This document shows positions 1 to 64,000 of a stretch of DNA of 64,000 bases, in pieces; position 1 is the stretch's first letter, and each line of letters starts with the position of its first letter. Source of the DNA: Carnobacteriaceae bacterium zg-84. Its GTDB lineage: Bacteria; Bacillota; Bacilli; Lactobacillales; Aerococcaceae. The notes under the pieces were generated by a model. It was not told the DNA's origin. It did no database searches and worked only from the letters and a program-made list of their open reading frames with translations. A program made the translations under genes and the position numbers. The stretch lies in NCBI GenBank assembly GCA_013874835.1, contig CP059430.1, positions 1,630,864 to 1,694,863 on the forward strand, in the 5' to 3' direction.

Positions 1-874
1 CTTGCCATAACACATCACCTAATTCTTCAATAAGATTATCAATATCATCTTGTTCGACTGCCATTATAACTTCATTCACTTCTTCTTGCAAATACGGTAA
101 TAATGTTTCATGCGTTTGTTCTTTTAACCAAATATCATGTTTAGCAATATCATCCATATATGCTTGTAATGTTTGGAATGATTTGGTTGCTGCATCTCTT
201 TCTAATGCAGGAACAAATAATGTCGTTAAATTGTAGACACCTTTTAATCTATCTATTTCGTACAAAGGAAGCCACTCTACTTTTTCCGTTGACGTTCCTG
301 CTCCATGAACCAATGCCACTTGGTAATCATCAGGATATCTTTCCATTAAGGCTAGTTTTACATCACTTGCGACATATTCATTAAATACTTGCATAATCAT
401 AATGGATTGTGTCAATACTAAATCATCCACTTTAAATCCAAGTGCATCGACTAATTGAAAACCATCAATCATATCTACTTGAACAGCTTGAAGTAAGTCA
501 TCAATAAAACTTTTGCCACCTAATATTGTGACTTCAATTTCTTTATCTTGTAACAATGTCTGTACAACTTTCTCTGCCACCATAGGATGCCCCGGAACAG
601 CATATAAAATATGTTCGTTCTCTTTTGCCAGTTGTTTTAAAGTCATCACAATTTTTTCGTATGTTTCTTCAAAAGTATCTGTATGTTCATATATATCATC
701 AAAACTTTCATATAAAAGCCCTTGTTGTTCTAAAGTGTTAATCACTGGATGCTCTTTTGTTCGCAAATAAACGATCTGTTTGTCATCAATCGCTTTTTGA
801 ATGACCTTATAAACACCTACGGTCATTTGTTCCAAATCGCCTCCACCTAGACCTATAATATCTATTTTCAACAT
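1..874 (-). CDS. yabN: YabN-type tetrapyrrole methylase / MazG protein, partial
   Basis: The frame opens at ATG 872-874 behind AAGGAG and runs off the window start without a stop, so the C-terminus is missing. The N-terminus reads MLKIDIIGLGGGD and continues through a YAVPGHPMVAEK segment, typical of the SAM-dependent tetrapyrrole methylase fold. After about residue 225 it enters a MazG-like helical segment (QEEVNEVIMAVEQDDIDNL, then EELGDVLWQ) with the acidic EExxE pattern that binds metal in nucleotide pyrophosphohydrolases. In Bacillus the YabN methylase-MazG fusion lies downstream of mfd, and this gene follows mfd here, separated by a terminator. The house-cleaning role is inferred from the family. 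Confidence 0.85.
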   Translation of the reverse strand, partial: MLKIDIIGLGGGDLEQMTVGVYKVIQKAIDDKQIVYLRTKEHPVINTLEQQGLLYESFDDIYEHTDTFEETYEKIVMTLKQLAKENEHILYAVPGHPMVAEKVVQTLLQDKEIEVTILGGKSFIDDLLQAVQVDMIDGFQLVDALGFKVDDLVLTQSIMIMQVFNEYVASDVKLALMERYPDDYQVALVHGAGTSTEKVEWLPLYEIDRLKGVYNLTTLFVPALERDAATKSFQTLQAYMDDIAKHDIWLKEQTHETLLPYLQEEVNEVIMAVEQDDIDNLIEELGDVLWQ

Positions 875-930
875 AAAACACTCCTTATCACATTATCTTC
901 ACTATTATAGCATATTTTACACCATAAAAA

Positions 931-960
931 GACAGTGAATGACTAATGCCATTCACTACC
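931..960 (-). terminator. Terminator after mfd (GTGAATGG-type stem)
   Basis: AGTGAATG (934-941) pairs with CATTCACT (950-957). Read on the minus strand it is followed by TTTTTA. It separates mfd from the yabN gene. The same stem recurs at 24351-24377 and inside the ISL3 element at 59605-59634. Confidence 0.75.
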
Positions 961-1006
961 AAAACAATATTGATTTCTCTTTATCAGCACAATAAGATGT
1001 AGAACT

Positions 1007-4000
1007 TTAGATTTCTAAATATTTTTGTAATATTTCTAACCATAAATATATTTCTAAGCCTGTAATATCAAAAACAACGGATAATTGTTGATTATCTTGA
1101 TTGATTTGGGCTTTTAGGGTCACTTTTCCTAGTTGTTCAAATAATGTTGGTGCACTTAACATTCTTGATTTTTCTTTAGAATATGTCACAAACACTTTAT
1201 TCCCAACACGTTTGATTTTATCCACATCTTGTTTTTCAGCATAATATTTCAATAATCCAATATTTACCAAATCAGAAACTTCTTGAGGATAATCACCAAA
1301 ACGATCAATCAAATCATCTTGGATTTGACGATAATCCTCTAGACTGTCAATTGTACGAATACGTTTATATAAATCAATTTTTTGTCGTTCGTCTTCAACA
1401 TAATTGGTTGGAATATATGCTGTTATTCCTAAATCAATCTCAACATTCTTCACAACTTTTGCTTTTCCAGTACGTTTGACTTCAACAGCTTCTTTTAACA
1501 TTTCTGTAAATAAGTCAAACCCTACAGAATCAATAAAGCCACTTTGTTGTTGCCCTAATAAATTCCCTGCTCCACGAATGGACAAATCTCGCATGGCAAT
1601 TTTAAATCCTGCACCTAGTTGCGTAAATTCTTTAATAGCTTCTAAACGTTTTTCACTTGTTTCTGTTAACATTTTGTGTGGCTGATACATAAAGTATGCA
1701 TAAGCAATGCGATTGGTACGTCCTACACGCCCACGTAATTGATAGAGTTGCGACAATCCCATTCTATCAGCATCCTCTATAAAGAGCGTATTTACATTAG
1801 GTAAATCAACACCCGTTTCAATAATTGTTGTTGTGACTAATACATCATATTCTCCTTGCATAAACGATAATAATGTGTTTTCTAAATCCACTTCACTTAA
1901 TTGACCGTGTGCAATCGCAATACGTGCATCTGGTACGAGCATACGAATGTGCTCTGCTTTTTCTTGAATAGACTCTACTCGATTATACAAATAAAACACT
2001 TGCCCATTACGTGCCAATTCACGTTCTATAGCATCTCTAACAAGAGCATCATCTTGTTCCATGACATACGTTTGAACGGGATAACGATTTGCCGGTGGTG
2101 TTTCAATAACCGACAAATCACGCACACCTAACATAGACATGTGTAATGTTCTAGGAATTGGTGTAGCTGTTAAGGTCAGTACATCTACTTGTGATTTTAA
2201 TTGTTTTAATCTTTCTTTATGTCGAACACCAAAACGTTGTTCTTCATCAATCACCAATAAGCCCAAGTCAGAAAAATCAACATCTTTAGAAACAAGTCGA
2301 TGCGTTCCAACAACAATATCAACCGTCCCTTTTTTTATACCCGAAACAGTTTCTTCCTGTTGCATTTTCGTTCTAAAGCGACTTAACAAACCAATGGTAA
2401 TAGGATAATCTTCAAAACGTTGTACAAGCGTCATATAATGTTGCTGTGCTAAAACGGTAGTTGGTACCAAAAAAGCAACTTGCTTGCCGTCTTGAACAGC
2501 TTTAAAAATAGCACGCATCGCAACTTCTGTTTTCCCATAACCAACATCTCCAACCAATAAACGATCCATTGGTTTCGCCTTCTCCATATCGTGTTTAATT
2601 TCTTTAACACTACGCAACTGATCGGGTGTTTCCGCATAAGGAAAGGCCTCTTCAAAGTCGTGCTGTTCTTTAGAATCTTTACTAAATGCAAAACCGACTT
2701 CACTTTCACGTTTTGCATATAACTCAATCAATTCATCTGCAATATCTTCTATTTTTCGAGCTACTTTTTTCTTTGTTTTCGCCCATTCTGTTCCACCTAA
2801 TTTATTCACTTTAGGATCTTTACCGTCAGATGCAACATATTTTTGCACAAGATGAATTTGAGTAACCGGAATGAACAATTTGGCATCATCTTGATAAATA
2901 ATTGACATGTAGTCTTGTTTAACGCCGCCAATATCCAAGGTTTCCATTCCTTGATACTTTCCGACACCGTGACTGACATGCACAACAAAATCACCCGCTG
3001 TTAATTCTGAATAACTTTTTAATCTTTCGGCATTCGTTAAGTTTTGACGTTTAGCAATCGTCTTTGTTACTTTATTGAATAATTCACGTTCATTTAAAAA
3101 GACGATTTTTTCAATGGGTAATTCAAAACCACTATGAATAGATCCCACAACGATATTGATTGCACTTAATTGAAGATCGGATAATGTTGTCACAACATTT
3201 TGAATATCAAAATCAGAAAATGTTTGACTCACTTTTTCAGCACGTTTCATATCCGATACACACACGACAACAGTCATCTGTTGTTTAGTAAATCGTTCCA
3301 TTTCATTTTTAATCAACGGCATTTGACTAAAAAATTGTGGCATACTTCGATATTGGAATGAATAAATTTCAGAAAATGCAATACGACCTAATCCTTTTTG
3401 CAAATTAGAAAAATATAACTTTTTATGCGTATCTTTTTTGATAATTTCTTTAAAATCTAATTTCAACTCTTGCGTAGGCAGTAACACGGCTTGTTCTACT
3501 TTGTGCAACAACCAATCTTGTTCTTCTGATAAACTCGTTTTTTCTTGCTCGATTAGTCGAGCGTACTCATCTAAAACAACCAAGCCTTTTTCATCTAAAT
3601 AATCTAAAATACTAATATTTGGATAGATTAAGTCCATGTACAGCGCAGGATGCTCCGGTAGTTCATGATGCTCTATCCTTTGAACCAACCCGTCAAAAAA
3701 CACATGTATACTATCAGCAAGTGTTTCATCTGTTATTTTTTTAATTGCTTTTTGTTTACTTTTTCCAATCGTTGAAACTGCATTTTCTAACACTTCTTCA
3801 TCAAATAAAATATCTGACGCAGGTAAAATTGTGACATTGTCCAACACCTCGATAGATTTTTGTGTTTCCGCATCAAATTGTCGAATAGAATCAATTTCCG
3901 TATCAAAAAACTCAAGTCGTAATGGTTGGTCATGTGTTAAAGGGAAAATATCTAGTATACCTCCACGTACACTAAATTGACCCGGAGATTCTACTAATTT

Positions 4001-4462
4001 TTCACGTATATATCCCATTGTATGCAATATTTTAATAATCGCATCAAGATGCCACTCTTCTCCAACAGAAATAGATAGCACACTTTCTTTAAATAAAGTT
4101 TTAGGCGATAAACGATGTCTTAATGCAGATAATGGTAATACGACAACACCACTTTTTTGTTTTGTTAAAAAGTCTAAAACTTCTACTCTTTGTGACACTA
4201 AATCTTTTGAAGCAGTTGCATATTCAGCGGCAATGGTTTCCTCAACTGGAAATAAATACACTGATTCATTGGGCAATAATGTTAATAAATCTTGATATAC
4301 ATACGTTGCTTGTAATAAATTATATGTAACATATAAAATAGGCACATTGTGTCGTTCCTTAATTTTAGAAATCACATAACTTTTAGCAGCACCAGATAAT
4401 CCCAATACTAATTGATTATCCAATAATTCTGTTTGATTGACTAATTTCTCTAATAACTCCAT
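1007..4462 (-). CDS. mfd: Transcription-repair coupling factor Mfd
   Basis: At 1151 aa this is full length for Mfd. It displaces RNA polymerase stalled at lesions and recruits UvrA. Visible parts in order are an N-terminal UvrB-like region, a CarD-like RNA-polymerase-interaction segment (GDFVVHVSHGVGKYQG, near residue 490), a RecG-like helicase with Walker A GDVGYGKTE (about residue 635) and a DEEQ box (VIDEEQRFG, about 738), helicase motif VI (QLRGRVGR), and a C-terminal TRCF domain. It lies 11 bp downstream of pth, so the two are probably cotranscribed, which is the usual order in Firmicutes. Confidence 0.97.
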   Translation of the reverse strand: MELLEKLVNQTELLDNQLVLGLSGAAKSYVISKIKERHNVPILYVTYNLLQATYVYQDLLTLLPNESVYLFPVEETIAAEYATASKDLVSQRVEVLDFLTKQKSGVVVLPLSALRHRLSPKTLFKESVLSISVGEEWHLDAIIKILHTMGYIREKLVESPGQFSVRGGILDIFPLTHDQPLRLEFFDTEIDSIRQFDAETQKSIEVLDNVTILPASDILFDEEVLENAVSTIGKSKQKAIKKITDETLADSIHVFFDGLVQRIEHHELPEHPALYMDLIYPNISILDYLDEKGLVVLDEYARLIEQEKTSLSEEQDWLLHKVEQAVLLPTQELKLDFKEIIKKDTHKKLYFSNLQKGLGRIAFSEIYSFQYRSMPQFFSQMPLIKNEMERFTKQQMTVVVCVSDMKRAEKVSQTFSDFDIQNVVTTLSDLQLSAINIVVGSIHSGFELPIEKIVFLNERELFNKVTKTIAKRQNLTNAERLKSYSELTAGDFVVHVSHGVGKYQGMETLDIGGVKQDYMSIIYQDDAKLFIPVTQIHLVQKYVASDGKDPKVNKLGGTEWAKTKKKVARKIEDIADELIELYAKRESEVGFAFSKDSKEQHDFEEAFPYAETPDQLRSVKEIKHDMEKAKPMDRLLVGDVGYGKTEVAMRAIFKAVQDGKQVAFLVPTTVLAQQHYMTLVQRFEDYPITIGLLSRFRTKMQQEETVSGIKKGTVDIVVGTHRLVSKDVDFSDLGLLVIDEEQRFGVRHKERLKQLKSQVDVLTLTATPIPRTLHMSMLGVRDLSVIETPPANRYPVQTYVMEQDDALVRDAIERELARNGQVFYLYNRVESIQEKAEHIRMLVPDARIAIAHGQLSEVDLENTLLSFMQGEYDVLVTTTIIETGVDLPNVNTLFIEDADRMGLSQLYQLRGRVGRTNRIAYAYFMYQPHKMLTETSEKRLEAIKEFTQLGAGFKIAMRDLSIRGAGNLLGQQQSGFIDSVGFDLFTEMLKEAVEVKRTGKAKVVKNVEIDLGITAYIPTNYVEDERQKIDLYKRIRTIDSLEDYRQIQDDLIDRFGDYPQEVSDLVNIGLLKYYAEKQDVDKIKRVGNKVFVTYSKEKSRMLSAPTLFEQLGKVTLKAQINQDNQQLSVVFDITGLEIYLWLEILQKYLEI

Positions 4463-4473
4463 CTTTTACTCCA

Positions 4474-5037
4474 CTAATTAAAATCATTCATCGTCAACAC
4501 AAAAGATTTTTTCTCTATCCAATGTCGCATAGCTTGAATGGTCTTGTCGATTGAGGTTTCAACCTCTGTTTGATAAATGCCTAAAAACTTAGACAATACA
4601 TGTTGCGTAACCGTTTCAAAAGATAAAGGTCTTCCTATACCTACTTTAACACGGTTAAATTCTTGTGTTTGTAAACTGCTTATTAAACTTTTAATGCCAT
4701 TGTGTCCACCAGCACTACCTTTTTGTCTTAATCGAATTTTTCCGATAGGTAAATCCATATCATCATAAATGACCACAATATCTTCCACATCAAGCTGAAA
4801 ATAATCCATTAAAGGTTTCACAGCTTGACCAGATAAATTCATATATGTCTGTGGCTTAACCAGAATGACTTTTTCACCATTGATAAACAACTCTGTAAAT
4901 AGCGCTTTATGTTTTGTTTTATGAAATGTCACTCGTTCTGTTTCTGCCCATTTATCTAAGACCATAAAACCGATATTATGCTTCGTACCTTCATATTCTC
5001 TTCCAGGATTTCCCAATCCAATAATCATTTTTGTCAT
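4474..5037 (-). CDS. pth: Peptidyl-tRNA hydrolase
   Basis: This enzyme releases peptides from drop-off peptidyl-tRNA. The start is the ATG at 5037, six bases behind AGAGG, giving 187 aa (MTKMIIGLGNPGREYEGT); an in-frame TTG at 5043 is a less likely start. The family signature is complete: GLGNPG, the catalytic His in TKHNIGF, KPQTYMNLSG, YDDMDLPIG, and the GSAGGHNGIKS loop. It is directly followed by mfd. Confidence 0.96.
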   Translation of the reverse strand: MTKMIIGLGNPGREYEGTKHNIGFMVLDKWAETERVTFHKTKHKALFTELFINGEKVILVKPQTYMNLSGQAVKPLMDYFQLDVEDIVVIYDDMDLPIGKIRLRQKGSAGGHNGIKSLISSLQTQEFNRVKVGIGRPLSFETVTQHVLSKFLGIYQTEVETSIDKTIQAMRHWIEKKSFVLTMNDFN

Positions 5038-5062
5038 CTTCAACCTCTATACATACACATAG

Positions 5063-5098
5063 ACGCATAAAAAGATACACATGTATCTTTTTATGCGT
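5063..5098. terminator. 16-bp perfect hairpin between ung and pth
   Basis: ACGCATAAAAAGATAC (5063-5078) is perfectly complementary to 5083-5098, with a 4-nt loop. There is no clear T-run on the minus strand, so it may act as a weak terminator or an mRNA-stabilising hairpin downstream of ung. Confidence 0.55.
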
Positions 5099-5140
5099 GT
5101 TTATTTATTCTTCTTTAGGAAATATTATCATACTATGTTT

Positions 5141-5797
5141 TTACGACAATGTCCAGTCAATCGGCTCTATATGTAAAGCACGTAAATATTCATTGATTCG
5201 GCTAAATGGTCGGCTCCCAAAAAAGCCTCTATAGGCTGATAACGGACTAGGATGTGGTGCTGTTAGTATGATATGTTGCGGATTTGTAATGAGCGTTTGT
5301 TTAGATTGAGCAGGGCGTCCCCACAACACAAAAACGACTGGTTTTTGACGATCATTTAATACAGAAATTACTTTATCCGTAAATATTTCCCATCCTTTGT
5401 CTTTATGGCTGTGCGCTTGCCCTTTTTCGACAGTCAATACGGTATTTAACAACAAAACACCTTGCTGTGCCCATTTTGTTAAATTTCCTTGAGTAGGCAT
5501 TAAACAACCAATATCGTCTACTAATTCTTTAAAAATATTTTGTAGCGACGGAGGAAAGTCGATATTTTCTTGAACGGAAAAACTTAATCCGTGCGCTTGA
5601 TGTTCTCCATGATATGGATCTTGTCCTAAAATAACAACTTTCACATTATCATATTCAGTTAATTTTAACGCATGAAACATATTTTCTTTGGTCGGAAAAA
5701 CCGTTGCTACTCTCCGTCTTTCTGAAACGTATGTCATTACTTGTTTAAAATACTCTTTTTCTTTTTCTTGCGCCAAAACATCATGCCAAGTCGTCAT
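5141..5797 (-). CDS. ung: Uracil-DNA glycosylase, family 1
   Basis: It removes uracil from DNA to start base-excision repair. At 218 aa it has normal family length. The water-activating motif GQDPYH is present with Asp60, and the uracil-binding and minor-groove loop is HPSPLSAYRGFFGSRPFS. The start ATG is preceded by AAAAGGAGTGGG. It is read in the same direction as pth-mfd but is separated from pth by about 100 bp containing a long hairpin. Confidence 0.97.
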   Translation of the reverse strand: MTTWHDVLAQEKEKEYFKQVMTYVSERRRVATVFPTKENMFHALKLTEYDNVKVVILGQDPYHGEHQAHGLSFSVQENIDFPPSLQNIFKELVDDIGCLMPTQGNLTKWAQQGVLLLNTVLTVEKGQAHSHKDKGWEIFTDKVISVLNDRQKPVVFVLWGRPAQSKQTLITNPQHIILTAPHPSPLSAYRGFFGSRPFSRINEYLRALHIEPIDWTLS

Positions 5798-5859
5798 ACA
5801 CCCACTCCTTTTCTCTCATTACAGTAACAAAACAACCGTATATAGTCTTTTATTCGATA

Positions 5860-5893
5860 AAAATTGTGTTGAAAAATCTTCCAACACAATTTT
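5860..5893 (-). terminator. Terminator of the rhamnose/glycosyltransferase operon (GTGTTG-type stem)
   Basis: AAAATTGTGTTG and CAACACAATTTT form a 12-bp stem. On the minus strand the T-rich arm leads into TTTTTATC. It sits three bases after the rmlB stop. The same stem is used after tadA (43536-43571). Confidence 0.85.
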
Positions 5894-5895
5894 AC

Positions 5896-7507
<1,612 letters not shown>

Positions 7508-7518
7508 GATTTGTCCTC

Positions 7519-8388
7519 TTATTCATGCTCTACTAAACGTAGTAAATACTTTCCATACTCATTTTTTTTCAATGGTTCAGCCAATGCTAAAACTTGTTCT
7601 TTCGTAATATAACCCATACGGTAAGCAATTTCTTCTAAACATGCCACTTTTAAATTTTGACGTTTTTCAATCGTTTCAATAAACGTAGATGCTTCAAGTA
7701 ATGATTCATGCGTTCCTGTATCTAACCACGCAAATCCACGCCCCATAATTTCAACAGATAATTGCCCTTTTTCTAAATAAGCTTTATTAACATCTGTAAT
7801 TTCTAATTCGTCACGAGAAGATGGTTTGATGTTTTTAGCAATATCAACAACTTGATTGTCATAGAAATATAAGCCTGTTACTGCATAATTACTTTTTGGT
7901 TTTTCTGGTTTTTCTTCAATAGACACAGCTGTCATATTTTCATCAAATTCCACAACACCAAAACGTTCCGGATCATTTACATGGTAGCCAAAAACAGTTG
8001 CACCCTCTTTTTTAGAAGCTGCACGTTGAACCATTTTAGATAGCCCACCACCATAATAAATATTATCTCCTAAAATTAAACAAACAGAGTCATCACCAAT
8101 AAAGTCCTCTCCCAAAATAAACGCTTGTGCTAAACCATCTGGACTTTCTTGTACTTTATATGAAATATCTAACCCAAGTTCGTGTCCATTTCCAAAAAGT
8201 TGTTCAAAACGTGGTGTATCTGTTGGTGTGGAAATAATTAAAATTTCACGAATACCCGCCAACATTAAAACAGATAGTGGGTAATAAATCATTGGTTTGT
8301 CATAAATAGGCATTAACTGTTTAGAAACAGCTCTTGTAATTGGATACAAACGTGTGCCACTACCTCCTGCTAAAATAATTCCTTTCAT
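7519..8388 (-). CDS. rmlA: Glucose-1-phosphate thymidylyltransferase
   Basis: It makes dTDP-glucose from glucose-1-phosphate and dTTP, the entry step of the rhamnose pathway. At 289 aa it has normal length. It begins with [16 protein letters not shown] (nucleotidyltransferase signature) and has ILGDNIYYG and [16 protein letters not shown]. It starts three bases after the glycosyltransferase at 8392-9351, so it is tightly coupled to the cell-surface polysaccharide genes. rmlD, the reductase that completes the pathway, is not in the window. Confidence 0.96.
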
Positions 8389-8391
8389 TTA

Positions 8392-9351
8392 TTAACCTCC
8401 TGATTTTATACGTCGTATCATTTTATTACCAAGATATTTCGGTAATATCGTTAACGCTATTTCAAATAATACTAACGTTTTATCTTCTTTTAAATACTTT
8501 GTTAAAGACCAAATATCTTTGAATTTTCTCGTTTGAAATGCTTGTATTCGTTGACCGACAAACGATAATTCTTTATCAATCTCTTTTTGATACGTCTTAC
8601 CAAATCGCAATGCTAAAGCGCGAAACTTATCTTGTTCGGGGACTAACTTTAAAGGAATATAATCATCAACAGTATCAATCCCTTTTAGAATAGCTTTACC
8701 AATTTGATTATGCTGATGTAAACGATAATCAATTAAAAGTTCTTTTATAAAAGCTATACGCCCCATGCTTGCAGCGACTAAAGCTAACCAATGATCATGC
8801 ACATACTCTTCATAAAACGGCATCGCTTTTTTAGCAATCTCTGTTAACATTAGCATGGAACAGCCAGGCATACAATTTCTTCGAATAAAAAACGAGAACG
8901 TGTTATCTCCATATACATGGTAAATACGTTTATTCACAGTAGCAAAACTCGACGACACAAATTGTCCATTTTCATCAATAATCGCTAAGTCAGAGTAAAC
9001 AAGTAATGCTTTTTCTTGTTCAAGTTTGTATACTAATTTTTCTATTTTTTGATGATGCCATCTATCATCTTGATCACAGTAAGCAATATACTCTTGTTGA
9101 CAGTCACTTGTCAATAACTCAAAAGTCTTTGTACTTCCCATATTGACGTCATTTTGCACAATCGTAAATGGTCTTGTGAAAATAGTTGTCGCTAATGTGG
9201 CGATTTGTTTAAAATAATCATCATCTGCACTATCATCTCTAATATAAATGTGATAATTAGGATACGTCTGTTCTTCAAGACTTTTGAACTGTTCCTCTAA
9301 ATAAGTCATATTTGGCTTATATGTCGCTACGACAATACCTACTGATTTCAT
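8392..9351 (-). CDS. Family 2 glycosyltransferase, probably rhamnosyl/cell-wall polysaccharide
   Basis: A 319-aa GT-A fold enzyme. The N-terminus MKSVGIVVATYKPN, the acidic DxD-like motif YCDQDDRW (about residue 95), a downstream HDHWLALVAA and the basic segment YRLHQHNQIG are typical of the rhamnosyltransferase-like GT2 group. No membrane segment is seen, so it probably acts at the cytoplasmic face on a lipid-linked acceptor. It overlaps the upstream glycosyltransferase by 4 bp and precedes rmlA, which supports dTDP-rhamnose as donor. That donor assignment is an inference from context. Confidence 0.85.
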   Translation of the reverse strand: MKSVGIVVATYKPNMTYLEEQFKSLEEQTYPNYHIYIRDDSADDDYFKQIATLATTIFTRPFTIVQNDVNMGSTKTFELLTSDCQQEYIAYCDQDDRWHHQKIEKLVYKLEQEKALLVYSDLAIIDENGQFVSSSFATVNKRIYHVYGDNTFSFFIRRNCMPGCSMLMLTEIAKKAMPFYEEYVHDHWLALVAASMGRIAFIKELLIDYRLHQHNQIGKAILKGIDTVDDYIPLKLVPEQDKFRALALRFGKTYQKEIDKELSFVGQRIQAFQTRKFKDIWSLTKYLKEDKTLVLFEIALTILPKYLGNKMIRRIKSGG

Positions 9352-10487
9352 CTATCGTTCTCCTTTGTGAACACATCGCCCAACAACTCATCTAATCGCT
9401 GATTATATTCACGCTGATTAAAATAATGCATAAACACATCTTTAGCTCGGTATTTCATTTGTAATATATCATCTGATGTTAAAGATTGAATATTATCAAT
9501 GTTCTCTTTTTTTATGTTTTTTCCAATACTGTACTCAAACACTAAACGCTCGGTATCTCCAGATACAGTATTCAACAATGGCAATCCACCATTTAAATAA
9601 TCCAATGTTTTTAATGTCAATCCGATAAAAACAGTGGGTTTTAATATATTGATACCAAAGGCACATTGATTAAAAATATCCTGTTTTTTCTTTGCATCAT
9701 ACACATTCCCATAGTCATAAATATGTTGACAAAATACCGATAACCTTTCAATAAATTGTTCTTTTTTCTCTCCATTACCAATCACATGAAGTGTGATTGG
9801 TTTATACTCACTCAATACTTTTATCATCTCTTCGATTTTATCAATATCAATAATATTATTGATAGAACCTAGATAACATAAAGGCAGTACATCTTCCTCT
9901 GGTGTATACGCAATATCCTCATCACAATTTTCTTTACAAGGATATAATGTTTGAACATTTAATGTTGGCTGTATTTCTTTTAATCTCTCTTTAAATAAAT
10001 CACACTCACTAAAAACATAATCTGCTTTGCTTAAAGCTTTTGTCCGTAATGTTTGCCAACAATAAAAAGGAAGAGAAAGTAGCGTTTTTGAAGAACCTGA
10101 CGGAAACGTTTCCGGCCACATATCAAACACATCAAAAATAACACGAACACTCGGATATTTTTTCTTGTATTTCGCAATAAAATGTGCCACAAAATTTGGA
10201 GGTACCATAGCATATATAACATCTGGTTGAATCATTTCTAATTGTTGATAGACTTTTTTAGCAAAAGCATAGTGCGAATGGATACGTTCAAACGAAATAT
10301 TTTTTTTATATTGTATCAAAGGAATCTGCACTATATTAGAAATTGCCAACGTATATTTTTGGCGATTCATCGTATCATAATCTCCTGTCACATACGTGAC
10401 ATCATATCCCTTTTGTTCTAAATATGTTTGAATGTATTGAATCCGTAATCCATAATAATTAAAATTACTCACACAAACGGCTCTCAT
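9348..10487 (-). CDS. Family 4-like glycosyltransferase
   Basis: A 379-aa protein starting MRAVCVSNFNYYGLRIQY. It has a GT-B layout: an N-terminal acceptor domain, then an LGSINNIIDIDKI linker near residue 210 and a C-terminal donor domain (CAFGINILKPTVFIGLTLKT). The usual ExxxxxxxE retaining motif is not crisp, so family membership is tentative. First gene of the five-gene rml/glycosyltransferase operon, 34 bp downstream of a strong promoter; its 3' end overlaps the next gene by 4 bp. The sugar and acceptor are unknown. Confidence 0.75.
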   Translation of the reverse strand: MRAVCVSNFNYYGLRIQYIQTYLEQKGYDVTYVTGDYDTMNRQKYTLAISNIVQIPLIQYKKNISFERIHSHYAFAKKVYQQLEMIQPDVIYAMVPPNFVAHFIAKYKKKYPSVRVIFDVFDMWPETFPSGSSKTLLSLPFYCWQTLRTKALSKADYVFSECDLFKERLKEIQPTLNVQTLYPCKENCDEDIAYTPEEDVLPLCYLGSINNIIDIDKIEEMIKVLSEYKPITLHVIGNGEKKEQFIERLSVFCQHIYDYGNVYDAKKKQDIFNQCAFGINILKPTVFIGLTLKTLDYLNGGLPLLNTVSGDTERLVFEYSIGKNIKKENIDNIQSLTSDDILQMKYRAKDVFMHYFNQREYNQRLDELLGDVFTKENDR

Positions 10488-10520
10488 ATCGTCACTTTTC
10501 CTTTATTTATATTATAAAAT

Positions 10521-10548
10521 ATTATAACATTGATCGTAATGATGTCAA
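10521..10548 (-). promoter_or_regulatory. Promoter of the glycosyltransferase-rml operon
   Basis: On the minus strand a perfect TTGACA (10543-10548) and a perfect TATAAT (10521-10526) are separated by 16 bp. TGT precedes the -10 (extended -10). It lies 34 bp upstream of the first glycosyltransferase start. Confidence 0.85.
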
Positions 10549-10982
10549 AGTAAGGTTATAAAACAATGAAAATAATATTCAAATACTAATAAACAAAGAA
10601 ACAAAAAAAGCTGTGACAGCAACCAAAATGATACTGTTCTATGTCAAATAGTGTTAGTAATCAAAATAAAGCAACCTGATCAGCTAATAGTGCAGATGTT
10701 TCTTTTCTATCAGTTTCCTTGTTTTTAAATAAACGATTTACAATTAGTATTCTTATACTTAAATTATAAAACCTCATTAAAATATCCGGATATCACTTGA
10801 TTTATATGGATATAACAAAATTTGCAAATAAGATAAATTAATCTCATCATGAATTAATAGTTCTTCGTTAAATTGCATTATTTAGTTCTATTTAAACAGA
10901 ACCTTTATCCTATAAAACAAACGGCGTCAATCATCCATTTAGTCACAAAAATACTATACCATCGATTTTTAAAACATTCTTG
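10549..10982. other. AT-rich intergenic stretch
   Basis: 434 bp between the operon promoter and the end of the GT2 gene. No convincing ORF, RNA gene or strong terminator was seen. A tight GCTGTGACAGC element next to seven As (about 10604-10620) is the only hairpin-like feature. Confidence 0.5.
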
Positions 10983-11954
10983 TTATTTTTCACATGACTC
11001 TTTTCTCATGCCTTTTGTTTTTCTATCAATCATATATCGAGGTCTTGCCTTCGTTTCTAAATAAATTTTCCCAATATATTCTCCAATAATACCAATGGAA
11101 ATCAATTGGATACCGCCTAAAAAACTCATAATGGATATCATACTTGTCCATCCTACTAGAGTATAACCAAAAAAATAACTCACAATACTCCAAATCAAAA
11201 AGATGAAACTTATTATAGACGTTAACACACCTAAAACTGTAATAACACGAATTGGACGAACACTTAAACTTGTAATACCGTCAAAAGCTAATCCTAGCAT
11301 CTTGCTTAAAGGATAATGACTTTCTCCAGCCATTCTTTCTTTACGGCTGTATTCAACAACCGCATGATTAAAACCAATTAAAGGAACTAATCCTCGTAAA
11401 TAAATATTAACTTCCTTAAATTCAGAAAGAGCAAGTATCGCTTTTTTTGACATTAAACGATAATCCGCATGATTATATATAACTTCACCACCCATTTTGG
11501 ATAAAAGTTTATAAAATTTTTCCGCTGTAAATCGTTTGAAGAACGTATCTGTTGATCGATCCTTACGAACACCATAAACAATTTCGGCTCCATTTTTATA
11601 TGCTTGAACCATATCTGTCATACAACAAATATCATCTTGTCCGTCACAGTCAATCGTAATTACAATATCGGCAAAGTCAGCAGCCTCAATCATACCTGCC
11701 AAAACGGTAGACTGATGTCCCCTATTTCTATTTTGAGAAATCCCTTCTACCCATTCTTCCTGTGAGTACCGTCTTATTAAGTCCCATGTTTTATCTTTAC
11801 TTCCATCATCAACAAACAAAATACGACTTAAAGGACTAACATATCCATTATCCATTAAATAGTGTAATTGCTGACTAAAAAGCGGAAATGTATGAGGTAA
11901 GACAGCTTCTTCGTTATAACAAGGAATAACAATATATAATATTGGATTTTCCAC
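10983..11954 (-). CDS. Membrane GT2, dolichol-phosphate-mannose-synthase-like (GtrB/YfdH type)
   Basis: 323 aa. The catalytic domain opens with LYIVIPCYNEEAVLP and has FVDDGSKDKT and the metal-binding ITIDCDGQDD. The C-terminal third (from about residue 230) carries two long hydrophobic segments (VLTSIISFIFLIWSIVSY; SIMSFLGGIQLISIGIIG), as in polyprenyl-phosphate glucosyltransferases that load sugars on undecaprenyl phosphate for surface decoration. It is monocistronic, 495 bp from the rml operon. No flippase or GtrC-like partner is adjacent, so the specific glycan is unknown. Confidence 0.88.
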   Translation of the reverse strand: MENPILYIVIPCYNEEAVLPHTFPLFSQQLHYLMDNGYVSPLSRILFVDDGSKDKTWDLIRRYSQEEWVEGISQNRNRGHQSTVLAGMIEAADFADIVITIDCDGQDDICCMTDMVQAYKNGAEIVYGVRKDRSTDTFFKRFTAEKFYKLLSKMGGEVIYNHADYRLMSKKAILALSEFKEVNIYLRGLVPLIGFNHAVVEYSRKERMAGESHYPLSKMLGLAFDGITSLSVRPIRVITVLGVLTSIISFIFLIWSIVSYFFGYTLVGWTSMISIMSFLGGIQLISIGIIGEYIGKIYLETKARPRYMIDRKTKGMRKESCEK

Positions 11955-12073
11955 TACTATCCTTTATTTTTATTATCTTCCAATACTAGAAAACAAAAAA
12001 CGACCAAAATTTTTTAATAACAATATTGATAGTACTATTCAAATAATAGATTTTTTCTATTTAGACGAAAATC

Positions 12074-12079
12074 ATTATA
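12074..12079 (-). promoter_or_regulatory. Extended -10 promoter of the membrane GT2
   Basis: The minus strand reads TGATATAAT (TGnTATAAT) with only a weak -35 (TTAAAT) 17 bp upstream. It lies about 120 bp upstream of the GT2 start. Confidence 0.5.
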
Positions 12080-12129
12080 TCATATTCAGCTTAAAAATTT
12101 AACCAAAAGTAATTATGGTTGTATAATTT

Positions 12130-12161
12130 TTAGGGTTAATGGCATAAGCCAGCAACCCTAA
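12130..12161 (+). repeat. Hairpin at the edge of the IS relic
   Basis: TTAGGGTT and AACCCTAA flank an inner GGC-ATAA-GCC stem, giving a two-tier hairpin. It lies about 70 bp before the transposase fragment, in the position of an IS leader. Its origin in the same element is an inference. Confidence 0.45.
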
Positions 12162-12231
12162 TTTCATGTAGACAAAAAGGCAATTTTCTCTTAAATTAAA
12201 AGTACCACCAAATAATAAGGAGAAATTGCCT

Positions 12232-12297
12232 ATGTCTAATATAACAGAAATCTTACTACAATTAAAGGATAAAAACATCACATTTGATCATAAGTAA
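12232..12297 (+). pseudogene. ISL3-type transposase N-terminal fragment (21 codons)
   Basis: ATG at 12232 follows AAGGAGAAATTGCCT. It encodes MSNITEILLQLKDKNITFD and stops two codons later. The start resembles ISL3-family transposase N-termini, which is family knowledge and not tested here. The frame is cut exactly where an IS30 terminal repeat begins (12293), so the fragment looks like a deleted, nested insertion. It is not related at this end to the ISL3 copy at 59.6-61.0 kb, whose protein begins MDYYTKK. Confidence 0.5.
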
Positions 12298-12315
12298 ATT
12301 ATATAATTAAGTTAG
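12293..12315 (+). repeat. Solo IS30 left-end repeat
   Basis: These 23 bp are identical to the left end of the IS30 element at 17598-17620, and identity starts at the same base (AGT). No transposase follows. It marks an IS30 insertion into the ISL3 fragment, later deleted. Confidence 0.75.
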
Positions 12316-12445
12316 TGTATAGTTGCCAAATATTTATAATATACTATCTTATAAAATATTTTAAAAAGTTTAACAACTATTTAACACAACTTATGATAGA
12401 ACTCTTATGATTCAATAAATCTACTACTTACAATAACACTCACAA
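12316..12445. other. AT-rich spacer downstream of rseP
   Basis: With the two relics before it, this completes a 491-bp gene-free stretch (11955-12445). No ORF, terminator or RNA could be supported here. Confidence 0.4.
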
Positions 12446-13696
12446 TTATTTAAAAAACCAACGCTGTATATCATTAAACGTTACGGCAACCATGAGTAAT
12501 ACTAATAATCCTGCAAATACCAATGTAATCATGGTTTCTTTTTCTTTACTAATTGGTTTCCCACGCAATAATTCTAGTATATTCAATACGATTTTCCCAC
12601 CGTCTAATGCTGGAATTGGCAATAAGTTCATCACACCTAAATTCACACTAATCGCAGCCATAAACATTAAAACAGACATTATACCACCTTGAGTGGCTTG
12701 CCCACTTGCTTGAGCAATTGCTACTGGTCCTCCAAATTGTTGAATATCAAATCCTGTTTTGAAAAATCCAGCTAGAGTTGACCAAATACCTGTAGCAATT
12801 TCCCATGTTCTTGTGAAACCATACGCCAAAATTGACGTTACAGAAGCATCTTTTTCTTGTTGGAATGTAACACCAATGACATTATTTTGAAACGGTACAG
12901 TGTATGTCACCATCTCATGATTTTCTTTTTCCACTATCAATTCAACTTGTGTTTGTGTTTTTTTCGCTTCAGATAGTCTTTGGTATAATTCTGCCCCATT
13001 TTTCGTTTCTTGATGATCTACCTGTGTGATACTGTCCCCTGTACGAATACCGGCTTGATACGCAGGTGTGTTTTCCATAACATTTACTTTATTCAATAAA
13101 TGAGGAATACCACCATTCATAAATCCAACTAAAATAAATAGTAAAATACCTAATATAAAATTGTTTAATGGTCCACCAAAATTAACAAGAATACGGCGAA
13201 AAATACTTGCTTGTTCAAACTGTTTTTCTAGTGGTGCTACTTGTATTTCAGTTCCGTTTTCTTCGATATACGTTGCCTCTTTTGAAACAGAAAAAGTACT
13301 ATCTGTATCTTGCCCTGCTAGACGACCTATTAAAAGCATTTCTTTTTCTAAATCGGCTTGACGCACTTCAAAAGGTACTGCTTTATCCAATCTTGTTTTA
13401 GCGCATGTATTAATGCATGTCACTATATTGTCTTGATTGAGTACAATACTAATCAACTGTCCTGCTTTTAAGGGTTCAACATCATCACCATATCCTGCTA
13501 AACGAACATATCCCCCAACAGGCAATGCGCGAATAGTATATGTTGTCCCATTTTTCTTTGTGGCAAAAATTTTAGGTCCCATACCAATCGCAAATTCTCG
13601 AACAAGAATACCTGAACGTTTTGCAAAATAAAAATGACCAAATTCATGAATGGTGACTATCACCCCAAAAACAAGTAAAAATACAATAATTTGCAT
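12446..13696 (-). CDS. rseP: RIP zinc metalloprotease RseP/Eep
   Basis: A 416-aa site-2-type intramembrane protease that cuts signal-peptide remnants and anti-sigma factors within the membrane. It opens with a hydrophobic segment carrying the zinc-binding HEFGH (VTIHEFGHFYFAKRSG, about residue 18). A PDZ domain follows (YQAGIRTGDSITQVD, about residue 215), and the second metal-binding motif NLLPIPALDGGK sits near residue 355, followed by C-terminal membrane helices. In enterococci the homologue Eep processes peptide pheromones. It is the last gene of a uppS-cdsA-rseP operon, the standard Firmicute order. Confidence 0.96.
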   Translation of the reverse strand: MQIIVFLLVFGVIVTIHEFGHFYFAKRSGILVREFAIGMGPKIFATKKNGTTYTIRALPVGGYVRLAGYGDDVEPLKAGQLISIVLNQDNIVTCINTCAKTRLDKAVPFEVRQADLEKEMLLIGRLAGQDTDSTFSVSKEATYIEENGTEIQVAPLEKQFEQASIFRRILVNFGGPLNNFILGILLFILVGFMNGGIPHLLNKVNVMENTPAYQAGIRTGDSITQVDHQETKNGAELYQRLSEAKKTQTQVELIVEKENHEMVTYTVPFQNNVIGVTFQQEKDASVTSILAYGFTRTWEIATGIWSTLAGFFKTGFDIQQFGGPVAIAQASGQATQGGIMSVLMFMAAISVNLGVMNLLPIPALDGGKIVLNILELLRGKPISKEKETMITLVFAGLLVLLMVAVTFNDIQRWFFK

Positions 13697-13714
13697 GAAA
13701 AACCTCCTTTTATC

Positions 13715-14512
13715 TTATATTAAGCAAATTAAAATAATGTGACACGCTACCACCCCAAAAAGTGTGCTATCAAATCTATCTAACACACCACCATGACCGG
13801 GTAGTATATTTCCTGAATCTTTAACATGGTAAAATCGTTTTAAAGCAGACTCAACTAAATCTCCCATTTGTCCTGCTAACGAAACACCAAATGCCAATAA
13901 AATCGTCCCTAGAAAATCTAGTGAAAGTGTCGCAAATGGTTGATGTATCGCAACAAAAATGAGTGCATATAAAACAGCAAGTGCCGTTCCACCAACAGAT
14001 CCTTCAATCGATTTATTAGGACTAATATGTGGGGCTAAACGGTGTTTCCCAAAACGTCTTCCTACAAAGTACGCACCTGAATCAGTTATCCAGCCAATAG
14101 AAAAAATGAACAAAATCGCAACAAATCCATACTCTCTAAGAATAAGTACATGGTGTGCACCTAATCCAATATATAAAGCTGCGAGCGAAACTATACCTAC
14201 TTTTTCAAATGAAAATTCATTTTTAGAAAAAACGGTTAAAACGAGTAACGCAAAGGAGCATAGACATAGCCAAAGTAAAGGTGTCATACGGAAATAATTG
14301 TAGTAAGTAATTGGAATGGTTAAGCCAATCGTTGCCAACAATCCAATAATCACTTCCGGAGAAGGTATTTTTATTTTTGCCATATGCATAATTTCCATAA
14401 AACAAATAGTAGCTAGTCCTACAATAGAAAGCTGGAACGTTAATCCTCCAAAATATAATAATGGCAGACCTATCGCCAAAATGACAAGCGCTGTTATAAT
14501 TCTTAACTTCAA
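13715..14512 (-). CDS. cdsA: Phosphatidate cytidylyltransferase
   Basis: It forms CDP-diacylglycerol from phosphatidate and CTP for phospholipid synthesis. The 265-aa protein is almost wholly made of membrane helices. It ends with the CdsA signature SALKRFYHVKDSGNILPGHG followed by GVLDRFDS. It lies 18 bp upstream of rseP and 11 bp downstream of uppS in one transcript. Confidence 0.96.
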   Translation of the reverse strand: MKLRIITALVILAIGLPLLYFGGLTFQLSIVGLATICFMEIMHMAKIKIPSPEVIIGLLATIGLTIPITYYNYFRMTPLLWLCLCSFALLVLTVFSKNEFSFEKVGIVSLAALYIGLGAHHVLILREYGFVAILFIFSIGWITDSGAYFVGRRFGKHRLAPHISPNKSIEGSVGGTALAVLYALIFVAIHQPFATLSLDFLGTILLAFGVSLAGQMGDLVESALKRFYHVKDSGNILPGHGGVLDRFDSTLFGVVACHIILICLI

Positions 14513-14523
14513 GACATTTCCTC

Positions 14524-15279
14524 CTACAATCCTCCAAAACGTCGATGCCGTTTTTGATATATTGCGAACGCTTTTTCTAATTCTTGTTCTTTAAAATCAG
14601 GCCAAAATACATCTGTAAAATAAAATTCACTATAAGCGATTTGCCATAACATAAAATTACTAATGCGCTCTTCGCCACTGGTACGAATTAACAAATCCGG
14701 CTCTGCATACTCGCCTAATTGTTTGGACCATAAATAATCTGACACAATCTCTTCGTTAATTTCTTCTACTTTATCATGATATTCAATACTTATTTTTTTT
14801 ATCGCAGCAATTATTTCCGCACGGGACCCATAATTTAATGCAAAATTTAAAATCATACCGTCATTCTGCTTTGTCTGCTCCACAGCATCCAAAACAGCTT
14901 TTTGCGTCTTTTCGGGTAATTGCTCAATAAATCCCGTTGTCATTACTCGAATATTATTTTCATTTAATTGTGGAATAAATGTACTAAAAAAATCAATCGG
15001 TAATTTCATTAAAAAAGATACCTCATCGTGAGGTCTTTTCCAATTTTCTGTTGAAAAAGCATATAAAGACAATACTTTAACACCTAATTTTTTCGCATGC
15101 AATGCAATCGTTTTAACTGTTTGCATACCTTCTTTATGCCCAGCTACACGAGGTAACATACGTTGTTGTGCCCAACGACCATTTCCATCCATAATAATGG
15201 CCACATGATTAGGAACACCTTGCTTTTCATCAAACGATATTTTTTCTTCATTATTTTGTTTCTTTTTGAAAAAAAACAT
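14524..15279 (-). CDS. uppS: Undecaprenyl diphosphate synthase
   Basis: A cis-prenyltransferase that makes the C55 carrier for peptidoglycan and wall polymers. At 251 aa it shows the catalytic Asp31 in IIMDGNGRWAQQR, the LSLYAFSTENWKRP motif, NFALNYGSR and the C-terminal RTSGEERISNFMLWQ. It is the first gene of the uppS-cdsA-rseP group and probably has its own extended -10 (TGTTACAAT, about 15319-15324) upstream. Confidence 0.97.
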   Translation of the reverse strand: MFFFKKKQNNEEKISFDEKQGVPNHVAIIMDGNGRWAQQRMLPRVAGHKEGMQTVKTIALHAKKLGVKVLSLYAFSTENWKRPHDEVSFLMKLPIDFFSTFIPQLNENNIRVMTTGFIEQLPEKTQKAVLDAVEQTKQNDGMILNFALNYGSRAEIIAAIKKISIEYHDKVEEINEEIVSDYLWSKQLGEYAEPDLLIRTSGEERISNFMLWQIAYSEFYFTDVFWPDFKEQELEKAFAIYQKRHRRFGGL

Positions 15280-15379
15280 ATCCTCACCTATTTTCTCAAG
15301 ATTTCACTACTTTTCTTATTGTAACATAAAACAAAAATAATCGTACACCTTTGGCATATTCTTAATAGATAATCTTTAC

Positions 15380-16219
15380 TTAATTCTCTTTATTCTGTAA
15401 AAAAGAAATATCTCCATTTGCAACAAATTGTTCTAAAATATTTTGAACAGCTTGTTCTTCATTCGTTCCAATCTCATAACGACATACTTTTTTCAATTCA
15501 TTATCGGCATTTTCCATGGCAACACTGTACTTAACTTCTTTCATCATTGGCAAATCATTTAAATTATCGCCAAATGCGATACACTCCTCTTTTTTTATAC
15601 CGTATTTTTCTTGTATAAATCGAATGCCTGCTCCTTTTCCGCCGTCTTTATGATACACATCAATCCACATATCTCCACTTGTCGCTGAAGAAACATTATA
15701 TTGTTCACGAATTGTTAAAGCAATTTGTTTATTTTCCTCTAAAGAACGTTTACTCATGATGGCAATTTTAACGACTTCTTCATCAGCTGGAATATCCGAC
15801 AATGTTTTTATTTTAATAATTTCCATATTATATTTTAGAAAATGCATCAACGCTTCATCAGAAATCGTTTCGTAAGTGTATGCTGTTTTTGTCGTACTCA
15901 ATAACGCATAACATCCTTCAAAACTTTCAGCTAATGTCACAACTTTTTCAACAATGTGTTGAGCAATCGCTAATACATGAATGGACTCCCCTTGTTTCAC
16001 AATATGGTTCCCGTTATCTCCTGCAAAATATAGCCAATCTTGACATACATCATCAAAAGGTTTTGAAATATGGTCAAAACTATTTCCACTTGCAATGACA
16101 CCAACGATATTTTTCTCACGCAACTGTTCAGCAATTTGGTTAAATCGCTCTTTATCATACGTTTTATCCTCTCTTAAAAAAGTACCATCCATATCTGTCG
16201 CAATTAGTTTTATCGTCAT
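15380..16219 (-). CDS. Cof-type HAD phosphatase
   Basis: 279 aa, HAD superfamily subclass IIB. Motif I is LIATDMDGTFL (residues 4-14), motif II lies in GVIASGNSFDH, and motif IV is CIAFGDNLNDLPMM. The cap sits between motifs II and III. Members dephosphorylate sugar phosphates and similar metabolites; no specific substrate can be read from the sequence. It has its own promoter and a 100-bp gap before uppS, so it is probably a single-gene unit. Confidence 0.9.
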   Translation of the reverse strand: MTIKLIATDMDGTFLREDKTYDKERFNQIAEQLREKNIVGVIASGNSFDHISKPFDDVCQDWLYFAGDNGNHIVKQGESIHVLAIAQHIVEKVVTLAESFEGCYALLSTTKTAYTYETISDEALMHFLKYNMEIIKIKTLSDIPADEEVVKIAIMSKRSLEENKQIALTIREQYNVSSATSGDMWIDVYHKDGGKGAGIRFIQEKYGIKKEECIAFGDNLNDLPMMKEVKYSVAMENADNELKKVCRYEIGTNEEQAVQNILEQFVANGDISFLQNKEN

Positions 16220-16249
16220 ATTTGCACCTCATATCTTTCTATTATTTTT

Positions 16250-16278
16250 ATTGTATAAAGATTATATGGAATAGTCAA
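16250..16278 (-). promoter_or_regulatory. Promoter of the HAD phosphatase gene
   Basis: On the minus strand TTGACT (16273-16278) and TACAAT (16250-16255) are separated by 17 bp, 31 bp from the start codon. Confidence 0.75.
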
Positions 16279-16394
16279 TGATACGCACCAATAAACACTT
16301 CTATCCTCATTTTTGTTAAATATAGTTTATTTTTAATTATCATAGTAAGGACAAATTGATATACTATGAACCCAAAAGATTCACACTAAAACAA

Positions 16395-16426
16395 AAAATT
16401 GGCATCCCGTACGGGATGCCAATTTT
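16395..16426 (-). terminator. Terminator of rplJ-rplL
   Basis: A perfect 16-bp inverted repeat (AAAATTGGCATCCCGT and its complement), followed on the minus strand by TTTTTTGTTTT. It lies 16 bp after the rplL stop. Confidence 0.92.
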
Positions 16427-16441
16427 GATACGTCATTAAAA

Positions 16442-16807
16442 TTATTTTAATGTTACAGTTGCGCCAACTTCTTCTAATTGAGCTTTTAACGCTTCTGCTT
16501 CTTCTTTAGATACGCCTTCTTTAACAACAGATGGAGCACCGTCAACTAATTCTTTAGCTTCTTTCAAGCCTAATCCAGTTGCTTCACGAACAACTTTGAT
16601 TACTTTAATTTTGCCGTCGCCAGCGCTTGTTAATTCTACGTCAAATTCTGTTTTTTCTTCAGCTGCTGCTGCAGGTCCTGCTGCGATTGCTACTGGAGCT
16701 GCTGCTGTTACGCCAAATTCTTCTTCGATAGCTTTTACTAAGTCGTTTAATTCTAAAATTGTTGCTTCTTTAATATCTGCAATAATTTGTTCAATGTTTA
16801 ATGCCAT
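16442..16807 (-). CDS. rplL: 50S ribosomal protein L7/L12
   Basis: The flexible stalk protein that recruits translation GTPases. At 121 aa it has the N-terminal dimerisation helix pair ([20 protein letters not shown]), an Ala/Gly-rich hinge (residues 36-50) and the globular C-terminal domain with [20 protein letters not shown]. The start is preceded by GGAGG. It is cotranscribed behind rplJ. Confidence 0.98.
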
Positions 16808-16878
16808 TATAATTTCCTCCGATTTATATATGTTTTTATTTTTGTTACACTAGGCAACTTTTTGTGTGGTTAATAAAA

Positions 16879-17379
16879 TTAAGCCACTTCTTCTTTTTGT
16901 TCTGCAACAGCTTTGAAAGCCAATGCTGTATTGCGAACTGGTGCTTGTAATACTGATAAAAGCATTGAAAGCATTCCATCGCGGTTTGGTAAAGAAGCCA
17001 ATGCTTCGATTTCTGCTTTTGAAGATACTTTACCTTCAACGATACCAGCTTTGATTTCTAACGCGTCTGCTTTTTTAGCAAACTCAGCAATAATTTTTGC
17101 TGGTGCTACTGCATCATCATTTGAGAATGCAACAGCTGTAGGTCCAACTAAAGCTTCGTCTAATCCTTCTAAGTTGTTTTGAGCAACTGCACGACGTACA
17201 ATACCGTTTTTCAACACTTTAAATTCAACGTTTGCTTCACGTAATTGAACACGCAATCTTGTTACTTCATCAACAGTTAATCCTAAGTAGTCAACAATAA
17301 CAACTGAAGATGCTTCTTCAATTTTTTTAGCAACTTCTTGAACTAACTCTGCTTTTTTAGCAATAGCTGCTTCGCTCAT
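16879..17379 (-). CDS. rplJ: 50S ribosomal protein L10
   Basis: It anchors the L7/L12 stalk on 23S rRNA and represses its own mRNA through the leader upstream. At 166 aa it has normal length, with the typical N-terminal [39 protein letters not shown] and a C-terminal helix that binds L7/L12 dimers. The start is preceded by GGAGG. rplK and rplA are not adjacent; an IS30 element lies upstream of the promoter. Confidence 0.98.
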
Positions 17380-17419
17380 TCATTTCACCTCCATTAGATT
17401 TGGGGTAGCACTTTTTAAA

Positions 17420-17532
17420 TAAAAAAGCCCTACATCACCCAAGACATAGAGAACCACAGAAATTTATATTAAATATCTATCTTCCTCGGTAGGATATTAA
17501 GGATTTCTCCACCCACTGTCTTTGGTAGCTTT
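17420..17532 (-). promoter_or_regulatory. L10 (rplJL) autoregulatory leader
   Basis: On the minus strand the leader reads AAAGACAGTGGGTGGA, then CCTACCGAGG, and later GTCTTGGGTGATGTAGGGCT before TTTTTT. These are the conserved blocks of the Firmicute L10 leader, in which L10-L12 binding favours an attenuator. It lies between the mapped promoter and rplJ. Confidence 0.9.
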
Positions 17533-17543
17533 TCACTTTCTTT

Positions 17544-17572
17544 ATCTTACCCTTTTTACTTTTTTATGTCAA
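17544..17572 (-). promoter_or_regulatory. Promoter of rplJ-rplL
   Basis: Minus-strand TTGACA (17567-17572), a 17-bp spacer, and TAAGAT (17544-17549). The IS30 boundary is only 25 bp upstream of the -35. Confidence 0.88.
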
Positions 17573-17586
17573 CTATTTTATTAAAA

Positions 17587-17597
17587 AATCTTGATTT
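17587..17597. repeat. 11-bp direct repeat, left of IS30
   Basis: AATCTTGATTT directly abuts the left end of the IS30 element and is repeated exactly at 18655-18665 on the other side. It may be an unusually long target duplication; IS30 members usually give 2-4 bp. Confidence 0.6.
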
Positions 17598-18654
17598 AGT
17601 AAATTATATAATTAAGTTAGCCAGTAGTACAAAAAAAGCATCTCATAGGATATACTTTTAGTAACAACAAAAAAAGGATACCAAGAGATGCAAGAATACT
17701 ATAACACCAAAGGCAAACATATAACAGAAAAAGAACGTTACTTCATCGAAAAATGGAAAAAAGAAGGAAAAAGCAATAGAGAAATCGGTAGATTATTAGG
17801 AAAAAATCACCAAACCATCAATAATGAAATCAAACGTGGACTTATCGATTTATCTTTTCATGGCGGCACTAAAGAATACTCTGCTCAAAAGGCACAAAAC
17901 GATTATCATCGTTTACGTTTAGCCGTAGGTAGAACAGATACGTGGACGGTAGAAAAAAGAAGCCCTCATCAGAGAAAAAATCATGGATAAATATTCCCCT
18001 GAAATGATTAGTCAACTACCTGATATGCCCTCTTGTACAACGATTTACTCATGGGTATACAAAGGATGGATTACAGGTATTTCGCGTAAACATTTGATTT
18101 ATCCTAGAAAACATAAACCGATAAAATCCAATGAAAAACGACCACCAAGAAAGGCTAATGCCCTCTCTATCGAACAGCGACCACAAGAGATTAACGAGAG
18201 AAAAGAAGTTGGGCATTTTGAAATAGATTTAGTGATTTTAAACAAGAAACGTGGACAACAATTATTGACATTAACGGACAGAAAAACACGCTATGAAATT
18301 ATTCGTCTAATTCCTGATAAAACGGCTCAAAGTGTGAACATCGCTTTGACGTCTATTCAACAAGACTATTTAATCCGCTCTTTAACAGCTGATAATGGTT
18401 CTGAATTTTTACGATTAGATGAGGCTGTCACCTGTCCTATTTATTATGCACATCCATTCTCTTCTTATGAACGAGGTAGTAACGAAAATGCAAATCGATT
18501 GATTAGACGATGGTTTCCAAAAGGCACAACAACCGTTACTCCTAACGAAGTAACGGCTGTTGAACAATGGATAAATCGTTATCCACGTAAATTATTTAAC
18601 TATGTATGTCCTTATGATTTACCTGAGGTGGCTAACTTACTATTGTAATTTGTG
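17598..18654 (+). mobile_element. IS30-family insertion sequence (1057 bp)
   Basis: The ends are imperfect inverted repeats. From the left AAATTATATAATTAAGTTAG continues into CCA; from the right, inverted, AAATTACAATAGTAAGTTAG continues into CCA. One transposase reading frame, broken by a frameshift, fills the element, and its stop lies inside the right repeat. The left-end sequence also occurs alone at 12293-12315. The element sits between the rplJ promoter and mvk, which are divergent, so no gene is interrupted. Confidence 0.85.
17688..18648 (+). pseudogene. IS30 transposase, frameshifted
   Basis: The N-terminal part (17688-17990) has the IS30 helix-turn-helix (SNREIGRLLGKNHQTINNEI). The C-terminal part (17983-18648) has the DDE core: EVGHFEIDLVI for the first Asp, TADNGSEF for the second and a SSYERGSNENANRLIRR block with the Glu. 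The two halves join if one A is removed from the run of six at 17953-17958, giving VEKEALIREKIMDKYSP. One extra base, or slippage in that run, therefore separates a complete IS30 transposase into two frames. Confidence 0.88.
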
Positions 18655-18665
18655 AATCTTGATTT
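18655..18665. repeat. 11-bp direct repeat, right of IS30
   Basis: Exact copy of AATCTTGATTT at 17587-17597, immediately outside the right end of the element. Confidence 0.6.
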
Positions 18666-18753
18666 TCAAATATTAAAATTTTTTAAACGTTGTTTACTTT
18701 TGAAGTAATGTTTTATAGACTATATCATGAGTTTACTATCATAGGAGTTTATT

Positions 18754-19692
18754 ATGAATATAACCAAAAAGAAAACAGCAACGGGAACAGCAAGTGGTAA
18801 AATTATTTTAATTGGTGAACACGCCGCTGTTTATGGACATCCTGCTATCGCCATTCCTTGTACAGCTGTCCAAACACATGTAAATATTTCTCCAGCAAAG
18901 AACGGCTTATATTTATATTGTGATTTATATGAAGGACTAATTGATGATATGCCAGAATTACTAACTGGTTTGAAAACAATTATTAACGCCACTTTATACT
19001 ACTTAAACCAAGAACATACACCTCTACACATTCGTATAGAAAGCTCTATTCCATCAGAGCGAGGTATGGGGTCTAGTGCTGCTGTTTCTTGCGCAATTGT
19101 CCGTAGTTTATGTCAATATTTCAATAAATCGATTACAACAAAGGAACTAATACATCTTGTTCAAATTGCTGAAAAAGTCGTTCATGGTAATCCAAGCGGC
19201 TTAGATGCCACAATTATTTCAACGGAAACACCTTTATTTTTTGAAAAAGGCAAACCCTTTAAAAAAATCAGCATAAATACGACTGGTTATCTCGTCATTG
19301 CAGATACAGGATTAACAGGACAAACAAAACAAGCCATTGAAAAAGTAGCAACCTTAAAAAAAGTAGCGCCAAAAACACATACATCTATCATGACCACATT
19401 ATCAAATATGACACATCGTGTCACACATTATTTGGCAACCAATCAATTACATGCTTTAGGACAGACCATGACACATGCTCATCACGCTTTACAAAAATTA
19501 GGCGTATCGCATCCGTTATTGGATCAACTTGTATCCTTATCCTTAGAGCACGGTGCACTTGGCGCTAAACTTACTGGTGGTGGTTTAGGTGGCTGTATGA
19601 TTGCTTTAGCAAAAACAAAACAAGATGCAGATGCTTTAAGATGTATATTACTATCAAAAGGGGCTAAACAAGCCTTTGTTCAACCTCTATAA
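18754..19692 (+). CDS. mvk: Mevalonate kinase
   Basis: It phosphorylates mevalonate in the isoprenoid pathway that Lactobacillales use instead of the MEP route. A 312-aa GHMP kinase: the N-terminal motif GKIILIGEHAAVYGHPAIA, the ATP-binding loop PSERGMGSSAAVS near residue 105, NPSGLDATI near 150, and the C-terminal AKLTGGGLGGCMIAL. The start ATG follows AGGAG. The other mevalonate-pathway genes (mvaD, pmk, fni) that often cluster with it are not in this window. Confidence 0.95.
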   Translation: MNITKKKTATGTASGKIILIGEHAAVYGHPAIAIPCTAVQTHVNISPAKNGLYLYCDLYEGLIDDMPELLTGLKTIINATLYYLNQEHTPLHIRIESSIPSERGMGSSAAVSCAIVRSLCQYFNKSITTKELIHLVQIAEKVVHGNPSGLDATIISTETPLFFEKGKPFKKISINTTGYLVIADTGLTGQTKQAIEKVATLKKVAPKTHTSIMTTLSNMTHRVTHYLATNQLHALGQTMTHAHHALQKLGVSHPLLDQLVSLSLEHGALGAKLTGGGLGGCMIALAKTKQDADALRCILLSKGAKQAFVQPL

Positions 19693-19716
19693 CCATAGTT
19701 TTGACTATGGTTTTTC
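19691..19716 (+). terminator. Terminator of mvk
   Basis: AACCATAG (19691-19698) pairs with CTATGGTT (19705-19712) and runs into TTTTCTTTT. The stem begins within the mvk stop codon. Confidence 0.85.
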
Positions 19717-19753
19717 TTTTATTTTTGATACACTGTATATAAAGGAGATTAAC

Positions 19754-20647
19754 ATGACGACGATAAAAATGAACACAGTACAAATAGAACAATTAAAAAA
19801 TTTTTACCAAGATTACTTAAAACCAACATGCCCACCATACAGTTTGTTTTCTGCTGTTAAAGACGGAACGACTATTACCGCTTATGAATCTGGCAAAGTA
19901 CTTTTTCAAGGCTCTAATGCACAAGCAGAAGCACAACAGTGGGGGACTTTTGATACAAATGAAAAAAAACAGGATAATAACTTGCCACCCAATTTCCAAA
20001 CATGGTCTGTTATTGGTAGTGACGAAACAGGTACCGGTAGTTATTTTGGATCAATTGTCGTATGTGCTACATATGTCAAAAAAGAACAATTAGCGTCTTT
20101 AAAGCAACTTGGTGTACAAGACTCAAAAAATTTATCCGATTCTCGCATTGCTATTTTAGCAACACAATTAAAAGAAATAGTACCTTATAGCTTGCTTGTC
20201 GTTGAACCACCAAAATACAATGACATTCAGCCAACCATGTCCCAAGGGAAAATGAAAGCTATTTTGCACAATTATGCACTCGGAAAATTATTAAAAAAAA
20301 TATCTCCCGAGTATCCTGACGGTTTGCTTATTGACCAATTCGAATTACCTCAAACCTATTTTTCACACATAAAAGATGAACCCGTTCAAATTAAAAAAGA
20401 TGTGTACTTCGCCACAAAAGGAGAAAGTCATCATTTAGCTGTTGCATGTGCAAGCATTATCGCAAGATATGAATTTATTGAAAATTTAAAAAAACTCTCA
20501 AAACAAGCGGGTATAAACTTGCCATCTGGTGCAGGTCATTCTGTTGATGTTGTGGCAAGTCAATTACTCAAAAAAGATAAAAACGCACTATCTTATTATG
20601 CTAAATTACATTTTGCCAATACAGAAAAAGCTAAAAAATTAAAATAA
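19754..20647 (+). CDS. rnhC: Ribonuclease HIII
   Basis: It degrades RNA in RNA-DNA hybrids. The start chosen is the ATG at 19754 behind AAAGGAG (297 aa); the frame is open further upstream, but that part overlaps the mvk terminator. It has an N-terminal TBP-like domain (residues 1-80), then the RNase H core with the metal-binding GSDETGTGSYFGSIV typical of type HIII (GxDExG), VQDSKNLSD, and the later acidic site LIDQFELP. The C-terminal LPSGAGHSVDVVA segment is conserved in RnhC. Confidence 0.95.
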   Translation: MTTIKMNTVQIEQLKNFYQDYLKPTCPPYSLFSAVKDGTTITAYESGKVLFQGSNAQAEAQQWGTFDTNEKKQDNNLPPNFQTWSVIGSDETGTGSYFGSIVVCATYVKKEQLASLKQLGVQDSKNLSDSRIAILATQLKEIVPYSLLVVEPPKYNDIQPTMSQGKMKAILHNYALGKLLKKISPEYPDGLLIDQFELPQTYFSHIKDEPVQIKKDVYFATKGESHHLAVACASIIARYEFIENLKKLSKQAGINLPSGAGHSVDVVASQLLKKDKNALSYYAKLHFANTEKAKKLK

Positions 20648-20655
20648 CCATATTA

Positions 20656-20683
20656 AAACCGGGATAATCATTTATCCCGGTTT
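20656..20683. terminator. Bidirectional terminator between rnhC and glpF
   Basis: AAACCGGGATA pairs with TATCCCGGTTT across a 6-nt loop. The genes converge, and a short T-tract (TTTTAATA) follows on the minus strand. Confidence 0.85.
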
Positions 20684-20727
20684 AGTTATATGTCGATTTG
20701 GAATCCATTTTAGAAATATCTCTACTA

Positions 20728-21456
20728 TTACATTGTTAATTGAATAATCATATTATATAACACACTACCAACGATACCACCAAGGATTGGACCTACAATA
20801 GGAATCCAAGCGTATCCCCAGTCTGAATCACCTTTATGTTTTAAAGGTAAAATGGCATGCATCAATCTTGGTCCTAAGTCACGTGCTGGGTTAATCGCAT
20901 AACCAGTTGTAGACCCTAATGAAAATCCTATAGTTAAAATAATTAAACCAACAATCATTGGTGACATACCATCACTTAATTTATTTTGTCCCATAGCTAA
21001 AATACCAACCATTAAAACAGCTGTTCCTAGCATTTCTCCAAAAACATTTGACCATGTGTGACGAATAGCTGGTGCTGTTGAAAAACAGCCTAAAACTGTG
21101 CCAGTGTCTTCTGTTTCTTGGAAGTGAGGATAAAAATGTAAATATAACAAAACAGATGCTGCCATGGCACCAATCATTTGTGCAATGATAAATGGTACCA
21201 CTTGTGCCCAAGGAAAACTACCAATCACAGCAAGTGAAATTGTCACGGCAGGGTTTAAATGGGCAGGACATAAAAATCCAGATGCGTAAACAGCAATAGT
21301 TACTGCCACAGCCCAACCTAAAGTTACCATGAGCCAACCTGTATTCTGTGCTTTTGTTTTATTTAATGCAATACTGCATACAACACCGTTCCCTAATAAT
21401 ACTAAAATAAACGTTCCTAGCAATTCTCCAATGAATTGTGTCATTTCCGAACTCAT
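20728..21456 (-). CDS. glpF: Glycerol uptake facilitator (aquaglyceroporin)
   Basis: A six-helix MIP channel of 242 aa. The two NPA half-helices are HLNPAVTISLAVIG and GYAINPARDLGPRL. The Asp after the second NPAR is the usual marker of glycerol-conducting members. The first helix reads FIGELLGTFILVLLGNGVV. It is monocistronic and divergent from a TetR-family regulator, and its promoter carries a cre-like site. Together these suggest glycerol or dihydroxyacetone use under catabolite control. Confidence 0.95.
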   Translation of the reverse strand: MSSEMTQFIGELLGTFILVLLGNGVVCSIALNKTKAQNTGWLMVTLGWAVAVTIAVYASGFLCPAHLNPAVTISLAVIGSFPWAQVVPFIIAQMIGAMAASVLLYLHFYPHFQETEDTGTVLGCFSTAPAIRHTWSNVFGEMLGTAVLMVGILAMGQNKLSDGMSPMIVGLIILTIGFSLGSTTGYAINPARDLGPRLMHAILPLKHKGDSDWGYAWIPIVGPILGGIVGSVLYNMIIQLTM

Positions 21457-21556
21457 ACTATCTCTCCTTATTTCTCTATTTTTATGAATACCACATCGAC
21501 AATATAACTTGGTTTATTCATTATTTTTCTATAAAAATCACTTTTTATATATCACT

Positions 21557-21577
21557 ATTATACAGAATGCGTTTACA
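21557..21577 (-). promoter_or_regulatory. glpF -10 element with adjacent cre-like site
   Basis: Minus-strand TATAAT (21557-21562) is preceded directly by TGTAAACGCATTCT (21564-21577), which matches the CcpA cre consensus TGNAARCGNWWNCA except for the last base. A weak TTAAAA lies 17 bp upstream of the -10. The placement fits repression by CcpA. Confidence 0.5.
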
Positions 21578-21657
21578 ATTTTTAAGGGACAAAAACTATA
21601 TTTTGTCACATTTTTTCTTTTTATCATGTATAATAGTTATAAAAGGAGAGATTGTCT

Positions 21658-22212
21658 ATGAAAAAATCTATGGTCACTAAAAAGAAAATTGCAGATGCTT
21701 TTAAAGAACTGATGGTCAAAAATGATTTTGAAAAACTAACCACAACAGATATTACAACATACGCCAACATACGACGACAAACTTTTTACAATCACTTTAA
21801 AGATAAGTACGACTTAATTATTTGGATTTTTGAAAATGAATTAGAACAACAAATAACTCATCATTTGCATAACTACACTTGGAAAATCATACTCACACAA
21901 CTACTCAAATATATTGACACACGTCAAGAGTTTTATAGTAAAGTTTTTCTCATTCTAGGACAAAATAATTTTGACGATTTTTTCACAGAACAATGCCATT
22001 ATCTTCTTGAAATGGCTATTAAAGAAAAAAAGGTTGACATAACACCTTATTTAAAACAATCTTTTATTATGTACAATGCATCTGCATTAAGTAAATTTAT
22101 TAAATCTTATTGTTTAATCAAAGAACCTTTAGCCTATCATGCAGATGAACTCATCATATTTATTAGTAGTCAATTAAATGACTTAAAACATACATATAAC
22201 AAAAGCCATTAA
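21658..22212 (+). CDS. TetR-family regulator, DhaS-like
   Basis: 184 aa from ATG 21658 (eight bases after GGAGAG); an in-frame TTG at 21652 is too close to that RBS. The N-terminal helix-turn-helix is clear: KKKIADAFKELMVKN, TTTDITTYANIRRQTFYNHF, KDKYDLIIWIF. The ligand domain resembles the TetR_C_8 group that includes DhaS, the dihydroxyacetone-kinase activator. Divergence from glpF supports a role in glycerol/dihydroxyacetone metabolism, but no dhaKLM genes are in the window. The effector is therefore an inference. Confidence 0.8.
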   Translation: MKKSMVTKKKIADAFKELMVKNDFEKLTTTDITTYANIRRQTFYNHFKDKYDLIIWIFENELEQQITHHLHNYTWKIILTQLLKYIDTRQEFYSKVFLILGQNNFDDFFTEQCHYLLEMAIKEKKVDITPYLKQSFIMYNASALSKFIKSYCLIKEPLAYHADELIIFISSQLNDLKHTYNKSH

Positions 22213-22228
22213 ACGCGTTTAATGGCTT
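22203..22228. terminator. Shared terminator containing both stop codons
   Basis: AAGCCATTAAACG and its exact complement CGTTTAATGGCTT form a 13-bp gapless stem. The TTAA inside the left arm supplies TAA for the TetR gene and, on the other strand, TAA for the GT8 gene. Confidence 0.85.
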
Positions 22229-23393
22229 CTATCATATCTTGTACATTTTGAATAGGAATAACTTTATCATAAATAGCATCATCACGGTGCTTTGTTTCAT
22301 CAAAAGCAAAAATAATTTTATGCTTTTCTTTTGCTTTCTCGACAACATTATCTACTTCACCTAAATAATTGATATCTAAATAAATATCACATTCTTCTAA
22401 TAGTCTATCTCTTGTTAAAGATAAAATATTAGGATATAAAAAGACGTTTCGATATTTACTTAAAGCAACTACTTTGGATGAAAAATAGGTTGGTGCCGCA
22501 ATACAAAATTGACTATTGGGTAAAGCAATCACTAACTCTTCTATGTGAGCGATATCTTGTGTGTTTGTTAAAATAAATAGTTTTTTGTTCCCATAGTGTA
22601 GAAACATCTCTGTATTATAGTTGAAAATTTTCCATTTTCCAATGATGTCCGTCCAAGTTAACGCATAATAAAACCACCATATTTCTCGCAAACGAATGGA
22701 ACTGAATTGCCCCCAAGGCTTTTTTGCTGTGACGTAATGCACAATAATTGGTAGCGGATGGATAGTTTCAATGAAATCCTGTTTGTTTTCTATTTCCAAC
22801 AACTTATCAAACCCAATCATTGTATTATAGCGTCTAGGTAAAGATAACCAATTATCTTTAAATGCCATATTTAAAATACTTTGATCACCATTATTCACTG
22901 TATGAATAAATTCTTCTGTTAAACGCATCAGTTTTTCAGATATATTTTCTTCTTTCCAAAGAGCATTATTGATAAGCATGACACCCGCATTAAATTGATT
23001 GACATGATGCGGTTCATTTACAGCTCCAATATAATAATGTCCTAGGTCAATATCAAATAGATGTGTAATATCTCCTGTCACAACAATATCTGTATCCAAA
23101 TACAATACTTTTTCTTCTTCAACTAAATCACCAATTAAATATCTAAAATAGGTTGCTTGACTAATATGTGCATGTTGTGATTGATAATGACAATCTTTAT
23201 CAACCATGTTCATATTGACAATCGAACAATTTACTTGTGTCAACACACTTTCTATATAAATAAACCATTCTTTAGGAATATCTTCATGAAGAAGATAAAA
23301 TTTAATATATTGGTTATTGGCACAAATGGATTTAATCAATACATCTACTTTATCCAAATATTGATTATCCGCCGCTAATACAACTGCGTACAT
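22209..23393 (-). CDS. GT8 glycosyltransferase with extra C-terminal domain
   Basis: 394 aa from ATG 23393 (MYAVVLAADNQYLDKV), nine bases behind AGGAG. Residues 1-260 are a GT8 GT-A fold with the metal motif LYLDTDIVVTGDI (DxD), NAGVMLINN and the late HYVTAKKPW. The last 130 residues form a separate domain (FLHYGNKKLFILTNTQ to DIYLDINYLGEVDNV and IIFAFDET). It resembles the tail found on some streptococcal surface-glycoprotein transferases; this is an impression only, not a search result. Acceptor unknown; the LPXTG proteins in the window are possible targets. Confidence 0.82.
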   Translation of the reverse strand: MYAVVLAADNQYLDKVDVLIKSICANNQYIKFYLLHEDIPKEWFIYIESVLTQVNCSIVNMNMVDKDCHYQSQHAHISQATYFRYLIGDLVEEEKVLYLDTDIVVTGDITHLFDIDLGHYYIGAVNEPHHVNQFNAGVMLINNALWKEENISEKLMRLTEEFIHTVNNGDQSILNMAFKDNWLSLPRRYNTMIGFDKLLEIENKQDFIETIHPLPIIVHYVTAKKPWGQFSSIRLREIWWFYYALTWTDIIGKWKIFNYNTEMFLHYGNKKLFILTNTQDIAHIEELVIALPNSQFCIAAPTYFSSKVVALSKYRNVFLYPNILSLTRDRLLEECDIYLDINYLGEVDNVVEKAKEKHKIIFAFDETKHRDDAIYDKVIPIQNVQDMIEAIKRV

Positions 23394-23436
23394 ATGTATG
23401 ACACTCCTATTCATTTAATATGACTATCCCATAAAA

Positions 23437-23464
23437 ATTATAACACGCTCTATCTTTCCGTCAA
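23437..23464 (-). promoter_or_regulatory. Promoter of the GT8 gene
   Basis: Minus-strand TTGACG (23459-23464), a 16-bp spacer, and TATAAT (23437-23442) with TGT in front (extended -10). Confidence 0.82.
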
Positions 23465-23641
23465 GAAAATCATTCCCTACTTTTCATCATAAAAAAGTAG
23501 TGTCTTGCATAAAAATATTTATAATACATCTTTTAAAATACCAGTATTTTATATAATCTTAAGCACTGTTTCATCACACCGTTTTCGTCAAAAACAAATA
23601 CAAAACAAACAGAAATTGTACACTATGTTTTAATAAAAATG
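23465..23641. other. Spacer between divergent GT8 and efp promoters
   Basis: Part of a 310-bp gene-free region (23394-23703) that holds the two promoters listed separately. Nothing else could be supported. Confidence 0.5.
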
Positions 23642-23670
23642 TTGTTGTTATGAGGAAAATATGGTATAAC
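23642..23670 (+). promoter_or_regulatory. Promoter of efp
   Basis: TTGTTG (23642-23647), a 17-bp spacer, and TATAAC (23665-23670) with TGG in front (extended -10). It lies 33 bp upstream of the efp start, which has AAGGAG. Confidence 0.8.
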
Positions 23671-23703
23671 TAAATAGTATTTAATTAGTTAAGGAGAGAA
23701 CAA

Positions 23704-24267
23704 ATGATTAACGTAAGTGATTTAAAAGCCGGTATGACTTATGTGGCTGATGGAAAATTATGGAAAGTACTTGAAATCAGTCATCACAAACCAGGTAAAG
23801 GAAATACTGTCATGCGTATGAAAATCCGTGATGTAAGAAACGGTTCAACAGTCGACACAACAATGCGTCCAGATGAAAAAGTAGAAAAAGCACATATTGA
23901 GAAAAAAGAAGTGCAATACTTATACAACATGGACGGCACAGCCGTATTCATGGATTTAGAAACATACGAACAATATGAAATCCCTCAAGATAGCATTGAA
24001 GAAGAATTAAAATATATTTTAGAAAACATGAATGTAAAAATTGAATTCTTCGGTGATGAAGTGGTTGGCGTAACATTACCAACAACTGTTGTATTACAAG
24101 TTTCAGAAACACAACCATCTATCAAAGGTGCTACTGTTTCAGGTTCAGGTAAACCTGCTACAATGGAAACAGGTTTAGTTGTAAATGTACCTGACTTTAT
24201 CGAAGCAGGTGAATACTTAGAAGTAAACACAGCAGAAGGTACATACGTAAGACGTGCTACAAAATAA
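23704..24267 (+). CDS. efp: Translation elongation factor P
   Basis: It relieves ribosome stalling at polyproline stretches. The 187-aa protein has a KOW-like domain I, OB domain II and OB domain III, ending [18 protein letters not shown]. The tip loop HHKPGKGN carries Lys32, the residue modified in many bacteria. No efp-modifying gene (yfkO, ymfI, epmA-like) lies nearby. It stands alone with its own promoter and terminator. Confidence 0.97.
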
Positions 24268-24285
24268 CACCTAAAAAGTAACTAT

Positions 24286-24325
24286 AAGTTGAAATAACGT
24301 TTTTAGACGTTGTTTCAACTTTTTG
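24286..24325 (+). terminator. Terminator of efp
   Basis: AAGTTGAAATAACGT pairs with ACGTTGTTTCAACTT (one wobble pair) around a 6-nt loop, followed by TTTTG. Confidence 0.9.
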
Positions 24326-24350
24326 TTTATATGCTCTTTATTATAAAAAA

Positions 24351-24377
24351 GTAGTGAATGGCACAGCCATTCACTAC
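24351..24377 (-). terminator. Terminator of ireB-ruvX-yrzB (GTGAATGG-type stem)
   Basis: GTAGTGAATGGC (24351-24362) and GCCATTCACTAC (24366-24377) form a perfect 12-bp stem with a 3-nt loop. On the minus strand TTTTTTATAA follows. Confidence 0.92.
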
Positions 24378-24424
24378 CAAAAAACTTTCTCATTCTCTTT
24401 ACCAACATAATTGATGAAGAGTCT

Positions 24425-24718
24425 TTATTCTTCTTCTTCTGCTAAAAACGTGTTTAATACTTCTTCAACCATATCCCATTCTTCGTCTGTTTCGATTGGT
24501 AGCAAATCTCCTGCTCCACCTTCTTCATTTTCTTTAAATGCGTATGCTTGAATTTCTACTTCATCATCTTCACTTGTCCCTGCAGGATATAATAATACAT
24601 AAGATTTTCCAAAATCGTCTGAGTCGAATGTAAATAAAATTTGATATAATTCTTCATTTCCATCTTCATCAACAATTGTGATAAATTCTTCATCGTGCTC
24701 GTGATTATGTTCAGTCAT
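24425..24718 (-). CDS. yrzB: DUF1292 family protein YrzB
   Basis: A 97-aa, very acidic protein of unknown function. The core [19 protein letters not shown] followed by YVLLYPAG is the DUF1292 signature. It is always found, as here, as the third gene after ireB and ruvX. The N-terminal [10 protein letters not shown] is rich in His and acidic residues, which could bind metal, but this is unproven. Confidence 0.93.
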
Positions 24719-24730
24719 AAAACTTTCTCC

Positions 24731-25150
24731 TTACTTTTGTCTATCTAAATAATTTTGCAACAAAATAACTGCAGCTAATTTATCGATGACTTTTTTTCTT
24801 TTTTTTCTTGATACATTACCCTCATCAATTAACATACGCTCCGCTTGAACTGTCGTTAAGCGTTCATCTTGGAAATCAACTGGTAAATGTGTTAACTCTG
24901 CTAATAAAGCAGCATAATATCGAGAGGCTTCTGCTCTAAACCCTTCTGAGTTGTCCATATTTTTAGGTAAACCTATGACTATTTTTTCAACTTTGTATTC
25001 TTGAATAATTTTTTGAATATCATCTAATCCAAATTGTTGTTTTTCCTCATCAATTGATAAAATACCAATTCCTTGAGCTGTCCAACCAAAAGGATCGCTC
25101 ACAGCCATACCAACTGTTTTTGAGCCAACGTCTAAACCTAAAATTCTCAC
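24731..25150 (-). CDS. ruvX: Putative Holliday junction resolvase / pre-16S rRNA nuclease
   Basis: The YqgF-family RNase H-like nuclease of 139 aa. The N-terminus [19 protein letters not shown] carries the first catalytic Asp. [15 protein letters not shown] follows, and the [13 protein letters not shown] segment carries the second acidic site. It overlaps ireB by 4 bp and is followed by yrzB after 12 bp, the conserved Firmicute trio. Confidence 0.95.
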
Positions 25151-25416
25151 TTGTCCTCTCTCCCATGCGATGCTAAGTAGGCTTTTAATAATTCTTCCAG
25201 AATTTCATCACGCTCGTAATGTCGAATGACATTACGTGCATTGTTATGTCTTGGAATATATGCCGGATCTCCTGACATTAAGTATCCAACAATTTGATTA
25301 ACCGGTTGATACCCTTTTTCTTTTAAAGCATCATACACACATAAAATCGCACGTTCCAGTTCTTTTCCTTCAAAATCTTCTTTATTGAATAACATTGTTT
25401 CATCAACAAATTCCAT
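25147..25416 (-). CDS. ireB: IreB-family regulatory phosphoprotein
   Basis: 89 aa from ATG 25416; an in-frame GTG nine bases upstream overlaps the RBS AGAGGTG and is unlikely. In Enterococcus faecalis IreB is phosphorylated near its N-terminus by the PASTA kinase IreK and tunes cephalosporin resistance. Here Thr7 in [10 protein letters not shown] is the matching candidate site. The conserved middle [20 protein letters not shown] is present. Confidence 0.94.
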
Positions 25417-25444
25417 ACATAACACCTCTTTTCGCTTTGTTTCT

Positions 25445-25473
25445 ATTCTACATCAAAACAATAAAAACAACAA
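25445..25473 (-). promoter_or_regulatory. Promoter of ireB-ruvX-yrzB
   Basis: Minus-strand TTGTTG (25468-25473), a 17-bp spacer, and TAGAAT (25445-25450), about 29 bp from the ireB start. Confidence 0.65.
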
Positions 25474-25490
25474 CTTATATTACTTTATGT

Positions 25491-26945
25491 TTAATCGGCT
25501 TTTCTTGCATCATTGTGACTGAAGTAAACAACATTTGGTAACACTTGTCCATCTTGATATAATTCTGAGAATGTTACAAATTCAAAGCCACGTTCTCTTA
25601 ACCCCAAAATTAAACTCTCAACAGATTGTGCAGATTCTTCATGAATATCATGCACTAAAATAATAGAGCCTCCAATCGTTGTATCTAATACTTGATGTTG
25701 GATAGAATTTACATTACGTGACTTCCAGTCTTCACTATCAATATTCCATAAAGCAATTGGTAATTTAGCCAATTCTGCGACTTTTTGATTATACGCTCCA
25801 TACGGAGGTCTTAATGATTTTGGTTTCACCCCTGTAATATCTTCAATCATTTTTTGTGTTTTACCAATTTCTTCTTTAACTTCATCGTCCGTTAAAGTTG
25901 GTAAACTTCTATGCGTAAATGTATGATTACCTAACTCATGACCTTCTTGTACTTCTCGTTTTAATAAGTTTTCATTTCCCGCAATATTTTGTCCTAAAAT
26001 AAAGAATGTCGCTTTAACATCGTATTGTTTCAACACGTCTAAAATTCTTGGTGTTGTATCTGCTCTTGGACCATCATCAAATGTCAAAGCAACTTTGTTC
26101 GTTGCTCCATTATTTCTAATCGTCGCAATAATCTCATCAAGACGACTAGCAATTAGTTTTTCACGTTTTTCTTTAATTTCTGCGATACGTGATTGATAAA
26201 TTGATTTATGTGCATCTGATAATAATAAGTGCTCTTTAAAATAAGGTACGAGAGCATCTATATTCAAAGCTACCGGACTCAACATACCGTCTTCTTGTTT
26301 CACAAGAACACTAAATCCATCTGGATTATAGATATAACCTAATGTTTTTAATGTATCTACAGAAAGAGAAGCTTGTAATAGTTGTTTTTCTTTTTCATTT
26401 GTTACTTGATTGATTGTAGACATTAAAGCAGATAAAATATCATCTTTTTCTAAAGAAAATGATTCAAATAATCCTTCAAATGTTAAATTTCTACCACCGT
26501 AATAATATTGTGTTGCTAATAAAGAGGATGTGTCTTTTTTGTAGTTACCAAACCCATATTTATAGACATCTTTATATAAGTCATAACTCATATACCCATT
26601 TCCTCTATCCGTTTTTTTATAGTAAAAAGATACTACATCATGATCGGATTGCTTCACAATTTGATTATCCATAAATGTATTCACTAAATCAGATAATCCT
26701 TCCACTTGTTTTCCTGTATTATCTACTGGAAAATAACCAAGAGCGGTTGTGTCATTTAATGTTTTATCTGCATACTCAACATTCCCCGCTTCATTTTGTG
26801 CGATTTGCCCTGCTTCATTCAACACTCTTTGATACGCACCTGGTAAAGCTTGTTCATTATAAAATATATAGCCAGCAAGTACCAATAAAAGCAACAACAC
26901 CACTGTCATCATATATAGTGTTAGTTTCATAGTTTTAGATTTCAT
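25491..26945 (-). CDS. Membrane-anchored polysaccharide deacetylase
   Basis: 484 aa. One N-terminal membrane anchor (residues 8-30) is followed by a 250-aa extracellular region without a recognised name and then a NodB deacetylase domain. The domain shows all motifs: ALTFDDGPRAD (about residue 287), the metal-binding HELGNHTFTHRSL, LRPPYGAYN, and the late ILVHDIHEESA. Family members deacetylate GlcNAc or MurNAc of peptidoglycan and confer lysozyme resistance. The precise substrate is not proven. Its start overlaps the perR-like gene by 11 bp, so they are cotranscribed. Confidence 0.9.
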   Translation of the reverse strand: MKSKTMKLTLYMMTVVLLLLLVLAGYIFYNEQALPGAYQRVLNEAGQIAQNEAGNVEYADKTLNDTTALGYFPVDNTGKQVEGLSDLVNTFMDNQIVKQSDHDVVSFYYKKTDRGNGYMSYDLYKDVYKYGFGNYKKDTSSLLATQYYYGGRNLTFEGLFESFSLEKDDILSALMSTINQVTNEKEKQLLQASLSVDTLKTLGYIYNPDGFSVLVKQEDGMLSPVALNIDALVPYFKEHLLLSDAHKSIYQSRIAEIKEKREKLIASRLDEIIATIRNNGATNKVALTFDDGPRADTTPRILDVLKQYDVKATFFILGQNIAGNENLLKREVQEGHELGNHTFTHRSLPTLTDDEVKEEIGKTQKMIEDITGVKPKSLRPPYGAYNQKVAELAKLPIALWNIDSEDWKSRNVNSIQHQVLDTTIGGSIILVHDIHEESAQSVESLILGLRERGFEFVTFSELYQDGQVLPNVVYFSHNDARKAD

Positions 26946-27369
26946 TATTCATAACTCCCTTACATTCTTTACAATAGCCAAATACTTCTAGTCTTGGAGA
27001 TACAGGGTCAAAACCATATGTTTTTTCTAATTTTTGACACATATCTTCAAGTGCTGAATACTCAAAATCAATCACATTCCCACATTGCAAACAAATGGCA
27101 TGATAATGCACTTCATCATCTTCTTTATAATCATATCTCGTTGCTGCATCACCATACGTTAGTTCCATAGCATAACCTAATTTAATTAAAGCATTCAAAT
27201 TATTATATACAGTAGACAAACTCAACGTATCAAACTTATCCTTAATTTGCTGGTAAATATCCTGTGCCGTTGGATGCGTCTTGGATTCATAGATATACTC
27301 CAAAACAGCCATACGTTGAGGGGTTAGCCTCATTCCATTCTTTCTTAATCTTTCTTTTAATAAATCCAT
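26935..27369 (-). CDS. perR: Fur-family regulator, PerR-like
   Basis: 144 aa. It has a winged helix (MRLTPQRMAVLEYIYE to TLSLSTVYNNLNALIKLGY), then the metal-sensing segment YGDAATRYDYKEDDEVHYHAIC, and two CxxC pairs (CLQC, CKEC) for structural zinc. The YGDAATRYDY segment and the HYHAIC ligand pair favour PerR over Fur or Zur, suggesting control of peroxide stress. The assignment within the family is inferred. It lies directly upstream of the deacetylase. Confidence 0.82.
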   Translation of the reverse strand: MDLLKERLRKNGMRLTPQRMAVLEYIYESKTHPTAQDIYQQIKDKFDTLSLSTVYNNLNALIKLGYAMELTYGDAATRYDYKEDDEVHYHAICLQCGNVIDFEYSALEDMCQKLEKTYGFDPVSPRLEVFGYCKECKGVMNNEI

Positions 27370-27393
27370 TTTTCTTTTCCATTCTATGATATA

Positions 27394-27429
27394 AAAAATC
27401 TTTAGTGCTTTAATCGACTAAAGATTTTT
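27394..27429 (-). terminator. Terminator of the DUF402 gene
   Basis: AAAAATCTTTAGT pairs with ACTAAAGATTTTT across a 10-nt loop; the minus strand continues with TTATAT. It separates the DUF402 gene from perR. Confidence 0.85.
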
Positions 27430-27433
27430 CCAT

Positions 27434-27970
27434 TTATCGCCTACGAGATAATTGACGATATCGTTCATACCACAAGTTGACGTATGCAGGAGAAAAAGGA
27501 CCTTTCTCATTGTTAATCCAATCAACAAGAATACGTACATTTTCTTTCAGAATATGATCTATCTCTTTTGGATAGTGCATTTTTCTTCGATGCAATTCAT
27601 ATTCATCTACATCTAACAAGCGTTTTTCTCCATCGGGAAAGACTTTGACATCTAAGTCATAATCAATATATTTTAATCCCTCTGAATCAATCACATACGG
27701 CGAGGCAATATTGCAATAATAAGAAATACCTTTTGGTCGTATCATTGTAACCACATTAAACCAATAATGTTTATGATAATACAATAACGCTGGTTCTCTT
27801 GTTACCCACCTTCTACCGTCTGATTCTGTGACAAGCGTGTGATCATTGCATCCAATGATTGATTGCTCACTTGTTTTTAATACCATTGTATCACGCCATG
27901 TTCGATGCAAACTGCCATCATGCTTGTAGCTCTTAATCGTAATGAACTCTCCTTCACGCGGATGTTGCAT
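27434..27970 (-). CDS. DUF402 nucleoside di/triphosphate phosphatase (YgaC/Ntdp type)
   Basis: 178 aa. The N-terminus [20 protein letters not shown], the mid-protein [15 protein letters not shown] and [14 protein letters not shown], and the C-terminal [13 protein letters not shown] match the DUF402/UPF0374 family. Staphylococcal Ntdp in this family hydrolyses nucleoside tri- and diphosphates with metal-binding acidic residues ([12 protein letters not shown] here). It is a single-gene unit with its own terminator. Confidence 0.88.
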
Positions 27971-28215
27971 CTATGCGCCAACTTTCTATCTAAATTTTGA
28001 TTATATAATCAACTACACTCTAAGTATATCACAACTCTAAAGAAAAAAACGTAAAAAAAGAAAAATCACTGTAAAAAATTTTTAAGACATTTTGCATGAT
28101 AATAAAACGCTAAAAAAACAGAACAATTTAACTTCTTTGTTCGTCTTTGTACTGATTTCCAATCTAAAGACACTAATTTTAAAGATTTCATCTTTGATCA
28201 CAATTCATCTAAAGT

Positions 28216-28250
28216 AAAAATGAGCGAGTCCACATGAACTCACTCATTTT
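28216..28250 (-). terminator. Terminator of the SHIRT-like LPXTG gene
   Basis: AAAATGAGCGAGT pairs with ACTCACTCATTTT (one wobble), with a 9-nt loop. On the minus strand TTTTACTTT follows. Confidence 0.85.
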
Positions 28251-28261
28251 CAAAAATATAT

Positions 28262-30325
28262 TTAACGTTTACGAGCTGATTTTTTAGATAAGCCAATTGC
28301 ACTTAAAATAGCACTTAACCCAAATAATATAGTAGACACGCCTGATACATCTCCTGTATGTGGTAGAGTTGATTGAGTTGGTTTTTCTTTTTCAGTCATT
28401 GTCATTGTCGTTGTACTTGTCGTTGTTTGTTTTGACGGAATAATAGGTTTTGGTTTTTGTGTGATAGTTGTCGTAGTGGTTGTTTCGTCTTTTATTGGTG
28501 TAAATACCCACTCTCCAACAAATACAAGATTCTCTTTGTTAAATGCCGCTTTCTCTTTATCCCAAGCAATAAATGTCCATGTGCCAGATTGATCTGTATA
28601 ACTTGAGGTATCAATCGCTGATACATTCACCTCTTGTCCATCTACACCAAGCACATTTGTATTAGCCAAACGATCTTTCAATACTTGTGGTAAATCTTTT
28701 CCTGTTTTTTCTTTAAAGACATAGGTTGCCGTGCGTATTTCTAAAATCGGTTTATCTGGTGTTTCCGGATCCCCCAATTCATATTTATGTAATTTGAAGT
28801 CCCATGTACCCTTAAATACAACATCTGCATTCATCACTGTCGCTTTCTCTTTATCCCAAGATACAAATGTCCACACCCCTTTATTGTCTTTATCTTCATA
28901 CTCACTTGTATCAATACCTTGTGTGTCTACTTCACTACCTATTAAGACATCTATTTTATTTTTATCAGCTAATCTATCTTGAATCGCTTGTGGCAACTCT
29001 AGAGTAACACCTTGTTGTTTTTCAAAGTTATATGTCACATTAAAACCTTGAGACCATATCGCGTAGACCGTTTTATTTTCTGTAATAACTGCTGTTTCAG
29101 GGTCAAAATCTGCTGTTTTAGAATCTTTATTCTCACTCCACCCAACAAATATATAACCATCTCGTGTTGGATTAGCAGGTACATTTTGGTCCGTCAACGT
29201 ATCATTTGGAATCGTTTTGTTGTAATCCGCATACACACTAGCAATTTTATCTTTTGTTACATCTGTTTCAATATTTTTCATAAAGGTCACTTCTGGATTA
29301 GCAAAAGTAACGGCCACTCCGGCTGGCGGCAAAATATTGTTTACATCTGCTGAGAGTATAAGCCGTCCCACTCCCCCCCATACTTTCCCACCAATTTCTC
29401 CAGTTACGAAAATATTGTATTTTCTTAATGTTTCAATTTCAGTTGGCGTTAATTTATTAGCAGCCATATTTAAATCTTTTTCTACAATACGTTTTTCTTC
29501 TGTTTTTTCGTCATCGGTCATCATACGACGATTCGCAGCAATCGCATTGGCATCTTGTGCACTTACTTTAAAATTATTAGTGCCCTCTGTATCAAAACCA
29601 AATGACATCGGTGTATCTTGTTGTGCTGCCGAAAAAGTCTTATTAGCAATAGGGACAACACGAATAATAAATTCCTTAACATGATGTGTTGGAATATCAA
29701 ATTCTTTACGTGCGACATTCTCAACATATGTATCCTTAACATCTGCTAATTGATTGTATTGTGAATCAAATATATATACTGGTCGCCATGTTTCTGATGT
29801 GAAATATGCTTTTTGAATTAAACCATTTGCATCTGTATAAGATAAACGATCATCCAGCGTTACTTTTAAGTCAACATAAGATGTTGCTCCTCCCGGTTGA
29901 GCTTTAGCTAGTTCAGCAAGCGTTGCTGCATCCGATAAATCTGGTTTAAGTAAAGCTCCCCAAAGAGTCGCAATAATAAGACTTTGCGATTGTTTCATTT
30001 GAAATGTCGAATTAAATTTAAACAAGCTATCTTCAGTAGTTGGTGACGTTACAAGTACTTGTTTTGTTTTATTCTCTGTTTCAAAATTATGGTGTTCTAA
30101 AATTGGTGAACCACTAATTGTGTCACTAGCAGATTTCTCTTGATTGATATTAATCGTTGCAGGTATGTCCAAACTCCCAATGAGTGGTATACCAGTAATT
30201 TTTAAGTTACCATTAACCGCATATGCATTTTGTGTTTGTAATACGGTTCCTGCCATCACAAAAGTAGCCATCAATGCCACCATACTTTTTGTACAAACGC
30301 GTTTATAAAATCTATTTTCTTTCAA
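28262..30325 (-). CDS. LPXTG surface protein with SHIRT-like repeats
   Basis: The best start is a TTG at 30325, seven bases after AGGAG, giving 687 aa; upstream in-frame Mets lack an RBS. A signal peptide (about residues 1-36) ends near NAYA. A long N-terminal domain of unknown type (37-380) follows. Then comes an InlB B-repeat-like unit (NPTRDGYIFVGWSENKDSKT to TVYAIW). Two SHIRT-like repeats follow, each with YxF, LPxxxxxRLA and GxWTFxxWDKEKA (WDFKLHKYE and VFTPIK mark their ends). A Thr-rich linker leads to LPHTG (about residue 654), a hydrophobic span and KKSARKR. It is therefore sorted to peptidoglycan. Repeats of this kind hold adhesive tips away from the wall. The ligand is unknown. 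Confidence 0.87.
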   Translation of the reverse strand: MKENRFYKRVCTKSMVALMATFVMAGTVLQTQNAYAVNGNLKITGIPLIGSLDIPATININQEKSASDTISGSPILEHHNFETENKTKQVLVTSPTTEDSLFKFNSTFQMKQSQSLIIATLWGALLKPDLSDAATLAELAKAQPGGATSYVDLKVTLDDRLSYTDANGLIQKAYFTSETWRPVYIFDSQYNQLADVKDTYVENVARKEFDIPTHHVKEFIIRVVPIANKTFSAAQQDTPMSFGFDTEGTNNFKVSAQDANAIAANRRMMTDDEKTEEKRIVEKDLNMAANKLTPTEIETLRKYNIFVTGEIGGKVWGGVGRLILSADVNNILPPAGVAVTFANPEVTFMKNIETDVTKDKIASVYADYNKTIPNDTLTDQNVPANPTRDGYIFVGWSENKDSKTADFDPETAVITENKTVYAIWSQGFNVTYNFEKQQGVTLELPQAIQDRLADKNKIDVLIGSEVDTQGIDTSEYEDKDNKGVWTFVSWDKEKATVMNADVVFKGTWDFKLHKYELGDPETPDKPILEIRTATYVFKEKTGKDLPQVLKDRLANTNVLGVDGQEVNVSAIDTSSYTDQSGTWTFIAWDKEKAAFNKENLVFVGEWVFTPIKDETTTTTTITQKPKPIIPSKQTTTSTTTMTMTEKEKPTQSTLPHTGDVSGVSTILFGLSAILSAIGLSKKSARKR

Positions 30326-30661
30326 AATATTTCTCCTTTCACTTTTATAATACCTCACATACACTAAAAAGAATGTAACCCTAGCCTCCCACATCATATA
30401 TTGAACAATCTACTTAGGAGTTTTCTGAAAAAGAATTTATTTTTTCAAGAAACAAAAAGCTTTTATCCCTTCTAGAAAAGGATCTCTTATAAAAAATCTT
30501 ATTTTTTATAAGAATTATACCATAACATAAAGAAAAATATAATTAGATTTAATGTTTTCTAACCAAAAAATTTTAAAATATTCGTGTTTTTAGATAAAAA
30601 AACAGAAAATAAAAACAACGTGTAAAAAAGTCATCTCTCATTACACGTTATTTATCTATTT
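30326..30661. other. Intergenic stretch between galM and the LPXTG gene
   Basis: 336 bp. It holds the galM terminator (listed separately) and an AAAAAGCTTTT / CTTATAAAAAATCTTATTTTTTATAAG palindromic stretch near 30486-30515. The LPXTG gene promoter must lie here, but no strong match was found. Confidence 0.45.
30617..30650 (-). terminator. Terminator of galKTM
   Basis: AACGTGTAA pairs with TTACACGTT around a 15-nt loop, followed on the minus strand by GTTTTTATTTT. Confidence 0.8.
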
Positions 30662-31699
30662 TTAATACACACAAGGCGTATACGTCGTTTCTGATTCAAA
30701 CGTATGCCCTAAACGTAAAATAGTATCTCCAAAAGACTTTTGATTGATAGCATCAGGTAATATTTGTGTTTCAATCGCAATACCTACATGCTCTACAGGT
30801 TTTTTACCTCCAAAGAACGTCTTATCATCATAGCCATTTGCTGTATATACAACCATTGCAGGTGAGGTTGTTTCAATTATAAGTTGTCTGCCTGTTTGTT
30901 CACAAGAAATAATACCAGCTACCCTTTCTAATGGATTTAATACAAACGCATGATCTAATCCTCCAGCAGCTTGAATTTGAGGGTGTTTACTTTTAAAAAT
31001 GACGCTCAAATTTCCCCCTTTTTGTAACGCTTTTAAAAAATCTGCATCTCTATCTATTTTACCAGTTGGAATTTGTACATCATTTAGTTCTGTATATCCC
31101 GTAGCATTCACTGTCAAGTGATGATTGCTAACACCAATATCTAATCGTCCATTTAAATTAAAATAACTATGATTCGTTGGATTCACTAAAGTATCTGTAT
31201 CTGTTTTTACAACATAGCGGATACGCCACTGCCCATCTTCAAATATGCGATAGTGAATCCATGTACGTAATTCTCCAGGATACCCACCCGTATTGCGTTG
31301 ACGGTGTAAATAAAAAACAACTTCATCATCGCACACTTGAACGGCTTTAAACATGGCACTATCAAAACCTGTACTTCCTCCATGTAAATGGTTACCATTG
31401 TTATTTTTAGGTAAATGATACACCATACCATTCAGTTTAAACTCTCCATTGGCAATACGCCCTGCCACTGGACCTATTGCTGCACCAAGTTTCATAGCGT
31501 TGTCAATATATTCCTCAAATGTATCATAGCGTACAACAACATTTTCAAACACACCATTTCTATCCGGCATAGTATACTCTAAAACAGTTGCACCATACGA
31601 CATCACACTAAGTCGATGCCCTTTTTTTGTTTCCAATGTATAGACATCTACTGGTTCACCATTTATTTCTCCAATAACTGCTTTTTTAAAAGGTTTCAT
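30662..31699 (-). CDS. galM: Aldose 1-epimerase (galactose mutarotase)
   Basis: It interconverts alpha and beta galactose to feed galactokinase. At 345 aa it shows YGATVLEYTMPDRNG, the catalytic-His region GNHLHGGSTGFDSA, PTNHSYFNLNG and the late YTANGYDDKTFFG. It starts one base after the galT stop, closing the galK-galT-galM operon. Confidence 0.95.
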   Translation of the reverse strand: MKPFKKAVIGEINGEPVDVYTLETKKGHRLSVMSYGATVLEYTMPDRNGVFENVVVRYDTFEEYIDNAMKLGAAIGPVAGRIANGEFKLNGMVYHLPKNNNGNHLHGGSTGFDSAMFKAVQVCDDEVVFYLHRQRNTGGYPGELRTWIHYRIFEDGQWRIRYVVKTDTDTLVNPTNHSYFNLNGRLDIGVSNHHLTVNATGYTELNDVQIPTGKIDRDADFLKALQKGGNLSVIFKSKHPQIQAAGGLDHAFVLNPLERVAGIISCEQTGRQLIIETTSPAMVVYTANGYDDKTFFGGKKPVEHVGIAIETQILPDAINQKSFGDTILRLGHTFESETTYTPCVY

Positions 31700-33148
31700 T
31701 TATGACCTCCTTATTTCTTCTATAAATCGATAAAATGCCTCCTGCCCGACTACTGTTTGCTTAAAGACACCAGCATCTTCTAAAACACGTTCAAATACTT
31801 GTCCAACACCTTGCTCAACCGATATTCCTTTATCTTTCAATAACATTGCCCAGTCCGTATGAATTGGATTGACACATACATCTTTTCCATCCAAATAATC
31901 TTGTACCACTTTTAATTCTTCTTTTAATCTTGGTGGTAAAATGGCTAGACCCATTACTTCAATTAAGCCAATATTTTCTTTTTTTATGTGTTGTACATCG
32001 GGATGTGGATGGAAAATACCGTCTGGATATTCACTGCTTGTACGATTATTTCTAAGAACAATATCCAGCTCATACATGTTGTTTTTATACCGTGCGATTG
32101 GTGTGACGGTATTATGCGGTACACCATTTGTACTTGCTTTTATATCGACTGTTTCATCACTATATGCTTTCCAAACAGATAAAATATGCCCACCTGCATC
32201 AATCAATTTGTCGATTGATACATCTTTCAAACGAATAACAGATAAAGGCCAGTGCAATAGTGAGGCTTTTACACCTTTTATCTCCTCGATAGGTATTTCT
32301 CTAGCATTATCCATTGGAAACTCATGTCTACCTGCTTGATAATGGTCATGCGATAAAATTGAACCTCCCACAATTGGCAAACCTGCATTTGAACCCACAA
32401 AATAATGCGGAAATATTTCTACAATATGCAATAAATTCGCCAAACACGTCTTATTCACATTCATCGGACGTACCTCTTGACTTAAAAAAATACTGTGCTC
32501 ATTAAAATAAGCATACGGAGAATACTGGAATCCCCATTTATCCTCTCCTAAACATAAGCGAATAATACGATGATTACTTCGTGCAGGATGATTTATTCGT
32601 CCATAGTATCCCTCATTTGTCATCGTTAATTGCGACTCGGGATAAGTCACTTGCGTCATCTGTCTGGCTTTTGCAATATCTTTAGGGTCTTTTTCTGGCT
32701 TAGATAAGTTAATCGTTATTTCCAATGTGCCGTATCGACTGTCATGAGAAAATGATATATTTTTTTGGATAGCCCTTGTTTTTATATAATCATTATCTTG
32801 ACTTAACTGGAAAAAATAACGTGTTGCTAATTCTTTAGACTGCATATATTTATCCCAAAAAACATGATTGACAACAGACGGTAGCGGGGTTATGACTGAC
32901 ATAATCTCTGCTTCTAACTGTTCTTTTTGTGCTAATGATGTATCAATAACACCTCTTTTTATCGCATCTTCAACGAATTTATCCAAAAGCTCTTGATAAG
33001 ACATGTCTAAAAGCACATCATGCATTGGCTCATAAGCATCTTTTTGCAATACATGTAATAAACGGTTCGTTTGAACCACTTCATCTAATCGGTCAATGTA
33101 ATTGTCTTGAACAGCTTTTTTTATAAATTTATTGATATACACATCCAT
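31700..33148 (-). CDS. galT: Galactose-1-phosphate uridylyltransferase, Firmicute (type 2) form
   Basis: It exchanges UMP between UDP-glucose and galactose-1-phosphate in the Leloir pathway. The start is the ATG at 33148, eight bases behind GGAG, giving 482 aa; ATG 33154 is a close alternative. The length and the absence of the short-form HPH layout place it with the long Firmicute GalT. Conserved stretches include FGVxSPYAYF-like WGFQYSPYAYFNEHS, PIVGGSILSHDHYQAGRH and NTVTPIARYKN. It lies between galK and galM. Confidence 0.95.
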   Translation of the reverse strand: MDVYINKFIKKAVQDNYIDRLDEVVQTNRLLHVLQKDAYEPMHDVLLDMSYQELLDKFVEDAIKRGVIDTSLAQKEQLEAEIMSVITPLPSVVNHVFWDKYMQSKELATRYFFQLSQDNDYIKTRAIQKNISFSHDSRYGTLEITINLSKPEKDPKDIAKARQMTQVTYPESQLTMTNEGYYGRINHPARSNHRIIRLCLGEDKWGFQYSPYAYFNEHSIFLSQEVRPMNVNKTCLANLLHIVEIFPHYFVGSNAGLPIVGGSILSHDHYQAGRHEFPMDNAREIPIEEIKGVKASLLHWPLSVIRLKDVSIDKLIDAGGHILSVWKAYSDETVDIKASTNGVPHNTVTPIARYKNNMYELDIVLRNNRTSSEYPDGIFHPHPDVQHIKKENIGLIEVMGLAILPPRLKEELKVVQDYLDGKDVCVNPIHTDWAMLLKDKGISVEQGVGQVFERVLEDAGVFKQTVVGQEAFYRFIEEIRRS

Positions 33149-33212
33149 ATTCATATCTCCTTTTACACAACTACAAGAACTCAAAAGACGACTATCTTTT
33201 GAGTTCGTACGA

Positions 33213-34376
33213 TTATTGTTTTAGTGCAGCCCCATTACTAATTTCTGCAATGTAAAAGGAAGGTTTATATCCAATTTCTTTCACATATACGTCTTCAACA
33301 GCTTGTTGAAAAGCATCTACTTTATCTTTTTGAACAATGGCAATCGCACAACCTCCAAAACCTGCTCCAGTCATTCTTGCACCGATTACGCCTTCTTGTT
33401 CCCATGCTGTATGAACCAATGTATCCAACTCTTTACCCGTTACTTCATAATCTAATTCTGTGGATAAATGCGACTGTTTCATCAATTCTCCAAACCCAAC
33501 TAAATCCCCTGCTCTTAATTTTTCAGTAGCTTCAATAGTTCGTTGATTTTCACTTACTGCGTGTCTTGCACGTTTTACTAATACTTCAGATGATAGAACA
33601 TCTTTATTTGCTTCAAAAATATCTATCGTTAAATCTGCCAATGTTTGAATTGATACCCGTGTTTGCAATTCTTTTAACGCTTGTCTTGTTTCATTGAAAC
33701 GTTCGTTGTATTTAGAATCTGCCAATTCACGACGTTTATTCGTATTCATGATGACAATGACATTATCTTTTAAGTCCACTGGTACTAATGTATACTCAAG
33801 TGTTTGGCAATCTAATCTTATTGCATGATTTTCTTTACCCATACCTACAGCAAATTGATCCATAATACCCGATTGAACACCGATAAAATCATTTTCTACT
33901 TTTTTGCCCAATTTCACTAAGTCAATCATCTCAATATCTAATTGATATAACCCTTTAAAAATAACACCAATCAACAATTCAAACGATGCTGATGACGATA
34001 ACCCTGAACCATTTGGAATATTTCCATAAAAGACGATATTGGCACCTGTGCGAATAGTATATCCTGCTTCTTTTAAGTATAAAATCATACCTTTAACGTA
34101 GTTTGTCCATGTATATGTTGTCGAATGTGTTAAATCCGTCGAATCACATTCAACAACACCGTCTGCTGAAAAATTTTCGGAATACAACATTAACTTTGTG
34201 TCTTCTCTTTTACTCGCGACAGCGTATGTACCCAATGTAATCGCACAAGGAAAAACATATCCTCCATTATAATCGGTATGTTCACCAATCAGATTGATAC
34301 GTCCCGGAGCAAAAAAATTATGATGCTCTTTTGTATGAAATAATGTTTCAAATTTACTTTCTAAAGTATTAAACAT
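33213..34376 (-). CDS. galK: Galactokinase
   Basis: The first Leloir enzyme, phosphorylating galactose at C1. A 387-aa GHMP kinase with the galactokinase signature [19 protein letters not shown] (residues 24-42), the ATP loop [12 protein letters not shown], and the C-terminal [14 protein letters not shown]. It starts behind AAGGAGGGG and leads the galKTM operon. galE is not in the window. Confidence 0.97.
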
Positions 34377-34411
34377 TCAGAAACCCCTCCTTAATATATT
34401 AAGTTACCTAC

Positions 34412-34440
34412 ATGTTAACGCTTCCTATAAAAATAATCAA
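34412..34440 (-). promoter_or_regulatory. gal operon promoter with overlapping cre-like site
   Basis: Minus-strand TTGATT (34435-34440), a 17-bp spacer, and TAACAT (34412-34417). The spacer and -10 contain AGGAAGCGTTAACA (34413-34426), one mismatch from the CcpA cre consensus. This predicts glucose repression of galactose use. No GalR gene is adjacent. Confidence 0.62.
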
Positions 34441-34441
34441 T

Positions 34442-34479
34442 AAAAAACTACGTATTTCTAAAGAAATACGTAGTTTTTT
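34442..34479 (-). terminator. Terminator of tag-xpt
   Basis: A perfect 18-bp stem (AAAAAACTACGTATTTCT and its complement) with a 2-nt loop, followed by TTGATT. It begins within the xpt stop codon and ends just upstream of the gal promoter. Confidence 0.9.
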
Positions 34480-35050
34480 ACAAAAATGTAATACTTTCAT
34501 CTTCTAAAGAGGCAATACGGCATAAAGAATATACATCAAACCCTGCTTCTTCTAGTTTTTGACGACCATCTTGAAATGCTTTTTCAATCAAAATACCTAC
34601 ACCCACTGTTTCAGCACCTGCTTGCTTGACAATATCGTCTAATCCGAGAACAGCTCCACCATTTGCTAGAAAGTCATCAATAATTAACACCTTGTCGCCT
34701 TTACTTAAATACTCCTTCGATAAAATAACTTTACTCGTCATATTCTTTGTGTAACTATAAATTTCTGTACTATATAAAGTATCTTTCGTCAAAGTAGTTG
34801 GCAATGTTTTTTTAGCAAATACCATTGGGACACCAAATGATAGTGCAGTCATAATAGCAGGAGCAATACCACTTGCTTCAATCGTTAATACTTTTGTCAC
34901 GCCTGTTTCTTTAAAATGTTCAAAAAAAGTATCGCCTGCTTGTTTCATCAATGGGGCATCAATTTGATGATTAACAAATGAATCTACTTTTAACACATTA
35001 TTCGGATATACTTTTCCATACTTTAACACCATTTGCTTTAATAGTTCCAT
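34478..35050 (-). CDS. xpt: Xanthine phosphoribosyltransferase
   Basis: It salvages xanthine to XMP. The start is the ATG at 35050, nine bases behind GGAG, giving 190 aa as is usual; an upstream ATG at 35065 is less likely. Motifs are VLTIEASGIAPAIMTAL, the PRPP-binding KVLIIDDFLANGGA and a C-terminal GVGILIEKAFQDGR. It lies 17 bp after the tag gene, probably on the same transcript. No purine riboswitch was seen upstream. Confidence 0.94.
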   Translation of the reverse strand: MELLKQMVLKYGKVYPNNVLKVDSFVNHQIDAPLMKQAGDTFFEHFKETGVTKVLTIEASGIAPAIMTALSFGVPMVFAKKTLPTTLTKDTLYSTEIYSYTKNMTSKVILSKEYLSKGDKVLIIDDFLANGGAVLGLDDIVKQAGAETVGVGILIEKAFQDGRQKLEEAGFDVYSLCRIASLEDESITFL

Positions 35051-35067
35051 GTTGATATACTCCATTT

Positions 35068-35655
35068 TTATTGTTTTTTAAGGTTAATTCTATCATATTT
35101 TTTCAACGAATAACAAGGACAACTTGTTAGATGATCGTTAATCATTCCACTCGCTTGTAAAAAGGAATAAATGATTTTTGTCCCGATAAATTTAAATCCT
35201 CGTTTTTTCAACTCTTTACTAATTTTATCGGATAAAGATGAAAAGCAAGGAACTTGTTCAATAGTTGCCCATTTATTTTGGATAGGTTGATAATCGACAA
35301 ATTTCCAAATATAGCGTGCGAATGAACCGTAATCTTTTTGTATTTGTAGAAAACATTGTGCATTTGTTCTAATTGCATAAATTTTTAGTTTATTTCGTAT
35401 CAAACGTGTGTCTTGCAGAAGCATATCTAATTGTTCATCTGTATACATCGCCAATTTATGATAATCAAATTGCTCAAGTATTTGTCGCATATTTTCACGT
35501 CTTTTTAAAATTAAATGCCAACTCAACCCTGCCTGCATTCCCTCTAATATCAACAATTCAAACAATTCTTGATCATCTGTTTTCGGTATTCCCCACTCTG
35601 TGTCATGATAGACTTTTTCAAGTGTGCTGTGCAATGCCCAATCGCATATTGTCAT
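35068..35655 (-). CDS. tag: DNA-3-methyladenine glycosylase I
   Basis: It removes 3-methyladenine from alkylated DNA. ATG 35655 is eight bases behind AGGAG (195 aa); ATG 35661 is too close to the RBS. Family signatures are [30 protein letters not shown], the late [20 protein letters not shown] and zinc ligands including the C-terminal HLTSCPC. Confidence 0.94.
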
Positions 35656-35752
35656 GTTCATCTCTCCTTTTAACTATACTATAAAAAATACTGGAAAAAA
35701 TCAAAAATTTCATATAGAATGGAACAAGTATAAGAAAAGAGAGGTCAGTACA

Positions 35753-36388
35753 ATGGGTAAATTTATGGTATTGGATCATCCGTTAATTCAACACAAATTA
35801 ACAATGATTCGTGAAAAAGATTGTGGAACAAAAGTGTTCAGAGAGGTTGTTAATGAAATTTCAATGTTAATGGCTTATGAAGTATCTCGTGAATTGCCAT
35901 TAGAGGACATTGAAATTGAAACACCTTTAGTGAAAACTGTTCAAAAAACATTATCAGGTAAAAAAGTTGCTGTTGTGCCTATTTTACGTGCTGGGTTAGG
36001 TATGGTAGACGGTATTTTAGAACTTATCCCTGCTGCAAAAGTAGGACATGTTGGGATGTACCGTGATCATGATACTTTGGAGCCAGTTGAATACTTTGTA
36101 AAACTACCATCTGATATTGCGGAACGTCAATTATTCGTTGTAGACCCAATGTTAGCAACAGGGGGCTCTGCCGTAGCTGCGATTGATGCATTATTAAAAC
36201 GTGGTGCTCAACCATCCTCTATTAAATTCGTTTGTTTAGTAGCTGCACCAGAAGGTGTTGCTGTATTAAGAAGTGCACATCCAGGTATTGATATTTATAC
36301 AGCTTGTTTAGATGAACGTTTAAACGAAAATGGTTATATTTTACCAGGTTTAGGCGATGCTGGCGACAGATTATTTGGTACAAAATAA
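35753..36388 (+). CDS. upp: Uracil phosphoribosyltransferase
   Basis: It salvages uracil to UMP. ATG 35753 ([16 protein letters not shown]) is chosen because it matches the 209-aa family size (here 211 aa) and follows AGAGAGG; the frame stays open upstream over the tag promoter region without coding signs. Motifs are [25 protein letters not shown] for PRPP, and the C-terminal [12 protein letters not shown]. It is a single-gene unit, divergent from tag. Confidence 0.96.
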
Positions 36389-36391
36389 CAC

Positions 36392-36430
36392 AAATGCACC
36401 AAAGCATACACAGTGCTTTGGTGCATTTTT
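36392..36430. terminator. Bidirectional terminator between upp and the class B sortase
   Basis: AAATGCACCAAAGCA pairs perfectly with TGCTTTGGTGCATTT around a 7-nt loop and is followed by TT. It serves two convergent genes. Confidence 0.92.
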
Positions 36431-36433
36431 ATA

Positions 36434-37282
36434 TTATTCTCTTGTTTTCACATATTTTAATTTCTCTTTGTTTTTCATCAAGAAATCTTGTAATTCATCT
36501 TCGGGTATTTGTCGTACATATAAATTGGCACGTAATGTATCATCTTCTTCTCGGCATGTTGATAAAACCATGTATTTATCACTTGCTTTAATTTGAATAG
36601 ATTCATTTTTTACTTGTGCATCTTTTTTAATTTGTTCTAATTGTGTTAAAAAATCATCATCGTCTTTAAATGTTGTACGATAAAATGCTGTTGTTTCTGG
36701 TACAATGACCATTGCCACTGCTTGATAATATAACTTTTTCTCTGGCGTTTCCACCACAACAAATGGATGTGCATCAAAAAATTCTTGCTTATCATAATAG
36801 TTAACATCATTAAACATACGGTTGTCCGGCACTTTACTTCCTCTTGCGTGTGCAAATAACCATGTTAAACGATCACTAAAATCTTTCTGATTATTCGTAT
36901 CCATAAAAACAGCTCCCAGAAACGGTACTTGTTCTCCTTCGAATGTTTTTTCCAAATATGTAAAATTATCAGAGGTTTGAACAACTGGCTCATCTAATTT
37001 TGTTCCAGGCAAATAAAGATACGCAATCACTTCTTTATTCACATTCGCTAACTCTTCAAACTTTTTCTTTAGAAATGCTTTTTCTTCTTCTGTTTGTTTA
37101 TATACTTGCTTCGTTGTCGTGGTCGTGGTTGTTGTTTCAGGTGCAGGTGCATGTACCGTAGATTGTGAAACAACATAAATCGTCATTGTTAAAATCGTTA
37201 ATAAAAATACAATAAGAGCTATAATTTTTTTAGACCATTTTGGTTTTGTTTGAGTTTGTTCATCTGTTTCCATACTTTTCAT
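36434..37282 (-). CDS. srtB: Class B sortase
   Basis: 282 aa. A cytoplasmic tail, one membrane anchor (about residues 20-42), a Thr-rich stalk (ETTTTTTTT near 50), then the sortase fold. YLPGTKLDEPVVQTSDN and GAVFMDTNN are class B hallmarks. The catalytic His lies in FAHARGS, the Cys in YMVLSTCREED (the TLxTC site reads VLSTC), and the Arg in RANLYVRQ. Class B enzymes anchor haem-uptake proteins (NPQTN-type) or act on pili. No candidate substrate or haem gene is adjacent. The start follows AGGAGG. Confidence 0.87.
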   Translation of the reverse strand: MKSMETDEQTQTKPKWSKKIIALIVFLLTILTMTIYVVSQSTVHAPAPETTTTTTTTKQVYKQTEEEKAFLKKKFEELANVNKEVIAYLYLPGTKLDEPVVQTSDNFTYLEKTFEGEQVPFLGAVFMDTNNQKDFSDRLTWLFAHARGSKVPDNRMFNDVNYYDKQEFFDAHPFVVVETPEKKLYYQAVAMVIVPETTAFYRTTFKDDDDFLTQLEQIKKDAQVKNESIQIKASDKYMVLSTCREEDDTLRANLYVRQIPEDELQDFLMKNKEKLKYVKTRE

Positions 37283-37306
37283 AAAAATCCTCCTTTTGCA
37301 TTTACA

Positions 37307-37335
37307 ATAATATAGCTACCTAGCTATGAAGTCAA
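37307..37335 (-). promoter_or_regulatory. Promoter of the class B sortase with palindromic operator
   Basis: Minus-strand TTGACT (37330-37335), a 17-bp spacer, and TATTAT (37307-37312). The spacer holds a perfect palindrome, ATAGCTA-CC-TAGCTAT (37312-37327), placed as for a repressor operator. The cognate regulator is unknown. Confidence 0.75.
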
Positions 37336-37366
37336 CTTTTTCTATTAAAAAGGATTACAAAACAAA

Positions 37367-37388
37367 AACACCCGTTAAAACGGGTGTT
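37367..37388 (-). terminator. Hairpin terminator upstream of the sortase promoter
   Basis: AACACCCG pairs with CGGGTGTT across a TTAAAA loop; on the minus strand TTTGTTTTG follows. It ends a transcript coming from higher coordinates, either the GNAT gene or the non-coding stretch next to it. Confidence 0.78.
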
Positions 37389-37640
37389 AAAAAAGGGGGA
37401 AATATTTATGTTCAAGGCATCAAATAGGGAGAGTTGATGTCCTGACATATTTTTCTTTTCGATATTTATGAGAGATATTCTGAAAAGAAAGTGTTTATTA
37501 GGGAATAACAATTTTCATTGTTTTTATTCAAGGTTATCCTTGATTTAAGATAAGTATAAACATACTAGCTTAAAGTAACCTTAAATAAACTCTAAAAAAT
37601 TATCTATTTCTAATCGTAAAGTACAGAGTAGCAACATATT
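37389..37640. other. Non-coding stretch between GNAT gene and terminator
   Basis: 252 bp without a credible ORF longer than nine codons. It holds two short inverted repeats (AACAATTTTCATTGTT near 37507 and TCAAGGTTATCCTTGA near 37529) ahead of a good terminator. It could be the structured 3' part of the GNAT transcript or a small RNA. On the plus strand AAGGGGG precedes ATG for a 9-codon frame, judged accidental. Confidence 0.4.
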
Positions 37641-38072
37641 TTATTTTAATATATGCTGTGTTTTGTAAAAACCAGTAATCGAAATGTCTGAAAATGCACT
37701 GAAATAAGGCTGCTTTGAATAAAACGATAAAGCTTTTTTATTTTCAGCACCACTTTCTGTTAATAAAAAGACTTGCTTTTTGTCTTCTGCTCCCTCACAT
37801 GCTCTTGTTAATAAATATTTCCCTATTCCGTTTCCTTGATATTCTGGAAGCACCAACAAATCTTGTATCACTTCTACATATACGCCGTCGCCTATCGTAC
37901 GTATTAGACCAACCAATTTATTATTGTCCCATGCTGTAATAACTTGTATTGCTTTGTCCAATAAAATAGATAAATCATCAAATGTATTGGTGTAGGCACA
38001 CCACCCGACAGATGTATATAGCTGTCTTAATTGCTCATCTGTTATTTCTTTTGTCATACTATATGTAATCAT
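37641..38072 (-). CDS. GNAT-family N-acetyltransferase
   Basis: 143 aa. The acetyl-CoA loop LVLPEYQGNGIGKYLLTRACE (V/I-x-x-x-Q/R-x-x-G-x-G/A pattern) is clear, preceded by the LVGLIRTIGDGVYVEVIQDL strands and followed by FLLTESGAENKKALSFYSKQ. It resembles small acetyltransferases of the YitH/YjdJ size class. The substrate cannot be read from the sequence. Confidence 0.88.
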   Translation of the reverse strand: MITYSMTKEITDEQLRQLYTSVGWCAYTNTFDDLSILLDKAIQVITAWDNNKLVGLIRTIGDGVYVEVIQDLLVLPEYQGNGIGKYLLTRACEGAEDKKQVFLLTESGAENKKALSFYSKQPYFSAFSDISITGFYKTQHILK

Positions 38073-38213
38073 TTTCGTACCCCTTTCATCTCAAATTATG
38101 AATGACAGACATTAACATTTACTTTTTCTTATATACTCTTTCGACACCCCCTAATCTAGTTTTTTCATCACGAAATAAATTTAGGTGAAAATAAAATATT
38201 TTTATCAAAAAGA

Positions 38214-38240
38214 CCTTGCATACACAAAGTATACAAGGCT
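38214..38240 (-). terminator. Terminator of thrS
   Basis: CCTTGTATAC pairs with GTATGCAAGG (one wobble) around TTTGT; the minus strand continues TCTTTTTG. It lies about 10 bases after the thrS stop. Confidence 0.88.
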
Positions 38241-38248
38241 TTTCTTGA

Positions 38249-40189
38249 TTATTCAACTGGACGACTAAATTGGCTAATTTCATGTTGTACTTTTGCAATA
38301 AAGTCATCAACACTCATGGTCACTGTATCTTTTGAACCATAGCGACGAACAGTGACGGAATGATTTTGCGCTTCTTGATCTCCCACTACTAATTGATATG
38401 GGATTTTTTGTGTTTGAGAAGCACGAATTTTATAACCCATTTTCTCATAGCGTAAATCTAGGTCAATACGCATACCAATACGTTGTAATTGTTCTGTTAA
38501 TTGACGTGCATATTCAGCATGTAAATCAAAATTAACTGGAATAACTGTTGCTTGAACAGGAGCTAACCATGTAGGGAATGCACCTTTATATTCTTCAATT
38601 AAGTAGGCAACAAAGCGTTCCATTGTCGATACAACCCCACGGTGAATAACGACTGGACGATGTGTATTTTCTCCATCTTCACCAACATATGTTAAATCAA
38701 AACGCTCAGGTAATAAGAAGTCCAACTGAATAGTAGACATTGTTTCTTCTAAGCCCATAGCTGTTTTGAACTGAACGTCTAATTTTGGTCCATAGAAGGC
38801 AGCTTCACCAGTTGCTTCAAAATATGTTAATCCTAATTCATCCATTGCTTCTTTTAACATACTTTCTGCTTTGTTCCACATAGCATCATCATCAAAGTAT
38901 TTTTCTTTATCTTCTGGATCACGATAACTTAGACGGAAACGATAGTCTTTAATGTTAAAATCTTCATATACAGCACGAATTAACTCTAATGTACGTTTAA
39001 ATTCATCTTTAATTTGGTCTGGACGTACGAACACATGTGCATCGTTTAATGTCATCTCACGTACACGTTGTAAACCAGATAAAGCACCACTTTTCTCATA
39101 ACGGTGCATCATACCCAATTCAGCAATACGAATTGGTAATTCACGGTAACTATGAATATCGTTTTTATAGACCATCATGTGATGCGGACAGTTCATCGGA
39201 CGCAATACTAACATCTCTCCATCGCCCATGTCCATTGGAGGAAACATATCATCTTTATAATGTGCCCAGTGACCTGATGTTTTATATAGCTCAACATCAG
39301 CCATAACTGGTGTATACACATGTTGGTATCCTAAGCTAATTTCTTTATCCACAATATAACGCTCAACAGCACGACGGATAGTCGCACCTTTTGGTAACCA
39401 GAACGGTAGACCTGAACCTACTTTTTGAGACACCATAAACAAGTCTAATTCTTTTCCTAATTTACGGTGATCACGCTCTTTAGCTTCCTCACGCATTTTC
39501 AAAAACTCGGCCAAATCTTTTTTGTCAAAAAAGGCTGTTCCATAAACACGTTGCATCATCTTGTTATCAGAATTACCTCTCCAATAAGCACCCGCAAGTG
39601 ACAATAATTTAAAGACTTGAATGCGACCAGTTGATGGCACATGAATACCACGACATAAATCAATGAAGTTTTCTTGTTGATAGACAGTGATTGTTTCATT
39701 GTCTGGTAATGCGTTAATAAGTTCTACTTTATAAGGGTCTTTGGCAAAAATCGTTAAAGCTTCCTCTTTTGTCACAACACGACGCTCGATAGGGAAATTA
39801 GCTTTCACAATATTCATCATCTCAGCTTCAACTTTTGGCAATTCATCTTCAGATAATTGCACTTCCATATCTGTGTCATAGTAAAATCCTGTTTCAATGG
39901 CAGGACCTACACCAAAATGGATATTTGGGTATAGACGTGTTAAGGCATGTGCTAATAAATGTGCTGTTGAATGACGCAAAATTCCTAATGCATCTTCATG
40001 CTCAGGTGTTACCAATTCAATACGACCGTCACTTTCTAAAGGACGATTATAATCAATCAATTCTCCGTTATATTTAGCAGCCAATATTTTTTTAGCTAAA
40101 CCAGAACTAATTTCTTTGGCAATATTATGAGGTGTTGTGCCTTGCTCGTACTCACGAACAGCACCGTCTGGAAATGTTACTTTAATCAT
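38249..40189 (-). CDS. thrS: Threonyl-tRNA synthetase
   Basis: At 646 aa it is full length with TGS domain ([18 protein letters not shown]), the editing domain ([16 protein letters not shown]), the class II catalytic core with motif 2 ([13 protein letters not shown]) and zinc ligand region ([13 protein letters not shown]), motif 3 and the anticodon-binding domain at the end ([15 protein letters not shown]). It is controlled by a T-box leader upstream. It is a single-gene transcript with its own terminator. Confidence 0.98.
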
Positions 40190-40224
40190 CTTATTCTCCT
40201 TTTTCTATTGATAAACACAAAAAA

Positions 40225-40440
40225 TCCCATTTCTAAGCCGGGGCTTAGAAATGGGACGCTATGATACGTGGTTCCACCCATTTTATTCGTCAACAGACGA
40301 ACACTCATTTGTTGTAACGCAACTAGCGGTTATTTTTCAAAATAACTTTTCAAAAGTGGTAATTCATTAGTTACATAAATCGTTTCACCTAGCCGATTCT
40401 CTCTAAAATGCTCACTAATCAATCGTGTCTTTATCAATAA
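40225..40440 (-). promoter_or_regulatory. T-box leader of thrS
   Basis: On the minus strand the conserved T-box GGGTGGAACCACG lies at 40267-40279. It is followed by a perfect 15-bp terminator hairpin (40225-40256) and TTTTTT. An ACC codon at 40358-40360 inside GAATTACCAC is the likely threonine specifier. Uncharged tRNA-Thr should open the terminator. Confidence 0.93.
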
Positions 40441-40459
40441 ATGTTAATATTATGTTGTT

Positions 40460-40488
40460 ATTAAACCATTTCTTTTCAGAAATTGCAA
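40460..40488 (-). promoter_or_regulatory. Promoter of the thrS T-box transcript
   Basis: Minus-strand TTGCAA (40483-40488), a 17-bp spacer, and TTTAAT (40460-40465) with TGG in front (extended -10). Confidence 0.6.
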
Positions 40489-40506
40489 GTTGTTTCAATC
40501 ATTTTT

Positions 40507-42096
40507 TTATATTTTTTGATACACAATGTCACCATTAAGAATGGTTTTAAGAACTTGTACATTTAAAATATCTTGTGGATTTGATAGATGCAATATATTA
40601 TCACTTAATACGGCTAAATCGGCTCGCTTACCGACGCAAATCGTACCTACATCATCTCGACTAATTGCCGCAGCTGCTCCACTTGTATGTGCTACTAATG
40701 CATCAGCAATACTCATTTTTTGATGACTCATTAAAGCCTCTCCCTCTGGTAAACCGTCTGTCGTTTTACGGGCAACAGCATAGTAAAGACTTTCCAATGG
40801 TGTCACATCAACAACCACCGGCACATCTGTTCCAAATCCTAATGTTGCCCCAACATCAAGAAAGGTCTGAAATGGGAACATATCCTTTGCTCTGATTGGA
40901 CCGACTTCTTCATCGAGCGTGTCATATCCTACAAGCAAATGGCTTGGTTGAACAGATAATACTAAATTTGGCTGTGTCACCAATGGTAAATCGGCTAAGT
41001 CCATGACTTCTAGATGTTCAACCGTATTATTGCCTTTTAAAAGTGGATATTTTTCTTGTGCTTCTTTTAAATATGTTAATGTGAGCTGAATGGCTTTATC
41101 GCCAATGGCGTGAATACGGATTGGGAAACCCTTTTGATTTGCAAGATGAATTAGTCGACGCATCTTTTCAATAGGAATTAAGGGAATACCCACATCATGA
41201 GCATGGTAGGGATTGGCATAAGGTTCTTTTAATAACGCTGTATGTGAACTTGTCACACCGTCAAAAAATTGTTTCACACCTGACATTTGGAGCATAGGCG
41301 ATGTATACTTAGAAGACAGTGTATCCAAGTGCTGTGTTTCCTCACGCATTGCTGGAAAGAAATTGATGCGTACAGTTGCTTGTTGATGTGCATATAAATG
41401 TGGATATACTAAATCATCTGGGCTTTCACCAGTTAAAGCAACATCTCCCACAGCCGTTATTCCCATTTGATTTAATTGTTTCATATACATCAAACAATCC
41501 TCTGTTGCTGTTTCGTGAAATATTTCCAACACTTTTGCTAAATAATAAATCGCAATCGCTTCTAAAAACACACCTGTTAACACATTGTTCTCATAAAAAC
41601 GTTCCCCTGTAATCTCTTTCGGTAATGTTTCTGGTGTGATATTTAAAGCATTCATACCAGCTGAGTTTAGCCAAATCGTATGCGCATCTCCTGAAATCAA
41701 TAAAGTCGGAACATCGTGTGTTGTTGCATCTAATTTCCATCTTGTTGGGTAAACTTGTTGTCCAAAATCACTCGCATACCACCCAATACCAATACGCCAC
41801 CCATTTTGAATAGGTAATGTTTCTGCTTGTTTAGCAACTTCTTCGGGAGAACGACCAGATACAACTGTTAAGCGTTTGTTATAAACCAAACTTGCCAAGT
41901 AAAAATGAACATGTGCATCGATAAAAGACGGAATAATCATTTGGCTACCACAATCAATAATATCGCACCCTCTATCAGTTGGGATAGTTTGTTGATAAAC
42001 AGCTGTAATATAACCATCTTTTATTTCAATACCACCAGAAAATGTTTCTTTCTTTTCGGTATCAAATATCGCTTTGCTTTTTAAAATATAATGCAT
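40507..42096 (-). CDS. YtcJ-type metal-dependent amidohydrolase
   Basis: 529 aa, amidohydrolase family 3. The metal motif IPSFIDAHVHFYLA (HxH, about residue 61) is near the N-terminus. Later metal ligands are IRIHAIGDKAIQ and TVEHLEVMD, and the terminal Asp is in LGFGTDVPVV. C-terminal IADALVAHTSGAAA and KRADLAVLSDNI are typical. The substrate is unknown. It overlaps the PotD-like gene by one base, so the two are cotranscribed, suggesting a shared amine- or amide-containing substrate. Confidence 0.88.
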   Translation of the reverse strand: MHYILKSKAIFDTEKKETFSGGIEIKDGYITAVYQQTIPTDRGCDIIDCGSQMIIPSFIDAHVHFYLASLVYNKRLTVVSGRSPEEVAKQAETLPIQNGWRIGIGWYASDFGQQVYPTRWKLDATTHDVPTLLISGDAHTIWLNSAGMNALNITPETLPKEITGERFYENNVLTGVFLEAIAIYYLAKVLEIFHETATEDCLMYMKQLNQMGITAVGDVALTGESPDDLVYPHLYAHQQATVRINFFPAMREETQHLDTLSSKYTSPMLQMSGVKQFFDGVTSSHTALLKEPYANPYHAHDVGIPLIPIEKMRRLIHLANQKGFPIRIHAIGDKAIQLTLTYLKEAQEKYPLLKGNNTVEHLEVMDLADLPLVTQPNLVLSVQPSHLLVGYDTLDEEVGPIRAKDMFPFQTFLDVGATLGFGTDVPVVVDVTPLESLYYAVARKTTDGLPEGEALMSHQKMSIADALVAHTSGAAAAISRDDVGTICVGKRADLAVLSDNILHLSNPQDILNVQVLKTILNGDIVYQKI

Positions 42097-43187
42097 TATG
42101 ATAACTCCATTTTAAAGTTTAAAAATTGTTCATTATAAAATTCTATCCAATGCTTACCTAAATGTTCATAATGTTCCAATTCATTTAATACATCATCTGA
42201 CGGATAGAACATCGTATCGCTTGTCATTTCCTCAGGTAATAATTCTCTAGCCGCTTGACTTGGTGTTGTATACCCAACATACTCAGCATTTTTAGCTGCA
42301 TGCTCAGGCTCTAACATAAAGTTAATAAACGCATAAGCACCCTCAATATTTTTTGCTGTATGCGGAATAGCAAAATTATCTGTCCAAACAGCACTACCAT
42401 CTTTTGGAATAATGTACGTAATGGCTGGATTAGATGCAATAACAGCAGCTGCATCTCCTGAGTAACCAATTCCAATCGCCGCTTCACCCGCAACTAACAA
42501 AGGTTTTATCTCATCTGTTAAAACCGCTCGTATATTCGGACTTAATGCAATCAATCGTTGTGTCGCTTCTTTTATTTTCTCTTCATCTTGCGTATTCAAT
42601 GAATATCCCATACTTTGTAAAGTCAACCCTAACATTTCATGGAAATTGTCCAACACTAAAATATTATTTTTATATTCTGAATCCCATAAATCTTTCCAAG
42701 TCGTAATTTTTTCAGCATCGACCATTTCTGTATTGACCATAATACCAATCGTTCCCCAAAAATATGGGATTGTGTATTGATTATCTCTATCAAAATTTTG
42801 ATTCATCAAGGCAGGAGAAAGTGTTTCTAACCCGATAATTTTAGACTTATCAAGTGGTTTTAATAAGTTTTCTTCTAATAGTTTTGGGACACGTGACTCA
42901 CTTGGAAAAATAAGATCATACGGTGTACCACCTTGTTTTAATTTAGCTTCCATTGCATCATTAGAATCGAACGTTTCATAAACAACGGAATATCCTGTTT
43001 TTTCCTCAAATTCTTTTATTAACTCAGGGTCAATATAATCGCCCCAGTTAAAAATATACAGCGGTTTTTGTGCATCAACTTCTACACCAACAGAAGATGC
43101 ACGCTCTTGCTCTAAAGCGAATTTCATAAAAAAAAGAATAGACACAGCAGCTAGAATACTACCAAAGAATAATCCTAATTTTTTCAT
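42096..43187 (-). CDS. potD: PotD-like polyamine-binding protein
   Basis: 363 aa. The family start LYIFNWGDYIDPELIKEFEEKTG follows an N-terminal membrane segment (residues 5-24). YETFDSNDAMEAKLKQGG, FWGTIGIMVNTE and EGAYAFINFMLEPEHAAKNAE are conserved in PotD/PotF. In Gram-positives the protein is normally a lipoprotein, but no cysteine occurs near the signal segment, so it seems to be held by the uncleaved helix or released. potABC are absent from the window. It leads a two-gene unit with the amidohydrolase. Confidence 0.88.
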   Translation of the reverse strand: MKKLGLFFGSILAAVSILFFMKFALEQERASSVGVEVDAQKPLYIFNWGDYIDPELIKEFEEKTGYSVVYETFDSNDAMEAKLKQGGTPYDLIFPSESRVPKLLEENLLKPLDKSKIIGLETLSPALMNQNFDRDNQYTIPYFWGTIGIMVNTEMVDAEKITTWKDLWDSEYKNNILVLDNFHEMLGLTLQSMGYSLNTQDEEKIKEATQRLIALSPNIRAVLTDEIKPLLVAGEAAIGIGYSGDAAAVIASNPAITYIIPKDGSAVWTDNFAIPHTAKNIEGAYAFINFMLEPEHAAKNAEYVGYTTPSQAARELLPEEMTSDTMFYPSDDVLNELEHYEHLGKHWIEFYNEQFLNFKMELS

Positions 43188-43285
43188 ACTAACCCTCTTT
43201 CCTATACTATTTTAACGTTCTAAGTATACCTATTTTTAAAAAAATATGCTATCAAAATATAAAGAAATTTTATTTCTTTATACAA

Positions 43286-43367
43286 AATAAAAAACCTAGT
43301 AGACGAAAAAGTAATAGCCACACTACTCATCTTACTAGGAATTGCTAGAGAAATAAGATTATTTCTT
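43286..43367 (-). ncRNA. Candidate small RNA
   Basis: A transcript of about 80 nt is suggested by a promoter (43374-43402) and a terminator-like end: CCTAGTA (43295-43301) pairs with TACTAGG (43333-43339), followed on the minus strand by TTTTTTATTTTG. Near its 5' end AAGAAATAA and TTATTTCT form a second hairpin. No ORF or known RNA family was recognised. Confidence 0.4.
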
Positions 43368-43373
43368 AAAATT

Positions 43374-43402
43374 ATTCTACAATACAACATAAATATAAAC
43401 AA
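43374..43402 (-). promoter_or_regulatory. Promoter of the candidate small RNA (or of potD)
   Basis: Minus-strand TTGTTT (43397-43402), a 17-bp spacer, and TAGAAT (43374-43379). Without the terminator downstream it could also serve potD. It lies in the 383-bp gene-free gap 43188-43570; apart from this, the candidate RNA and the tadA terminator nothing else was found in that gap. Confidence 0.5.
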
Positions 43403-43535
43403 GCAAAAAGAATAAAATGGTAGACAATTCTTTTAAACAAAAAATTAGAAGTAGTAGTATTTTTACTAGATGTACTTTGTACCGAATAGTACGCACTTCA
43501 ATAAAACGTATCGGGAGAAAAAAATACTTTACCAA

Positions 43536-43571
43536 AAAATTGTGTTGGGACAAAAACTCCAACACAATTTT
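43536..43571 (-). terminator. Terminator of tadA (GTGTTGG-type stem)
   Basis: AAAATTGTGTTGG pairs with CCAACACAATTTT (13 bp), followed on the minus strand by TTGG; the loop is T-rich. The stem touches the tadA stop codon and matches the one at 5860-5893. Confidence 0.85.
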
Positions 43572-44044
43572 TATATATTTATCTGTTTTTTACGTTCTCG
43601 TAGTTCTTTAAAAAACCGCTGTAAAAGAGCCTTACACTCTTCTTCTAGTATGCCACTTTCCACCTCGGCTTGATGATTAAACCGACTATCTTGAACTAAA
43701 TTCATAAAAGTACCGCATGTTCCTGCTTTTGGATCAAAAGCACCAAAGGTTACTTTTTTTAGTCTTGATAAAATAATGGCACCACTGCACATTGGACACG
43801 GTTCTAAAGTAACAAATAACTCACACTCTTCTAAACGCCAATTCCCTAAGTGCGCATTTGCTTGACGTATCGCTTTTATTTCTGCATGAAGTGTCGCATC
43901 TTGTTCCTTTTCTCGTAAGTTGTATCCTCTACCAATGACCTCACCTTTATACACAACAACAGCACCGATAGGTACTTCATCTAAATCATACGCTTTTTGA
44001 GCTTCTTTCAAGGCTTCTCTCATAAAATATTCTTTTTCGGTCAT
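43571..44044 (-). CDS. tadA: tRNA-specific adenosine-34 deaminase
   Basis: It converts A34 to inosine in tRNA-Arg(ACG). The zinc site is complete: LHAEIKAIRQA (His and catalytic Glu) and LEPCPMCSGAI (two Cys). At 157 aa it has normal length. The start codon shares bases with the stop of the YitT gene, indicating translational coupling. Confidence 0.95.
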   Translation of the reverse strand: MTEKEYFMREALKEAQKAYDLDEVPIGAVVVYKGEVIGRGYNLREKEQDATLHAEIKAIRQANAHLGNWRLEECELFVTLEPCPMCSGAIILSRLKKVTFGAFDPKAGTCGTFMNLVQDSRFNHQAEVESGILEEECKALLQRFFKELRERKKQINI

Positions 44045-44904
44045 TAGTGTTTCTCCCGATAAAAGTTACCATAAAATTGTTCGGTACTCATCACATTGAT
44101 AATCGCTTTTGGATCTGAATTTAAAATACCTTTTGTAATTTCTTTTAATTCGTAAGAAGAAATAACGGTATATAAAATATAAATTTTCCGATGCGTATAA
44201 CCACCAACACCCTCTATACACGACATGCCATGCTTATAGTTCTCAAAATAATAATCCATAATTTTCTCGGGAGTTTCTGTTGTGATTTGTAATGTCAACT
44301 GTTCATAACGATGGTGGAAATTTTCCAATGTTTTCGTCGCAACAAATTGGAATAAAATAGAAAAGCCTGCTTGTTCCCAACTACTTGTTAAGGCAAAAAC
44401 AATTAATAAAATGACATTCCCAACAAACACGTACTCCCAAATAGATTTTCCTTTTTTATTCGACACGTATAATGCGATAAAGTCGGTTCCTCCTGTGGAG
44501 CCGTCTGCATATAGTGCTAATGCAATATAAATACCATTCAATGCTCCACCTAATAATACAGCTAACATCACATCGTGCAAGATAGGTTGAAAATGAAAGA
44601 TACTTAAAAAGAAACTAGATAATACGACTTGAAAAAGAGATAAAAATGCAAATCGTTTACTTAAACCTTTATAACACAAAAATGCAACGACAACATTCAG
44701 CACAAGAGAAGAAATATTTAGTGGAATAGGTGTCGGTAAAAACATTTTAGATATATTTTGAATAAGCACAGAAATACCTAAAAAACCACTCGGTAATAAA
44801 TTAGCGGGTGTTAAAATCGCCTGTAATGTAAACACTTGTAGCAGCGTTGCCGCAGTTAATAAAACGATAGACCTTACATCTTGATAATATTTAAACTTTT
44901 TCAT
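44044..44904 (-). CDS. YitT-family membrane protein
   Basis: 286 aa from ATG 44904 (six bases behind AAGAG); ATG 44910 is possible. About five membrane helices fill residues 10-195 (VLLTAATLLQVFTLQAI, NLLPSGFLGISVLIQ, LAVLLGGALNGIYIALAL), including the family GGTDFIALYVSNKKG loop. The C-terminal 100 residues are the DUF2179 domain (GMSCIEGVGGYTHRKIYILYTV). Function is unknown; family members are linked to envelope or metal stress. It overlaps tmcAL upstream. Confidence 0.88.
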   Translation of the reverse strand: MKKFKYYQDVRSIVLLTAATLLQVFTLQAILTPANLLPSGFLGISVLIQNISKMFLPTPIPLNISSLVLNVVVAFLCYKGLSKRFAFLSLFQVVLSSFFLSIFHFQPILHDVMLAVLLGGALNGIYIALALYADGSTGGTDFIALYVSNKKGKSIWEYVFVGNVILLIVFALTSSWEQAGFSILFQFVATKTLENFHHRYEQLTLQITTETPEKIMDYYFENYKHGMSCIEGVGGYTHRKIYILYTVISSYELKEITKGILNSDPKAIINVMSTEQFYGNFYREKH

Positions 44905-46027
44905 TTGCATCTCTTTCTATCCACCTAAAATTTTGTTCAGATTGTTCACATAATGTTTGATATATTTTATCACATGATATTTGTCTATGCCACTTTTCAT
45001 CATGATTTTTTTTGAATTGTGTAATAAAATCTACGTGCTTTAATTGCTTCATATATCGCGTTCCTACGTTGTTTATCGCCAATACTCGCACACTATCTTG
45101 TCGCTCTTGACTTTGTATATTTAGCACAATGTATAAACACAAGCGCTGTACTCTGGCTCTTTTCCAACGCTTATTCATCACCAACTCTACAAAATGCTCA
45201 TAACTTTCCGCATGATACACGCATTTTTTCAAACGATACTCTATCCCCTCCACCATTTGATACACGCAACGCAATTCCTCTAGTGACTTAGACATAATTA
45301 TGGTTTGCAGAATAACCCAATATTTATCGTACGCTGTTTTGAGTTGTACTGCATGATTTTGTAACGTGCGATACGATAATTCTGGCACAACACTTATATA
45401 GTCCTCATGAGAAAGCACTTTTTGACGAATTGCTGTGCCACTTGCAAAACAAGAATTGCTTTCCACTTGAGTATCATAGTGCTGGGCAGACGTGCGTATA
45501 ATTGGTAATAACTGCATCGAATAGTCATGCTTTATAATTGCTTTCATATAAGATAGTGCCAACTGATTATTAGGCGTTGATATAAGTGTTGCCATTTCAG
45601 TAGGAAATAGTTGCGATAAATACATCAGCACTTGCGTATGATAAGACTGTGTAAAATCCTTTTCTGGTAGATTCATTAATGCTTCAGCAATTTCTTGAAA
45701 CGCTTGAGATGTTCCACTTTCTACTCCACATGATATAAACTGACACTGTAATTTATGAGCTATTCTCACAGCATTTTCAGCAAAAAAATCTGCAGATTGA
45801 ACAGCCTCAACTGTTGGTAATTCAACAACCATATCAACCCCATGAGATAAGGCTAATTTTGCTCTATTCCACTTATTTAAAATCGCTAAATCGCCTCTTT
45901 GCGTAAAATTCCCACTCATAACAGCAATCATCACGTCAGCTTGACTATGCTCTCTTGCTTGTTGAATATGCCAAGCATGCCCATTATGAAAAGGATTATA
46001 TTCTGCAATAATCGCACATGCTCTCAC
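44891..46027 (-). CDS. tmcAL: tRNA(Met) cytidine acetate ligase (YlbM/DUF795)
   Basis: The start is GTG 46027, six bases behind AGGAGG (378 aa); the longer open frame runs through an inverted repeat and is not coding. It begins VRACAIIAEYNPFHNGHAWHI with the nucleotidyltransferase HxGH-like HNGH motif. MSGNFTQRGDLAILNKW and the ISCGVESG block match YlbM/TmcAL, which makes ac4C34 in elongator tRNA-Met. It overlaps the YitT gene by 14 bp. Confidence 0.9.
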   Translation of the reverse strand: MRACAIIAEYNPFHNGHAWHIQQAREHSQADVMIAVMSGNFTQRGDLAILNKWNRAKLALSHGVDMVVELPTVEAVQSADFFAENAVRIAHKLQCQFISCGVESGTSQAFQEIAEALMNLPEKDFTQSYHTQVLMYLSQLFPTEMATLISTPNNQLALSYMKAIIKHDYSMQLLPIIRTSAQHYDTQVESNSCFASGTAIRQKVLSHEDYISVVPELSYRTLQNHAVQLKTAYDKYWVILQTIIMSKSLEELRCVYQMVEGIEYRLKKCVYHAESYEHFVELVMNKRWKRARVQRLCLYIVLNIQSQERQDSVRVLAINNVGTRYMKQLKHVDFITQFKKNHDEKWHRQISCDKIYQTLCEQSEQNFRWIERDANEKV

Positions 46028-46052
46028 ACAATTCCTCCTATTTATCAATACT

Positions 46053-46091
46053 GGCTGTGTGACAAAGGGACACACCCTTTGTCACACAGCC
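46053..46091. repeat. 16-bp perfect inverted repeat between ftsY and tmcAL
   Basis: GGCTGTGTGACAAAGG (46053-46068) and its exact complement (46076-46091) flank a 7-nt loop. There is no T-run on either side, so it may be a processing or attenuation hairpin instead of a classical terminator. Confidence 0.7.
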
Positions 46092-46098
46092 TCCTGAT

Positions 46099-47127
46099 TT
46101 ATTCATATTGTTTGTCAATCAAATCTTTAACTAAACCATACATATACTCATCGGGTGCAAATTCTCTTAAGTCCTCTACACCTTCTCCAAGACCAACAAA
46201 TTTAACAGGAATATCTAACTCATGACGAATGGCTAGTACAACGCCACCTTTGGCTGTTCCGTCTAATTTTGTCAATACTAAACCTGTGATATTCGTTGTT
46301 TCATTGAACTGTTTCGCTTGAATTAAGGCATTTTGTCCTGTTGTCGCATCTAGGACGAGTAAAACCTCCTGTGCTCCACCTGGGATTTCACGAGAAATAA
46401 TACGTTTGATTTTTTCCAACTCGTTCATTAAATTTACTTTATTTTGTAAACGTCCTGCCGTATCGACTAATAAATAATCGACATGCTCCTCTTTGGCTTT
46501 TTTGATTGCATCAAAAACAACAGACGCAGGATCTCCACCCATATCTCCTTCAACTACGGGAACACCAATACGCTCTCCCCACACACCGATTTGTTCAATC
46601 GCACCTGCACGGAACGTATCGCCAGCAGCTAATAGCACTTTATTCCCCTCTTTTTGTAATTTAGAAGCTAATTTACCAATTGTTGTTGTTTTCCCAACTC
46701 CATTAACACCCACAAATAAAATAACAGTTAAATCATCTGCACTTTTCGCCAATTTAGATGACACTTGTTCTCCTTTTTCATAAATGGCTACTAAATGTCT
46801 GACAATGGCTTTTTTGACAGCTTCTGGATTTTTTGCTTGCCATACAGCTTCGTCTTCACGTAATGCGTCCGTTAAAGCAATCGTCATATCAAAGCCTACG
46901 TCAGCCGTTATAAACACTTCTTCCAATTCATCAAAGAAATCTTCATCAACACCTTTAAAGCTAGAAAACAAGTCATTGATACGCTCTGAAAAACTGCGTC
47001 TTGTTTTCTCCATTCCCTTATCATATTGCTCAAAAATAATTTTCTTTTCTTCTTGTTGCGTATCTTGTTGAATGAGTGTTTCATCTTCTCCCGTAAACGC
47101 ACGTTTTATTCGATCAAAAAATCCCAT
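46099..47127 (-). CDS. ftsY: Signal recognition particle receptor FtsY
   Basis: The SRP receptor GTPase at the membrane. At 342 aa it has a charged N-terminal region (residues 1-45), the N domain and the G domain with GVNGVGKTTTIGKLASKL (G1), AAGDTFRAGAIEQIG, LVDTAGRLQ (G3), LVLTKLDGTAKGG (G4) and GLGEGVEDLREF. It lies two bases after a Cof-type HAD gene and is the second gene of that unit. Confidence 0.97.
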   Translation of the reverse strand: MGFFDRIKRAFTGEDETLIQQDTQQEEKKIIFEQYDKGMEKTRRSFSERINDLFSSFKGVDEDFFDELEEVFITADVGFDMTIALTDALREDEAVWQAKNPEAVKKAIVRHLVAIYEKGEQVSSKLAKSADDLTVILFVGVNGVGKTTTIGKLASKLQKEGNKVLLAAGDTFRAGAIEQIGVWGERIGVPVVEGDMGGDPASVVFDAIKKAKEEHVDYLLVDTAGRLQNKVNLMNELEKIKRIISREIPGGAQEVLLVLDATTGQNALIQAKQFNETTNITGLVLTKLDGTAKGGVVLAIRHELDIPVKFVGLGEGVEDLREFAPDEYMYGLVKDLIDKQYE

Positions 47128-47129
47128 GA

Positions 47130-47948
47130 TTATTCTCCTTTATGCAACACATACAATTCAATGGCTTTTGCCACACCGTCTGCGTCATTTGTATCTGTTA
47201 TATATTTGGCAGCATTTTTAACATCTTGTGTCGCATTTCCCATTGCAACACCATATCCGGCATACGTCAACATTGCCAAATCATTTTCTTCATCACCACA
47301 AGCCAAAACTTCTTCAGCTTTTATATTTAAAAGCTCACATAAACATTTCAGCCCATATCCTTTATCAACGTCTTTAGGCAAAATTTCTAACAAAATTGGA
47401 CGAGATTTCAATAATGTGTAGTCATTTTTAAAAGTTTCTGGCAATACAGCTATTTTACTATCTAATACATCTTGTGGACAGCAAGACACAACTTTATTAA
47501 ACATGTGGTCTGCATCAAAACTGTCTATATCTCTATGCTCAAACAACAGATTATTGATAATATCTGGATAAAGCGAACGATTATGTGGTGGATAAATTGG
47601 TTCATACACTTTTTCTAAGTCAATAGCATTTATCGGTAATCCTACGGAAAAACACACATCATAAATATGCTCCACATCTGCTTTTGTGTGAGCTTTTTGT
47701 GCGAGTATTTCCTCCGTTTCCGTCACTTGCACTAAACCACCGTTAAACGTAATGCAATGGTCATGCTCTGATATCAAATCTAGTTCCTCTAAAAATGCTC
47801 GAATACCCATAATTGGTCGGCCTGTGCACAATACAATTTTTATGCCCTGTTCTTTTGCTTGTTTTATCACTTCTTTATTTCTTTGACTAATCGTTTTATC
47901 ACTTGTTAATAAGGTGCCGTCTAAATCTATTGCTATTAGTTTTATCAT
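47130..47948 (-). CDS. Cof-type HAD phosphatase
   Basis: 272 aa, HAD IIB. Motif I is MIKLIAIDLDGTLLTS, motif II lies in IVLCTGRPIMGIRA, motif III Lys region is KGYGLKCLC, and motif IV is LACGDEENDLAML. It is distinct from the other Cof protein at 15.4-16.2 kb. It sits directly upstream of ftsY, a pairing seen in many Firmicutes. An extended -10 (TGCTATAAT, 47977-47982) lies 30 bp upstream. The substrate is unknown. Confidence 0.9.
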   Translation of the reverse strand: MIKLIAIDLDGTLLTSDKTISQRNKEVIKQAKEQGIKIVLCTGRPIMGIRAFLEELDLISEHDHCITFNGGLVQVTETEEILAQKAHTKADVEHIYDVCFSVGLPINAIDLEKVYEPIYPPHNRSLYPDIINNLLFEHRDIDSFDADHMFNKVVSCCPQDVLDSKIAVLPETFKNDYTLLKSRPILLEILPKDVDKGYGLKCLCELLNIKAEEVLACGDEENDLAMLTYAGYGVAMGNATQDVKNAAKYITDTNDADGVAKAIELYVLHKGE

Positions 47949-48393
47949 TGTCTACCTCCATTTAGAAATCCCTTATATTATAGCAAAAAAAGAGCCTTTG
48001 TTCTACTTACTAATCATTTCTCTTATACAACACTGTAAAAACAAAAGCAGCTCGACACCGAGATGCCAACAATAATATGCTATCTACCGTTAGGGGCTTA
48101 CTTTCTTATTTTATTTTTTGATAAATGATTTCGATGATAATCTAGACTTACTTTTTGCCCCAACAAATAAATCGGGTAGGGAATGCCTAAATCTCACGAA
48201 GGCTTATGTTACACGATATGGCATGTCAAAGGGACTATTCTTTCCTATTTCAAAATGATGCAATATAAACGAACAATATTTTTATCTATGTTTTATCTAT
48301 GCAACGCCTCGTTGACAAAAAGAGAGGCACAAAATACAGCTATGCAACCATTTTGTATGTTACTATACATATAAACAAAAGGAGGGCATTATC
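47949..48393. other. Gene-free region with possible decayed coding sequence
   Basis: 445 bp. The start holds the promoter of the HAD gene. From 48010 to 48240 the minus strand contains short open blocks interrupted by stops (for example KPLTVDSILLLASRCRAAFV). They look like a decayed gene, but no family was recognised. A TTGACA at about 48311 upstream of the XRE gene has no good -10. Confidence 0.35.
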
Positions 48394-49014
48394 ATGACAA
48401 TTCATGAACGCATTTATCGTTTAAGAAAAGAAAAAGGACTTTCACAAGAACAATTAGCCGAGGCATTACACATTTCTCGGCAGGCTGTCTCAAAATGGGA
48501 AAGCCAACAAAGTACGCCTGATATTGATAACATTATTTTATTAAGTGATTACTTTCATGTCACAACAGATTATTTATTAACTGGAAAAAATACCACCACA
48601 CATGTATCCTTATTCAATGCAAAAACAAGCATAATACTGTCAACGATACTCAATACATTAGGTTTTTTCTTATCTATTATTATCTTTCATGCTACACACA
48701 GTATATTAAGCCTTATTGCTTTTATTATTTGTACGACTTTAAGTATTTTATTACATCAAATAAGTATCCAACTATTTCATATAACCAAACAGCAACAATA
48801 TCATTTTTGGAAAATCAATATTTGGCTTGTTAGTTTCACTCCTTTTTCTATATACCTTAGCTCACTAACAGGCGTTGACTTATTTTTACCAATATTTTAT
48901 GGATATGACTTTTCCCTCTTTGTTTTCTATATTCTATTATGGTTTATCTATATATTATGTTGCTATTGGATATTACGAAAAATCAAAAGAAAAATGGTAC
49001 AAAATACCCTATAA
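48394..49014 (+). CDS. XRE-family regulator with membrane domain
   Basis: 206 aa, start behind AAAGGAGGG. Residues 5-60 are an HTH_3 DNA-binding domain (LRKEKGLSQEQLAEALHISR, QAVSKWESQQSTPDI). The remaining 140 residues are four hydrophobic segments (ILSTILNTLGFFLSIIIF, LIAFIICTTLSILL, IWLVSFTPFSIYLSSLTG, LFVFYILLWFIYILCCYW). Such membrane-tethered regulators are common in Lactobacillales, and their ligands are unknown. It is monocistronic with its own terminator. Confidence 0.85.
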   Translation: MTIHERIYRLRKEKGLSQEQLAEALHISRQAVSKWESQQSTPDIDNIILLSDYFHVTTDYLLTGKNTTTHVSLFNAKTSIILSTILNTLGFFLSIIIFHATHSILSLIAFIICTTLSILLHQISIQLFHITKQQQYHFWKINIWLVSFTPFSIYLSSLTGVDLFLPIFYGYDFSLFVFYILLWFIYILCCYWILRKIKRKMVQNTL

Positions 49015-49030
49015 AAATCTCTTTAATATA

Positions 49031-49072
49031 AAAAATGGTGAATTAACATTTTAAGTGTCAATCACCATTTTT
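49031..49072 (+). terminator. Terminator of the XRE gene
   Basis: AAAAATGGTGA pairs with TCACCATTTTT around a 20-nt loop. Confidence 0.8.
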
Positions 49073-49129
49073 ATATTGATGTAAACATATTTAACAATCT
49101 ATTGAAAAGCTCTTATTTTTCATCTTAAA

Positions 49130-49379
49130 ACCTACCCCAACCACCAGCGATACCGACTGAACCATCATCAGTGTCTTGTATCTTTTGTAATAATGCCATT
49201 TGTTCTTCTGTCAAAATAATCCATTTATCGTATTTTTTCAATCGAATATCTTGCATCAATCGCTGGATAGCCAATCTATCTGCCCACCGCCACAATGCTT
49301 ACCATTCAACTCGCAAATTGTGCTTTGAATAGCCAACAAAACACTTTGTAGCATTGGTGTTTTATCATTTTCTTTTAAG
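49130..49379 (-). pseudogene. Decayed short gene, unknown
   Basis: Two minus-strand blocks in different frames join across 49260-49290: SLKENDKTPMLQSVLLAIQ to CGGGQIDWLSSD, then ADRLAIQRLMQDIRLKKYDK to QMALLQKIQDTDDGSVGIAG and GWGRF. The pattern suggests one short gene broken by a small deletion. No family is recognised. The Gly-rich GIAGGWGRF tail is peptide-like. Confidence 0.35.
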
Positions 49380-49580
49380 CTAAGAGATATATTGCAACAT
49401 CTCTTTTTTCCAAATATCTTCTATATTTTTGAACATAGATTTTCTCCCCGTACTTATTGGTTTATTTTTTCTATGTTTCCAGAAAAAAGAAATTCCTAAA
49501 ATTAAAAATATACATTCTAATACTTTATACACAACCATTAGAACAATTGATATTGAATAATATACATCAAACATATTCAC
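49380..49580 (-). CDS. Small single-pass membrane protein, hypothetical
   Basis: 66 aa starting MNMFDVYYSISIVLMVVYKV, with one hydrophobic span (residues 8-32) and a basic tail (FWKHRKNKPISTGRKSM). The RBS is weak (GGTAAGAAG). It borders the decayed region and could be part of the same broken locus. No homologue is recognised. It is listed with low confidence because the codon pattern is not decisive. Confidence 0.35.
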   Translation of the reverse strand: MNMFDVYYSISIVLMVVYKVLECIFLILGISFFWKHRKNKPISTGRKSMFKNIEDIWKKEMLQYIS

Positions 49581-49751
49581 TATCTTCTTACCTTAATATT
49601 TAACTTAAATCGTGCCTTACTCTACTAATAGTAGAGCATTATCTAAAGAAATGTAAACGATACCACTTTTTTCTAGATAATCTTTTTTATACTTATCAAA
49701 TAATCGTAACTATTTTCCTATTTATAAACATTTTTCAGAAAATTTTTTCTC

Positions 49752-49779
49752 TTGCATTTCTTTTCAATTCTTGTATAAT
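49752..49779 (+). promoter_or_regulatory. Promoter of the riboswitch-ATPase transcript
   Basis: TTGCAT (49752-49757), a 16-bp spacer, and a perfect TATAAT (49774-49779), just upstream of the riboswitch. Confidence 0.85.
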
Positions 49780-49803
49780 ATGTTGCATGTGATATGTTTT
49801 TTA

Positions 49804-49934
49804 TAAGGGAGTAACTGGTACAATTTAAAATTGTGCGATAGTATCAACAACGACAAGCAGGTTTCTGCTGGTGCTATCTTAAACAGTGAGACTTATAGAT
49901 ACAGCTAGCTGTATCTATAAGTCTTTTTCTTTTA
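49804..49934 (+). promoter_or_regulatory. yybP-ykoY (manganese) riboswitch with terminator
   Basis: Conserved blocks are AAGGGAGTAACTGGTA, the TCAACAACGAC loop, the CAGGTTTCTGCTGG hairpin and the closing CAGTGAGACTTATAG, as in the yybP-ykoY family that senses Mn2+. The closing strand is also the left arm of an 18-bp perfect terminator (49889-49924, then TTTTTCTTTT), so ligand binding should let transcription proceed. Confidence 0.85.
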
Positions 49935-49969
49935 TCTAAAACAATCTATATGATTTTAGGAGGAAAAAT

Positions 49970-52612
49970 ATGACAAAGAAAGATTATTTCTTATTATCAC
50001 AAGAAGAAGTCTTACAAGATGTAGATAGTTCATTAGCTGGTTTATCTAGCAAAGAGGCAAGCGATCGTCTTGCTAAATATGGCGAGAATATGTTACAAGA
50101 AGGAGAAAAACGTTCTTTACTTGCTAAATTTTTAGATCAATTCAAAGATTTCATGATTATTATTTTAATGGCAGCTGCTGTGTTGTCTGTTGTGGTATCT
50201 TATGCTGAAGGACATCCAGAGTATCATGATGCGATTATGATAATGATTGTGGTACTTATCAATGCGGTGTTGGGGATTGCTCAAGAAGCAAAAGCCGAAG
50301 AAGCTGTAAATGCCTTGAAAAAAATGGCATCTCCTCTTGCACGTGTGATGCGTGACGGGCATACATTATCACTAAAAAGTGAAGAAATTGTCGTTGGAGA
50401 TATTGTTTTATTAGAAGCAGGTGATGTTGTCCCTGCCGATATGCGTTTATTAGAAGTCAACACATTAAAAATTGAAGAGTCTGCACTAACTGGAGAATCT
50501 GTTCCCGTTGAAAAATCATTAGCTATTCCAAATAGTGAGGAGTCTGGTATCGGTGACCGTACAAATATGGCATTTTCAAGTACAAACGTAACGTATGGAC
50601 GTGGACTTGGTGTTGTTGTAGCAACAGGTATGGATACCGAAGTTGGTAAAATTGCCAATATGCTTGTTTCTGAAAAAGAAAGCAAAACACCACTACAAGA
50701 AAATCAAGATCAACTTGGAAAATGGTTGACTATTTTAATTTTAGTGATTGCTGCAATTATTTTTGGTATCGGGCTATCCCAAGGTAGACCTGCCACAGCT
50801 ATGTTATTAACAGCTATCTCAATCGCTGTTGCTGCAATCCCTGAAGGGTTACCTGCTATTTCAACAATTATTTTAGCTTTAGGTACTCAATCTATGGCAA
50901 AACAAAATGCGTTAATTCGTAAATTACCTGCCGTTGAAACATTGGGTGGAACAGAAATTATTTGTTCCGATAAAACAGGAACATTGACACTGAACCAAAT
51001 GACAGTTGAAAAAGTAGTTTATAACAATACCATTCATAATGCTAGCGAGCCGATTGACTTAGACTTATCTGTATTAAAAGTGATGACACTAGCAAACGAC
51101 ACAAAACTGTCAAAAGAAGGACAACTAATCGGCGATCCAACTGAAACAGCACTTGTACAATTCGCATTGGATAAACAATTAAACCTACAAGAATTTTTAA
51201 GTGCTTATCCACGTGTGGCAGAAGTACCATTTGAGTCTGACCGCAAAATGATGTCAACTATTCACCCAGTAAACAATGCATACCTTATCGCAACAAAAGG
51301 TGCTCCAGATATTTTATTAACGCGTTGCACACATATTTTAGATAACGGTGCCGTAAGACCAATTACTGACACTGACAAAGATACATTGGCAAGATTAAAT
51401 CATGAAATGGCGACTCAAGCATTGCGTGTTTTAGCCATGGCATATAAAGAAGTGGACGCTGTGCCAAGTGAATTGACAACTGAATATGTAGAGCAAAACA
51501 TGGTATTTGCGGGGCTAGTTGGTATGATTGACCCTGAACGTAAAGAAGCTGCTGATGCGATTGCTGTTGCCAAAAAAGCAGGTATTCGCACAATTATGAT
51601 TACAGGTGACCATAAAGACACAGCTCAAGCTATTGCGAAACGTTTAGGTATTATTGAAGAAAATCAAGAACACGCCGTTTTAACAGGTGCTGAATTAGAT
51701 GCAATGTCTGATGAAGCATTACGCCAACACGTCGAACAATATTCTGTTTATGCTCGTGTATCTCCAGAACATAAAGTAAGAATTGTGAAAGCATGGCAAT
51801 CTCACAACAAAGTTGTTGCCATGACAGGTGATGGCGTTAACGATGCTCCGTCTTTAAAAGCTGCCGACATTGGTGTAGGTATGGGTATTACTGGTACGGA
51901 AGTATCCAAAGGTGCTTCTGATATGGTTTTAGCTGATGATAATTTCAAAACAATCGTTGCTGCCGTGAAAGAAGGACGGAAAGTCTTTGCAAATATTCAA
52001 AAAGCTATTCAATACTTATTGTCTGCAAACTTAGGTGAAGTGATGACATTATTCGTTGCAACAATGCTTGGTTGGACTATTTTAGAACCTATTCATATTT
52101 TATGGATTAACTTAGTCACAGACGTATTCCCTGCTATTGCACTAGGATTGGAAGAAACTGAAAAAGGCGTTATGACGATGAAACCTCGTGGAAAAAGCTC
52201 TAACTTCCTATCTAACGGTGTTGGACATAGTATTATTTACCAAGGTATTTTAGAATCATTATTTACACTAGGAATTTTCTGGTATGCAAAAGACCACTTT
52301 GGTGTTCCAGTTGCCGAAACAATGGCATTCGCAACACTCGGTTTAATCCAATTGTTCCACGCATATAATGTAAAATCTGTTTACCAATCTCTATTTAGTA
52401 TGAACCCATTCGCAAACAAATGGTTAAACTATGCAACCATCGGTTCTGCAGCAATGTTACTGATTGTAATGATTGTACCAGGTGTAAACACATTCTTTAG
52501 TTCTTCAAGCTTAACACTTGCTCAATGGGGTATGGTCGTTGGCGTAGCCTTTGCGATTGTTCCTGTTGTTGAAATTTGTAAAATTGTTTTACGTATTGCA
52601 CATAAAAAATAA
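49970..52612 (+). CDS. P2A-type cation ATPase, probably Mn2+ or Ca2+ exporter
   Basis: 880 aa, full length. It has the cation-ATPase N-terminal domain, TGES ([11 protein letters not shown]), the ion-site helix [10 protein letters not shown] (about residue 290), the phosphorylation loop [13 protein letters not shown] (Asp334), and the hinge [12 protein letters not shown] (about 619). It resembles PacL/SERCA calcium pumps. The Mn2+-type riboswitch directly upstream argues that it removes excess manganese, as for other P-type ATPases under this RNA. The Mn2+ assignment comes from context, not from the protein. Confidence 0.92.
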
Positions 52613-52625
52613 TAGATACACCAAA

Positions 52626-52655
52626 ATAGGAGGAACTGCTAGAAGTTCCTTCTAT
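52626..52655 (+). terminator. Terminator of the cation ATPase gene
   Basis: ATAGGAGGAACT pairs with AGTTCCTTCTAT (one wobble) and is followed by TCTTTTATTT. Confidence 0.8.
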
Positions 52656-52674
52656 TCTTTTATTTATATTAACA

Positions 52675-52712
52675 AAAATGCTTAACATCAATGTATCGAT
52701 GTTAAGCATTTT
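52675..52712 (-). terminator. Terminator of the serine hydrolase gene
   Basis: AAAATGCTTAACATC and GATGTTAAGCATTTT form a perfect 15-bp stem with an 8-nt loop; TTGTTAAT follows on the minus strand. Confidence 0.85.
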
Positions 52713-52770
52713 ACTATTTTAAGATAACTAGCTCTCTTACCTTTCACTTAGCAATAAACTTTATTATTTC

Positions 52771-54054
52771 CTATTTTTGATGCGTGATATGATACTGATT
52801 AATCACAAATGCAAGTTGTTCAAAAGTTTCAAGACCAACTCCTGTTGTGTATAGTGCTAAAAGATAAGGTGTTTTTTCATACACAATCGCAACATCATTA
52901 TGTGCACCACCAAAATCTCCATATTTGTGTGCAATATCCGCATCCGTCACATATTTTTTCAGATATGCACCCGGCATTGCTTTTTTCATATAGGCAATAA
53001 TATCTGCATACGTATTTTGGTTTTTATACAAATAATTTAGTACTTGTATAAAATAATCACTTGTCGTCAAACTATAATCACTGGAAGCAATGGTTTTAAT
53101 ATCTCCCTCAGCTTGACCATAAACAGCAATATCTTCATATACTTTCGTCACGCCACCTAGTGTATTAAATAAAACAAGTGATGCTACATTACTTGAATTT
53201 ACAATACTTTCTTCTTGTAATAGTTTAACGTCTACGGATTGTCCATAATTATTGAGGAATCCTCTGTATTCGTCAATACTTTCATAGCATTCGCTACATA
53301 CGGGCACTTTTTGGTCTAAAGATAAATTACCACTTTTCACTTTGTCGGACACTAACATATTTAATGGCAGTTTATATGTACTTGCTGATTTCATAGGTGC
53401 ATTTTTGTTCATTGCAATCACATCATCTGAATCAACTGATTTATACGCAAACGACACAAGTTCTTCACTCACATTTTTATCGGCTAAAAATTCTCTAACA
53501 ATGGTAACCAAATCTTTGTTGACATAATCATATTTAGAAACCAATCCCTCCAGTACTTCCGGTTTATCCGCCACCGTTAGCACTTGGCAACTTTCTTGTC
53601 CATACGCTGTCGCACACACACGTTCTTCGCCACTTGACAGTGATTGACTGTTCTTATTATACGTCACTTGAGAAGCATACTTTGGATTTACTTTAAAAAT
53701 CGTTTGATAATTTTGTCCTTTATAAAATACTCGATTGGCTGCATCTAAGGCAACAATCGTTGATATATCAGGCTTATTGATATTAAATTTGACACGGTAT
53801 GTTTTTCCCTCATAAACAACATTAACTGTCTGCAATCCCTCTTTTTCAAGCTGGCTCTTATCTATCTCCACTTGTGTGTCTGGTTTGGCATGATCCAAAT
53901 AAAGTGATGCAGTTAAAGGTAGGTCATCTCCCCAAGTATATGCAAATACATCTTGTTTTGTTGCTGGTAGCAAAAACAACAAATAAATGAGCACAATACT
54001 AGTTAACACGATACTCAATGATAAAATTTGATATATTTTCTTCTTTTTAAGCAT
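52771..54054 (-). CDS. Exported class A beta-lactamase-fold serine hydrolase
   Basis: 427 aa. An N-terminal signal anchor (residues 8-30) precedes a 120-aa unknown extracellular domain and then the serine hydrolase fold. SxxK is SASTYKLPL, the second motif is SSN (IVNSSNVASL), and the third is KYG in HKYGDFGG in place of KTG. It has four cysteines, VCATAYGQESC and VCSEC, unusual for an exported Lactobacillales protein. True penicillinase activity is unlikely; it could bind or trim wall peptides. Confidence 0.82.
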   Translation of the reverse strand: MLKKKKIYQILSLSIVLTSIVLIYLLFLLPATKQDVFAYTWGDDLPLTASLYLDHAKPDTQVEIDKSQLEKEGLQTVNVVYEGKTYRVKFNINKPDISTIVALDAANRVFYKGQNYQTIFKVNPKYASQVTYNKNSQSLSSGEERVCATAYGQESCQVLTVADKPEVLEGLVSKYDYVNKDLVTIVREFLADKNVSEELVSFAYKSVDSDDVIAMNKNAPMKSASTYKLPLNMLVSDKVKSGNLSLDQKVPVCSECYESIDEYRGFLNNYGQSVDVKLLQEESIVNSSNVASLVLFNTLGGVTKVYEDIAVYGQAEGDIKTIASSDYSLTTSDYFIQVLNYLYKNQNTYADIIAYMKKAMPGAYLKKYVTDADIAHKYGDFGGAHNDVAIVYEKTPYLLALYTTGVGLETFEQLAFVINQYHITHQK

Positions 54055-54087
54055 AAAGTCGCTCCCTTAGTTAAAAATACATTTTTA

Positions 54088-55158
54088 TTATACATATTTT
54101 TCAACTAAATGCACAGCTTTTACTATATCGTCCGTTTGAACATTCGGAACAGCAAGACGAAATGTTTCCCTATCGCTCGCTGCAAATGATGCCATTTTTG
54201 GTACAGCTGTTTCCATAGTTTCTTCTATGCCTAATTGATGCCATGAATAAATAAAACCATTCTCTTTATAAAACAGAATTAATCGTTGTAATTCCTCTAA
54301 TTCATTCATTGCTGCTAATTGAACGAGTAGCCCGTAAGACACTTTAACACCGTGCTGTATAGCATGTGTTTCTTTAAATAATGATAAAGCATTATGTACA
54401 GCATGTGCTCCAGACATACGCCCATATTCACAAGCAAAACAACCTACAGCAGCTGCCACATTAAAGACTGTATCCACAACACGTTTGAAAGCAGGTGTTA
54501 CGTCATGATTCTCTAAATTTTTTAACGCTTCAGGTGTATCACGTAATAAAATTTCTTGTGTGACTTTTGCCGCAGCTAATCCTAACGCAACATTCGCCTC
54601 CAACGTATCCTCAACATGACGCACAATACTTTCTGCCTCATACCATTTCACAAGCGTGTCACAAACACCACCTTCAAAATACGCTTTTGGAGAATGTGCT
54701 AATAATGTTAAATCTACAATACAACAATACGCTGTTCTTGAAAAATAATCCACCATTTTAAACGTTTTATCTGGGTGATATACCGCCGCTACCGGTGTTG
54801 TAGGAGCACATGTTCCCACGACTGTTGGTACAGAAATAATGTCACAATTTAAACGTTCTGCAACAATTTTAGCCGTATCACAAACCTTTCCACCACCGAT
54901 TGCCACAATCACATCAGCATCTTTTGCCAATGCCGCTAGACGCTCACCGTCCTCATGACTAGATGTTTTATCATATTTTAAAACAGGAATACCTTCTAAC
55001 TTATCCGGTGTAAATGTTAAAAACGCTTCATAAGATTTTTCTCCAGTAACAATATAAGGCTTATCAAATGCTTTTAATTTTTCTGATAAATAAACTAAAG
55101 CACCTGCTTCACTAATATATTGTCCTGGGGTACTTCTTGTCACTTGTTCAAATCGCAT
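54088..55158 (-). CDS. Iron-containing alcohol dehydrogenase, GldA/HcxA-like
   Basis: 356 aa. The NAD-binding motif VIAIGGGKVCDTAK near residue 88 and the PTVVGTCAPTTPVAAVY segment near residue 120 place it with the glycerol dehydrogenase group, close to the hydroxycarboxylate dehydrogenase (YbdH/HcxA) branch. Metal-site residues occur in GGVCDTLVKWYE, SGAHAVHNAL and AIQHGVKVSYG. It could reduce a 2-keto acid or a glycerol-derived carbonyl. The start follows AGGAGG. It is a single-gene unit. Confidence 0.85.
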   Translation of the reverse strand: MRFEQVTRSTPGQYISEAGALVYLSEKLKAFDKPYIVTGEKSYEAFLTFTPDKLEGIPVLKYDKTSSHEDGERLAALAKDADVIVAIGGGKVCDTAKIVAERLNCDIISVPTVVGTCAPTTPVAAVYHPDKTFKMVDYFSRTAYCCIVDLTLLAHSPKAYFEGGVCDTLVKWYEAESIVRHVEDTLEANVALGLAAAKVTQEILLRDTPEALKNLENHDVTPAFKRVVDTVFNVAAAVGCFACEYGRMSGAHAVHNALSLFKETHAIQHGVKVSYGLLVQLAAMNELEELQRLILFYKENGFIYSWHQLGIEETMETAVPKMASFAASDRETFRLAVPNVQTDDIVKAVHLVEKYV

Positions 55159-55177
55159 AATGTCCTCCTATAATTAA

Positions 55178-55214
55178 AAAAAGATGATAGAATATCGTTA
55201 TTCTATCATCTTTT
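55178..55214 (-). terminator. Terminator of the pilus adhesin gene
   Basis: AAAAGATGATAGAATA pairs with TATTCTATCATCTTTT; the minus strand continues TTTAATTATAGG. It ends the pilus operon at its original 3' end. Confidence 0.88.
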
Positions 55215-55225
55215 CCGATTTTTTT

Positions 55226-58200
55226 CTATTGCTTTTTACGATAATATAAAACAGAAATAAGCATTATACTTATACCACATATCATAAAGATTTCTACACC
55301 GATACCACCCGTTTTTGGAAATTCTCCCGGTTTGAAGTTTTTCACACGAATACCTACAATATTTGAGTTACTCTCTTTTTCAATAAGAACAATATCTTTA
55401 AACGTATCTGATACTGTCACATCTCCATTTTGCCCAATCGTAATCATCACAGGCTCGGGTAATTTTTGATAATGTTCTGGTGCTGTTTCTTCGACTAAAT
55501 AATACACACCCGGTACAAACCCTTTATCTCTATTTGTAAACGTAAATTCTCCCGTTGTCAATGTCGCTTGTTGCCCATTATATGCCGGTGCATTCGCATC
55601 TTTACTTTGTTTAATAATAAATCGTGCATTCGCCAATGTCTGATTTGTTTTCGCATCAACTTTTATCACTTTCAACATATAACGTATTGGTGTATTTTTC
55701 ATCATTAAAGACAGTATATTTTCTTGTTGCTGAACAGTCAATGTATCAGTAACATCTGTCAACACTTCTCTGTTTTGTTCAATCGTAGCAACTTTAACCG
55801 TCATGATGCCATTTTGAGCAATACTAATTTTGTATTTAGTATCATCCCTTTGATAACCGATTGGCGCTTGTTTTTCTTGTAAATAATAACTCGTTCCAAG
55901 TGCCAACTCTTTAAATGACACCATACCTTGACTATCCGTTTCTTTCGTCGCCACTTCTGTCACGCCGTCTTGTTGATACAGTGTAAATTGAGCATGCTCT
56001 AAAAGAACAGATGTATCATCTTTGGATACTTTTGTTAATCGAATTTCTGGCTTATAGTTTTTTACTTTAATAGATACTAAATCATCATGCTCAGAACTAT
56101 TTCCAAGTACAACAAGATGTGCTTTATTTTCTGGAACACTCAATACACCGTCTGGAGATAGTGTAAACGGAATACTTTCTGATAAAGGCACATATCCATT
56201 TGGTGCGAGTAACTCTTTAATATAGTACGTTCCCGAAGACAATTTTCTAATTTGCCCCTCACCAAAGATAAACCCATCTCTTGATAAAGTAGCCACATAA
56301 TCATTTACACGTTGTCCGTTTTCATCTACAATTTCAAATCTCGAGCCATCAAGACCCGTACCTTCTTCCGTAATCTTTTGCAATTTCACACGATACTCTT
56401 TTTTTCTATTTTTCGCTACAATATTTAACACCCGATTATCCATATTCTTCAACACGAATACATCATCGGCATTGTGACTTCCAGCTGTGCCGTCTTCATG
56501 TAAAATAACTTCATATTTTTTCGTATTCAATTCATACCCATCTGGAGATGTTATTTCTTGAATGTAATATGTCCCTGGAGATAAATTCTCAAATTGTAGA
56601 TTACCACGTTCATCTGTTACTTTATCATAGCCAATTTGAGTGGTTTGATCAGATGAAAACAGTCTAAAAATTGCATCTTTTAATACATGCTGTTCATCTG
56701 CTACATCATGTTTCATCAGTCGAATATCGAAATGGTCTTTATGATTTTTCATTTTTAATTTTATCGTTTTATTTTCATTGACTAATTCTGATGTAAAGTA
56801 AGAATCATCTTGCGATGTATTGCTAATATTTCCTTGACTATCGACATCAAATTCAAATGCTTGTGTATATGGTATATATCCATTTGGTGCACTTTCTTCG
56901 GTTAAACGATAATGCCCTTCTTGTAACGCATGAAATATGACTCTTGAGGCGTTGACATCATTTCGTGAAACAACATTATAACCCGTATTTGATTGTAGTC
57001 TAAAGATAGCTCCTGTAAGTGCATTTCCCGTTTGACTATCTAGTTTTTCTAACTCAACAGACGTAGATGTTGTATGTGCCTTCACGTTGATAATCTCTTT
57101 TAAGTGATTTGCATCATAGGGTTCTCCGTCAACACGAATACTACCATCTTGAGCAACAACCAAGGTATGCATGGTGTCATCAAGCGTATATCCCTCTGGT
57201 GCTTCTATTTCTTTAAAATAGTATGTTTTATTTGCTTCTAGTCGATCAAACGTAACCGTCCCTGTATCGTCAGATTCTTCATTTGATAAAATAATTTTTT
57301 GATTTGTATGTTGTTCGATTCCATATAAAGCAAACCGTGCAGGTTCTCTAATTGGAACAGTAGTCCCATTTATATTCTCTACTTTTTTAAATTTATATTG
57401 ATACACATGTATTGGTTCCGCACTCACACGAGTATCATAAAAAAATGGTCTACCTAATACATTATGCACTTCTCCAAAAATACCACCTGAACGTGCATGT
57501 GCTAAGTTTACTTGACGGCCTGATGCTTTTTTCTTTGTTTTGACACGAATAACCATTACTTTTCTACTGATTGTACGATGATTAAAAGAAAAATCTAGAC
57601 GATATAAACTTCTAAATTTATCTGTTCCTCGATAATTATAGTCAACATCTGGGCCATAATAATATTTGTCTTGGGGACTACCTGTAATCGTATATTCTGA
57701 TTTAGGTACTCTCAAAATAGTATTTGCCATATAGTTTTGCCCATTGCCCGGGTCTGCCATAAATACGTCAATATCTTTATCAAAAGAGCTAGGATTATTC
57801 CCATGATATAGTTCAATCCCGTCCCCTAAATGATCTTCTAAATATCTATCTTTAGGAAAATTTCTATTGTCTCCTCTAGCATTAAACAAAACTTCCCACG
57901 TAATATAATCTTCCCCTATATCAATAGTATTTTTCCGAATAGTCGGTGCTGTTTCTGAAATTGGATTTGGTTCATAATGCGCTGTCACAATATTGGTTAA
58001 ATTTTTACTACATGAATCAGTTGCCCCAAAGTGATTTTCAGCTGTGTAGTCAACCTCTTTTGAAATAATAGTTGATTTAGGATGGTCTGGGTCGTAGAAG
58101 AACCCTGCTCTAGGCTCTATCCCTGAGAAAACACGCATTCTTCGTTTTTCTTCCAAACTCATTCGTCTACCATTCACATAATAGACACTATTTAACTCAG

Positions 58201-59558
58201 CATCTGTTTTCTTTTCAGAACCAGATAATTCAAAAAATCCTGTATAATCTTGTGAGGATACACCATTTTCCGTAACCACAAATTTCAACTTATCTTTTGC
58301 CACATGATATACATCAACTGCACCGTGTTTACCTTCCGGATCCAATGTCTGCCATCGCTTATTCGAATTAGGCACGTGCTGGATAACGTAGTCATCCGGT
58401 AAAGACACCGTGAAATAGTCTCCCGGTTTCGCATTAGCAGGTATTTTGAAATGGAATTGATAAATACCTCCCCAACCTGCTGAATCAGCCGTTGAAAATG
58501 AGTTTAATGTTAAATCTGTAATTCTTGTGACACCGTATTCACTACATTGAATATTCGCAACAGGATGTTGTTTTCTTTGTTTATTCACAAAATAATAATC
58601 TAACGCTTTATCATCTGAACCACTATATAACAAATAATATCCTGAAGGTGCAAGTTCTTCTACAGAATAATCAATACGCTTTCTTTCTCCATAATTATCT
58701 AATTTAAATTTTTGAATATTTTCGACCACTTTTTCTGTTTGATTCGCATTTAACACCTCTGTGCGAATAAGTGTATTGTCAGCACGTATTTCATAACGTG
58801 TATCAACTGGTGTAGCACCGTCTTCCCAAGATTTTCTAATTTTCAAATCGACTTTTAGTGCCTCTAAACCGGCTTGTGGAATAGTATGATTTACTTTTTC
58901 ATTTGTAATATTGGTTAACACTTCTGTTTGAACAATATAACCAGTAGGTATATCGGAAACTGTAAATTGAGTGTCATGAACAGATTTTGTTTCTGTTCTT
59001 TCTAAAACATATCCATTATTTGACGGTTTATAATAAAAGACTTTAACACTCGTTACATTTTGTGAAGCATCTGGTGTCATATCAAATGTTTTCGTTTTAG
59101 GTGTATTACCATTATTTACAACTGATGATGTCCAACGAATAGATGTATCGGTTATATAATCTCCAGCTGTTACCGTATCTTCAGTTCCACTCGTATTGAT
59201 AACAGGGCTACTGTCATCATGATGAAATGCTCCAGGTAATAATAGTCTTGCTGTTGACGGTACCTCTAAAACCGTATCTCTATCTAAAACGGTTGTAGTA
59301 CCTCCATACGTTAAGTCTGCTCCTTTTTTTAATTCAGCAGTTAAAGTCGTATGAAAATCTAAAGCGTAAAAATCTCGAACATCTGTAACTGGTGTTTCAA
59401 TCGTATAAATATATTCACCATTTTCGATAGTACCCATCCGATGCTCTGTAGAGCACATTAAATCTGCCTGAGTTGTTCCTATTTCATGCTCGTTTAATAT
59501 CTCTGTATCATCCCTTTTAATAGAGGTAATCACTGGTGCACCTAAACCGGAATCTTTT
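55226..59558 (-). pseudogene. Pilus-island adhesin, C-terminal part (split by ISL3)
   Basis: 1441 codons of the original gene plus one target-duplication copy. An N-terminal beta-rich region (about 500 residues, IKRDDTEILNEHEIGTTQAD onwards) is followed by a second ligand-type domain and six SpaA/Cna-B repeats. Each repeat has the E-box style ending (KEIEAPEGY, TEESAPNGY, QEITSPDGY, KELLAPNGY, QEKQAPIGY, VEETAPEHY) that supports intramolecular isopeptide bonds. The anchor is FPKTG, then a hydrophobic span and YRKKQ. The open frame now begins in IS sequence (ATG 59626, MVNAIHYQHTHYF), without a signal peptide, so it should not reach the surface. Confidence 0.9.
59551..59558. repeat. 8-bp target-site duplication, left of ISL3
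   Basis: AATCTTTT, repeated exactly at 61034-61041. Confidence 0.93.
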
Positions 59559-59604
59559 GGCTCTTCGTCAAATTGTGTTGGTGGAGAGAAATAGTGAGTA
59601 TGTT

Positions 59605-59634
59605 GGTAGTGAATGGCATTAACCATTCACTACC
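59605..59634. terminator. Hairpin inside the left end of ISL3 (GTGAATGG-type)
   Basis: GGTAGTGAATGG and CCATTCACTACC (12 bp, 6-nt loop). TTTTTC follows on the plus strand, so it can stop transcription entering the IS from the left. The transposase stop lies within it. Confidence 0.75.
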
Positions 59635-60909
59635 TTTTTCACATTCTTTTTCTGCCACTGAGAATGGTGTTGTATGATTAAAATACGCAATCTAAAATAA
59701 GAAAAACGTCTGTAGCCATAGGCAATCCGTTTGATGACTTTAATATGATTGTTGATAGCTTCTGTGATACCGTTTGAATAAGGTGTGGTAAAAGCTTGAT
59801 AAATACCATTCTGATAGGTTTTAAAAATATCAAATTTCTTTCTAAACCACTCTGGTAATGACGGGTCAATATGATGAATAACCTCCATAAATGACTCAAA
59901 ATCTCGCTGTCTATAAGCATATCTCAACTCTTGTACAAACTCATATGCTTGTTTTAAAACAGGACTATAGTCTAATAATCTATCCAGGATTTGTGCGTGT
60001 GTCAGATATGTTTTAAAGGATTGGTGATAGTGATAGTCTGTATCATTTACATCAAAGGCATCTTTTAATAATAATTTCCAGTATTTCTTTAAGTGTTTAT
60101 AAGCCTTTTCTTCTTTTTTAAAGGTGTTCATTTCTTTTATACGTAGTGTATTTAAATTCCGATGTATATGTTGTATGATATGAAATCTATCTGTGACAAT
60201 AACGGCATTAGGAAAAACCTTCTGAATAAGTTTGCCATAATTGGCATTCATATCCATAACAAGATAGCGAACGCTATGTCTTGCTTTTTTAGAAAATTGT
60301 TTAAAAAAGTGATTAAAGGTCTAATTGGCGACTAGGTAACACATCAATAATACGGTGCGTCAATCCGTCTACACAGATAAAACTCATCTTCCCTAAATGA
60401 GATGTCACAGACTTAAATTCGTCGATACATAGTACCTTAGGTAGATAATGAAAAGACGGTTTAACTTGTTTTGTATATTTATCTAAGACACGTTGTACGG
60501 TCACATCAGATACAAAGTGGTCTTGGCAGATATGTTTTCTTGAAATATTTTTCGTTAAATCAAGTGCAATAAGTTGTTTTAATTCTTTAGAAATACAACA
60601 ATGTTTATCGACTAAAGAACACGAAGAAGAACAGGTTTTTAGACACGTTTTACAGCGATAACGGGTTCTTTTAAGAAGTAAAACAGTTTTGATTTGTCTA
60701 AACTTTGGTAATAATGTTTTCGTTTGATATGTCCCATGTTTGATGAGTGTTTTAGCATGACAATGTGGACAGGTGTGGCAAGGCTTTGTCCAAGTACCTT
60801 TAATAAAGTGGTGTGGAATACCATTTATTGTTTTTTCTTCTAACCAATGTTCATCAGCTATGAAAGATTTATCTGTTAATGTCAATAATTTTTTTGTATA
60901 ATAATCCAT
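59619..60909 (-). pseudogene. ISL3-family transposase, frameshifted
   Basis: It starts at ATG 60909 (MDYYTKKLLTLTDKSF) behind AAGGAGG. The N-terminal part has the ISL3 zinc finger (CHTCPHC...CKTC), a helix-turn-helix and the first DDE Asp (LPKVLCIDEFKS). It stops after VLPSRQLDL at 60313. The C-terminal part resumes one base further in another frame as FNHFFKQFSKKARHSVRYL and MDMNANYGKLIQKVFP (second Asp), and runs to VKKVVNG. A single added base near 60324 (or two lost) breaks the gene, so the element is probably unable to move unaided. Confidence 0.9.
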
Positions 60910-60943
60910 GAGAAATACCTCCTTGTTTAATTGTGGTGATTTA

Positions 60944-60973
60944 ATCATACAGGTATTTCTCTTTTTTTGTCCA
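60944..60973 (-). promoter_or_regulatory. Promoter of the ISL3 transposase
   Basis: Minus-strand TGGACA (60968-60973), an 18-bp spacer, and TATGAT (60944-60949), inside the element and downstream of its end hairpin. Confidence 0.6.
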
Positions 60974-60985
60974 CTTTTATATACA

Positions 60986-61022
60986 AAATCGTGTTGGTGG
61001 ATTATTCCCACCAACACGATTT
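60986..61022 (-). terminator. Hairpin inside the right end of ISL3 (GTGTTGG-type)
   Basis: AAATCGTGTTGGTGG pairs perfectly with CCACCAACACGATTT (15 bp, 7-nt loop). TTGTATAT follows on the minus strand, so it should stop the pilus-operon transcript as it enters the IS. Confidence 0.8.
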
Positions 61023-61033
61023 ATTATAGAGCC

Positions 61034-61041
61034 AATCTTTT
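61034..61041. repeat. 8-bp target-site duplication, right of ISL3
   Basis: AATCTTTT, exact copy of 59551-59558. Confidence 0.93.
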
Positions 61042-61613
61042 GTTGTCGTAAAGAATGTTTTTAAATCTCTTGCCGTATGGTTAATATTACCTGAAATATG
61101 TGTTTTATATACCCAAACGATTTTGGAACGCCCTTGTGAATCTGTCACAATATCTTGTTTATATAATGTTGATTTTTGTTCAAAATCTCCCAATTTAATT
61201 GGAATACTAAATTTACCTAGATCAAATGTCAATCGCTTAATCGTGTCCCACCAACGTGTGACAGTTGTTGTCGTCGTAGAACCGTCAGGGTTATTAACAG
61301 TTGTTGAATCTGCTACTGGTGTGTCGTCACTTAGTGGATTCTCTCGATTGGCTGAACGGAACATAACCGACCCTGCATTTTCTTCCGTTGTTTCTTCAAT
61401 ACGTTCCGTGACAGTTTGACTTAATGTTTGAATCTCTGTTTGACGGCTTGTTTCAGTTTCTTCTTTTTTTGGTTGAGATTGCTCATCATTCGCTTGCGAG
61501 ATACTCATATCTGACGTAGAAACCGAAACATTTTCTTGCGCATAAACAAAACCTCCAAAAACATGAGATAAAATCAATAAACTAATGGCGATTATACGTC
61601 TAATTTTTTTCAC
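61034..61613 (-). pseudogene. Pilus-island adhesin, N-terminal part (split by ISL3)
   Basis: It starts at GTG 61613 behind GGGAAGG and overlaps the end of the sortase gene by 14 bp. A signal peptide (KKIRRIIAISLLILSHVFGG, cut near VYAQ) is followed by a Ser/Thr/Glu-rich linker with NNPDGSTTTTTVTRW and a folded start (KRLTFDLGKFSIPIKLGDFE). The frame enters the IS and ends within it as DWLYNKSCWWE. Fusing this part through the single AATCTTTT copy to 59550 gives TTTKDSGLGAPVITS in frame. The truncated product would be a short secreted peptide without anchor. Confidence 0.9.
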
Positions 61614-62451
61614 GACTCAACCTTCCCTTCTTTCGCATTCTAATTATTATTCCACTCAATATAACGACTCCACTCAATGCGAGATAAAATAGCCATCTAT
61701 ATAACCACAATGTTTGATATTGATTGGTTTGTAATGTTTGTTCTTGTTCAACATATGGTACACGTTCTCCCATGACTAAAAGTCGATGACTATTTATCAT
61801 ATAAGGTGTGCATGTCAATAGTGTTGCATAATCTTTTCCTGTTTGGATAGCAATGGCTCCTAAGTCTGTAGGTTCTACTACTTTGACTTGAAACACACGA
61901 TAAGCCAATGTTTCTTTGATATTGCGAATATAAAACATATCGCCGATTTCCATTTTATCTAAATCAGTGAATAACTTTGCCGTAGGTAATCCTCTATGCG
62001 CAGATAAAACGGTATGCGTACTTTCTCCACCAACGGGTAGCGACGTCAACTCTAAATGTCCCACGCCTTTTTGCAAAACATTTTCCGATGTGCCTGCATA
62101 AATTGGAATTTCTTCTAACAGCTTAGGTATACGTAGATATCCAATTTGTTCATTTATTTCTAACATACGGGCATACTCTTTGATACCGTCTTTTTGTAAA
62201 TCCGTAAATGGATCTTGTATCCAAACTTTTTGAATCCTCGTTTCATTATATGCTTTTGCTAAAGCAATGCGTTTATCAACATCTTTTGTCGAAATATGCG
62301 ATGCATTTTTTTCAAATTCTGTCACCACAACTTTTGAGGCAAAATAATACATGGTTTGACTAACAATGGGAAATAATGTTATTCCTAATCCAAGTAAAAA
62401 GATGATAATAAGTCCTCTCTTACGTCTTTTGGCGACTACCCTTTTTCGCAT
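61600..62451 (-). CDS. srtC: Class C (pilus) sortase 2
   Basis: It polymerises pilins through LPXTG-lysine links. ATG 62451 (MRKRVVAKRRKRGLIIIF) is chosen over the open frame to 62490, which lies inside the preceding gene. It is a 283-aa protein with N- and C-terminal membrane helices, as class C enzymes have. The lid motif is QDPFTD (DPF), the catalytic His lies in LSAHRGLPTAKLF, and the Cys-Arg site is TLLTCTPYMINSHRLLVMG. Its end overlaps the adhesin start. Confidence 0.92.
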   Translation of the reverse strand: MRKRVVAKRRKRGLIIIFLLGLGITLFPIVSQTMYYFASKVVVTEFEKNASHISTKDVDKRIALAKAYNETRIQKVWIQDPFTDLQKDGIKEYARMLEINEQIGYLRIPKLLEEIPIYAGTSENVLQKGVGHLELTSLPVGGESTHTVLSAHRGLPTAKLFTDLDKMEIGDMFYIRNIKETLAYRVFQVKVVEPTDLGAIAIQTGKDYATLLTCTPYMINSHRLLVMGERVPYVEQEQTLQTNQYQTLWLYRWLFYLALSGVVILSGIIIRMRKKGRLSREKN

Positions 62452-63301
62452 ATCTGTTCTCTTTTCTATATTTTCGGTGCAATTTAACAAATAAAATAAC
62501 TAAAATCACTAATACAAAAAACGTACCATAAAACAAGCGCTTGTATAAATCATTCTCTTTAAAATAACTAGTTTCTTTTTCTTCTATCGCTTCCACATAA
62601 TCAATACGAAATCCTCTAACAAGTAAACGATGTGTGTTAACCATATAAGGTGTACACGTCAACAACGTCACATAATCGTGTCCCTCTTGAATACGTAAAT
62701 CCTCAATATTAGTAGGTTCTACCACTTTGATTTGATCCACTTGATACGCTAATGTTCCACCAATATTATGAACATAAAACTTATCGCCAATTTCCAATTT
62801 GTCTAAATCTGTAAACAATTGTGCAGTGGGTAATCCCCGATGTGCTGTTAAAACAGCATGCGTACTATTCCCCCCAACAGGCAGAGAAGTTGCCTCTAAA
62901 TGCCCAACACCTCGTTGTAAAACATTCTCCGAACTCCCTGCATAAATGGGTAAGTCTTGTACAATTTTCGGAATGGATACATGCCCAATCTGTTCATTTA
63001 CTTCTAGCATACGGGCATATTCTGCTGTTCCTTCTTTTCTATCTTTTTCCGAATAAGGATCTTCAACATCTATATGTTTACTAGATATAAGCGCATCATT
63101 ATAAGCATTTGCTAAAAAAATACGTCTTTTAATATCTGCTGTATCTAATTTTTTCACTTCTGCTTTAAAACTCGTCACTTGCACAATAGACGCACGATAA
63201 TATAAATACTGACTAACTAAAGGGAATGCCAATATACCTAAACCAATTAAAAATACTAGATAAAAAAAGAAACGACTTTTTCTAGTTTTGGTTTTCTTCA
63301 T
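62420..63301 (-). CDS. srtC: Class C (pilus) sortase 1
   Basis: 293 aa from ATG 63301 (MKKTKTRKSRFFFYLV); ATG 63307 is possible. It closely resembles its neighbour in layout: membrane helix, lid motif EDPYSE (DPY), LTAHRGLPTAQLF with His, TLLTCTPYMVNTHRLLVRG with Cys and Arg, and a C-terminal helix. It overlaps the pilin gene upstream and the second sortase downstream, so all three are translationally linked. Confidence 0.93.
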   Translation of the reverse strand: MKKTKTRKSRFFFYLVFLIGLGILAFPLVSQYLYYRASIVQVTSFKAEVKKLDTADIKRRIFLANAYNDALISSKHIDVEDPYSEKDRKEGTAEYARMLEVNEQIGHVSIPKIVQDLPIYAGSSENVLQRGVGHLEATSLPVGGNSTHAVLTAHRGLPTAQLFTDLDKLEIGDKFYVHNIGGTLAYQVDQIKVVEPTNIEDLRIQEGHDYVTLLTCTPYMVNTHRLLVRGFRIDYVEAIEEKETSYFKENDLYKRLFYGTFFVLVILVILFVKLHRKYRKENRYAKKGSRQKT

Positions 63302-64000
63302 TGTCATGTTTCACACTCTTTTTCTTTAAGAATATCCCTACAATAACGAAAACAATGCCCCATACATACCCATTACTCAACAATTCACCTGTATGTGGTA
63401 ACCAACGCCCAATAAGATCAGGTGGTAAAGGTCTATTCACAATAATTGTCAGCGTATCATCTGTATATGATATAGGTGTAATCTCGAATGCAATATCTAC
63501 ACCCAATACAGCATATTCAACATTATCGACAATCGGTGCTTTTACTTCTCTTAAATAATATTTTCCATAAGGCAAATCCTGTACTTCAAAATATCCATTT
63601 TCCCCAGAGGTAAGAGTATATGTATGTCCACCTCTTAATAGTGGTTTTTTGTCAGCGTCTAACACTTCAAAAACAGCACCTTGTAAAGCCTTAGCGGGTG
63701 TTTGTTCATTCACTTTCTTAAATCGTTTCCCTCCAAAATGTGTTGGGTGATTTTCTATCGCAATATTCGTCACGTCATTCGCTTTAATCATAATCATTGG
63801 TGTATCTGTTAATAGTTGATACCCCGGCAACGCTTTGACTTCTTTGATAATATATTCCCCTTCAGCAAGACCGAAAATACGAATATTTCCCATTTCATCA
63901 GTGTTTAATACCGTTTCTCCGTCTGCATCAAGTGTTGCTAAGCCGTTTTTCACATGTACAATCTCATTATTTTTTGTATACAAAGAAAAGGCAACATTCG
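63282..64000 (-). CDS. SpaA-type pilin, C-terminal part (cut by window end)
   Basis: The frame is open through position 64000, so the N-terminus is outside the window. Visible are the end of one SpaA/Cna-B domain (NVAFSLYTKNNEIVHVKNG to EVKALPGYQLL), a second domain (AKALQGAVFEVLDADKKP to LREVKAPIVDN), then LPHTG, a hydrophobic span and KKKSVKHD. It is anchored or polymerised by the two sortases that follow. It could be the backbone or a minor pilin; the pilin motif region is not in view. Confidence 0.9.
   Translation of the reverse strand, partial: NVAFSLYTKNNEIVHVKNGLATLDADGETVLNTDEMGNIRIFGLAEGEYIIKEVKALPGYQLLTDTPMIMIKANDVTNIAIENHPTHFGGKRFKKVNEQTPAKALQGAVFEVLDADKKPLLRGGHTYTLTSGENGYFEVQDLPYGKYYLREVKAPIVDNVEYAVLGVDIAFEITPISYTDDTLTIIVNRPLPPDLIGRWLPHTGELLSNGYVWGIVFVIVGIFLKKKSVKHDNEENQN

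Follow-up and report, generated by a model that had tools for sequence, protein, structure and literature searches.

Results

A cassette between tadA and potD

What is a short promoter-terminator cassette doing between tadA and potD? The window analysed here is a stretch of 64,000 nucleotides from Carnobacteriaceae bacterium zg-84. A first-pass annotation of it placed in this intergenic region a TTGTTT-17-TAGAAT promoter, a CCTAGTA terminator hairpin about 80 nt later and a second hairpin near the 5' end. It held that no ORF fits, and proposed either a small RNA or an attenuator in the potD leader. The promoter-like site followed by the terminator hairpin is found in the sequence of the minus strand, and so is the second hairpin (Table 1).

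Table 1. Features of the cassette and its surroundings (positions in the window)
Feature	Position	Strand	Details
Candidate promoter TTGTTT-17-TAGAAT	43374..43402	-	TTGTTT 43402-43397, 17 nt, TAGAAT 43379-43374
Putative antisense-RNA terminator hairpin	43289..43339	-	CCTAGTA 43339-43333 / TACTAGG 43301-43295, U-tract 43294-43289
5' hairpin of the putative RNA	43349..43366	-	arms 43366-43360/43355-43349; also in G001
Segment matching same-genus genome G001	43288..43379	-	77%, 92 nt
Open frame homologous to phrog_4761, probable relic of small ORF 1	43263..43415	+	stop to stop, TAA 43413-43415
potD, downstream neighbour of the cassette	42096..43187	-	NCBIfam PotD model 273 bits, below the cut-off of 582
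tadA, flanking the cassette opposite potD	43571-44044		

The predicted 91-nt RNA folds at -20.9 kcal/mol (z = -3.15), and none of 200 shuffled sequences folds as well. A simple terminator scan, which asks for at least seven perfect pairs and then a U-rich tail, gives 28 terminators on both strands of the window, the one in the cassette included, where 10 Markov sequences give 1.8 on average; a stricter scanner with a loop limit of 8 does not report the cassette hairpin. The promoter-like site scores 7.8, and an equally good site is present in 62% of 200 Markov sequences of intergenic composition. Taken alone, the window promoter is no better than chance, and a consensus promoter scanner run on the window does not report TTGTTT-17-TAGAAT. 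Upstream, between tadA and the cassette, lies a strong terminator hairpin (43535-43572), about 36 nt of which recur elsewhere in the genome at 89%; it is possibly bidirectional, since it is T-rich on both sides.

A probable relic of a small phage-type gene

In a second genome of the same genus (G001), the intergenic region has a single match (E = 8e-14), which spans the cassette from its -10 to its U-tract. On the opposite strand of the G001 match there is an ORF that has AGGAG and ATG; it diverges from a repressor whose domains are S24-peptidase and helix-turn-helix. Beyond this repressor come three proteins named by eye from their translations, as KilA-N-like, tyrosine integrase and transposase. 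The G001 protein matches PHROG 4761 with an E-value of 4.2e-6. This library entry is a 44-residue family of unknown function. Over the 30 codons shared by the window and G001, the differences at codon positions 1/2/3 number 8/2/11 and 9 of 16 codon changes are synonymous, a pattern that suggests a protein-coding past. The G001 match was also considered as a conserved stand-alone sRNA gene, and this candidate was dropped because the differences sort by codon position. The promoter-like site reads TTGTTT-17-TAAAAT in G001 and TTGTTT-17-TAGAAT in the window, in each case 30 nt ahead of the stem, and G001 has a second promoter-like site, TTGTAA-17-TATAAT. Downstream of tadA, both G001 and a further genome (G002) have other sequence, and neither offers a clean empty site.

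The plus strand of the window does hold a fitting frame, contrary to the earlier reading. A profile of eight relatives, built without the window copy, matches the frame 43263-43415 with an E-value of 1.6e-9 and zero internal stops, and the related proteins are of phage type; the next-best match of this profile in the genome has an E-value of 0.155. The match of the frame to PHROG 4761 itself is weak (E = 0.0075, a 37-amino-acid piece). The frame listing shows neither a start codon (ATG, GTG or TTG) nor a ribosome-binding site, so the window copy lacks the translatable toxin ORF of a type I toxin-antitoxin system. The body of the ORF is retained, as are the antisense stem and a weak promoter; gone are the start codon, the ribosome-binding site and the fold-back, distal promoter and convincing second ORF that are described below for its relatives. 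Most likely the window copy is the relic of a prophage module, and an RNA of about 80 nt, if one is made from it, would possibly be an orphan antisense RNA. Elsewhere in the genome (G000:C1:1603149-1604852), a run of short repeats with KLVNKPI.EHKR-like units in translation gives weak chance matches to the profile.

Distribution and gene context of the family

Two intact copies of the small ORF (ORF 1) match PHROG 4761 with E-values of 3.3e-24 (a Streptococcus member) and 6e-12. A tblastn search for ORF 1 returned 19 phage records, all from Streptococcus. A scan of viral contigs gave 30 loci, and a second viral scan gave 14, all on contigs from the first. By profile search, 14 of 395 genomes match in the order of the window (three weakly), 5 of 76 in its family (one weakly) and, for the small ORF 1, 21 of 295 sampled Streptococcaceae genomes (one weakly). 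The class-wide sample yielded 2 of 398 genomes, both belonging to the same order and one of them being the window's own; no ORF 1 match was found in plasmid records. With the window copy, the collection amounts to 40 distinct DNA versions, most of which come from Streptococcus prophages. In intact relatives ORF 1 is approximately 41-56 amino acids long and of moderate hydrophobicity only. Neither ORF 1 nor six versions of the ORF that follows it (ORF 2) matched any Pfam or NCBIfam model above cut-off, known type I toxin families included; one ORF 2 matched MgtR at 21.5 bits, under the cut-off of 35, and this match was set aside.

Of 13 phage records whose annotation was read, 12 have a divergent upstream repressor, which in some of them is separated from ORF 1 by one small ORF. 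The exception is Streptococcus phage Javan215 (L190), whose copy follows the lysin gene and has no annotated repressor adjoining it. In that record the copy is an unannotated small ORF (1504-1632) near the record end. More broadly, a divergent ORF of 120 amino acids or more lies within 1.5 kb upstream of every non-window copy except L224 and L190 (37 of 39); judged by eye, the divergent ORFs of L219 and L183 are not repressors.

Repressors that lie beside closely similar small ORFs (L205, L213, L214, L138, L177, L179 and others) have very different N-terminal parts: the immunity region is a mosaic. The middle of ORF 1 occurs in a few versions (ADNDLAIPIII, KPEELGTVLIV and ATKDTATVILV, in L205, L138, L174 and their relatives, S. 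suis prophages too). This variable middle sits between nearly constant flanks, is also the top of the antisense hairpin, and may set specificity.

An antisense terminator written into the codons of ORF 1

Does the hairpin exceed what the protein dictates? From 15 clusters formed at 90% identity we took one representative each, folded its antisense strand from the K-S-L to the L-G-L codons and compared it with random synonymous codons. With phage codon usage, 14 of the 15 clusters stand at 2/300 or better and L219 at 9/300; with the codon usage of the family itself, the same number stand at 10/300 or better and L219 at 30/300. The conserved stem is missing from the L219 cluster. The mean antisense fold is -20.9 kcal/mol, compared to -9.7 kcal/mol for the null (family usage; standard deviation 0.94, lowest of 300 sets -12.1). 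The window copy stands out at 2/300 on its antisense strand (z = -3.45), but not on its sense strand (z = -1.06). Of the consensus pairs, 3 of 8 are changed on both sides in the terminator alignment and 7 of 18 in a longer alignment, which takes in a second hairpin just past the putative antisense start. These comparisons show that the predicted antisense terminator hairpin has been selected beyond coding needs.

The sense strand is structured as well (mean -16.5 versus -7.6), as any sequence complementary to a hairpin has to be. In L224 and L190 its fold is slightly the better of the two, and in L165 the two strands are about equal. The G-U pairs separate the two strands: the antisense folds contain 27 and the sense folds 4, and the window has 3, all of them in its antisense fold. 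This bias shows that the antisense strand is the one favoured for the predicted hairpin. The 5' hairpin was tried as a shared family element and rejected, as the family has no common hairpin there and the window stands at 49/300; across the family the 5' region is modestly more structured than the null (mean -5.1 versus -3.4, standard deviation 0.55).

Promoter-like site, fold-back and a second small ORF

Type I toxin-antitoxin systems combine a small, usually hydrophobic peptide, toxic when expressed, with an antisense RNA that pairs with its mRNA and relieves the toxicity, and an mRNA structure that hides the start of translation is frequent among them, though not universal. Are comparable elements present in the intact relatives? 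TTGnnT-17-TAnA(C/A)T, which has an extended -10, ranks first among the antisense promoter-like sites in 16 of the 22 copies listed. It lies mostly 37-40 nt past the ORF 1 stop, with a variant in L183, and is not top-ranked in the window, G001, L181, L182 and L219. An antisense RNA from this site would be an estimated 150 nt long.

An inverted copy of the ORF 1 start region lies just past the stop, and the variants of this pair change on both sides. The mRNA can therefore pair with itself, e.g., GGCAAAUGAUGG with CCAUCAUUUGCC. Compared with shuffled tails, the fold-back stands at 2/200 or better in 22 of 29 copies (window and G001 among the 29), which gives these copies a predicted start-hiding mRNA structure like that of a type I system; these counts are not independent, because many of the copies are closely related. 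The fold-back is weaker in L229, L183 and L187 (5, 8 and 9/200), and in L182, L190, G001 and the window it fails the same comparison. Mean pairing is -24.0 kcal/mol for cognate and -19.0 kcal/mol for non-cognate combinations. The predicted accessibility of the start region falls with the tail in 26 of 28 copies, a modest change in the mean from 0.48 to 0.36. Taken together, the folds show predicted fold-back complementarity in most copies tested.

Directly after the fold-back element, 37 of the 39 non-window copies have ORF 2, which encodes 23-42 amino acids; the peptide has a single hydrophobic segment and, in most cases, a basic tail. Its best 15-residue hydropathy is 1.7-3.2 in these copies, as expected of the small hydrophobic peptide of a type I system, ORF 2 having been chosen as the most hydrophobic candidate at each copy. 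A convincing ORF 2 is absent from L219 and G001. Because the -10 shares sequence with the fold-back tail and the -35 with the ORF 2 start, the conservation of promoter, fold-back and ORF 2 is not independent.

Discussion

We think it rather probable that the cassette remains from a small prophage module whose intact relatives are type I toxin-antitoxin-like, with an antisense RNA opposite ORF 1. In the intact relatives one strand encodes ORF 1, usually divergent from a CI-type repressor, and then ORF 2. The antisense RNA would start at the promoter-like site; with the terminator embedded in the ORF 1 codons, this leftward RNA would traverse ORF 1 and end at that point. In lysogenic cells the early promoter would be closed by the repressor, and any leaky mRNA would fold back on its own start codon, limiting translation. 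The antisense RNA would pair through ORF 1 and silence the mRNA, so that the peptides are kept off. Once the phage is induced or lost, mRNA would exceed the antisense RNA in number or persistence, allowing the peptides to be made. It is tempting to go further and to regard the phrog_4761 loci as an undescribed family of type I-like switches in the immunity regions of Lactobacillales prophages, combining tandem small ORFs, a start-hiding mRNA and a codon-embedded antisense terminator, of which the species of the window retains the antisense half only, as an orphan RNA. We hold this wider proposal tentatively and consider it more doubtful than the remnant reading. Our confidence in both is tempered by the few copies in which the sense strand folds equally well and by the modest size of the accessibility change.

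Several other explanations deserve weight. A polyamine-responsive attenuator or riboswitch would suit a cassette that lies upstream of potD on the same strand, with a second hairpin ahead of its terminator. However, the element is present in G001, whose genome has no PotD match, and a phrog_4761-type element is missing by profile match from all 80 fetched potD loci. Rfam searches at the gathering cut-off and with E-values up to 10 gave no family for the cassette, weak matches being set aside, and we found no family-wide hairpin that would replace the 5' hairpin an attenuator needs. In the relatives, moreover, the element sits within a small phage ORF that usually has a divergent repressor nearby. 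On these grounds the attenuator is not supported; we regard it as highly improbable and judge potD to be unrelated to the cassette. What endures of the original alternatives is a small-RNA-type terminator cassette, by virtue of its conservation. It is just as improbable that the hairpin is a by-product of the protein codons, meaningless as RNA. Its stem does lie in conserved codons (K-S-L, L-G-L), so part of the conservation comes from the protein, but the synonymous-codon null is beaten in all clusters except L219 and the wobble pairs prefer the antisense strand.

The leftward hairpin might instead be only a terminator that shields the repressor gene from early-region transcription, with no discrete antisense regulator and with the window as a dead relic. 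In most copies it points towards the divergent repressor, and the antisense RNA is so far putative. Against this speak the Javan215 copy, which keeps the hairpin after a lysin gene with no annotated repressor beside it, and the fold-back, as an insulator needs neither a fold-back nor a promoter-like site; we consider this explanation unlikely, although clearly less so than the two above. Between them in probability, and quite improbable in our view, is a window copy that is still alive, its antisense RNA being made and kept, e.g., as an orphan antitoxin against incoming prophages with an intact gene. Its antisense stem and U-tract are intact, its few G-U pairs are all on the antisense side and its promoter-like site is placed as in G001. 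However, that promoter does not exceed chance, and with the window copy known from a single genome, recent decay explains these features equally well. The remnant of a type I-like prophage module is the reading we prefer.

How does such a module compare with known systems? ORF 1 belongs to PHROG 4761, a library entry that describes the protein only, without the antisense terminator, the fold-back or ORF 2. P22 sar and lambda OOP are antisense RNAs of phage immunity regions, and the phrog_4761 loci would share with them, likened by description only, an antisense RNA in a lysogeny control region. As outlined in PMC6733600, hok/Sok and aapA/IsoA consist of a small ORF and an antisense RNA from the opposite strand, and long-distance pairing between the 5' and 3' ends of the mRNA hides the start. 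The small ORF, the putative antisense RNA and the start-hiding 5'-3' pairing are alike in our loci; unlike those systems, the phrog_4761 loci have the predicted antisense terminator in the codons of the ORF and two tandem small ORFs beside a phage repressor. In yonT-yoyJ/SR6 of prophage SPbeta, two small ORFs on one mRNA face one antisense RNA (PMC5848175). The prophage location, the two small ORFs and the single (here putative) antisense RNA are similar, a comparison of descriptions rather than of sequences, whereas SR6 overlaps the 3' end of yonT and the phrog_4761 antisense RNA would cover ORF 1, with its terminator near the ORF 1 start. Antisense transcription throughout pneumococcal phage SpSL1 is reported in PMC6755750; SpSL1 is not among the tblastn phage records with ORF 1. 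Our literature search, covering titles and abstract openings with most subscription journals outside its scope, found no paper that names phrog_4761 or describes the locus.

A supposed sRNA near potD thus becomes the probable relic of a prophage module, which can be tested in its intact relatives. Within approximately 200 bases these relatives seem to stack three overlapping layers: a protein, an antisense terminator and a start-codon fold-back. If the peptides are toxic, a type I system would lie beside the lysogeny switch of streptococcal prophages; if they are not, a phage early gene would still hold an antisense element under strong constraint.

A few other features of the window were noted. 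On the minus strand, potD and an amidohydrolase-like ORF (together 40507-43187) meet at 42096, with no permease or ATPase genes adjoining; a second potD-like gene is present in the genome (G000:C1:1255301-1256314). A T-box leader (40249-40446, minus strand) lies upstream of a threonyl-tRNA synthetase-like ORF (38249-40189, gene name by eye), and a ribosomal protein L10 leader is found at 17412-17543, also on the minus strand.
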